Part shown: piece by piece, positions 1 to 36,143 of the stretch | Numbering within the stretch: the first letter of the stretch is position 1 | Layout: each line of letters opens with the position of its first letter | Source: Acidobacteriota bacterium | GTDB lineage: Bacteria; Acidobacteriota; UBA6911 | Reading direction: 5' to 3' | NCBI GenBank assembly: GCA_016934555.1 | Contig: JAFGSS010000084.1 | Span: 1 to 36,143, forward strand | DNA: 36,143 bases | Notes under the pieces: generated by a model | Told to the model about the DNA's origin: nothing | The model's database searches: none | The model's input: only the letters and a program-made list of their open reading frames with translations | Program-made: the position numbers and the translations under genes

Positions 1-9
1 CGATCTTTC

Positions 10-270
10 TCATTTCTTATTCTCCTTGCATGAACATGTGATTAAAGGGGGACATTCTCGTCTGCATCCTTCACCTTCATGAAACTGCACCGTCACCCCA
101 TCGGAACAAAAAAGCTCGGCAGCCGAATTTCCTAGTCTGAACGTTCCTCGGTATCGTTCGGCAAAACCACTCTCCAACAGAGTGCCCGCAAAACACGGGT
201 GGATCGGCACACCGTGGATCCCCATCGCATCTTGCATGGACCTCATTCCGGAAGGCGCCCTATCCACCAT
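10..270 (-). CDS. small hypothetical protein, 86 aa (uncertain)
   Basis: I do not recognise this protein. The main support is a good ribosome-binding site: reading towards the ATG at 268-270 the sequence is TTAGGAGAGGATTTAAG, with AGGAG about 9 nt from the start. It has no membrane segment. The last 20 residues are Cys-rich (a C-x3-C then a C-x-C pattern) and end in a lysine-rich tail. It lies in the AT-richer left edge of the window, and no neighbour suggests a role. A chance ORF remains a real possibility because a second minus-strand frame (243-464) is also open and overlaps its start. Confidence 0.3.
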   Translation of the reverse strand: MVDRAPSGMRSMQDAMGIHGVPIHPCFAGTLLESGFAERYRGTFRLGNSAAELFCSDGVTVQFHEGEGCRRECPPLITCSCKENKK

Positions 271-898
271 CTTAAATCCTCTCCTAAGATACCCCCATAT
301 TCGGGATGGATGACCTGATTTTTTGGCATAACCGACAGATCGGTGCCGAAGGCCTTCATCACCGACAATTCATCATATCCGGAAACCAGAAAGAATTGTG
401 CATCTCCAAAGCCGGGAGATCCCAAGACGATGGAGGTGGTCATCGAAAATGGATGATGCAGCATCCATCTTGCACCGATGCCGGTGGCGTGTCGTGAAAC
501 CTTACAATTCGAAAAATTGCACGCGACATTCCCTAACTCATTTTATATCCTCATTTATAAGCTTTCCGTAAAATCTTTTCATGGAAACCTGTAAAGCCGT
601 CTGACATTCATGATTCCGCCGCGATTGTCCAGGCTTCAGACCCCGAACATATGGTCGATGTAATTGCTTGTTTATATAGGGCTTATCTCTTCATGGCCCA
701 ATAGGCACTCATGGAATCAAAAACTGGACAGGACATTGCTTGAATGAGTGAAACATACTTATGCCTTAACAGATGCGACCCAAAATCATGGGAGTGCAAT
801 TTGTCCCATCATCGCAACCTCAGCAGATTGATCCATTCAGTAGCCCTCAACGGCCAGCGTCAACGGACCGTTCCTACCCCGACGAGAGGAGGAAGAGA
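271..898. other. AT-rich intergenic region with long leader of the PEP-CTERM gene
   Basis: This 628-nt stretch is clearly richer in A and T than the rest of the window. It holds a short imperfectly spaced inverted repeat (ATGGATG at 449-455 against CATCCAT at 462-468) and a sigma-54-type promoter candidate near 725-740. Several short open frames cross it on both strands, but none has a ribosome-binding site or protein-like composition that I trust. If transcription starts near 751, the PEP-CTERM gene carries an untranslated leader of about 150 nt. Confidence 0.5.
725..740 (+). promoter_or_regulatory. candidate sigma-54 (-24/-12) promoter for the PEP-CTERM gene
   Basis: The sequence TGGACA-N5-TTGCT keeps the invariant GG (726-727) and GC (738-739) exactly 10 nt apart, and the TTGCT half matches the consensus -12 box. 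The -24 half keeps TGG but not the following CAC. Many PEP-CTERM genes are known to be controlled by the sigma-54-dependent PrsK/PrsR system, so the location fits. The call rests on one short match in AT-rich DNA, and I did not identify an activator site upstream. Confidence 0.4.
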
Positions 899-1627
899 AT
901 GAAACAATTGATCAAAATCGTGTTATGCGGGATTGTACTGCTCTCCGGCACAACCATCGCCCAGGCCGTGACTCTGGCTGAATTACTTGATGACGGCTCC
1001 ATCACCGCCGGCGACAAACTGTTCGATGATTGGGAATTATTGGACTATGAAAGCAGCCAACCGGACCGCAGTTTCAATTACGGCAATATTGTGGTCACAC
1101 CCTTGAACGATGGGGGCCTCGACCCCGGCCCCGGCCTGACATTTGATATTCTCAACCAGGAATTGTGGGTGACGGCCGACGAAAACCTTGCCTTTGTCGA
1201 TTTGCTGCTCGGCTTCCGGGTTTCGGTACTGGATCCCGGGCTTCAGATCGTTGACGGCTCTCTGGGCGGGCTGGATGGTTCCATAAGCTATAGCATGGAT
1301 GGCGACAATGATGTGGGCTTCTACATCCACGAAACCATCGGCACTTTCCCATGGGATGATGGTCTGGGCGTCAACGAGACTGAATTCAGCGTGCTCAATG
1401 GTACAGAAACCGAAGATACAACTGCCACAGCCGGCTTTGAACCGCAGAACGCAATCTGGGTCACCCAGAACATTCGTGTTTGGGCAACGGACACCGACAC
1501 GGCGAGACTGAATTCCTTCGATCAGCGTTTCTCGCAGACGCAGACGGTTGTTCCCGAACCGAGTACCTTCGCGCTGATGTTTTTGGGCCTTGCCGGCTTG
1601 TTTGTCGCCCGAAATCGAAAGAACTGA
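899..1627 (+). CDS. PEP-CTERM sorting-domain protein, 242 aa
   Basis: This is an exported protein of unknown function, sorted by an exosortase. The N-terminus is a signal peptide (MKQL, hydrophobic stretch, then an AQA cleavage motif near residue 23). The C-terminus is a textbook PEP-CTERM signal: VVPEPST, a hydrophobic segment of about 16 residues, then the basic tail ARNRKN. The middle is rich in Asp, Gly and Thr and looks like a beta-rich extracellular domain; I recognise no enzyme motif. The ATG at 899 is chosen because GAGAGGAGGAAGAG precedes it; the frame stays open upstream to an ATG at 773, but that would bury the signal peptide. No exosortase or polysaccharide gene lies in the window, so the sorting machinery must be elsewhere. 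A sigma-54-like promoter about 160 nt upstream suggests regulated expression. Confidence 0.9.
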   Translation: MKQLIKIVLCGIVLLSGTTIAQAVTLAELLDDGSITAGDKLFDDWELLDYESSQPDRSFNYGNIVVTPLNDGGLDPGPGLTFDILNQELWVTADENLAFVDLLLGFRVSVLDPGLQIVDGSLGGLDGSISYSMDGDNDVGFYIHETIGTFPWDDGLGVNETEFSVLNGTETEDTTATAGFEPQNAIWVTQNIRVWATDTDTARLNSFDQRFSQTQTVVPEPSTFALMFLGLAGLFVARNRKN

Positions 1628-1649
1628 TCTGGACCGCGCCTCGAGCACA

Positions 1650-1684
1650 CGCCCCCCGGAGATGCACCGGCTCTCCGGGGGGCG
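1650..1684. terminator. GC-rich hairpin between convergent genes
   Basis: Arms 1650-1662 and 1672-1684 form a perfect 13-bp stem (CGCCCCCCGGAGA and its complement) around a 9-nt loop. It lies 22 nt after the PEP-CTERM stop and before the end of the convergent Fe-S gene. No run of T follows on either strand, so it is not a classical intrinsic terminator, but its place between two gene ends suggests transcript-end formation or protection. Confidence 0.6.
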
Positions 1685-1827
1685 CTACAAGCGGGGAGGC
1701 GACAACTAACTGAGGGTCCGCATGGCCCGGCCCCCTGGCCGACTTCGTGACGCCGTAAAAGGTCCCGGGTGGCGGTGCCTCGCAGCGAATGCGGCGACCG
1801 CGGATCGACACGATTCCGGGAATTGGG

Positions 1828-2769
1828 CTACACCGGGATTCTCGATTCGCAGGGGACGCCGGTCTGGCAGAAGCCGCAGCCGTATCCCTCCAGGCCGTAG
1901 TGTTTGCCGGCGTACTCCTCGGTCGCGTTGCACTGTTTGAGGCACGCCATCTTGTCGTGGCCCGCCTTGGTGACGGCGCCGGCCGGGCATCGGGTCACGC
2001 ACACCCCGCACCCTCCCGTGGCGTAGAACAGGCAGTAGGCGTGATGGTCCTTGTAGGGACGGGGCGTCGCCGGGACCGCGATCCGGGCGACCACCGAGCC
2101 GCAGCGGATGGCCTTCCCCTTGGCGGTGATCAGGCCGTCGCACAATCCGAAAGTCCCCAGGCCGCTGGCGTAGGCGGCGTGCCGTTCGGACCAGGTCGAA
2201 CCTATGCCGTACCGTTCCGATTTCTCCATCTTGTAGCTCTTGGAAAGCACGGGAACGACGGCCGGATGGCCCGCTTCCGTGAGGGTTTCGGCCACGAACC
2301 GCCGCAGCCCCTCGTTGAACTCCTCGCCGTAGAGCCGGGCCCGGATCCATTTCTCAGAAGGCTGCGTCTTCTGCCGGCGAAGATCCGCCTTGATCGCTTC
2401 CGTGTGGGGGAGCACCCAGGAGATCACGGCCAGTTCCCCGGGTTTCACGGCGACGTCCGGGAACTCCTTGTGGAAAATCTCGAGCGGGGTGAGGTGAAAG
2501 GATCCTACATGCTCCTTGAAGGACTCGAAGATCGGGTCGTCCCCGCGCGCGAAACCGACCAGCGGCTCGTCCCATGCCTTTTCATTTTCCGCGTTCCGGA
2601 TGGAGTTGGCCGGGGAATTCGCGACGCGCTCGACGATGAGCGACCGGATCCAGGCGGCAGGATCCCGGTCGGGCCCCGTCGCGGCGAAGAGGTCGATCTT
2701 CATCCTTCCGGCCACGCCGACCAGGGCCGAGGCTTTCAGAAATTCCCTTCTATCCAGTCCGGTCTTCAT
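1828..2769 (-). CDS. Tat-exported double-cluster Fe-S protein, QueG/reductive-dehalogenase-like, 313 aa
   Basis: The N-terminus has a twin-arginine motif (DRREFLKAS, residues 6-14), predicting export of a folded cofactor protein. The centre holds a block typical of QueG-like proteins (WSERHAAYASGLGTFGL). The C-terminal third carries two cysteine clusters: GGCGVCVTRCP and GYGCGFCQTGVPCES. QueG and reductive dehalogenases share this corrinoid plus two [4Fe-4S] architecture; QueG is cytoplasmic and untagged, RdhA is Tat-exported but longer (about 450-500 aa). The first cluster shows C-x2-C-x3-CP, with Thr where a fourth upstream Cys would be expected, so cluster ligation is uncertain. No RdhB-like membrane anchor is adjacent. 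The start is set by AAAGGAG just upstream. Epoxyqueuosine reduction is unlikely outside the cytoplasm; the substrate is unknown. Confidence 0.85.
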   Translation of the reverse strand: MKTGLDRREFLKASALVGVAGRMKIDLFAATGPDRDPAAWIRSLIVERVANSPANSIRNAENEKAWDEPLVGFARGDDPIFESFKEHVGSFHLTPLEIFHKEFPDVAVKPGELAVISWVLPHTEAIKADLRRQKTQPSEKWIRARLYGEEFNEGLRRFVAETLTEAGHPAVVPVLSKSYKMEKSERYGIGSTWSERHAAYASGLGTFGLCDGLITAKGKAIRCGSVVARIAVPATPRPYKDHHAYCLFYATGGCGVCVTRCPAGAVTKAGHDKMACLKQCNATEEYAGKHYGLEGYGCGFCQTGVPCESRIPV

Positions 2770-3164
2770 GCATGGCTCCTTTCGCAGACTCCAGTATCAC
2801 GCGCAGGGGGCGGAAAAGTCAGCCGTCTTCAAATCCGCCCGTTCATGAAGGTTCCCGGGGCGGGAGGGATCCGCTGCCGTTTTCGTCCGGGGTTATGAGG
2901 CATTCAATCGATTTCCAACACCTATTTGCCAAAGCTGTTGACTGGGATCCCAGGATCTGCCCGTAGCGGCATTCCAGCTGCAGATTGCGTCCATGAATAC
3001 GGGATTTTTGGCAGAACAGAATCTATTGCCATGGCACGCTGACCTGCTCTCTTTCCTGGTAGAGTCGGAGCACGCGTACACCATTGCCCGCACGCGGGTC
3101 GAGGGCGATGACCTTTTTGCTCGACGGGACGCCCCGGGATAGCCTGTTCTGATCGGCAGGTGAT
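2770..3164. other. intergenic region, no gene supported
   Basis: About 395 nt lie between the end of the antitoxin gene and the start of the Fe-S gene. Short open frames exist on both strands (for example 2993-3142 on the plus strand, and a minus-strand frame whose ATG overlaps the antitoxin stop). Their translations look like low-complexity Arg/Ser-rich shadows or lack ribosome-binding sites. It may contain remnants of a degraded gene. I see no repeat or terminator of note. Confidence 0.4.
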
Positions 3165-3467
3165 TCATGCCGCCGGACGAGGGAAATCCTCAAGCGTGAT
3201 CACCAGGCGTTTGCCCACGATGGCCGCCGCCCTCTGCATGGTGTCGAGCTGAACGCTGCTGTTTTCGGGATCGAGGAAACGAGCGATCTGGGTGCGGCTG
3301 GTTTGCAGCCGGCGGGCCATTTCCGCTTTGGATATCTTCTGGGCCTTCATGGCCTCAGCCAGCTGCCAGGCGATGACACGCTTTATGGCATGACTCGTCA
3401 CCTCTTCGTAGATGCCTTCCTCTCTTAAAAAATCGTCGAAGGACGTCCCGATCGTTCGCCGCTTCAT
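3165..3467 (-). CDS. HigA-type XRE antitoxin, 100 aa
   Basis: This is the DNA-binding antitoxin partner of the upstream toxin gene. Residues 46-64 (SKAEMARRLQTSRTQIARF) form a lambda-repressor-like helix-turn-helix, followed by a segment of the form LDTMQRAAAIVGKRLVITLE that is common in HigA/YgjM-like antitoxins. The N-terminal 35 residues are acidic and basic mixed and could contact the toxin. The ATG at 3467 is supported by a strong AGGAGG 7 nt upstream. It overlaps the toxin stop by 4 nt (ATGA), so translation is coupled. The gene order toxin then antitoxin is that of higBA rather than relBE. It most likely represses its own promoter through the palindrome at 3841-3856. Confidence 0.9.
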   Translation of the reverse strand: MKRRTIGTSFDDFLREEGIYEEVTSHAIKRVIAWQLAEAMKAQKISKAEMARRLQTSRTQIARFLDPENSSVQLDTMQRAAAIVGKRLVITLEDFPRPAA

Positions 3468-3817
3468 TTTTCTACCTCCTTCCTGCGTTTCAGGGCGATG
3501 GCCAGATCGGCGGCTGGAACCTTGCCCGTCTTTTTCACAAAGCCGTGGAGCAGGAGCATAGTCCCCTCGTGAAAACAGAACAGGATGCGCGCGATCCGGT
3601 TCCCCGTAATCGTGCTGCGAACCTCGAACAACCCTTGTCCCATCGGCCGACACACCGGCATGCCCACGGGCCAGCCAAATTCAACAGTCCGGACATCGGC
3701 GCCGATAATGCGCCGGTCCTCCGGGAGCAGTTCCTTCAGCCAATCGCGGACAGGCTCACTTCCCGTTTCCGTGCAATAGAAGGCTGCCGGAACGATTTTT
3801 CTCGAGAACTGGGGCAT
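3464..3817 (-). CDS. HigB/RelE-superfamily toxin (Gp49-like), 117 aa
   Basis: This is a predicted ribosome-dependent mRNA interferase of the phage-derived Gp49-like/HigB family. Features seen are VRDWLKEL near the N-terminus, GLFEVRS in the central strand, ARILFCFHEG and LLLHGFVKKTGKVP, then a basic helix ALKRRKEVEK. These match the family pattern in which the KK-T-x-K-x-P segment and the terminal basic residues contact RNA. The ATG at 3817 is preferred; a TTG at 3823 in frame would add two residues. Neither has a strong ribosome-binding site, in contrast to the antitoxin, which would favour antitoxin excess. The DNA around the pair is lower in GC than the flanks, suggesting horizontal acquisition. 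Confidence 0.88.
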   Translation of the reverse strand: MPQFSRKIVPAAFYCTETGSEPVRDWLKELLPEDRRIIGADVRTVEFGWPVGMPVCRPMGQGLFEVRSTITGNRIARILFCFHEGTMLLLHGFVKKTGKVPAADLAIALKRRKEVEK

Positions 3818-3837
3818 TGGCAAACACCCGTATCACA

Positions 3838-3866
3838 AATGTACCTTATAAGGTACTTTTTGTCAA
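3838..3866 (-). promoter_or_regulatory. sigma-70 promoter of the toxin-antitoxin operon
   Basis: On the minus strand a consensus -35 (TTGACA, 3861-3866) is separated by exactly 17 nt from a -10-like TACATT (3838-3843, four of six matches). Transcription would start near 3831, giving a leader of about 14 nt before the toxin ATG. The spacer is filled by a perfect palindrome, as expected of an autorepressed toxin-antitoxin promoter. Confidence 0.65.
3841..3856. promoter_or_regulatory. 16-bp perfect palindrome, probable antitoxin operator
   Basis: GTACCTTATAAGGTAC reads the same on both strands. It occupies most of the -35/-10 spacer of the toxin-antitoxin promoter and overlaps the -10 box, so a bound HigA dimer would block RNA polymerase. 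Confidence 0.65.
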
Positions 3867-3876
3867 TCGGTCATCA

Positions 3877-3894
3877 AGCAAGACTCGCCTTGCT
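3877..3894 (-). terminator. weak hairpin after the acyl-CoA synthetase gene
   Basis: AGCAAG (3877-3882) and CTTGCT (3889-3894) form a 6-bp stem with a 6-nt loop, just past the stop codon of the synthetase gene. There is no U-tract, so this is only a possible terminator or pause site before the toxin-antitoxin promoter. Confidence 0.25.
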
Positions 3895-3904
3895 GCCCGG
3901 GCGG

Positions 3905-6025
3905 CTATTTCCGGATCAGGATGCGGGCGTCGACCACCCGGGCGCCGTGCCCCTCGGGGAGGACGATCAGCGGGTTGATGTCCATCTCCTCGATTTCGGC
4001 GAAATCGGTGACCAGCTGCGACAGGCGCAGCAGCGCGTCGGCGATGGCGTCCATGTCCGACGGCGGCTCGCCGCGGAAGCCCTTGAGCAGCTTCGCCCCC
4101 CGGATCCCCCGGATCATGTTGCGGGCGTCGAGCTCGCGGATGGGGGCCAGGCGGAAGATCACGTCGCGGAAGACCTCGACGTAGATCCCGCCGAGGCCGA
4201 ACATCAGGAGGGGCCCGAAGTGGGGGTCCCGCTTCATCCCCAGGATCGTCTCCTTCCCCCGCCCCACCATTTCCTGCACGAACACGCCCCAGATCCGCGC
4301 ATCGGGCTGCGCCGCCGCAACCTGCGCGGTCAGTTCCGCGTACGCGCTCCGCACCTCCTCTTCCGAATTCAGGCCGAGTCGCACCCCCCCCACGTCCACC
4401 TTGTGGACGATGTCGGGGGAGACGATCTTCAGGACCACCGGGAAGCCGATCTCCCGGGCGGCCGCGGCCGCCTCACTCCAGTCCCGGACAAAGCGGGAGC
4501 GGGAAACGGGGAGCCCGTAGGCGCCGAGCACCGCGTGCGCCTCCGGCTCCGGCAGAAACTTCCGCCCCTCCCGCGCGGCCCCGGCGAGGATCTCCCGGAC
4601 CACGTCGGGCCGCACATCGTCGAAGAGGCGCAGGCCGGCGTGCGGGCGCTTGCGCCAGCGGACGTAATGGGCCATGGCGCCCAGGGCGCGCGCGGCGTCC
4701 TCGGGGAAGCGGTAGTGCAGAATCCCCGCCTCGTCCAGGAGCCGGAGGGGACGCTCGATGTCGCCCGTGGCCATGTAGACCGCGAACAGGGGCTTGTCGG
4801 TCCCCCCCGCGGCGTCGGCGATGACGCGCGACATCGCCCCGAGATCGGTGTTCATCTGGGGGACGACGATGACGATCACCTCGTCGACCCCGTCGTCGCC
4901 GAGCACCGCGGCGAGCGCCTCCCGGTAGCGAGCCTCGTCGGCGTCCCCCACCAGGTCCACGGGGTTGCCGAGGCTGGCCGCGGGGGACATGTGCGGCCGC
5001 ATCCGCGCCTCTGTCGCCGGGTCGAGCCGGGCCAGTTCCAGGCCGTGCCGGACCGCGGCGTCGGTGGCCATGATCCCCGGCCCCCCGGCGTTGGTGACGA
5101 TGGCCAGCCGCTTCCCCCGCGGGAGCGGCCTGTGGGTGAAGGCCATGCCGAGGCGGAACAGCTCCTCGAGGGTCTCCACCCGGAGCACGCCGCACTGGGT
5201 GAAGAGGAGGTCGTAGGTCTCGTCCGAACCCGCCAGCGCCCCGGTGTGGGAGGCGGCGGCCTTGGCCCCCTCCTTGGTCCGGCCCGACTTGACCGCCAGA
5301 ATCGGTTTCTTCTCCGAAACCTTCCGGGCCAGGTCGATGAACTCCTTCGGGTCCTCCAGGTCCTCCAGGTAAAGGAGGATGACGTCGGTAGCCTCGTCGT
5401 CCGCGAGGGCGGCCAGGACATGGTTTTCGTTGATGTCGGCCTTGTTGCCGATCGAGATGAATTTCGAAAAGCCGATCTTCTCCTGGGCCGCGTGCTCCAG
5501 GGCGGCGACGCCCAGGGCGCCGCTCTGGGAGACGAAGGCGATCCGGCCCGCCGCCGGGAAGCTGCGGGAGAAGGTGGCGTTGAGGGAGACGGCGGGGTCG
5601 GTGTTGATCACGCCGAAACAGTTGGGCCCCACGACGGCGATGCCGTGCCGGCGCGCGACCTCCTGGAGACGGCACTCCAGCTCGACCCCCTCCCCGCCCA
5701 TCTCCTTGAAACCGGCGCTGATGACGATGGAGCCCCGGCACCCCTTGCGCCCCGCCTCCTCGAGCGTGTCGCAGACGGCGGCGGCGGGGACGACGATGAC
5801 GGCCAGGTCGACGTCGTCGGGGATGTCGAGGATGGAGCCGTAGGCCCGCACCCCCAGGACGCTCTTCACCCCGGGGTTGACGGGGTAGGCGCAGCCGCCG
5901 TAGCCGGCATAGAGGAGGTTGGCGAAAACGGCCCGCCCGAGGCTCTGGGGCCGGGCGGTGGCGCCGACGACGGCGACGGAACGGGGGGCGAAAATCGCTT
6001 TCAGCTTCTCGGCCTTGATCAGCAT
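3905..6025 (-). CDS. acetyl-/acyl-CoA synthetase (ADP-forming), fused alpha-beta, 706 aa
   Basis: It converts an acyl-CoA, ADP and phosphate to the free acid, CoA and ATP, or the reverse. Domains in order are a CoA-binding Rossmann domain (residues 1-125; FAPRSVAVVGATARP), a succinyl-CoA-synthetase-like domain with VGPNCFGVIN and SQSGALG, a second ligase domain, and a C-terminal ATP-grasp domain (about 480-706). The phosphorylated histidine of the alpha part is seen in SHTGALAG (His260), and the second histidine of the beta part in DIVHKVDVGG (His541). About 700 aa is the normal length of the fused form. The ATG at 6025 is preceded by GAGG; a TTG at 6043 is an alternative. It stands alone, divergent from pcrA. 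The enzyme suggests acetate or branched-acid production with substrate-level ATP formation; the exact acyl group cannot be read from sequence. Confidence 0.93.
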   Translation of the reverse strand: MLIKAEKLKAIFAPRSVAVVGATARPQSLGRAVFANLLYAGYGGCAYPVNPGVKSVLGVRAYGSILDIPDDVDLAVIVVPAAAVCDTLEEAGRKGCRGSIVISAGFKEMGGEGVELECRLQEVARRHGIAVVGPNCFGVINTDPAVSLNATFSRSFPAAGRIAFVSQSGALGVAALEHAAQEKIGFSKFISIGNKADINENHVLAALADDEATDVILLYLEDLEDPKEFIDLARKVSEKKPILAVKSGRTKEGAKAAASHTGALAGSDETYDLLFTQCGVLRVETLEELFRLGMAFTHRPLPRGKRLAIVTNAGGPGIMATDAAVRHGLELARLDPATEARMRPHMSPAASLGNPVDLVGDADEARYREALAAVLGDDGVDEVIVIVVPQMNTDLGAMSRVIADAAGGTDKPLFAVYMATGDIERPLRLLDEAGILHYRFPEDAARALGAMAHYVRWRKRPHAGLRLFDDVRPDVVREILAGAAREGRKFLPEPEAHAVLGAYGLPVSRSRFVRDWSEAAAAAREIGFPVVLKIVSPDIVHKVDVGGVRLGLNSEEEVRSAYAELTAQVAAAQPDARIWGVFVQEMVGRGKETILGMKRDPHFGPLLMFGLGGIYVEVFRDVIFRLAPIRELDARNMIRGIRGAKLLKGFRGEPPSDMDAIADALLRLSQLVTDFAEIEEMDINPLIVLPEGHGARVVDARILIRK

Positions 6026-6133
6026 GGGTAACCTCGGATGCAAGGATCGTACGTCTTCCCGTGGAGAACGGAACTGGAACCACTATAGCAAAGGGACGGG
6101 CGGCGAAAAATCCAAAAACATCCGCCGCCGGGT

Positions 6134-6162
6134 TTGTCTAATCCGCGCCGGCTTGATAGCAT
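6134..6162 (+). promoter_or_regulatory. candidate sigma-70 promoter of pcrA, leaderless geometry
   Basis: TTGTCT (6134-6139) and TAGCAT (6157-6162) are 17 nt apart, each matching four of six consensus bases. Only 6 nt separate the -10 from the ATG at 6169, so transcription would begin at or next to the start codon. No Shine-Dalgarno precedes this ATG. Confidence 0.4.
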
Positions 6163-6168
6163 TGCCGG

Positions 6169-8493
6169 ATGGATATTCTGGGAGGGCTGAACAGGGAGCA
6201 GAGGCTCGCGGTGGAGCACGGGCAGGGCCCGGCGCTGGTGCTGGCGGGGGCGGGGAGCGGGAAGACGCGCGTCATCGCCTACCGGATCGCGTACCTGGTG
6301 CAGAACGGGGCCGTGCGGCCGGAAAACATTCTCGCGGTTACCTTTACCAACAAGGCGGCCAAGGAGATGCGGGAGCGGGTGCAGAAGCTCCTGGGCACGG
6401 AGCGAAGCGCGGAGCCGCTGATTTCGACCTTTCACTCCTTCTGCGTGCGCCTGCTCAGGAGGGAGATCCACCACCTGGGATACAAGAGGGACTTTTCCAT
6501 CTACGACACCGACGACCAGAAGCGGCTGATCAAGCAGACGCTCGAAGAGATGCAGGGGCCCGACCTGGAGCTCTCCCCGCGCGAAATCATCAGCCGGATC
6601 AGTTACGCCAAGAGCCACGGGGTGCCGCCGGAACGTTACGCCGCCCGCTTCCCGTCCGACAAGGCCGAAGACGTGGAATACCTCTACGACCGGTACAACA
6701 AGCGCCTGAAGAGCACCAACTCGCTCGACTTCGACGACCTGCTCCTGAAATCTGTGGCGGTGCTGGAGCAGAACCCCGAACTGGGAAAATTCTACAGCGA
6801 CTGGTACCGCTACATCCTCGTCGATGAGTACCAGGACACCAACCGCCCGCAGTACGACCTGCTCCGGCTGCTGACGACGGCGCACCGGAACCTCTTCGTG
6901 GTGGGGGACGAAGACCAGTCGATCTACAAGTTCCGGGGGGCCGACATCCAGAACATCCTGAAATTCGAAAAGGATTTCCCGGGCGCCCGCGTCATCAAGC
7001 TGGAGCAGAACTACCGTTCGACCGGCAACATCCTCCGGGCAGCCGGGACCGTGGTGGAAAACAACCGGGAGCGGAAGGGGAAGACGCTCTGGACCGAAAA
7101 CGACGGCGGCGACCTGATCAGCTGCCGCTCGGCCGAGTCGCCGCGCGAGGAGGCCCGGCTGATCACCGGGCATATCAGGCAGATCCTGCGGGAAAACCCC
7201 GACTGGCGCGTCGCCGTCCTCTACCGCGCCAATTTCCTCTCGCGCAACTTCGAGGATGTCCTGACCGAGGAGGGGATCCCCTACGCCGTCGTCGGCAGCA
7301 TCGCCTTCTTCAGCCGGATGGAGATCAGGGACCTGCTGGCCTACCTGCGCATCGTCTTCAATCCCGTGGACGACATCGCGCTCCTGCGGGTGCTCAACAC
7401 CCCGCCGCGGGGGATCGGCGCGACGACGGTCGACACCCTGACCGCCTTCGCCCTCGAGCGGGGGATCCCGGTGCTCGAGGCGCTGCGGGAGAAGGTGCAG
7501 GATCCTCAGTTTTCGCCCCGGGCGGCGCGCTCGCTCGAGCGCTTCCTGGCCCTGGTCGACAAGTGGGCGGGGTTGCAGGCGTCGAACACGCTGGCCGGGA
7601 TGCTGGAGACCATCCTCGCCGACACCGGGTACCGGCAGATGCTGGAGCGGCAGGAGACGGCGCTGGAGGCCGAAAACCGGACCGGCAACATCGACGAACT
7701 GATCGCCGCCGCCGCCGAATCGGAGGAGCGGGGGGAGACCATCGCCGAGTTCCTCGACCGCGCCTCGCTCTCCTCGGAACTCGACCACCTCAACCCCAAC
7801 GCCCGCGTGGCCCTGATGACGCTCCACAGCGCCAAGGGGCTCGAGTTTGACGTGGTGTTCCTGGCGGGGATGGAGGAGGGGCTCTTCCCCCACTCCCAGT
7901 CGAGCGGGTCGGACTCCGAGCTCGAGGAGGAGCGGAGGCTGTGCTACGTCGGGATCACGCGCGCCCGGCGCAAGCTCTTCGTCACCTGGACCCCCTTCCG
8001 CAAGACCTACGGGCCGGAGGCGGGCTTTCCCGCCCAGCCGTCCCGTTTCCTGAAGGAGATGCCGGCGGAGCTGGTGGAAGGGCTCCAAGACCTCGAAGGG
8101 GACGCCTACGATCAGCGGCCGAGGCCGAGGGGACGCTTCATGGAGCAGCCGGCCGGGTTCCGCACACCGTTCGCGCGCAAACAGCCCGAGCCGCCCCGGA
8201 AGGGGGCCTCCTGGAACCGCCCCGAATCGCTCCCGCAGCCCAAATCGATCGCCGAACTGAAGGAGTACCTGGCCGGCCAGAAGACATCAGCAGGCGCGCC
8301 CGCCGCTGCGGCCGAAGGGTCCAGCAGCGCCGCCGGGCTGCAAAGCGGGATGCGGGTCCGGCACGAGCAGTTCGGCGACGGCATCATCCTCCGCCGCGAG
8401 CGGATGGGGAGCGACTTCAAGCTGGTGATCACCTTCAGCCGCGTCGGCCGCAAGTCGCTGGTGGAGAAATTCGCGAAACTCAAGGTCCTGTAG
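6169..8493 (+). CDS. pcrA: UvrD/PcrA-family superfamily 1 DNA helicase, 774 aa
   Basis: It is a 3'-5' DNA helicase for nucleotide-excision and mismatch repair and for clearing recombinase or stalled RNA polymerase. All SF1A motifs are present: Walker A AGAGSGKT (26-33), motif II VDEYQD (218-223), motif III VVGDEDQSIYKFRGAD (244-259), the motif IV-type EQNYRST (279-285), motif V LMTLHSAKGLEF (549-560) and motif VI CYVGITRARRKL (592-603). After a Pro-rich linker, the C-terminal 50 residues (GMRVRHEQFGDGIIL...) form the Tudor-like domain that binds RNA polymerase in PcrA/UvrD. Length is normal. The ATG has no ribosome-binding site but sits 6 nt after a -10-like element. It converges with nfo, leaving 3 nt between stop codons. 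uvrD would be an equally acceptable name. Confidence 0.97.
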   Translation: MDILGGLNREQRLAVEHGQGPALVLAGAGSGKTRVIAYRIAYLVQNGAVRPENILAVTFTNKAAKEMRERVQKLLGTERSAEPLISTFHSFCVRLLRREIHHLGYKRDFSIYDTDDQKRLIKQTLEEMQGPDLELSPREIISRISYAKSHGVPPERYAARFPSDKAEDVEYLYDRYNKRLKSTNSLDFDDLLLKSVAVLEQNPELGKFYSDWYRYILVDEYQDTNRPQYDLLRLLTTAHRNLFVVGDEDQSIYKFRGADIQNILKFEKDFPGARVIKLEQNYRSTGNILRAAGTVVENNRERKGKTLWTENDGGDLISCRSAESPREEARLITGHIRQILRENPDWRVAVLYRANFLSRNFEDVLTEEGIPYAVVGSIAFFSRMEIRDLLAYLRIVFNPVDDIALLRVLNTPPRGIGATTVDTLTAFALERGIPVLEALREKVQDPQFSPRAARSLERFLALVDKWAGLQASNTLAGMLETILADTGYRQMLERQETALEAENRTGNIDELIAAAAESEERGETIAEFLDRASLSSELDHLNPNARVALMTLHSAKGLEFDVVFLAGMEEGLFPHSQSSGSDSELEEERRLCYVGITRARRKLFVTWTPFRKTYGPEAGFPAQPSRFLKEMPAELVEGLQDLEGDAYDQRPRPRGRFMEQPAGFRTPFARKQPEPPRKGASWNRPESLPQPKSIAELKEYLAGQKTSAGAPAAAAEGSSSAAGLQSGMRVRHEQFGDGIILRRERMGSDFKLVITFSRVGRKSLVEKFAKLKVL

Positions 8494-8496
8494 GGG

Positions 8497-9354
8497 CTAT
8501 CGAGTCCGGCAGAGGGACTCGAGCGTCGCGAGGTTCAGGCGGTCCTCGGCGAGATCGGGCCCCTTGGGGGTTTCCAGAATCTTGGGGACCGCGAGGAAGC
8601 GGCGGTCGTTCAGGAGAAAACGAAAGGGGTCGAGGCCCAGGAACCCCTTCCCGATGTCCGCATGGCGGTCCACCCGGCTCCCCAGCTCCTTTTTGCTGTC
8701 GTTGACGTGAAACACCCGGATCCGGCCGACCCCGATCAGGCGGTCGAACTCCCGCATCACCGCGTCGTAGCGGTTTTCCGTCCGCAGGTCGTAGCCCGCG
8801 GCGAAGGCGTGGGCGGTGTCGAAGCAGACGCCCACCCGCTCGCGCTCCCCGACCCCTTCGAGGATGGAGGCCAGCTCCTCAAAGCTGCGCCCGAGGGTGC
8901 TCCCCTGCCCGGCGGTGTTCTCCAGGAGCGGGACGACGGGACTCCCGACCTCCCCGAGCACCCGGTCGAGCGCTTCCGCCACGCGGGCGCACCCTGCCCG
9001 TTCCCCCTTCCCCAGGTGCGCGCCGGGGTGCAGCACCAGGAAGGGGACCCCCAGGAAATCGGCCCGCCTCATCTCTTCCATGAAGGCGCGGACCGATTTC
9101 TCGTAGAGCGCCCGGTCGGGGGAGGCGAGGTTGATCAGGTAGCTGTCGTGGGCCACCACCGGGCCGATACCGGTCCGGGCCCGGGCCGCGGCGAAGAGCT
9201 CCCGGTCCTCCCCCGTAAGGGGGGGGGAGTCCCACCGGTTGCTGTTCTTGAGGAAGACCTGCAGCGTCCTGCACCCGACGCTCTCCCCGCGCTCGAAGGC
9301 CTTGTGGATCCCCCCGGCGATCGACATGTGCGCCCCGATAAGCGGCGGTCTCAT
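8497..9354 (-). CDS. nfo: endonuclease IV (AP endonuclease), 285 aa
   Basis: It cleaves DNA 5' to abasic sites in base-excision repair. The TIM barrel carries the complete set of nine zinc ligands of the family, at the same numbers as the E. coli enzyme: His69, His109, Glu145, Asp179, His182, His216, Asp229, His231 and Glu261. The surrounding motifs are VVAHDSYLINL, LLENTAGQG, CFDTAHAFAAGYD and RHADIGKG. Its ATG overlaps the recQ stop by 4 nt (ATGA), so it is translationally coupled to recQ. It is the last gene of the long minus-strand run that begins with pepP. Confidence in the function is very high. Confidence 0.97.
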   Translation of the reverse strand: MRPPLIGAHMSIAGGIHKAFERGESVGCRTLQVFLKNSNRWDSPPLTGEDRELFAAARARTGIGPVVAHDSYLINLASPDRALYEKSVRAFMEEMRRADFLGVPFLVLHPGAHLGKGERAGCARVAEALDRVLGEVGSPVVPLLENTAGQGSTLGRSFEELASILEGVGERERVGVCFDTAHAFAAGYDLRTENRYDAVMREFDRLIGVGRIRVFHVNDSKKELGSRVDRHADIGKGFLGLDPFRFLLNDRRFLAVPKILETPKGPDLAEDRLNLATLESLCRTR

Positions 9355-11177
9355 CTCCCCCCCTCCGGCCGCGGCGGGAGCGGGTCCCGGTCATGCGCCC
9401 GGATCCCGGCGAGCACCCTCGGGCCGTACAGCTCGAGTTTCTTCGCGCCGATGCCGGTGACCGCGAGGAGCTCGTCCGGCGTCGCCGGTTTCTTCCGGGC
9501 CAGGTCACGCAGCGTCGCGTCGCCGAAGACGATGTAGGCGGGGACCCCGGCCTCGGCCGCCAGCGTCCGGCGCAAGGCGCGCAGCCGCTCGAACAGCGCC
9601 CGGTCCACCCCGTCCCAGGAGTCCTTTTCCACCGCCGCCTTCGGCGCCCGCCGCGCCCTGGGCGCCTCGAGCAGGAGCGGGCGTTCCTCCCCCGCGAGCG
9701 CCCGGCGCCCCAGCGCGGTGAGCTTCAGGACCCCGTAATCGCCCACCCGCGCGAGGTATTCCTGCTCCACCAGCTGCTCGATCCAGTCCCGCACCGCCGG
9801 CCGGGTCTCCTCCTTCAGGATCCCGTGGGTGGAGAGCCGGTCATGGCCGTTGGCCACGATCCGCTCCTCCCTGGAGCCGTAGAGGACGCCGGCCGTGTAA
9901 TCGGCCCCGAAGCGTTCCCCCTGCCGCAGCACGCTCGAGAGGATCTTCTGCGCCACGACGACCGGGTCGGCCACCCCCTCCACCTCCCCCAGGCAGATGT
10001 CGCAGGCGCCGCACGCCTCCGCCCCCGCCGGCTGGCCGAAATAGGCGAGGATCGCCCGGTGGCGGCAGGAGACCCCCCGGCAGTAACGCGACATCTGCCC
10101 CAGCTTCGCGAGTCCGTTCTCCACGGTCTGCGGCTCCGATTCCAGGATGATGCGCTTCCAGGTGAGGTAGTCGGCGCCCGAGTGGAGGAGGACGCACTCG
10201 GCCTCGAGCCCGTCGCGCCCGGCGCGGCCGCTCTCCTGCTGGTAGTGCTCGAGCGACCTGGGCATGGCGGCATGGACCACGTAGCGGACGTTCGATTTGT
10301 CGATCCCCATGCCGAAGGCGACGGTGGCGACGATGACGTCGGCCTCTTCCCCGATGAAGCCGTTCTGGCTCCGGTGCCGCTCCTCGTCCGACATGCCGGC
10401 GTGATAGGCGACCGCACGACACCCCTGCCGGCGGAGGGTTTCGGTCAGCCGGTCGACGTCGGAGCGGCGGAGGCAGTAGACGATGCCCGATTCCCCGGCG
10501 TGCCGGTCGATGACGTCGCGCACCTGCCGCACCCCCTCGGTGCGCCGCCGCACGCGGTAGACCAGGTTGGGACGGTCGAAGCTGCCGACCAGGACCTCCG
10601 GCTCGCCGAGCCCCAGTTGAACGGCGATATCGCCCCGCACCTGTTCGGTGGCCGTGGCCGTGTAGGCGCCGATGGGGATTTCGGGGAAAGCCGTGCGCAG
10701 AATGCCGAGCCGGCGGTATTCGGGGCGGAAATCGTGCCCCCACATGCTGACGCAGTGGGCCTCGTCGATGGCGACGGACGACACCCCCAGGCCCTTGAGA
10801 AAATCGAGGAAACCGGGGGAGAGCAGCCGTTCGGGCGACACGTAGAGGAGCCGGAGCCCCCCGGCGCCCAGCTGCCGGGACACCCGGTCCTTCTCCCCCG
10901 CGGAGAGGGTGCTGTCGAGCCGTCCGGCGGGGATGCCGCACCCGGCCAGGGCGTCGATCTGGTCCTTCATCAGGGAGATCAGGGGGGAGACCACCAGGGT
11001 CAGCCCGGGAAGGAGGAGGGCGGGCACCTGGTAACAGAGGCTCTTCCCCCCGCCGGTCGGGAGCACCACGATCGAGTCCCTTCCCCGGAGGACGCACTCC
11101 ATCGCCTCGCGCTGCAGCGGGCGGAACCCGTCATACCCCCAGTACCGCTTCAATGCTTCCGAAATTTCATCCGTCAT
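9351..11177 (-). CDS. recQ: ATP-dependent DNA helicase RecQ, 608 aa
   Basis: It is a 3'-5' helicase for recombination initiation and fork processing. The helicase core has Walker A PTGGGKS (40-46), the DEAH box IDEAHCVSMWGHDF (137-150) with the RecQ aromatic-loop region, and motif VI QQESGRAGRDG. The RQC zinc site follows at about residues 365-396, with four cysteines (C-x5-C ... C-x2-C-x2-C pattern, CGACDIC). A winged helix and then an HRDC domain (about 515-600, VFGDATLRDLARKKP and LLAVTGIG) complete the full-length architecture. It starts 15 nt after the glycosyltransferase stop and overlaps nfo by 4 nt. The coupling with nfo suggests joint expression of two repair enzymes. Confidence 0.97.
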   Translation of the reverse strand: MTDEISEALKRYWGYDGFRPLQREAMECVLRGRDSIVVLPTGGGKSLCYQVPALLLPGLTLVVSPLISLMKDQIDALAGCGIPAGRLDSTLSAGEKDRVSRQLGAGGLRLLYVSPERLLSPGFLDFLKGLGVSSVAIDEAHCVSMWGHDFRPEYRRLGILRTAFPEIPIGAYTATATEQVRGDIAVQLGLGEPEVLVGSFDRPNLVYRVRRRTEGVRQVRDVIDRHAGESGIVYCLRRSDVDRLTETLRRQGCRAVAYHAGMSDEERHRSQNGFIGEEADVIVATVAFGMGIDKSNVRYVVHAAMPRSLEHYQQESGRAGRDGLEAECVLLHSGADYLTWKRIILESEPQTVENGLAKLGQMSRYCRGVSCRHRAILAYFGQPAGAEACGACDICLGEVEGVADPVVVAQKILSSVLRQGERFGADYTAGVLYGSREERIVANGHDRLSTHGILKEETRPAVRDWIEQLVEQEYLARVGDYGVLKLTALGRRALAGEERPLLLEAPRARRAPKAAVEKDSWDGVDRALFERLRALRRTLAAEAGVPAYIVFGDATLRDLARKKPATPDELLAVTGIGAKKLELYGPRVLAGIRAHDRDPLPPRPEGGR

Positions 11178-11192
11178 GGTCGTTTCGGGCCC

Positions 11193-12740
11193 TCATCGGC
11201 AGCGATAAATATCCATGCCGGCGACCTGTTTTTCAAGGCGGCAGGCGTGGTCCAGGAAGCGGGCCAGGGGCGCATAGTCCCGGATCGGGTAGCGGCCGAA
11301 ATCGTGGTAGTCGCCGGGGGAGGTGTCCACGACGAGCTCCGGGCGGTTGCGCCGCAGATCCGCCTCCAGCATCGGCCACGCCTCGGGAACGGAGTGCCAG
11401 GCGATGTCGGCGCGGTCGCGCTCGTCGGGGTCGTTCCCTTTCCGGTATCCCGTGAGGAGGTGCGTGTTCATGAAGCGGGTGGCGGGGGTCCGCTCAGCGT
11501 AGACGTAGACGGGGGTGAACCACCCCCAAACGAAAACCTTGTCGTCCGGGTCCGTGTGGCGCCTGATGTAGTCGGTGGCGGGGCGGAAATCGGGGTCGGG
11601 CCGCCACCAGCTGTTCGTGGAGGCCTCGAAGAAGACGCCCATCAGGGCGAAGATGACGCCCGGAACCAGGGTCAGCGAGAGGATGGAGCCCTTCCAGACT
11701 CGCCTCCGCGACGGGTCTCCCGCCGACAGGAGGCGCCCAGCCGAGAGCGCCGCCGCGAGGCAGAGGGGGGGGAGGATCTGGATGAAGTAGTGGCCGAACA
11801 TCCGGCTGCCGATGAAGGTCGCTCCCGTGCTGGCCACCAGCCAGAGCAGGATGAAGAGGGAAAACCCGTTGCCGGAGCGCCACCGGCCGGCCTCGTGGCG
11901 CACCCAGAGCGCCGCGAGCACCCAGAGGATGACGGTCGCCAAGACGAAGGGGAAAAACTCGGCCAGGAGCTGCGGGAAAAAGGGGAGCGCCGCGTTTCCT
12001 GAAGCGACGTAGCGGACCGGGTAGGTCACGTTCCAGAACAGCCAGTCCCCCAGGATCCCCGCCCGGTGAAAGAGGAGCGCGATCGCCCCGGCCGGCAGGG
12101 CGAACCCGGCCCCGAACAGGCAGGCGAACCCGACGGTGCGCCCGATCCGCGCCCCGCGCCGGAGAAGCGGAAGCGCGACGAGGAGGAAGACCAGGACCGC
12201 CGCGCCCCCGACGGCGCCCACCTGCTTGAACAGGGGGGCGGCCCCGAAAGCCAGCCCCGCGGCGAAATAGAGCCCCCGGCTGTCGCGCGTGAAGGCGTCG
12301 AGGAGCGCGAGCGCCCCCAGGGCGCAGGGGAGGGCCATGAAGATCTCGCTGTTGGCCGCGATCATCTTGGGGTAGAGCGAGGCCGTGAAGACGAGATAGA
12401 AGAGGAAGGCGCACACCGCCTCGAGCCTCCCCCCCAGCCGGAGCGCGGCCAGGGCCAGCACGGCGGCCGTGAGGATCGTCCAGGCGAAGGTCAGGACATG
12501 GACCGCCCCCATGTTGTATCTGCCGAAGAGCTCGAACACCGCCCGGTAAACGTAAAAGATCCCCGGCGGCTTGTTCTCAACGGCGTCGCGGTACGGCAGC
12601 CCCCCGTCCATCAACACCGCGGCGGCGCCCGCGTAACAGCCCTCGTCCATATCCTGGAGGGTGTGGAAAAGATAGGGGACCCTCAAAAGGGCGCCCAGAA
12701 GCAGGACGAGGCCGAGGATCCTGATGGTCTTTGGGGACAT
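11193..12740 (-). CDS. GT-C fold glycosyltransferase, ArnT/PMT-like membrane protein, 515 aa
   Basis: It is a polytopic inner-membrane protein with about ten or more hydrophobic segments. Just after the first segment comes the acidic motif DMDEG in the first large periplasmic loop, followed by DAVENKPPG. This D-x-D-E plus ENKPPG pattern is characteristic of GT39/GT83-like transferases that use polyprenyl-phosphate sugars to modify lipids or proteins in the periplasm. The C-terminal 130 residues are soluble (after SNSWWRPDPDF) and would be periplasmic. The acceptor is unknown; lipid A, glycan or protein are all possible. The ATG at 12740 is preferred over a GTG at 12749. It follows glgC by 26 nt and precedes recQ by 15 nt, so it is co-transcribed in the long run without an obvious functional link to its neighbours. 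Confidence 0.82.
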   Translation of the reverse strand: MSPKTIRILGLVLLLGALLRVPYLFHTLQDMDEGCYAGAAAVLMDGGLPYRDAVENKPPGIFYVYRAVFELFGRYNMGAVHVLTFAWTILTAAVLALAALRLGGRLEAVCAFLFYLVFTASLYPKMIAANSEIFMALPCALGALALLDAFTRDSRGLYFAAGLAFGAAPLFKQVGAVGGAAVLVFLLVALPLLRRGARIGRTVGFACLFGAGFALPAGAIALLFHRAGILGDWLFWNVTYPVRYVASGNAALPFFPQLLAEFFPFVLATVILWVLAALWVRHEAGRWRSGNGFSLFILLWLVASTGATFIGSRMFGHYFIQILPPLCLAAALSAGRLLSAGDPSRRRVWKGSILSLTLVPGVIFALMGVFFEASTNSWWRPDPDFRPATDYIRRHTDPDDKVFVWGWFTPVYVYAERTPATRFMNTHLLTGYRKGNDPDERDRADIAWHSVPEAWPMLEADLRRNRPELVVDTSPGDYHDFGRYPIRDYAPLARFLDHACRLEKQVAGMDIYRCR

Positions 12741-12766
12741 CGATCCCACTATGGGCGGAGAGGGCC

Positions 12767-14023
12767 TCAGATGACCGTTCCGCTCCGAATCCAGGCCCCC
12801 TTCGGCACAACGATGATCCCGTCCCGGATGCAGTAGCTCTCGTCGTCCTTTTCCTGAAGGTTGTGGGCGTTGATGATAGAGACGTTGTCGCCGATCCGCA
12901 CGTTCTTGTCGACGATGGCGTTGATGATGGTGCAGTGGTTCCCGATGCCGATGTGCGGCTGCTTCTTATCCAGGTTTTCCTGCAGCTGCTCCGCGGTTTC
13001 GTAGTGGTCGGAGCCCATGATGATGGAGTGCTTGATCGTGGTCCCGATGCCGATGCGGCTGCGGACCCCGATGATGGAGTGCTTGATGTCGGCGCCCGTG
13101 AGGATGCAGCCGCTGGAAATAATGGACTGGTGGATGTTGCAGTTGTTGAGCTTCGACCCGGGCAGGTTGCGCGGGTGGGTGTAGATGGGGCGTGTCACGT
13201 CGTAGAAATTGAACCGGGGGGCGACGTCGGCCAGGGCGAGGTTGGCCTCGTAGAACGCCCGGATGGTCCCGACGTCCTCCCAGTACCCGTCGAAGGGGCA
13301 GGCCCAGACGCGATGGGTCCCGATCGCCTGGGGGATCACCTCCTTGCCGAAATCGGCCGCCGTCGTGCTGGAAAGGAGGTCCACCAGGAAGTTCTTTTCG
13401 AAGACGTAGATGCCCATGCTGGCGAGGTAGTTCCGGCCGTCGGGACGGTCATCCGATCGCAGCTCCGCCAGCGCCTCCGGCTTCGGCTTCTCGCTGAAGC
13501 CGAGCACCTTCCCCCCCGGATCGGTCTTCATGATGCCCAGGTCCGGGGCCTCCGCCGCGGAGACCGGGATCGCGGCCACGGTGATCTCGGCCCCGCTTTC
13601 GAGATGGCAGTTGATGACCCGGCGCAGGTCCATCTGGTAGAGCTGGTCCCCGGACAGCACGATGACGTACTTCGCGTCCTCGAAAGGGATCAGGTGCTTG
13701 AGGCTCTTGCGCACCGCGTCGGCCGTCCCCTGGAACCAGCTGGAGCTTTCGGGCGTCTGCTCGGCGGCCAGGATGTCGACGAAGCCGCCGTTGAACATGT
13801 CGAACTTGTAGGTCTGGACGATGTGCTTGTTGAGGGAGGCCGAGTTGTACTGCGTCAGCACGAACACCCGGTTGATGTGGGAGTTCAGGCAGTTGCTGAT
13901 CGGGATGTCGATGAGGCGGTATTTTCCTCCCAGGGGTACGGCCGGTTTGCTCCGCTCCTTGGTCAGGGGATACAGGCGTTGCCCCTGTCCGCCGCCCAGA
14001 ATCACTCCTATGACGTCTTTCAT
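12767..14023 (-). CDS. glgC: glucose-1-phosphate adenylyltransferase, 418 aa
   Basis: It makes ADP-glucose from glucose-1-phosphate and ATP, the committed step of bacterial glycogen synthesis. The nucleotidyltransferase domain opens with VILGGGQGQRLYPLT (7-21) and ERSKPAVP, contains LSGDQLYQMD for metal and nucleotide binding, the sugar-site motif FSEKPK, and FDGYWEDVGT. The C-terminal third is a left-handed beta-helix (repeats such as SIIGVRSRIGIGTTIKHS) ending in DGIIVVPKGAWIRSGTVI. Length matches the family. The ATG at 14023 is chosen because the conserved domain begins immediately after it and GGAG precedes it. It follows hisI by 42 nt. No glgA, glgB or glgP lies in the window, so glycogen genes are dispersed. 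Confidence 0.95.
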   Translation of the reverse strand: MKDVIGVILGGGQGQRLYPLTKERSKPAVPLGGKYRLIDIPISNCLNSHINRVFVLTQYNSASLNKHIVQTYKFDMFNGGFVDILAAEQTPESSSWFQGTADAVRKSLKHLIPFEDAKYVIVLSGDQLYQMDLRRVINCHLESGAEITVAAIPVSAAEAPDLGIMKTDPGGKVLGFSEKPKPEALAELRSDDRPDGRNYLASMGIYVFEKNFLVDLLSSTTAADFGKEVIPQAIGTHRVWACPFDGYWEDVGTIRAFYEANLALADVAPRFNFYDVTRPIYTHPRNLPGSKLNNCNIHQSIISSGCILTGADIKHSIIGVRSRIGIGTTIKHSIIMGSDHYETAEQLQENLDKKQPHIGIGNHCTIINAIVDKNVRIGDNVSIINAHNLQEKDDESYCIRDGIIVVPKGAWIRSGTVI

Positions 14024-14065
14024 ACCCGCTCTCCGACGGTTCCGGCCCGCGCCTGCGGGCTCCAT

Positions 14066-14401
14066 CTACCCCGCCGCGAAACCCTCCACCGCCTCGTAAA
14101 AACAGGAGCGCGCCCCCGTATGGCACGCGGGCCCCTTCGGGTGGACCCGGATGACCAGAGCATCCAGGTCGCAATCGGCCGTGACGCTGACGACCTTCTG
14201 CGTGTTACCCGAGGTCTCCCCCTTGTGCCAGAGGCATTGGCGGCTCCGGCTGAAAAAAACCGTTTCCCCCAGTTCGAGCGTCTTCCGGAGGCTCTCGCGG
14301 CTCACATAGGCCACCGTGAGCACTTCGCCCGTATCGGCGTCCTGGACGACGGCGGGGATCAGCCCGACGGCGCCCCATTTAAGATCTTCGATGCTTTTCA
14401 T
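14066..14401 (-). CDS. hisI: phosphoribosyl-AMP cyclohydrolase, 111 aa
   Basis: It opens the purine ring of phosphoribosyl-AMP (third step of histidine biosynthesis). Typical sequence is seen: [33 protein letters not shown], then the zinc-site region [13 protein letters not shown] followed by [12 protein letters not shown], which supplies the ligand cysteines. It is the monofunctional form: the HisE pyrophosphohydrolase domain found fused in many bacteria is absent here and in the rest of the window. The start at 14401 gives the standard N-terminus; AGAGAGA upstream is a modest ribosome-binding site. It lies 32 nt after hisF and closes the his block. Confidence 0.95.
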
Positions 14402-14433
14402 ATTCTCTCTCTTGTCCGGTGAAGTCCACCTTA

Positions 14434-15210
14434 TTATGCCGGGCGCATCGGGATGCCGCGCGCGCGCAGGTATCTCCTGGCCTCGGCGATCGTGTGGTTG
14501 CCAAAATGAAAGATGGAGGCCGCCAGCACCGCGCTGGCACGCCCCTCGATAAAGGCGTCGGCCAGGTGCTCGAGCGCGCCGCACCCCCCGGAGGCGATGA
14601 CGGGAACTCCCACCCGCTCCGCCACCCGGCGGTTGAGCACGTTGTCGTACCCCGCCCGGGTCCCGTCACGGTCCATGGACGTCAGCAGGATTTCCCCGGC
14701 GCCCCTTTCGGCCGCCTCCGCCGCCCAGGCGACGGCTTCGAGCGGTCGGCGGACCCTCCCGCCGTGGGTCGTGACCTCCCACCGCGGCCGGCCCTCGTCC
14801 CACGGAGAGGCCCGGCGCGCGTCGACGGCCACGACGATGCACTGGGACCCGAAGTAGCGCGCCGCCTCCGTGATCAGCCCGGGGTTGTCGATGGCCGAGG
14901 TGTTGAGCGACACCTTGTCGGCGCCGGCGCGCAGGATGGCCTGGATGTCCTCCATGGTGCGCAGCCCCCCGCCGACGGTGAAGGGGATGAAGATCCGGTC
15001 GGCGACGGCCCGGACCATCCGGGTCACGATCTCCCGGCGGTCGGAGGAGGCCGTGATGTCGAGAAACACCAGTTCGTCCGCCCCCTCGGCGTCGTAGCGC
15101 GCGGCCGCCTCCACCGGGTCCCCGGCGTCGACCAGGTTGACGAAATGGGTCCCCTTGACGACCCGGCCCTCCCTCACGTCCAGGCAGGGAATGATTCTTT
15201 TCGCAAGCAT
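14434..15210 (-). CDS. hisF: imidazole glycerol phosphate synthase, cyclase subunit, 258 aa
   Basis: It uses ammonia from HisH to convert PRFAR into imidazole glycerol phosphate and AICAR. The beta/alpha barrel keeps both catalytic aspartates: Asp11 in [14 protein letters not shown] and Asp130 in VVAVDARR. The phosphate-binding loops ([39 protein letters not shown]) are intact. The C-terminus is normal. It is 36 nt after hisA and forms the expected complex with HisH, encoded two genes upstream in the same operon. Confidence 0.97.
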
Positions 15211-15246
15211 GCGCCTATAACCTTCCGCGTTTCCCCCGGCCCGCCC

Positions 15247-15978
15247 CTACCACGACAGCATCCGGGCCCGCAGATTCCTGAAATCGATCTTGCCGTCGTA
15301 GAGCGCCCGGCCCAGGATGACGCCCTCGATCCCGGCCCCGCGCCGCAGCCAGAGTTCCCGGATGTCCTCCTCGGAAGCGACCCCGCCGCTGGCGATGACC
15401 CGGAGCCCCGAATCCCGGGCGACCTTCTCGGTTTCCGCGTAGTTGACCCCCGTGAGCATCCCGTCGCGCGCCACGTCGGTGTAGATGATGCGCTCGATCC
15501 CGAGCCCCTTCATATCGAGGGCCAGGTCCACGGCCTCCACCGGAGTCTGGTCCACCCACCCGCGCAGGGCCACCTTTCCCCGCCGCGCATCGATGCCCGC
15601 CACTATGGCGCCCGGGTGGCGGCGCACCGCCTCCCGCACGACGCCGGGGTTCTCTACCGCCACCGTCCCCAGGATGGCGCGGTCGGCGCCCAGATCGAGG
15701 ACGGCGTCGATCTCATCGAGCGTCCGCAGCCCCCCCCCGAACTCGACCGGGATCTTCAGGGAGCGGAAGATGGAGCGCGCAACGTCCAGGTGCGCCGAGC
15801 GCCCGGAGAAGGCACCGTCCAGGTCCACCAGGTGCAACCGCGTCGCCCCTTCCGCCTCCCAGTGGAGGGCCATAGCCACCGGGTCGTCGCCGTACTCCGT
15901 AACCCGGGAGGCGACCCCTTCCTGGAGCCGGACGCATTTCCCCCCCTTCATGTCCACGGCCGGTATCAATTCCAGCAT
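15247..15978 (-). CDS. hisA: ProFAR isomerase (HisA), 243 aa
   Basis: It carries out the Amadori rearrangement of ProFAR to PRFAR. The half-barrel signature is clear, with catalytic Asp9 (IPAVDMKGGKCVRLQ) and Asp130 (VAGIDARRGKVALRGW), and phosphate loops EFGGGLRT, AILGTVAVEN, IYTDVARDGML and VIASGGV. This is a dedicated HisA and not the actinobacterial dual-function PriA by context, since it sits in a complete-looking his block, but a trpF activity cannot be excluded from sequence. It begins 18 nt after hisH with GGGGGGA upstream. Confidence 0.96.
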   Translation of the reverse strand: MLELIPAVDMKGGKCVRLQEGVASRVTEYGDDPVAMALHWEAEGATRLHLVDLDGAFSGRSAHLDVARSIFRSLKIPVEFGGGLRTLDEIDAVLDLGADRAILGTVAVENPGVVREAVRRHPGAIVAGIDARRGKVALRGWVDQTPVEAVDLALDMKGLGIERIIYTDVARDGMLTGVNYAETEKVARDSGLRVIASGGVASEEDIRELWLRRGAGIEGVILGRALYDGKIDFRNLRARMLSW

Positions 15979-15996
15979 ATGCGTCCCCCCGTCCGC

Positions 15997-16614
15997 CTAT
16001 AGCGCAAGAAAATTCTCCAGGAGCCGCTTCCCGTTGTCCTGGCTCTTCTCGGGATGGAACTGCGCCCCCCTCACGTTGTCCCGGCCCGCGACCGAACAGA
16101 ACGCGTGCCCGTAGGTCGTCCGCGCCAGCACGTGTTCCCCGCGGTCGGGCTCCACGTAGAGGGAGTGGACGAAATAGAAATAGCTCCCGCCGGCGATGCC
16201 CCGGAAGAGGTGGTCGGGACGGAGATCCTCCACCTGGTTCCACCCGATGTGGGGCACCCGCAGGCCCGGGGCGCGGAAGGCGCGCACCTTCCCCGGTATC
16301 AGGCCGAGCCCGAGATGACTGCCGAACTCCTCGCTGTGGGTAAACAGCAGCTGCAGTCCGAGGCAGAGGCCGAGGAGCGGGACCCCGTCCCGCGCGGCCT
16401 CCCGCAGGGCTTCATCCATGCCGGTGCGGCCGAGGTTCCCCATGGCGTCCCCGAAGGCCCCGACCCCGGGCAGGATGAGGCGGCCGGCCCGGCGGACGGC
16501 GTCGGGATCGGCCGACACCCGCGGCCGGCCTCCCACGGCCGAGAGCGCCTTCTCCACGCTGCGCAGGTTGCCCATGCCGTAGTCGACGATGAGGGTTTCC
16601 GCTTCGACGGCCAA
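15997..16614 (-). CDS. hisH: imidazole glycerol phosphate synthase, glutamine amidotransferase subunit, 205 aa
   Basis: It hydrolyses glutamine and channels ammonia to HisF. The class I amidotransferase triad is present: Cys84 in LLGLCLGLQLL, and His187 and Glu189 in AQFHPEKS. The oxyanion-loop region LILPGVGAFGDAM is intact. The best start is a TTG at 16614, one nucleotide after the hisB stop, because the conserved beginning ETLIVDYGMGNLRS follows at once and the only nearby ATG would remove it. The GGGGGTG inside the end of hisB can serve as ribosome-binding site, so translation is probably coupled to hisB. Confidence 0.95.
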   Translation of the reverse strand: MAVEAETLIVDYGMGNLRSVEKALSAVGGRPRVSADPDAVRRAGRLILPGVGAFGDAMGNLGRTGMDEALREAARDGVPLLGLCLGLQLLFTHSEEFGSHLGLGLIPGKVRAFRAPGLRVPHIGWNQVEDLRPDHLFRGIAGGSYFYFVHSLYVEPDRGEHVLARTTYGHAFCSVAGRDNVRGAQFHPEKSQDNGKRLLENFLAL

Positions 16615-16615
16615 G

Positions 16616-17206
16616 CTAGAGCACCCCCTTGGTCGACGGCACGCCCTCGATCCGCGGGTCGGTGCGCGTCGCCAGCGAGAGAGCGCGCGCCGCCGCCTTG
16701 AACACCGCCTCGAAGATATGGTGCGCGTTGCGGCCGTGGAGCAGTTCGAGGTGCAGGTTCAGCCGACCGTGCACCGACACCGCGCGCCAGAATTCCTCCA
16801 CCAGCTCCGAATCGAGTTCCCCGACCCGTTCCTGCTGCACCTCGACGTCGTAATGGAGATAGGGGCGCCCCGAAAGGTCGGCGACCACCCGGGCCAGCGC
16901 CTCGTCCATGGGGAAATAGGCGTGGGCGAAGCGCACCAGGCCGCTCTTGTCCCCCAGGGCCTCGTCGATCGCCATCCCCAGGCAGATCCCGATATCCTCG
17001 ACCGAGTGGTGCGCGTCGACCCCCAGGTCCCCCCGGCAGGCGACGTCGAGGTCGAAAATCCCGTGCTTGGCGAAAAGCGTGAGCATATGGTCGAAAAACT
17101 GCACCCCCGTGCTCACGTTGCCGTTGCCGCCGCCGTCCAGGTCGAGCGTCAACCTGATGTCGGTTTCCTTCGTGGTCCGGTGGATCGTCGCACATCGTCT
17201 GTTCAT
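16616..17206 (-). CDS. hisB: imidazoleglycerol-phosphate dehydratase, 196 aa
   Basis: It dehydrates imidazole glycerol phosphate to imidazole acetol phosphate. It is the monofunctional dehydratase, without the N-terminal histidinol phosphatase of enterobacterial HisB. Both diagnostic metal-binding motifs are seen: DAHHSVEDIG (64-73) and NAHHIFEAVFKA (160-171), as well as TGVQFFDHML. The ATG at 17206 overlaps the hisC stop by 4 nt (ATGA). The histidinol-phosphatase step must be supplied by a gene outside the window. Confidence 0.97.
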   Translation of the reverse strand: MNRRCATIHRTTKETDIRLTLDLDGGGNGNVSTGVQFFDHMLTLFAKHGIFDLDVACRGDLGVDAHHSVEDIGICLGMAIDEALGDKSGLVRFAHAYFPMDEALARVVADLSGRPYLHYDVEVQQERVGELDSELVEEFWRAVSVHGRLNLHLELLHGRNAHHIFEAVFKAAARALSLATRTDPRIEGVPSTKGVL

Positions 17207-18324
17207 AGGGCCCCCGGTTGCCGCGCGGCGCCGGCCGGCGCGAGCGATTCCAGGCCGGCGCGGAGCGCCGCCAGCAGTTGAGTGTTCTCCTCCGGCGTCC
17301 CCACGCTGACGCGCAGACAACGCCCGAGCGTGGGATACGAACTCACGTCCCGCACCAGGATGCCCCGGCGGTAGAGATCGTTGAAGATCTCCCGCGGGGG
17401 AACCGGGATCTCGATCAGGAAGAAATTGGATTGCGAAGGGTACACCCGGACCCCCGGGATCTCCCGGAGTCCGCGGTCCAGGCGCTCCTTCTCGCAGAGC
17501 ATCGTCTCGATCGCCGGCCGGAAGCGGTCGATGTTCTCGAGCGCGACCTCGGCCGCCGTGAGGCTGAACTGGTTGATGTTGTAGGGGAGCTTCGCCTTGG
17601 AAATCTGGGCGACGAGGTCCGGGTGCGCCATCAGGTAGCCGAGCCGCAGCCCCGCCATCCCCATCGCCTTGGAAAAGGTGCGCGTGATGACGAGCCGCGG
17701 GTAGCGCTCCAGCAGCCCGAACCCGGTGTGGCCGCAGAACTCGTAGTAGGCCTCGTCGAGCAGCACGAAGCCCTCGAATGCGTCCAGGATGCGGCGGATC
17801 TCCCCTTCCCCGATCGCGCACCCGGTGGGGTTGTTGGGGTTGTTGACGACGAGCACCCGGGCGCCCGAGTCCCGCGACCGGGAGATGAGGGCGTCGACGT
17901 CGTAGCCCATGTCGGCGCCGAGGGGGATGTCGACGACGTCGGCCCCCAGGATGGTGGCGATCAGCCGGTAGACGGTGAAGGTGGGGAGCGGGATGGCCAC
18001 GCGCGTGCGCGCCCCCACCAGCACCATCAGCGTCGCCTGGAGCAGCTCGTTGGAGCCGTTGCCGGCCAGGATCCCCTCCTTCGGCCACCCGACGAACTCC
18101 GACAGCTTCCGGTGCAGCCGGTCGGGGATGAAATCGGGGTAGCGCGACCACTGCCGCCCGCGGAAGCGCCGGAACGCCTCCTCCTTGAGATCCTCCGGGA
18201 AATCGAAGGGGTTCTCGTTCTGGTTGAGCTTGACCTCCGCCTCGTACGCGTGGAGCGTATAGGCCGGCACCTTCAACACCCGGGGCTTGACCCCGCGGAG
18301 GGGGGACGTCTTTTTCACGGTCAC
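17203..18324 (-). CDS. hisC: histidinol-phosphate aminotransferase, 373 aa
   Basis: It transfers an amino group from glutamate to imidazole acetol phosphate. It is a fold-type I PLP enzyme with the PLP lysine Lys219 in TRTFSKAMGMAGLRLGY, Asp190 in LLDEAYYEF for the pyridine nitrogen, and the NNPNNPTG motif (161-168). N-terminal LNQNENP is typical of HisC. The GTG at 18324 overlaps the hisD stop (GTGA), and AAGGA lies just upstream; a second GTG at 18318 is possible. The stop overlaps hisB. Confidence 0.96.
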   Translation of the reverse strand: MTVKKTSPLRGVKPRVLKVPAYTLHAYEAEVKLNQNENPFDFPEDLKEEAFRRFRGRQWSRYPDFIPDRLHRKLSEFVGWPKEGILAGNGSNELLQATLMVLVGARTRVAIPLPTFTVYRLIATILGADVVDIPLGADMGYDVDALISRSRDSGARVLVVNNPNNPTGCAIGEGEIRRILDAFEGFVLLDEAYYEFCGHTGFGLLERYPRLVITRTFSKAMGMAGLRLGYLMAHPDLVAQISKAKLPYNINQFSLTAAEVALENIDRFRPAIETMLCEKERLDRGLREIPGVRVYPSQSNFFLIEIPVPPREIFNDLYRRGILVRDVSSYPTLGRCLRVSVGTPEENTQLLAALRAGLESLAPAGAARQPGAL

Positions 18325-19631
18325 CTGTCCTTGCGCTTGAGGGTTTTCGGGGACTCCTGGCGGATCGACACGCTCCGGGCGTGCGCATCGAGCCCTTCGG
18401 AGCGGGCCAGCGCGTCGATCGACTTCCAGGTGCGGGCCAGCTCCTGCTTCGTGTAGCGGATGATGCCGGTCTTGCGCTGGAAGTGATACACCCCGAGCGG
18501 GGAAAAGAAGCGCGCTGTGCCCGCGGTCGGCAGCACGTGGTTGCTCCCCGCGAAATAGTCGCCCACCGCCTCGGGGGTGTAGTCCCCGTAGAAGATCGAC
18601 CCCGCGTTGCGCACCTCCCGGATCACCGACGCCGGGATGCTGGAGAAGATCTCGAGGTGTTCGGGGGCGATTTCGTTGATCCACTCCGGGTAGTCGTGGT
18701 AGCTGTCCATGATCACGATGGCGCCGTAGTTTTCGAGCGATTTCCGGGCGATCTCCTTCCGGTCGAGCGACTCGAGCTGCAGCTGCAGCTCGCGCTCGAC
18801 CAGCACCGCGTGCGGCATCGAGTCGGTGAAGCAGATCGAGCAGGCGAAGGGGTCGTGTTCGGCCTGCGAGAGCATGTCCGCGGCGATGAAGCGCGGGTTG
18901 GACTCCGCCGTGGACATGATGACGACCTCGCTCGGGCCGGCGATCATGTCGATGTCGACCTGCCCGAAAACCTCCCGCTTGGCAGCGCTGACGTAGGCGT
19001 TGCCGGGGCCGACGATCTTGTCCACGCGCGGGATGGTCTCCGTGCCGTAGGCGAGGGCGGCGACCGCCTGGGCCCCCCCGACCAGGTAGATCTCCGTCAT
19101 GTTGAGTTCGTAGAGCGCCGCGGCGATGATGGGGTGCTGCTGGAAGGTGCCGGGAGGGGTCACGACCACGATGCGGGGAACCCCGGCGATCTTCGCGGGG
19201 ATGACGTTCATCAGGACCGAAGAAGGGTAGGCCGCGCTTCCCCCGGGGACGTAAACGCCCACGCTGTCGATCGGCAGCACCCTCTGCCCCAGGACGGCCC
19301 CCGGCTTGCGGTACTCCCACGACTTCTGCACCTGCCGCTTGTGGTAGGCGTGGATGTTGAAAATGGCCTTTTCCAGGTCGCGCAGCAGGGCGGGGTCGGC
19401 CTTCCTGGCCGCGGCCCGCAGGGTCTGGGGACGCACCCGCAGCTGGCGCGCCTGGAGCTTGACCTTGTCGAACCGCTCCGTGAAGCGCACCAGGGCCCGG
19501 TCCCCCTCCTTCTGGACCTGTGAGATGATCTGCCGCACCGAGGCGGAAATTTCACTCGTCGCCAGGATCTTCCGGCTTTCCAGGCGGGCAAAAAGCCTGG
19601 CTCTGTCTTTGGCGTGGTAGATGCGGACCAT
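18321..19631 (-). CDS. hisD: histidinol dehydrogenase, 436 aa
   Basis: It performs the last two oxidations of histidine synthesis with NAD. Family motifs are complete: VGVYVPGG (124-131), VGPGNAYVSAAKREVFG (207-223), MIAGPSE, the zinc-site residues Gln256 and His259 in SQAEHDPFA and Asp358 in AVGDYFAG, and the catalytic pair Glu324/His325 in EIAPEHLEI. GGAAGGTG-type sequence (GGAAGGTG, 3 nt from the ATG) supports the start at 19631. It is the first his gene of the run, 41 nt after the pepP-like gene. I see no His-codon-rich leader or attenuator upstream. Confidence 0.97.
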   Translation of the reverse strand: MVRIYHAKDRARLFARLESRKILATSEISASVRQIISQVQKEGDRALVRFTERFDKVKLQARQLRVRPQTLRAAARKADPALLRDLEKAIFNIHAYHKRQVQKSWEYRKPGAVLGQRVLPIDSVGVYVPGGSAAYPSSVLMNVIPAKIAGVPRIVVVTPPGTFQQHPIIAAALYELNMTEIYLVGGAQAVAALAYGTETIPRVDKIVGPGNAYVSAAKREVFGQVDIDMIAGPSEVVIMSTAESNPRFIAADMLSQAEHDPFACSICFTDSMPHAVLVERELQLQLESLDRKEIARKSLENYGAIVIMDSYHDYPEWINEIAPEHLEIFSSIPASVIREVRNAGSIFYGDYTPEAVGDYFAGSNHVLPTAGTARFFSPLGVYHFQRKTGIIRYTKQELARTWKSIDALARSEGLDAHARSVSIRQESPKTLKRKDR

Positions 19632-19672
19632 AAACACCTTCCCGTATGACGAATCAGGAATCGGCGGCAGCC

Positions 19673-21031
19673 TCAATCCTGCATGGGTTGCATGACGGCC
19701 GGTTCGGCCATCAGGGCCTCGATCCCGGCGATTTCCCTGGGCGCGCCGGAGGTGAGCACTTCGCGGCCGCTTTCGGTCACCAGCACCGTATCCTCGATGC
19801 GGACCCCCAGGTTTTTTTCCTTCAGGTATACCCCCGGTTCGACCGCGATCACCACCCCGGGCTCGAGCGGCGCCCCGTCCCCGACATCGTGGACCGCCAT
19901 GCCGACGTGATGCACGAACCGGTGGGGGGCGCGTCCGCCGTACCCGTGGCGCCCGAGCGCCTCGTCGGCGGCCGTTTCCAGCTCCCGGAACGTGGCGCCG
20001 GGCCGCACCTTGCCGAGGACCGCCTCCTGCGCCTCGAGCACCGCCCGGTAGACCTTCGCCTGTTCCGCGCTGAATCTCCCCGTGACCGGGAACGAGCGGG
20101 TGACGTCGGCCGCGTAATAGCCGTAGTCGGGGCCGAAGTCCATGACCACCATCTCTCCGGGCATCATTTTGCGCCGATTGCGCGAATAATGCAAAACGCA
20201 CGAGTTCGGCCCGGACCCGACGATCGGGTGAAAGGCGTATCCCATCGCCCCCAGCCGCAGGAACTCGAACTGCGCCCGCGCCGCCAGCTCGTATTCGTAC
20301 ACCCCGGGCGCGGCGGAGCGCATGGCCTCCCGGAGGCCGAGGGCCCCGATCCGTCCGGCCTCCCGGAGCAGGGCGATCTCCCGCGCGTCCTTGACCCGCC
20401 TCATCCCGTCGAGGACGGGGGCGAGGTCCCGGATGTCGACCGACGGGCCCACCCGGCCCCGCAGCTTCCGTTCAAAGGCCGTTCTCCCCGGTTCCCGGCC
20501 GTCCCACGGGTCGAGGCGGCGCGCCTCGTCGGCGTCCAGTGCCCGGTCGCGGCTGACGGCCGCCGTCTCCCGCGGGGAGCGGGGCAGATAGAGGACGCCC
20601 GCGGCGCCCGTCCGCTCCTCCAGTTCCCCCCCGAAGCGGGCGGTGTCGAGCACCGCGTCCATCCCGGTCGCGCGCTCCGCCTCCGGCCCGGGGAAAACCC
20701 GCTCCCCCTCCCACTGCTCCAGGCCGCGGTCCCGCGGCGGCAGGAACAGCAGGCTCTCCCGCCGCACCCCGTCGAGGAGCAGCAGGGCGCCCGGAACCTC
20801 CACGCCGGTCAGGTAGTAGAAGTTGTTGTCCTGGCGAAACGGGACATAGGCCGCCGGGTCGCGGGCCCCGGCCAGAACGGCCACCGAGCCCCCGATCCGC
20901 TCCATCAGCCGCTCGCGCCGTTGAGCGAAGGGGGCCCCTTCGGGCCGGACCGCTTCGGCGCGGACCCCGTCGGCGATGCCGCCCAGCAACGCCTCGAGGA
21001 TGAGAAAACCGGCCGCCGCGATCCGCACCAT
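19673..21031 (-). CDS. pepP: Xaa-Pro aminopeptidase (M24B), probably exported, 452 aa
   Basis: It removes an N-terminal residue preceding proline. The N-terminal 25 residues look like a signal peptide (MVRIAAAGFLILEALLGGIADGVRAEA is too long to be chance; cleavage likely after RAEA). An AMP_N domain follows (about 30-170), then the pita-bread catalytic domain with all five metal ligands: Asp298 and Asp309 (VMDFG ... YAADVTRSFP), His375 (FVHHVGM), Glu398 (AVEPGVY) and Glu413 (RIEDTVLV). It is probably the promoter-proximal gene of the his run, 81 nt after dinB. A link between a periplasmic peptidase and histidine synthesis is not obvious, so this may be simple co-transcription. Confidence 0.93.
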   Translation of the reverse strand: MVRIAAAGFLILEALLGGIADGVRAEAVRPEGAPFAQRRERLMERIGGSVAVLAGARDPAAYVPFRQDNNFYYLTGVEVPGALLLLDGVRRESLLFLPPRDRGLEQWEGERVFPGPEAERATGMDAVLDTARFGGELEERTGAAGVLYLPRSPRETAAVSRDRALDADEARRLDPWDGREPGRTAFERKLRGRVGPSVDIRDLAPVLDGMRRVKDAREIALLREAGRIGALGLREAMRSAAPGVYEYELAARAQFEFLRLGAMGYAFHPIVGSGPNSCVLHYSRNRRKMMPGEMVVMDFGPDYGYYAADVTRSFPVTGRFSAEQAKVYRAVLEAQEAVLGKVRPGATFRELETAADEALGRHGYGGRAPHRFVHHVGMAVHDVGDGAPLEPGVVIAVEPGVYLKEKNLGVRIEDTVLVTESGREVLTSGAPREIAGIEALMAEPAVMQPMQD

Positions 21032-21051
21032 TCCCCCGCTCCAAATTATGG

Positions 21052-21060
21052 ATCATAGCA
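21052..21060 (-). promoter_or_regulatory. candidate extended -10 promoter of the pepP-his run
   Basis: On the minus strand TGCTATGAT carries the TGn extension plus a -10 matching five of six bases, in the 81-nt gap between dinB and pepP. Transcription would start near 21045, followed by GGAGCGGGGGA as ribosome-binding site. No good -35 is present, as allowed for extended -10 promoters. Confidence 0.4.
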
Positions 21061-21112
21061 TCAAGTGCCGGGGGATGGGCGGAAAAGCTGGGGAGCCTGT
21101 CCGATGCGGGGA

Positions 21113-22291
21113 TCAGGCCCCCTCCTTCCCACCGACGAGCGACCCGCGCGTGATCGCCCGCGCGCCGAAGCGCCGCGCGATGTCGTCCTCCGCCTCGGCC
21201 AGTTTCCGGTCGCGTGACGGGGAGGGGGGGAAGAGCGTCGGCTGGATGCTTCCCGGCTCTAGGCCGGCGGCGGAAACGCCGAGGAGGCGCACCTTCATCC
21301 CGGCGCGCAACACCCGCTGCATCAGCTCGAGGGCCACCGGGAAGATGGCTTCCGCCGTGTCCACCGGCTCCGCGAGCGACCGGCGCCGGGTGGAGGTGGT
21401 GAAATCGGCCTGCCGGAATTTGAGCGTGACGGTGCGGGTACGGACGCCTTCGGCCCGCAGCCGCCGTGCCACCCTCCCGGAGAGGTCGAGCAGGGTGTTC
21501 CGGAGCCGCCCGGGGTCGTCGGTGTCCCGTTCGAAGGTGACCTCGTGGCCGATGCTGCGGCACCCGGGCCCGGCCGATACCGGCCGGTCATCGATCCCGC
21601 GTGCCAGGCGCCACAGGTGCTCCCCGTGGTCCCCCAGCAGGCGGGCGGCGTCCCCGGGGCCCAGGGCCGCCAGCTGCCCCACGGTCCTGACTCCCAGCGC
21701 CCTGAGCCGCGCTTCGGTTCTGGGACCGACTCCCCAGAGCCTGCCGACGTCGAGGGGAGCCAGGAACTCCCTTTCGCGCCCCGGCTCGACGACGACGAGA
21801 CCGTCCGGTTTCTCGAGGTCGGAAGCCACCTTGGCCACGAACTTGTTCGCCGCCACCCCCACCGAGGCCGTGAGGCCGAGTTCCCGCCCGATCCGCTCCC
21901 GGATCTTCCGGGCGATGACGTCTCCCGGCCCGAACAACCGGCGGCACCCGGTGACGTCCAGGAAGGCCTCGTCGACGCTCACCGGCTCCACCAGGTCGGT
22001 GAAATCGGACAGGATCCCCATGACGAGCCTTGAGACCCGGGCGTACTTGCGCATGTCCGGGGGAAGGTAGATCCCCCGGGGGCACAGTTTCCACGCCTCG
22101 GAAATCGGCTGCGCGGAATGGACCCCGAACTTCCGGGCTTCGTAGGAGCAGGTCGCCACGATCCCCCGGCCCCGCCCCCCCCTGGGGTCCGCCCCCACGA
22201 TGACGGGCCGGCCGCGGTACTCGGGGTGGTCGCGCTGTTCGACCGCCGCGTAGAAGGCGTCCATGTCGACGTGCAGAATCGTCCGCTCCAT
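21113..22291 (-). CDS. dinB: DNA polymerase IV, catalytically intact, 392 aa
   Basis: It is a Y-family translesion polymerase. The catalytic carboxylates are all present: Asp9 (HVDMDAFYAAVE) and Asp107/Glu108 (SVDEAFLDVTG); Tyr14 occupies the steric-gate position. The thumb HhH motif reads LWGVGPRTEARL. A beta-clamp binding motif QPTLF lies at 350-354, followed by about 38 further residues. The ATG at 22291 matches the family N-terminus; upstream extension to 22432 would be noncoding. No Shine-Dalgarno is seen and a -10-like TTTACT ends 6 nt before the ATG. Compare the inactive paralogue at 32934-34100. Confidence 0.96.
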   Translation of the reverse strand: MERTILHVDMDAFYAAVEQRDHPEYRGRPVIVGADPRGGRGRGIVATCSYEARKFGVHSAQPISEAWKLCPRGIYLPPDMRKYARVSRLVMGILSDFTDLVEPVSVDEAFLDVTGCRRLFGPGDVIARKIRERIGRELGLTASVGVAANKFVAKVASDLEKPDGLVVVEPGREREFLAPLDVGRLWGVGPRTEARLRALGVRTVGQLAALGPGDAARLLGDHGEHLWRLARGIDDRPVSAGPGCRSIGHEVTFERDTDDPGRLRNTLLDLSGRVARRLRAEGVRTRTVTLKFRQADFTTSTRRRSLAEPVDTAEAIFPVALELMQRVLRAGMKVRLLGVSAAGLEPGSIQPTLFPPSPSRDRKLAEAEDDIARRFGARAITRGSLVGGKEGA

Positions 22292-22297
22292 GCCGCA

Positions 22298-22327
22298 AGT
22301 AAACCACAGAACGGTGCGCCCCCACAA
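22298..22327 (-). promoter_or_regulatory. candidate promoter of dinB, leaderless geometry
   Basis: Minus-strand TTGTGG (22322-22327) and TTTACT (22298-22303) are 18 nt apart. The -10 ends 6 nt before the dinB ATG. The match to consensus is weak (three and four of six), and the geometry shared with three other repair genes is the main argument. Confidence 0.3.
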
Positions 22328-22463
22328 TTTTCCCGGGGCCCCGGCGCAAAAACCTGACGCGGGGCGGCCCGGATGCCGATCTGCCCTGTGTGGGGCCATC
22401 GTCCGGAATCTGTTGTATGATGTCCACTGCATCGGGTTACCACGGAGACATACGGGGATCGCT

Positions 22464-23525
22464 ATGACGGAGACGGGGCGGCAATCGAGGATACTGGTGA
22501 CCGGCGGGGCCGGCTACATCGGCTCGCACACGGTGGTGGAACTGCAGCAGCGGGGACACGCCGTCGTCATCGTGGACAACCTTTCCAACTCCCGGGCCGA
22601 CGTGGTGGACCGGATTGCCGAGATCACCGGCGTCCGCCCCGAATTCCACGATTTCGACCTGACCGACCGCGCAAAGACCGAGGCGTTCTTCGCCTCCACC
22701 CCGGACCTGGACGCCGTCATTCACTTCGCCGCCTACAAGGCCGTCGGCGAGAGCATGCGCGACCCGCTCGCCTATTACGGCAACAACCTGGAATCGCTCC
22801 TGCGGGTGCTCGAGGGGATGCGGCGCCACGGCCCGCGCCACCTGGTCTTTTCCTCCTCCGCGACCGTCTACGGCCAGCCGGACGAGCTGCCGGTCCGGGA
22901 AACCTCCCCCGTCCGGGAAGCCTGGTCCCCCTACGGGAGCACCAAGCAGATGGCCGAGCAGATCCTCCGGTTCTCGGTCGCGGCCTACGGGTTCAAGGCG
23001 GTCGCCCTGAGGTATTTCAACCCGGTGGGGGCGCACGAATCGGCCCTGATCGGGGAACTCCCCCTGGGGGTTCCGAACAACCTCGCCCCCTTCATCACCC
23101 AGACGGCGGCCGGGCGGCAGGAGTGCCTCGAGGTCTTCGGCACCGATTACGGCACGGCCGACGGCACCGCCGTGCGCGATTACATCCACGTCGTCGACCT
23201 GGCCCGCGCCCACGTGGCCGCCGTGGCGCGGATGACGGGGGAAAAGGCCCGGTCGGGCCTGGAGGTTTTCAACCTGGGAACGGGAAGGGGGCACAGCGTG
23301 CGGGAGGTCATCGACGCCTTCGAAAGGGTCTCCGGCGTCCGGCTCAACGTCCGCTATGTCGGCCGCCGTCCGGGGGACGTGGAGAAGGTGTGGGCCGACA
23401 CTTCGCTCGCCAACCGCGAACTGGGGTGGAAGGCCGAGCGGGACCTGGACGATATGATGCGGTCCGCGTGGAAATGGGAACAGGCGCTGTCCCGGCGCCG
23501 GGACGGAGCCAGCGCCAGGGGCTAG
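22464..23525 (+). CDS. galE: UDP-glucose 4-epimerase, 353 aa
   Basis: It interconverts UDP-glucose and UDP-galactose, feeding envelope polysaccharides. It is an extended short-chain dehydrogenase: NAD-binding [10 protein letters not shown] (13-22), SSSATVYG around 130-137, and the catalytic Tyr157/Lys161 in [18 protein letters not shown] and [13 protein letters not shown] are typical of GalE. The start at 22464 precedes the conserved [15 protein letters not shown] upstream is a modest ribosome-binding site. Its TAG overlaps the stop of the convergent P-type ATPase gene within the sequence CTAG. Confidence 0.95.
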
Positions 23526-25816
23526 AGGTCCACCTTGCGCAACCGCAGCGCGTTCGTGATCACCGAAATCGAACTGAAGGTCATGGCCGCGCTCGCGATC
23601 ATGGGGTTGAGCAGCAGCCCCAGGGCCGGATAGAGCACCCCCGCGGCGATGGGCACCCCGAGGATGTTGTAGACAAAGGCGAAAAAGAGGTTCTGGCGGA
23701 TGTTCCGGATCGTGTGCCGGCTGAGGGTGCGCGCCCGCACCACGCCGCGCAGGTCCCCGCCGACGAGCGTGATCCCCGCGCTCTGGATCGCGATGTCGGT
23801 CCCCGTTCCCATGGCGATCCCCACATCGGCCCGGGCCAGGGCGGGGGCGTCGTTGACGCCGTCCCCCGCCATCGCCACGACCCTCCCCTCCCGCCGCAGC
23901 CGCTCGATGAAATCGCCCTTGCTCTCGGGGGAGACCTCCGCCTCCACGGCGTCGATCCCCAGCTGGTTCGCCACGATGTCGGCCGTGGTCCGGTTGTCCC
24001 CGGTCAGCATGATCACGCGGATCCCCTGCCGGTGAAGCTCCGCCACGGCCACGCGGGCCGAATCCCGGATCGGGTCCGCCACGCCGAGCAGCCCGGCCGG
24101 GGCGCCGTCGATCGACACGAGCATCACGCTCCTCCCCGCCCGCCTCAACTCGTGGGCCGCCTCCTCGAGCGGGTCCGGACTCCCCCCGGCTTCCCCCAGC
24201 AGCCCGCTGTTGCCCACGGCCACCCGGTGCCCGTCGACGACCCCGGTGACGCCCTTCCCGGTCAGGGAACGGAAGTCCGCCGCCCTGGAGAGTTCGAGCC
24301 CGCGGTCGAGGGCCTCGGCGACCACGGCGGACGCCAGGGCGTGTTCGCTCCCCTGCTCCAGGCTCGCCGCGAGCCGGAGCATTCCCGACCCGGTCCACCC
24401 GCCTAGGGGCTGGACGGTCGTGAGCGCCGGTTTCCCCTCGGTCAGGGTGCCGGTCTTGTCGACCACCAGGGTGTCCACCCGGTCGAGCCGTTCGAGCGCC
24501 TCGGCGTTGCGGATCAGCACCCCCGCGCGCGCCCCGCGCCCCGTCCCCACCATGATCGACATCGGCGTGGCCAGGCCCAGGGCGCACGGGCAGGCGATGA
24601 TGAGGACCGCGATCGCGGCCGCCAGCGCGTGAACGCTCCGCGGCTCGGGCCCGACCAGGCTCCAGACCGCGAAGGCCACGAGCGCCACGGCGATCACCGC
24701 CGGGACGAACCAGGCTGCGACCCGGTCCGCCAGGCGCTGGATGGGCGCCCGGCTCCGCTGCGCTTCGCTTACCATGCGCACGATCCGGGCCAGGAGGGTG
24801 TCGGCCCCCACCTTTTCGGCCTCCATGATGAAGCTCCCGGTCCCGTTCAGACTCCCGCCCGTCACCCGGCTGCCGGCCGACTTCTCCACCGGCATCGCCT
24901 CGCCCGTCACCATCGACTCGTCGATCGCGCTCTCCCCTTCCAGCACCCGGCCGTCCACCGGAACCTTCTCCCCCGGGCGCACCCGCAGAAGATCCCCCGG
25001 CTCCACCCGGTCGAGGGGGACATCGGTCTCGGAGCCGTCCTCCCCGACGACGCGCGCGCTGCGGGGCGCCAGCTCGAGCAGTTCGCGGATGGCGCCCCCC
25101 GTCCGGCTGCGGGCCCGGAGTTCCAGGACCTGCCCGAGAAGGACCAGGGTGAGGATCACGGCCGACGCCTCGAAATAGACCTCGGCGGCCCCGCCGGGGC
25201 CGAGGAAGGAGCGGGGGAGCCTCCCGGGAAGGAGCAGGGCGAAGACGCTGTAGAGGTAGGCCGCCCCGGTGCCGATCCCGATCAGGGTGAACATGTTGAG
25301 GCTGCGGTTGACGATCGAGCTCCATGCCCGCCGGAAAAACGGCCACCCCCCCCACAGCACCACGGGGGTGGCGAGGGCGAACTGGACCCACGTGCCGGCC
25401 GCGCCGTGGATGCCCAGGGCCATCCCCCCCATGGCGACCAGCAGCAGGGGGAGGGTCAAGGCCAGGCAGATGAAAAACCGGCGTTTCATGGCGCCCATTT
25501 CCGGGTTTTCGGCATCGTCCAGGCCGGGGGCCAGCGGCTCCAGGACCATGCCGCAGACGGGACAGGAGCCGGGCCCTTTCTGACGGACCTCGGGATCCAT
25601 CGGGCAGGTGTATACCGCCTCTTCGCCGCCGCAGCAGGCGGCCGGCTCCGCCGGCGCCGGGCGCGGCCGCACGTACGCTTCCGGGTCGGCGCGGAATTTC
25701 GCGAGACAGCCGGGGTTGCAGAAATAATAGGTCCGGCCCTCGTGCTCCAGCTTTCCGGCCGCCTTCCCGGGAGGAAATTGCATTCCGCAAACCGGATCCT
25801 TGACGTTCGCCCCCAT
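23522..25816 (-). CDS. copper-type P1B ATPase with YHS and HMBD N-terminus, 764 aa
   Basis: It is a membrane pump for Cu(I)/Ag(I)-type soft metals. The N-terminus has a YHS metal-binding domain (5-49, VKDPVCGM ... YYFCNPGC), then a Cys-rich linker (EPAACCGG) and a heavy-metal-binding domain ([22 protein letters not shown]-type, 69-90) in place of the usual CxxC HMA domains. The P-type core has the translocation motif CPC (409-411), the phosphorylation site Asp453 in [13 protein letters not shown] and GDGVNDAP. Eight membrane segments are expected. GGAG precedes the ATG by 9 nt, and a perfect TATAAT lies 37 nt upstream, so it likely has its own promoter after the SPL-like gene. No CueR- or CsoR-like regulator or chaperone is nearby. 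Confidence 0.92.
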
Positions 25817-25852
25817 GTTCAGATTCTCCGTCTCGAGACCGTCCCTGGGACC

Positions 25853-25858
25853 ATTATA
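25853..25858 (-). promoter_or_regulatory. perfect -10 box upstream of the P-type ATPase gene
   Basis: TATAAT on the minus strand lies in the 58-nt gap after the SPL-like gene. A matching -35 is not evident at 17-19 nt, which could indicate activator dependence. Transcription would start near 25846. Confidence 0.35.
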
Positions 25859-25874
25859 TCCCATTTGTTCGGGT

Positions 25875-26951
25875 TCAGGACCGGAACCGGCAGAGCGGCG
25901 CCGCATCGAGGCAATCGGACAGGTGGCGGGCGTCCCGGACGCCGCAGCCCAGGCTCCGCTCCCAGACCAGACGGCTTTCCATGCAGAGATAGACCAGGAC
26001 CCCGGGAGCACACTCGTGGATCCAGGAGTTCATCTTCCGGTAGATCTCCTCCCGGACCGGCCGGAAGTAGCGCAGCTTCCCGTGATGGCCGGGGACGAAC
26101 TCGCCCCAGGGGAGGCGCGAACCGGGGTGGCGCTCGATGAGGCGCTCGCGCAGGTGGGGGGTGAAGCGCAGGGCGCCCAGGCTGATCCACGCCACGTCGC
26201 CGGGGTCGACGACGGAAAAGATCATCCGGACGACCTCGCGGTACTCCTCCTCCCAGCCTTCGTAGTGCACTATCGGGTCGAAGTGAAAACCGATCCGGTA
26301 GCCCCAGCGCCGGCAGCGGTCGGCGGCGGCGAGGCGCTCCTCGAGCGTCGCCGCGCAGGCCTCCTCCGAGCGGCAGATGCGGCGCGAGTTCATCGACCAG
26401 GAGACCACCGTGCGGCCGCCGTGCTCGAGGCCCTCGAGGTTCGCGACCCGGTCCGATTTGGTCTTGAGTTCGAGGATGCCGTTCGGCAGCCGGGCGAAGA
26501 AAGGGACCACCCGCCGGGAATAGCCCGTAATGGGGTCCAGGGCAAGGGAATCCGCCAGCTCGCCGGTGCCGATCCGGAAGGTCCGGTCCGGGGATTCGGC
26601 CAGCGTCCGGCCGATGTCCCCCAGGAAGTCCTCGATGTTGGTGCAGACGACGATCCCGCTCCCATCGAGGTAGGACTGCAGCACGCAGTAGGTGCACCCG
26701 AAGTGGCAGTTCCAGGCGTAGCTGGCGATGAAATAGTTGCAGCACATCTCCGCCCCGGATCCCTGGCACTGTTTCAGGAACTTGCCCCTGTGGCGCGCGA
26801 GCACCAGCGTATCGCGGGACGCGGAGACCCCGCCGGCGTCCTCCACCGTCCGGCGGGGGACCCCCGGGAGGTTCCGGAGGATATCGGCGGTGGCGCTGTC
26901 GCCCCACGATCCGGCTTCGACGATCACTTCCCCGGGGCGATACTCCATCAT
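25875..26951 (-). CDS. SPL-family radical SAM protein, 358 aa
   Basis: It is related to spore photoproduct lyase, which reverses UV-induced thymine lesions with a 5'-deoxyadenosyl radical. The radical SAM triad is Cys82, Cys86 and Cys89 ([12 protein letters not shown]), with Tyr88 as in SplB. Cys103 (VVCTNIEDF) falls where the H-donor cysteine of Bacillus SplB (ACTSD) would align by eye, and [14 protein letters not shown] matches the SplB core. Extra cysteines upstream (62, 70 and 71) mark a subfamily found outside spore formers. The ATG overlaps the stop of the ParB-like gene by 4 nt (ATGA) and has GGAGGGGGAG ahead of it, so the two proteins are made together. Whether the substrate is DNA is unknown; a sporulation role is unlikely in this organism. 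Confidence 0.88.
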
Positions 26952-27919
26952 GGGGTCTCCCCCTCCACCTCGAACAGTTCCTCCAGCCCGGGCGAACGGG
27001 CCGCCCGCTCGAGCTCCCCCGCCAGCTCCCGGAAGCGCGCCGCGTCGGGGGCCGAAAACTCGACGCGGATATCGGCCGTTTCGAAATAGGGGTGCGGCGC
27101 GAGCCGGATCGACCCGGGGAGGCCGAGCGCCCGTTCCCGCCGCCGGAAACGGTCCCGGGCCCGTGTCAGCCGGGGATGGCGCAGGCGATAGAGCGCCTCG
27201 TGCAGCCGCTCCCCCTTCTGGGAGGGGGAGAGCGAGGGATCCTCCAGGACCGCGGCAACCTCCTTTCCGTCCAGCGGGGCGCCCCAGGGTGCGCCGTCCC
27301 TGGCCGCCAGTTCCCCCAGCAGCCCGAGGACCTGCCGCTGCAGGCTGGCGCTCAGGCGGACGCGCTCCACGAGCAGCGAGAAACGCTCCTGCAGCGGCGG
27401 CGTCCTTTTTGCCAGCGCTTCCACGCTCTGCTGCGCCAGGACCCCCCCGGCCAGGCAGCGGCGCAGTCCGGGGCACGCCCGGTCGATCAGGAGCTGGGAT
27501 TGCAGGGCCTCTTCGCGCGGGGGCAGGTCCAGGAGCGGGAGATAGTCCCGGACGATCCTCTCCCGCGGCAGGCCGGTCTCGACGAGCTTGCAGAGCGCGC
27601 GCGCCCGCTCGAGCGGTTCCAGTCGCCGGGTCGCGAGGTTGTCCCGCAGGGCGAATTCCAGGGGGTGCAGGGGGGAAAAATCGGCTTCGCCCAGGATGCG
27701 GGCCGGGACCGACTCCCGGCCGAGTCGCCGGGTGGCGTGGAGCCTGCGGAACCCGCACACGATCGTCAGGCGCCCGCCGCGCTCGAGCAGGACCACCGGG
27801 TTCAACTGGCCTAGTTCACGGAGCGACCGGATGAGGGGGGGCGGCTCCAGCCCCTCGCTGACCCTGCATTCCTCGTTCTCCAGATCGATGTCCCGGACGG
27901 GCGTGTCGGCGATGTTCAT
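26948..27919 (-). CDS. ParB-like protein with N-terminal ParB/Srx domain, 323 aa
   Basis: The N-terminal domain has the ParB signature: SLRELGQLNPVVL (32-44), CGFRRLHATRRLG (55-67, the GERRxxA nucleotide-binding motif with Phe replacing Glu), and LRDNLATRRLEPLERARAL (91-109). A helical region resembling the ParB HTH follows (about 110-190). The C-terminal 130 residues are basic then acidic and resemble nothing I know. It is not the chromosomal segregation ParB by context: there is no parA, and the partner is a radical SAM enzyme. In this family the domain can bind CTP, ATP or ADP, and the roles range from DNA clamp to kinase. The ATG at 27919 has no ribosome-binding site and lies 6 nt after a -10-like TATGCT. 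Confidence 0.85.
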   Translation of the reverse strand: MNIADTPVRDIDLENEECRVSEGLEPPPLIRSLRELGQLNPVVLLERGGRLTIVCGFRRLHATRRLGRESVPARILGEADFSPLHPLEFALRDNLATRRLEPLERARALCKLVETGLPRERIVRDYLPLLDLPPREEALQSQLLIDRACPGLRRCLAGGVLAQQSVEALAKRTPPLQERFSLLVERVRLSASLQRQVLGLLGELAARDGAPWGAPLDGKEVAAVLEDPSLSPSQKGERLHEALYRLRHPRLTRARDRFRRRERALGLPGSIRLAPHPYFETADIRVEFSAPDAARFRELAGELERAARSPGLEELFEVEGETP

Positions 27920-27925
27920 GCCGGA

Positions 27926-27955
27926 AGCATATCGGAACCGGGCGGGGGTTCACAA
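27926..27955 (-). promoter_or_regulatory. candidate promoter of the parB-SPL pair, leaderless geometry
   Basis: Minus-strand TTGTGA (27950-27955) and TATGCT (27926-27931) are 18 nt apart, each matching four of six consensus bases. The -10 ends 6 nt before the ATG at 27919, predicting a leaderless transcript. Confidence 0.4.
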
Positions 27956-27982
27956 GCCGATGTGCGGGGCGGCCGTTTCAAG

Positions 27983-28011
27983 TTGTGTTTACAGAAGGCT
28001 TTTGATATAAA
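27983..28011 (+). promoter_or_regulatory. sigma-70 promoter of the secreted repeat protein gene
   Basis: TTGTGT (27983-27988) and TATAAA (28006-28011) are 17 nt apart; the -10 matches five of six bases. Transcription would start near 28018, giving a leader of about 57 nt that contains AAGGAG before the ATG at 28075. This unit therefore has a normal leader, unlike the divergent parB-SPL unit. Confidence 0.55.
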
Positions 28012-28074
28012 ACGCCAAGGGTGCCGGACAGTCGCGGAAACTGCTGCCGGGCACGTAACGAAGGAGACGACACC

Positions 28075-29070
28075 ATGACTTCCCCCACGACTTCCATGAT
28101 TTACCGAACGCTGGCCGGCCTCCTGTTCCTCTGCCTGGCCGTCATGCCGGCAGCGGCGCAACAGGAGCAGGATTACACCGAGGAGCAATACAAGAGCTAC
28201 GAGGATATCAAGGCCACGGCCGACGCCGCGGCCAAAGTGGACAAAGCCGCGAAATTCCTCAAGGAAAACCCCAAGACGAGCCTGCGCGAGCACGTGATGG
28301 CCGAATACCAGACCCTCATCGTGAACCTGGGGCAGCAGGGGGACTACACGCAGATCATCACCCTGGGCAACAAACTCCTGGCGGGCGTGCCCGACGACGA
28401 TTTCACCTTCGCCGCCATGGCCGAGGCGTATTCGAAAACCGACAACACCAAGGGCTTCGCCGCTTTCGGCGAAAAGGCCTACGCGTCCAAGCCGAGCGCC
28501 CAGCTGGCCCACGCCCTCGCCAGGGCCTACCAGCAGCTGGGCAACCAGGCCAAGTTCGTCCAGTGGGGGGAGCGTGCCCTGGCCAAAGATTCGAGCTTCT
28601 ACGAGATCTCGGATGGGCTGACGCGCCACTTCCTGTCCGTCCAGGACATGGCCAAGGCGGCCAAATACGCCAAGATGACGGCCAGCTCCCTCCCGAAAGC
28701 GGAAACACCGGCGGGGGTGAGCGCCGCCGACTGGAAGAGGGCCACCGACAGTTATTACGCCACGGCCTACTACGCGATCGGAATATCGGCCTACCAGAAC
28801 CAGAGCTACGCCTCGGCGATCAGCAACCTGGACAAATCGGTCGCTTATTACAAGAGAAACGACACCGCCTACTACCACCTGGGGCTGGCCCACTGGCAGT
28901 CGGGCAAAACGGCCCCGGCCATGCTGAACTTCGCCAAGGCCTACGTGATCAAGGGGTCGGTGGCGACGGCGGCGCGGCAGAACCTGGAAAAACTCTGGAA
29001 GAGCAGTCACCGCGGCTCGCTGACGGGCATCAACAACGTCATCCAGAAGGCCGAGCAGGAACTGAAGTAA
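28075..29070 (+). CDS. secreted TPR-like repeat protein of unknown function, 331 aa
   Basis: A signal peptide (residues 1-28, hydrophobic core then AAA before QQ) precedes an all-helical protein. Helix pairs of TPR type can be seen, for example AQLAHALARAYQQLGNQAKFVQWGER-type and the clear C-terminal unit TAYYHLGLAHWQSGKTAPAM, with AYQNQSYASAISNLDKSVAYY before it. It therefore probably scaffolds protein contacts in the periplasm. No enzyme motif is seen. AAGGAG lies 8 nt upstream of the chosen ATG. It is monocistronic: a promoter sits just upstream and a strong hairpin follows the stop. The partner is unknown. Confidence 0.8.
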   Translation: MTSPTTSMIYRTLAGLLFLCLAVMPAAAQQEQDYTEEQYKSYEDIKATADAAAKVDKAAKFLKENPKTSLREHVMAEYQTLIVNLGQQGDYTQIITLGNKLLAGVPDDDFTFAAMAEAYSKTDNTKGFAAFGEKAYASKPSAQLAHALARAYQQLGNQAKFVQWGERALAKDSSFYEISDGLTRHFLSVQDMAKAAKYAKMTASSLPKAETPAGVSAADWKRATDSYYATAYYAIGISAYQNQSYASAISNLDKSVAYYKRNDTAYYHLGLAHWQSGKTAPAMLNFAKAYVIKGSVATAARQNLEKLWKSSHRGSLTGINNVIQKAEQELK

Positions 29071-29077
29071 GCCCGTT

Positions 29078-29110
29078 CGCCGGGACCGCCCTCGGCGGGC
29101 GGCCCCGGCG
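29078..29110. terminator. strong hairpin between convergent genes
   Basis: Arms 29078-29091 and 29097-29110 pair over 14 positions with one mismatch around a 5-nt loop. It starts 8 nt after the TPR gene stop and lies 22 nt before the end of the convergent hydrolase gene, so it can serve both. There is no T-run. Confidence 0.65.
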
Positions 29111-29131
29111 ACGCACCCCATCCCCCGGAGC

Positions 29132-29869
29132 CTACTGCAGCTGCCGGATCCGGACTTCAATCCCCTCCTCGCCCTTCAGCAGCTCCACCAGTTTCGAGGT
29201 GTCCGTGTCCCCGAAATGATAGGGGTACAGCACCCGGGGCCGCAGGGAGCGCGCGGTGTCGGCGACCTGCTCGGGCGTCATCGTGAAGGGCTGGTTCATC
29301 GGCAGGAAGGCGATGTCGATCCCCTCCAGTTTCTTGATCTCGGGAACGTTCTCCGTGTCCCCCGCGATATAGACGCGCCGGTCGCCGAAGGTGAGGACGT
29401 AGCCGTTGCCGTTCCCCCTGGGGTGGAACGCCTTCTCGAAATTGTACGCTGGGACCGCCTCGACGGGAATGCCGGCCAGGGTGCGCCGGTCGCCGTTCTT
29501 CATCACGATCGCACCGCCGAGCGATCCCGCCGCCTTTTCGTTGGCGGCCACGACGGTGCGGGAGGTGCTGACGGCCGCGACCGCTTTGGCATCCAGGTGG
29601 TCTCCATGTTCGTGCGTGACCAGGATCAGGTCCGCCTTGGGCATCGTCGCGTAATCGGCGTACATCGACACGGGATCGACGTGGATCACCTTGTCCGCGT
29701 ATGTCAGCATCAGCGTCCCGTGCCCGATAAAGGTGATTTTCAGTTCTCCGCCCGAGGTCTCGAAGGAATCCCCGGCGAATAGTTTCTGCGCCTCGGCGCC
29801 CGCCGGGACAAGCAGCCCGGCAAGAGCGGCAACCGCCAGGCCCCGCAGCTTCCAAGTTCCGTTCATCAT
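29132..29869 (-). CDS. secreted metallo-beta-lactamase-fold hydrolase, UlaG-like, 245 aa
   Basis: It starts with a signal peptide (hydrophobic core about residues 9-22, cleavage near GAEA). The metal-binding motif THEHGDHLD supplies His86, His88, Asp90 and His91; further ligands are probably Asp171 (IAGDTENV) and His218 (YPYHFGD). The overall pattern, with GHGTLMLTY near the start and AYNFEKAFHPRG in the middle, matches UlaG-like lactonase/phosphodiesterase relatives rather than true beta-lactamases. The substrate cannot be assigned. GGAGG precedes the ATG at 29869; a second ATG follows at once. It is 80 nt after the dnaE2 stop and may be read from the same operon or alone. Confidence 0.85.
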   Translation of the reverse strand: MMNGTWKLRGLAVAALAGLLVPAGAEAQKLFAGDSFETSGGELKITFIGHGTLMLTYADKVIHVDPVSMYADYATMPKADLILVTHEHGDHLDAKAVAAVSTSRTVVAANEKAAGSLGGAIVMKNGDRRTLAGIPVEAVPAYNFEKAFHPRGNGNGYVLTFGDRRVYIAGDTENVPEIKKLEGIDIAFLPMNQPFTMTPEQVADTARSLRPRVLYPYHFGDTDTSKLVELLKGEEGIEVRIRQLQ

Positions 29870-29949
29870 CCGTCCTCCATAATGTTTCCGCGTATCCCTT
29901 CATTATACCCGGGTCCATCCGATCCCGAACCGCCAACCGCGGGACAGGA

Positions 29950-32925
29950 CTAAAGAAACCGCACCGAGTCGACGGCGAGCGTGACCGCGCCGAACTCCTC
30001 CTGGACCGTGCCGCCGAGCAGGTAGGGGCGGGAACGGTTCAGCATGTGGCAGAAACGGGCGTAGGCTTCCGGAAAGAAGACGGTTTCGTACAGGGCGCTG
30101 GTGTCCTCGAAACTGATGAACTCCATCGGCAGGTCGTCCCGGGTGGTGATGATTTTCCCCGTCACCCACCAGCCCGCCGTGGTCACCCGCTTCCCCGCAT
30201 GTTTCGCGAGATCGGCCCCCCGCACGCATCCGCACCGCGACAGCGGGCGCGCGTAGAGGGCGAGCGGGTGGCGGCTGAGGAGGAAACCGAGCGTCTCCAG
30301 TTCGTGCTCCAGGATGGCGCGGGGGGGGTATTGCGGCACCCGCGGGGGCTCCGCCGGGGGCAGGTCCTCGAAAAGCGAGCGCTCCCCCGGCCGGCGCGCC
30401 GCGCGCGTTTCCTGCCGGAGGAGCGCCTTCCAGATCATTTCGGGCCGGGTGGCGCCACCGGAGATGCCGTCCATGGCGCCGGCCTTGACGAGGACCTTCA
30501 CGTCCGCCATATCGATCGGGACGCGGCGGAAAAAATCCTCCAGCGACCGGAACGGCCCCTCGCGGCGCGCCTCGAGGACGGCCTCGAGCGCCGCCCGGCC
30601 GAGCCCCTTGAGCTGCATCAGCCCGACGCGCAGCACCCGGCCCTTGCCCCGGTACTCCCGCCCGCTTTCGTTGACGTCCGGGGGCCGCACCTCGAGCCCC
30701 ATCCTGCGGGCTTCGGACACGTAGGCGAAGGCCGAATAGTACCCTCCCCCGTTGGTGAGCACCGCGGCCATGAACTCGGCCGGGTAATGGGCCCGCAGGT
30801 AGCAGGACTTGTAGGAAACCAGGGCGTAGGATGCCGAATGCGGCTTGCAGAACGAGTACCCGGAGAAGCTCAGGATCATCCCCCAGACCTCTTCCGCCGT
30901 CTGCGGGGAAACGCCGCGGGCGGCCGCACCGGAGAAGAACATCCCCCTGTAATCCTCGAGCTTCCTGCCCGCCCGCTTCTTTGAAAGGATCTTCCGGAGC
31001 AGGTCGGCATCGGACGCACCGAACCCCGCCATCGCCATCGCGATGCGCGAGACATCCTCCTGGTAGACCATGATGCCGTAAGTCTCCCGGAGGACTTCGT
31101 CCAGGATCGGGTGGAGCGACGTCCAGGCGCCGCCCCGCAACCGCCGGACATACTCGCGGATATACCGGTTGGCTGCCGGGCGGATGATGGAGCTGTGAAT
31201 CACCAGGTGGTCGAAATCGCCGGTGCCGCACTTCTGCTGCAGCTGCCGCATGGAGGGGGACTCCACGTAAAAAACCCCCAGGGTGTCCCCCCTGCGGATG
31301 AAGTCCCGGGTCCGGGCGTCGCCGGTGGGGTCCCAGCGCCCGTAGTCGATATCCACCCCGCAGTGCTCCCGGACGGCGGCGAGCGCGTCCCGGATCACCG
31401 CAAGCGAGCGGTTGCCCAGGAGGTCGATCTTGATCAGGCCCGCGTCTTCCGCCTGGTCCTTCTCCCACTGGATGATCGGGACCCCCTTGGGCGCGGTCTC
31501 CACCGGCACGTAGCGGTCGATGCGGTCGGGTACGATGACGACGCCGCCGCAGTGAACCGACAGGTGCCGGGGATAGCCGTCGAGCCGCACGGCCATGCGA
31601 AGGATCTCGGGCCAGGGGCCGCCCAGTTTCATGTCCTTGAAAACGGGGTGGTGGCGCACGGCGTCCTCGAGACGGCCGAGCGCCCAGTAATAGCCGATGC
31701 GCCGGGTGACCGCCCGGATCTCGGCCTCGGGGATGCCGTACACCCTGGCCACCTCCCGGACGGCCGCGCGCGCGCCGAAACCCACGTGGTTGGAAATCAT
31801 GGCCGCCCGCCCGGCCCCGTATTTCCGGAACACGTAATCGAGGATCCCGTCCCGCTCGTCCCACGGGAAATCGATGTCGATGTCGGGCGGGTCGCTGCGC
31901 CCCTCGTTGAGGAAGCGCTCGAAGAAAAGGTTGTGGGTGATCGGCTCCACGTGGGTGATCCCCAGGCAGTAGGAGACCAGGCTGGCCGCGGCCGACCCCC
32001 GGCCGCAGGTGCGCGCCGAGCGGCGGACGATGTCGCGCACGACCAGGAAATAGGGGGCGAACCCCTTCGATTCGATGATGCCCAGTTCGTGGTCCAGCCG
32101 CTTCAACACCGAATCGGAAAGCTCCCCGTAGCGGCGCTCGGCCCCCCGGTAGCACTCCTCCCGCAGGTACTCGAACGCGTCGGCGCCTTCGGGAAGGTCG
32201 CAGGAGGGGAACACCGGCTTGCCCATATCCAGGTCGGCCCGGCACGCGTCGGCGATGCGGGCGGCGTTGTCGAGGGCGCGGCCCAGGTGCGGGTAGCGGC
32301 GCTCCATCTCCGCCTCCGGCTTCAGCCAGCGGTCCTCCCCCGCCAGTTCCCCCGGCGGAACCCGGGACAGGGAGGTGTTCAGGTCGATGGCACGCAGCAA
32401 CCGGTGGAGCGCGTGATCGGACGGGTCGGCGAAATAGACGTCGTTGGCCGCCACGGGGGGGACGCCCGAGGCCCGGGAAAAATCGAGGAGCCCCGCTTCG
32501 GTCCGGGGATCGTCGAGCTCGACGTAGAGGCCCGAGGTCCCGTTCTGGCGGGCGAGCGCCCCCAGCAGCGGGACCTGGCTGCTGAGCACGACCAGGTTTT
32601 CCCGCTCCTCCATGAGGGCGCGGGAGAGGCGGAAGCCGGGCGCCCGGAGCCCGGAGATGATGCGGCAGAGCAGGGCATACCCCTCGCGGTTGCGCACGAG
32701 CAGCGTCGCCCGCTCCCCTTCCGCCCGCAGTTCCGCCCCTACGACGGGCTGCAGCCCCCGCCGGGCGGCGCATTGAAGGAACCGGACCAGCCCGTAGACG
32801 CCGTTGATGTCGGTCAGCCCGAGCGCCGGCATCCCCCGCTCCCGGGCCGCATCCACCAGGGCCTCGATGCTGCTGGCGCCGCGGCAGAAGGAGTAGTGGG
32901 AATGAACGTGAAGGTGGACAAACAA
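29950..32925 (-). CDS. dnaE2: error-prone DNA polymerase III alpha, DnaE2/ImuC type, 991 aa
   Basis: It is a C-family polymerase for lesion bypass. The N-terminal PHP domain opens with HLHVHSHYSFCRGAS; the later PHP motif reads LTDINGVYG, where replicative DnaE has LTDHN, so one metal-ligand histidine is lost, as in DnaE2. The catalytic aspartates are in PPDIDIDF (346-353) and LIKIDLLG (Asp501). The fingers, a helix-hairpin-helix segment (GLMQLKGLGRAAL) and an OB fold at the end are present; there is no tau-binding C-terminus. At 991 aa it is a little shorter than many DnaE2 proteins. The best start is a TTG at 32925, with GAGGG upstream and 8 nt after the ImuB-like stop, so it depends on upstream translation. 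It is the third gene of the DUF72-imuB-dnaE2 operon. Confidence 0.93.
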   Translation of the reverse strand: MFVHLHVHSHYSFCRGASSIEALVDAARERGMPALGLTDINGVYGLVRFLQCAARRGLQPVVGAELRAEGERATLLVRNREGYALLCRIISGLRAPGFRLSRALMEERENLVVLSSQVPLLGALARQNGTSGLYVELDDPRTEAGLLDFSRASGVPPVAANDVYFADPSDHALHRLLRAIDLNTSLSRVPPGELAGEDRWLKPEAEMERRYPHLGRALDNAARIADACRADLDMGKPVFPSCDLPEGADAFEYLREECYRGAERRYGELSDSVLKRLDHELGIIESKGFAPYFLVVRDIVRRSARTCGRGSAAASLVSYCLGITHVEPITHNLFFERFLNEGRSDPPDIDIDFPWDERDGILDYVFRKYGAGRAAMISNHVGFGARAAVREVARVYGIPEAEIRAVTRRIGYYWALGRLEDAVRHHPVFKDMKLGGPWPEILRMAVRLDGYPRHLSVHCGGVVIVPDRIDRYVPVETAPKGVPIIQWEKDQAEDAGLIKIDLLGNRSLAVIRDALAAVREHCGVDIDYGRWDPTGDARTRDFIRRGDTLGVFYVESPSMRQLQQKCGTGDFDHLVIHSSIIRPAANRYIREYVRRLRGGAWTSLHPILDEVLRETYGIMVYQEDVSRIAMAMAGFGASDADLLRKILSKKRAGRKLEDYRGMFFSGAAARGVSPQTAEEVWGMILSFSGYSFCKPHSASYALVSYKSCYLRAHYPAEFMAAVLTNGGGYYSAFAYVSEARRMGLEVRPPDVNESGREYRGKGRVLRVGLMQLKGLGRAALEAVLEARREGPFRSLEDFFRRVPIDMADVKVLVKAGAMDGISGGATRPEMIWKALLRQETRAARRPGERSLFEDLPPAEPPRVPQYPPRAILEHELETLGFLLSRHPLALYARPLSRCGCVRGADLAKHAGKRVTTAGWWVTGKIITTRDDLPMEFISFEDTSALYETVFFPEAYARFCHMLNRSRPYLLGGTVQEEFGAVTLAVDSVRFL

Positions 32926-32933
32926 AATTCCCT

Positions 32934-34100
32934 CTACCGCCCGACGGTCGATTGCGCCGCGGGGCGCAGGACGGGGCGGCCGTAGCGGGCGCGGAGGGTA
33001 TCGAGCGCCTGTTCGAGCCGCAGGCGGCGCGCGGGCCCCGGGTCCGCGAACAGGTCCATCTGCACCGGCCCCGCAAGGAGCGCCCCGAGCCGCAGGTGGA
33101 CGCTCCGCACGCGCGTGCGCCGGTCGAGCGCCCGGCCGAGCAGGGGGAGGGCCGCGGCGTACAGGGCGGCCGACGACTCGAGCGGCACGGCCGTCTGCAC
33201 CCCCCACGCCCCTTCCCCGTAGTCGGCGTAGCGGACCCGCACCTCCACCCGCCCGGCGCGCCGTCCCTCCCCGCGCAGCCGCTCCCCCGCCCGGTCGCAG
33301 AGATCGGCGAGCTCCCCTGCGAGCAGCGCGTCATCGTTCGAGTCTTCGCCCAGCGTCCTTTCCAGTTCCAGTGCCGGGGCCGAACGCGCCGGGACCACCG
33401 GGGTGCGGTCGATCCCCAGGGCCCGCTCGCGGAGCAGAAATCCGGGCCGGCCGAACGCCAAGACGAGATGTTCCAGCCTCATGGCGGCGACTTCGTGGAT
33501 GATGCGGATATTCAGTTCCCGGAACCGCTCCTCGGTCCGGGGCCCGACACCCGGGAGCAGCCGCACCGGCAGCGGGGAGAGAAAGGAACTCTCTTCCCCG
33601 TGCGGCACGTCCTGCAGCCCCGCCGTCCGCGTTACTTCCGTCGCGATCCGGCTGACCATTTTATTGGAGGCGATTCCGAGCGCGGCCTCGAGGCCCAGCC
33701 GCCGCAGGATCTCCCTGCGCGCTTTCCAGGCGGCGTCCCTCGGCGGCCCCCAGAGCCGGCCGGTCCCCGTGACGTCCAGGTAGGCGTGTCCGTACCCCGA
33801 GGGTTCGAGCACCGGGGAGTAGGCCGCCAGGATCCCGCATATCGCGCGGGAGGCCCGGAGGCAGAGGGGTTCGTTCGGCGGCAGCACGACCGTGTCCCGG
33901 CAGCAGCGCAGCGCCCGGGACAGAAGCATCCCCTTGCGGATCCCCGCCTGCCAGGCTTCCGGGGACAACGCCGTCACGACCGAGCGCGCCGCGGTGCGGG
34001 GCGCGACCACCACGGGGCGCCGGCGCAGTTCGGGGTGCACCACCCGTTCCACGGCCACGGGGAAAGACCGGACGGTCAGGTGGATGATTTCGCGGTCCAT
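32934..34100 (-). CDS. imuB: ImuB-like Y-family protein with lost catalytic residues, 388 aa
   Basis: The whole DinB fold can be followed (IIHLTVRSFPVAVE at the N-terminus, AYLDVTG, RLLPGVGPRTEERF in the thumb, a little finger), but the active site is destroyed. Where DinB has Asp9, Asp11 and Asp107-Glu108, this protein has Thr9, Arg11, Gly103 and His104. The steric-gate position is proline. A beta-clamp motif QMDLF is kept at 347-351. This is the hallmark of ImuB, the noncatalytic adaptor that brings DnaE2 to the clamp, and dnaE2 follows 8 nt downstream. Unlike classical cassettes there is no imuA or lexA next to it; a DUF72 gene overlaps its start by 25 nt instead. The tail after QMDLF resembles the tail of the active DinB in this window, so it may have evolved from a DinB paralogue. 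Confidence 0.88.
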   Translation of the reverse strand: MDREIIHLTVRSFPVAVERVVHPELRRRPVVVAPRTAARSVVTALSPEAWQAGIRKGMLLSRALRCCRDTVVLPPNEPLCLRASRAICGILAAYSPVLEPSGYGHAYLDVTGTGRLWGPPRDAAWKARREILRRLGLEAALGIASNKMVSRIATEVTRTAGLQDVPHGEESSFLSPLPVRLLPGVGPRTEERFRELNIRIIHEVAAMRLEHLVLAFGRPGFLLRERALGIDRTPVVPARSAPALELERTLGEDSNDDALLAGELADLCDRAGERLRGEGRRAGRVEVRVRYADYGEGAWGVQTAVPLESSAALYAAALPLLGRALDRRTRVRSVHLRLGALLAGPVQMDLFADPGPARRLRLEQALDTLRARYGRPVLRPAAQSTVGR

Positions 34101-34867
34101 GAGGGCACCCGTGCTTCCTTCGCCGTTGCGGCCAGAATGTCGATAAGCATGCGGGCGTTGACGGCCGCCTGCCCCCGCCAGGGGTTGTTCATGAACACCA
34201 GGACGCGCTCGCACTCCCCGTCGAGCCGCCGGAGCGCGGGGAGCGCCGATTCGAGTTCGGCGCGGCTGTAGGCGTAATCGTGTTCGCCCGACCCGTCCCC
34301 CCGCAGCCACCGCGACCGGCGCCGCCCCTGGAAGCGGACACAGGCCAGTTCCGGCGTGGTGGCGCGAAAAGCCCCGGGGCTTTCGACGCCGTCGACGCAC
34401 GCGAGCACGACACGGGAGGCGGCGAGGTGCCGGGCCGCCTGCGCCGAATGCCACCCGGCCGAACCGAACTCGGCGATCAGCCGGATCCCCTCGAGGGAGT
34501 CGCGCAGCCGGAGGAGACCCGAGAAATTGTCCCGCATGAACACGAACTCCGGCGGGAAACGGACCAGGACCCCGGCCAGCTGGCCGGTCTCTTTCAAAGG
34601 CCACAGGGCCCCCGCGAACCGGCGCGCCAGGCCGGGGTTGTCCAGGCGCAGCGGAGCCCGGAACACCAGGGGCAGGGCTCCGCGCGTTTCTTCCATAATC
34701 TCTTGAATTTCTTGAGCTTCCGGGATCCGGTAGCAGGTGAACCCAAGCTCGCAGCAGCCGAACCGCCGACTGTAGTAGCGCAGCCACTCCTTCGGGTCGA
34801 GGCCCTCGGGATAGAAAACCGGGGTCCAGTCGCGATATCGGAATCCACTTGTCCCCACCAGGATCAT
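34076..34867 (-). CDS. DUF72 (YecE-like) TIM-barrel protein, 263 aa
   Basis: Family features are the N-terminal VGTSGFRYRDWTPVFYPE, a YYSRRFGCCELGFTCYRIP segment, an internal FPPEFVFMRDN, the late CVRFQGRRRSRW, and VFMNNPWRGQAAVNA near the end. DUF72 proteins fold as TIM barrels; their biochemical role is not established, though a metal-dependent hydrolase or nuclease has been suspected. Here the gene leads the imuB-dnaE2 operon and its 3' end overlaps imuB by 25 nt, so it is made with the mutasome. The ATG at 34867 has no ribosome-binding site; a -10-like TATTTT ends 6 nt upstream, predicting a leaderless message. The chosen start is the only one that keeps the conserved first strand. Confidence 0.9.
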   Translation of the reverse strand: MILVGTSGFRYRDWTPVFYPEGLDPKEWLRYYSRRFGCCELGFTCYRIPEAQEIQEIMEETRGALPLVFRAPLRLDNPGLARRFAGALWPLKETGQLAGVLVRFPPEFVFMRDNFSGLLRLRDSLEGIRLIAEFGSAGWHSAQAARHLAASRVVLACVDGVESPGAFRATTPELACVRFQGRRRSRWLRGDGSGEHDYAYSRAELESALPALRRLDGECERVLVFMNNPWRGQAAVNARMLIDILAATAKEARVPSWTAKSST

Positions 34868-34873
34868 GACTAC

Positions 34874-34902
34874 AAAATAGGTGAAGATTTGGTGAAAATC
34901 AA
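34874..34902 (-). promoter_or_regulatory. candidate promoter of the DUF72-imuB-dnaE2 operon, with tandem repeat
   Basis: Minus-strand TTGATT (34897-34902) and TATTTT (34874-34879) are 17 nt apart. The -10 ends 6 nt before the ATG. The spacer contains a tandem direct repeat (plus strand GGTGAAGAT then GGTGAAAAT, 11-nt period), a plausible repressor site. It does not look like the known enterobacterial or Bacillus LexA boxes. Confidence 0.45.
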
Positions 34903-34943
34903 GCGGGAAACCATGCCCCGGAAACCGGCGTTACGCCCCTTTC

Positions 34944-34972
34944 TTGTGCACGGACATATCCCGGAGTAATAT
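34944..34972 (+). promoter_or_regulatory. candidate sigma-70 promoter of the homoserine dehydrogenase gene
   Basis: TTGTGC (34944-34949) and TAATAT (34967-34972) are 17 nt apart. Transcription would start near 34979, leaving a leader of about 55 nt. The -35 matches only three of six bases. Confidence 0.35.
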
Positions 34973-35033
34973 CGGCAGGACGGTTTGTTTTTGAACATCA
35001 TCAAAAGGCGGATCGGCCCGGCGGGGGTGCCCC

Positions 35034-36068
35034 ATGGATCAGGAAACTCGACAGATCAATTTCGCCTTCATCGGGTTCGGCCGGGTCGGCCGGGCTTTCG
35101 CGCGCCTGCTGGTCGAGCGGAAAAAATGGCTGCTCAAAACGCACGCCATCGAGTGGAAGATCACGGGGATCGCGACGAAGGACCACGGGATGGCGATCGA
35201 CCACGACGGTCTCCCCACCCGGAAAATCCTCGCCTCCCGCAGGCGTGGTTCCTCCCTGGACCGTTTTCACAACGGGCCGGAGTGCGCTTCGCATCTCGAT
35301 TTCATCCGGCAGTGCGGCGCCGACGTCCTCTTCGAGATGAGCGTGCTCGACCTCAGCGGCGAACCCGCCGCGACCCACATCCGGGAGGCCCTGGGAGCGG
35401 GACTGAACGTGATCACCTCGAACAAGGGCCCGGTGGCGACGCATTACGCGCAGTTGACGCGCCTGGCCAGGCTGCGCGACGTCCGGTTCCTCTACGAGGG
35501 GACGGTCATGGACGGGGCGCCCGTGTTCAACCTGCTCCGCAATTCCCTGCCGGGGACCCGCATCCTCTCCCTGCGGGGGATCTTCAACAGCACCACGAAC
35601 TACATCCTGTCCCAGATGGAACAGGGAACCACGTTCGAAGCCGCGCTCGAATACGTGAAGACCGCCGGCGTGTCCGAGGCCGACCCCAGCCACGACCTCG
35701 ACGGATGGGATTCCGCCATCAAGCTGTCGGTGTTGATCCAGGCCGTCATGGGCGGGCGCGTGAAGCCGGAGGAGATCGAACGCAGCCCCATCTCAAGCGA
35801 TATCGGACGGGCCGTGCGCGCCGCCCTGCGCCGCGACCGGCGCCTCCGCCTGGTGGCCCGGGCGTACCGCCAGGGGGGGAAGGTCATCGGGAAGGTGGAA
35901 CTGCAGGAACTCGAGGTCTTCGATCCGCTGGCCGCCATCCGGGGCCTGAGCAACATCCTCGTCGTCAACACCGACACCATGCGCGAACTGGCGATCGTGG
36001 AAAACAACCCGTCGGTGGACCAGACGGCCTACGCCCTCTTCGCCGACCTCATTTCCCTGCTGCGCTAG
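35034..36068 (+). CDS. hom: homoserine dehydrogenase, short form without ACT domain, 344 aa
   Basis: It reduces aspartate semialdehyde to homoserine for threonine and methionine synthesis. The Rossmann motif is FIGFGRVGRAFARLL (12-26). The substrate and catalytic region includes TSNKGPVA (Lys131), NSTTNYIL, and the family signature EADPSHDLDGWDSAIK with Asp226 and Lys230. The usual C-terminal ACT regulatory domain is absent, so feedback inhibition by threonine is not expected. GGGGGTG precedes the ATG at 35034. No thrB, thrC or aspartokinase is adjacent. It converges with the short-chain dehydrogenase at the window edge. A paralogue acting on a related substrate is possible. Confidence 0.88.
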   Translation: MDQETRQINFAFIGFGRVGRAFARLLVERKKWLLKTHAIEWKITGIATKDHGMAIDHDGLPTRKILASRRRGSSLDRFHNGPECASHLDFIRQCGADVLFEMSVLDLSGEPAATHIREALGAGLNVITSNKGPVATHYAQLTRLARLRDVRFLYEGTVMDGAPVFNLLRNSLPGTRILSLRGIFNSTTNYILSQMEQGTTFEAALEYVKTAGVSEADPSHDLDGWDSAIKLSVLIQAVMGGRVKPEEIERSPISSDIGRAVRAALRRDRRLRLVARAYRQGGKVIGKVELQELEVFDPLAAIRGLSNILVVNTDTMRELAIVENNPSVDQTAYALFADLISLLR

Positions 36069-36072
36069 CCGA

Positions 36073-36143
36073 TCAGATACCCCAGCCGCCGCTCACGTGG
36101 ATGTTGGTCCCGTTGACGTAACGCGCCTCGTCCGAGAGGAGGA
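36073..36143 (-). CDS. short-chain dehydrogenase/reductase, C-terminal fragment (runs off window)
   Basis: The last 22 codons before the TGA at 36073-36075 read LLSDEARYVNGTNIHVSGGW plus GI. This is the standard C-terminus of FabG-like classical SDRs (a LxSDEAxxVxGxxxxVdGGw pattern). Only this tail lies inside the window, so cofactor and substrate cannot be inferred. It converges with hom, with 4 nt between the stops. Confidence 0.8.
   Translation of the reverse strand, partial: LLSDEARYVNGTNIHVSGGWGI

Follow-up and report, generated by a model that had tools for sequence, protein, structure and literature searches.

SPL-type radical SAM enzymes are represented by SplB of B. subtilis and G. 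thermodenitrificans (PF20903, TIGR04070), which carry the CxxxCxxC motif and a hydrogen-donor cysteine, Cys141 in the former (Bsu) and Cys140 in the latter (Gt). The C141A variant of the canonical enzyme gives TpT-SO2- because no cysteine quenches the thymine radical (PMC3742179). The natural SPL of C. acetobutylicum, a spore lyase, has a conserved Cys74 on the side opposite the tyrosine, and the accessible part of that report mentions no ParB-like partner (PMC5368176). ParB/Spo0J, Noc, KorB and PadC have in common a ParB_N-type domain followed by an HTH domain. The ParB fold also occurs outside parAB, in the orphan ParB-CTPase-fold proteins (Kaljevic et al. 2025, PMC12704722), and the words radical, photo and SPL do not occur in the main text of that study. 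A search of the open-licence literature for papers joining SPL with ParB or with a glycosyltransferase returned none.

Here we describe a radical DNA-chemistry fold that is tied, across two phyla, to a ParB-type DNA-binding fold and to a glycosyltransferase. The SPL-like and ParB-like families are both divergent variants of known folds, and their combination is undescribed in the literature that could be searched. The ParB-like protein shares with the orphan proteins a ParB fold outside parAB, but differs from them in that its partner is an unfused, co-occurring enzyme.

A coupled gene pair in an Acidobacteriota genome

The window, that is, the whole stretch of 36,143 nucleotides of Acidobacteriota DNA that was analyzed, encodes on its minus strand a ParB-like protein of 323 amino acids (P0001, 26948..27919) and an SPL-like radical SAM protein of 358 amino acids (P0002, 25875..26951). 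As the preliminary description had noted, the stop of the former and the start of the latter overlap by 4 nucleotides (ATGA, 26948..26951, minus strand), and both open reading frames are intact. Within this family, four further loci (L009, L011, L015 and L017) show the overlap as well. A shared promoter had also been claimed; the consensus scan found none, and what can be seen is a promoter-like TTGTGA-16-GATATG element immediately ahead of the start codon of the ParB-like gene (27928..27955, minus strand), which is kept in three close relatives. A palindromic operator upstream of the pair was looked for within the window and rejected. In agreement with the earlier reading, no parA is present among the ORFs listed for 22-32 kb of the window, and the chromosomal-ParB-type match of the same genome lies elsewhere (C159).

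By reading of the ORFs, the neighbors of the pair encode a copper-type P-ATPase, galE, a TPR protein, a metallo-beta-lactamase-fold protein and a DnaE2-type polymerase, and these genes are common mainly to close relatives. The DnaE2-type polymerase and an ImuB/Pol IV-like ORF upstream form a mutasome-like cluster (29950-34400, minus strand), and a separate DinB ORF lies near the pair (21113-22432, minus strand). Matches to dnaE2 and dinB are also found in the near relative L002/L121, and to dinB in L117. We discarded a general linkage of the pair to a mutasome, which is seen in this genome and otherwise only in L002/L121. We also discarded a mobile or phage origin: the ParB-like protein has no plasmid match, and the plasmid and phage matches of the SPL are only partial, with less than 60% identity.

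Joint distribution of the ParB-like, SPL-like and GT2 genes

We followed the two genes in 297 genomes of Acidobacteriota and in 247 genomes of Desulfobacterota, the latter centered on the Desulfobulbus locus L004. Full-length members of the ParB-like family match its profile to about residue 318, while chromosomal ParB proteins match mostly the first half. In the first ParB-like loci, the SPL-like gene lies directly downstream on the same strand, with the exception of L010 and L033. Among the 297 Acidobacteriota genomes, 49 carry the ParB-like gene and 61 the SPL-like gene, and all 49 ParB-like carriers have both. Reading of the coordinates places the two genes side by side in 46 of these 49 pairs (the others are G018, G052 and G089). 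Two near-complete genomes of the window's own genus (G003 and G004) have neither gene, and the same alternation is seen between genera of one family: both genes are present in g33 and absent from g45 in family f26, and present in g115 and absent from g69 in family f48. Within Acidobacteriota families, the ParB-like and SPL-like genes are thus present or absent as a pair.

In Desulfobacterota, both genes occur in 125 genomes, only the ParB-like gene in 6, only the SPL-like gene in 14 and neither in 102 (Fisher P-value 1.6e-45, which ignores shared ancestry). Counted by eye, the pair is adjacent in around 80 of the 125 carriers, three of them with reversed order, and unlinked in around 45. Contig ends interrupt three of the six ParB-like-only genomes, and in a fourth (G437) the start of an SPL-like gene is found at the contig end. 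Conversely, in 8 of the 14 SPL-like-only genomes an initially missed ParB-like gene adjoins the SPL-like gene; seven of these are short, and the eighth, in G517, is divergent. Including them raises the count to 133 genomes with both genes and leaves 6 with each one alone. The preliminary description had proposed a conserved and functionally coupled pair without a parA neighbor, and the neighborhood count bears this out: the pair is conserved, in 49 out of 49 ParB-like carriers in Acidobacteriota and in 125 genomes against 6 and 14 in Desulfobacterota. These counts rule out chance neighbors in both phyla. The phylogenetic profiles are tight enough for the link to be testable in any carrier.

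A few loci depart from the common arrangement. Eight ParB-like genes that are not directly followed by an SPL-like gene have a SAICAR synthase (purC-like) gene immediately upstream (L230, L232, L240, L241, L244, L228, L252 and L178). Three loci of Acidobacteriota family f35 (L132, L134 and L135) encode SPL-like proteins that bear the Cys62/Glu131 signature described below, lack the N-terminal 55 residues and have no ParB-like neighbor. An apparent ParB-SPL or other fusion at L100 was traced to a masked stretch.

Clustering of the neighboring genes revealed a third partner, which is found in most lineages and was left out of the earlier interpretation. A single family of GT2 glycosyltransferases (44 ORFs) immediately precedes the ParB-like gene on its strand, or the SPL-like gene where the ParB-like gene is elsewhere. 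The gene order is GT2 - ParB-like - SPL-like, and successive genes overlap or are separated by short gaps. The profile of this family (A8) is specific, with best matches at E < 1e-83 followed by a gap to about 1e-69. In Desulfobacterota, 139 genomes carry the GT2 gene. The SPL-like gene accompanies it in 130 and is missing from 9, and a further 9 genomes bear the SPL-like gene only. All three genes are found in 126 genomes, and around 94% of the carriers in this phylum have the GT2 gene, linked or unlinked. The three genes can lie apart on one contig, by up to hundreds of kilobases (G404, G332 and G432); in G404 they map at 610 kb (GT2), 1034 kb (ParB-like) and 1149 kb (SPL-like). In Acidobacteriota, 41 of the 42 GT2 genomes carry the SPL-like gene, one has GT2 only and 20 have the SPL-like gene only, and the GT2 gene is mostly located away from the pair. 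The window's own family lacks the GT2 subfamily. The conserved set thus consists of an SPL-fold radical SAM enzyme, a ParB-like partner and, in most lineages, one GT2 subfamily.

Divergence of the two proteins from SPL and ParB

The SPL-like protein scores 92.3 bits against the Pfam SPL model (cut-off 27) and 105.4 bits against the TIGR04070 equivalog, below the 400-bit cut-off of the latter. Its AF2 model (pLDDT 93.4) is closest to the solved structure of the G. thermodenitrificans SPL (Z 37, 316 aligned residues, 1.9 Å), and the next family follows at Z 15.5. The radical SAM cysteines 82, 86 and 89 and Tyr88, already recognized in the preliminary description, are invariant in the 49 relatives of alignment A6 (codons at 26685..26708, minus strand); Tyr88, Asp134, Lys165 and Pro226 are all shared with SplB. 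The earlier assignment of Cys103 (codon at 26643..26645, minus strand) as the hydrogen donor does not hold. This residue is variable, being Cys in 5 of the 49 relatives, and two alignments place Gt Cys140/Bsu Cys141 at Glu131 of a GTGE motif (codon at 26559..26561, minus strand). Both alignments also match Cys62 (codon at 26766..26768, minus strand) to Gt residue 76; Gt numbers were counted along the alignments as the chain index minus 27 and fixed by Cys90/94/97. In alignment A6, Glu131 and Cys62 are each conserved in 46 of the 49 relatives, and Cys71 and Cys323 in 48. The exceptions at positions 62 and 131 are L138-L140, which are SPLs without a ParB-like neighbor: Cys62 is present in 46 out of 46 members of the ParB-associated family and absent from the other SPL groups that we examined.

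The family therefore has a Glu in place of the hydrogen-donor Cys of SplB, and further differs from SplB in the additional Cys62, Cys71 and Cys323, in GTGExxDS, His223 and Asp225, and in its ParB-like and GT2 partners. The relay tyrosine (Bsu Tyr99/Gt Tyr98) is usually absent too; the window protein has Val90 in this column, and 9 of the 49 relatives have Tyr. Of 38 near-invariant positions in the 46 core members, only 11 are common to canonical SPL. The position of Cys62 recalls two known enzymes. The engineered C140A/S76C SPL (4rh0) has its cysteine at the site of Cys62, and Cys74 of the C. acetobutylicum SPL faces the tyrosine from the opposite side (PMC5368176); this residue presumably corresponds to Gt residue 76. 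Both cases suggest that a Cys donor could act from the other side, although the remaining pocket differs. Cys62, Cys71 and Cys323 were also considered as ligands of a candidate auxiliary Fe-S cluster. The family is thus a natural SPL-like one that has Glu at the hydrogen-donor position and its cysteine at the engineered S76C site instead. This Glu131/Cys62 arrangement makes the choice of an SPL-type enzyme between repair and functionalization directly testable.

These residues bear on whether the enzyme could be a direct-reversal repair enzyme, which would split a dimeric or cross-linked pyrimidine lesion with Cys62 as hydrogen donor, the ParB-like protein recruiting it to damage and the GT2 being incidental or separate. 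The close match to the SPL fold and the location of Cys62 at the S76C site, comparable to Cys74 in C. acetobutylicum, are consistent with such an activity, as are the DNA-binding architecture of ParB, the GT2-free genomes of the window's family and the mutasome-like dnaE2 cluster 2-6 kb away in this genome. The scarcity of the relay tyrosine, the family-invariant residues that are mostly unlike those of canonical SPL, the GT2 gene that accompanies nearly all Desulfobacterota carriers and the restriction of the mutasome neighborhood to one other near relative all argue against it. Overall, we regard direct repair as possible but rather unlikely.

The ParB-like protein consists of a ParB_N-type domain (residues 1-100, approximately), an HTH region (about 100-205) and a C-terminal alpha-beta-beta-alpha domain (about 249-316), a topology that we take to resemble that of ParB dimerization domains. 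Its AF2 model (pLDDT 94.8) retrieves ParB, Noc and KorB in Foldseek (best E 1.8e-8). VIA-align gives KorB at Z 11.7 (195 aligned residues, rmsd 5.9), PadC at Z 11.4 (95 aligned, 2.0 Å) and, for the N-terminal domain, free serine kinase/SbnI at Z of about 9 over 72 residues. PDB profile matches extend to position 190-226 and hence cover the HTH region. Taken alone, the sequence falls below the cut-offs of Pfam ParB_N (20.2 versus 26.3) and TIGR00180 (31.6 versus 58.45 bits); 29 of 37 relatives match PF02195 and 5 of 37 match PF17762 (E up to 0.1).

Both motifs that had been read in the protein, GxRRxxA with Phe for Glu and the DNLATRRLEPLERARA box, are indeed present. None of the 37 relatives retains the catalytic Glu of GERR (they have F, W, Y, A or H instead), and the catalytic Gln column of box I retains Gln in 6 of 37, while Arg58 and Arg59 are mostly kept. 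This loss makes CTP hydrolysis by the known mechanism unlikely and, judging from these residues, the family has probably lost canonical CTP hydrolysis. In addition, the seven short Desulfobacterota forms match the profile from about residue 145 onward and have no ParB_N match, indicating that the C-terminal half is constant and the nucleotide domain dispensable in some lineages. Substituted catalytic residues and the seven loci without ParB_N speak against the nucleotide-switched clamp that the preliminary description had envisaged. Together with the missing parA neighbor, the same features distinguish the family from ParB/Spo0J, Noc, KorB and PadC. Nucleotide binding by the protein is not predictable from sequence: according to a section heading of the orphan ParB study (PMC12704722), sequence analysis and AlphaFold3 both fail to give a reliable prediction of nucleotide specificity.

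The presence of the repressor KorB among the closest folds raises the question of whether the ParB-like protein is a mere transcription regulator of the KorB/VirB type, controlling the SPL-like and other genes with no physical or catalytic partnership. Coupled genes would suit autoregulation. However, the ParB-like gene is often unlinked yet retained in Desulfobacterota, short forms without ParB_N still adjoin the SPL-like gene, and the window pair has no upstream palindrome, all of which make this role very unlikely.

A possible modification pathway and related SPL-like groups

Since the two proteins travel together, usually with the GT2, they look like parts of one undescribed, probably nucleic-acid-acting pathway. 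The reading that we prefer, tentatively, is a base modification in which a nucleic-acid-acting radical SAM enzyme has a ParB-like docking partner and the GT2 acts in the same pathway. The SPL-like enzyme would generate a 5'-deoxyadenosyl radical, whose target, bound in the SPL-type pocket, would be a nucleotide or a base of a nucleic acid. With Glu131 replacing the canonical donor, Cys62 on the opposite side would be the likely hydrogen-donor or radical-quenching residue. The ParB-like protein may serve as a dedicated docking or targeting subunit with ParB-type DNA-binding architecture, whose residues from about 145 to 320, kept everywhere, would make the contact to the SPL or to DNA. The GT2 may, for example, add a sugar to the radical product.

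A nucleic-acid substrate is suggested by the association of the SPL fold with a ParB-type DNA-binding fold. Most lineages with the pair also have the GT2, and modification hence fits at least as well as repair; if the GT2 acts on the radical product as proposed, modification becomes somewhat more likely than the repair of UV lesions. We accordingly place nucleic-acid modification slightly ahead of lesion repair, and small-molecule nucleoside chemistry third. Counting against modification, the GT2, which the window's family lacks, could instead belong to a small-molecule or envelope pathway, and a related SPL group with a PNP-type nucleosidase, in some loci with a GT2 upstream, also fits small-molecule nucleoside chemistry. 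A more specific three-protein hypermodification, in which the SPL-type enzyme functionalizes a pyrimidine (at the methyl group of thymine, for example), a non-hydrolyzing ParB-like clamp places it on DNA and the GT2 glycosylates the product, seems doubtful. If true, it would parallel base J synthesis without depending on oxygen.

Other SPL-like proteins have dedicated neighbor genes of their own. In five loci (L142, L143, L259, L260 and L141), a PNP-type nucleosidase gene lies directly upstream of the SPL-like gene, and these SPL-like genes encode Tyr at the hydrogen-donor column. Three of them (L142, L143 and L259) have a GT2 of the same subfamily further upstream, and L142 has an SDR gene downstream. 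The C-terminus of the nucleosidase bears a motif that looks similar to the ParB-like C-terminus, with an hhalign probability of 3.8%. A third SPL-like group is found in Desulfobacterota (L253-L258); in L256 the SPL-like gene adjoins a TcmP three-Cys-motif partner protein (TIGR04474, 4e-62). Both kinds of pair resemble ours in coupling an SPL-like radical SAM protein with a dedicated neighbor, but their signature residues differ from those of the ParB-linked group. In the tree, the canonical, TcmP-linked and nucleosidase-linked SPLs make up three clades, none of which includes ParB-linked sequences; the last of the three is sister to the branch that contains the ParB-linked ones (support 97/84, with long branches flagged).

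Because the nucleosidase takes the place of the ParB-like protein in GT2 - X - SPL clusters (L142, L143 and L259), we also weighed a small-molecule pathway. Here the SPL-like enzyme, the GT2 and a nucleotide-binding partner, either a ParB fold or a PNP-type nucleosidase, would make a glycosylated nucleoside-derived metabolite or cofactor, and the ParB fold would bind a nucleotide or act as an enzyme, as it does in SbnI/SerK. The SDR gene downstream in some loci, the match of the ParB-like N-terminal domain to free serine kinase/SbnI and the sister position of the nucleosidase-linked SPLs point in this direction. Set against them, the ParB-like protein keeps its HTH region and a further C-terminal domain, and the short forms drop the nucleotide domain and retain the C-terminal part. 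We consider such a pathway unlikely.

Two further neighborhoods were observed among the SPL-like groups. Helicase-, ATPase- and regulator-like ORFs lie near some of the L253-L258 loci and suggest a defence-type neighborhood. In Acidobacteriota family f37, divergent SPL-like proteins with GTGQ for GTGE (L138 and L139) are encoded beside ferrochelatase- and haem-biosynthesis-type genes.
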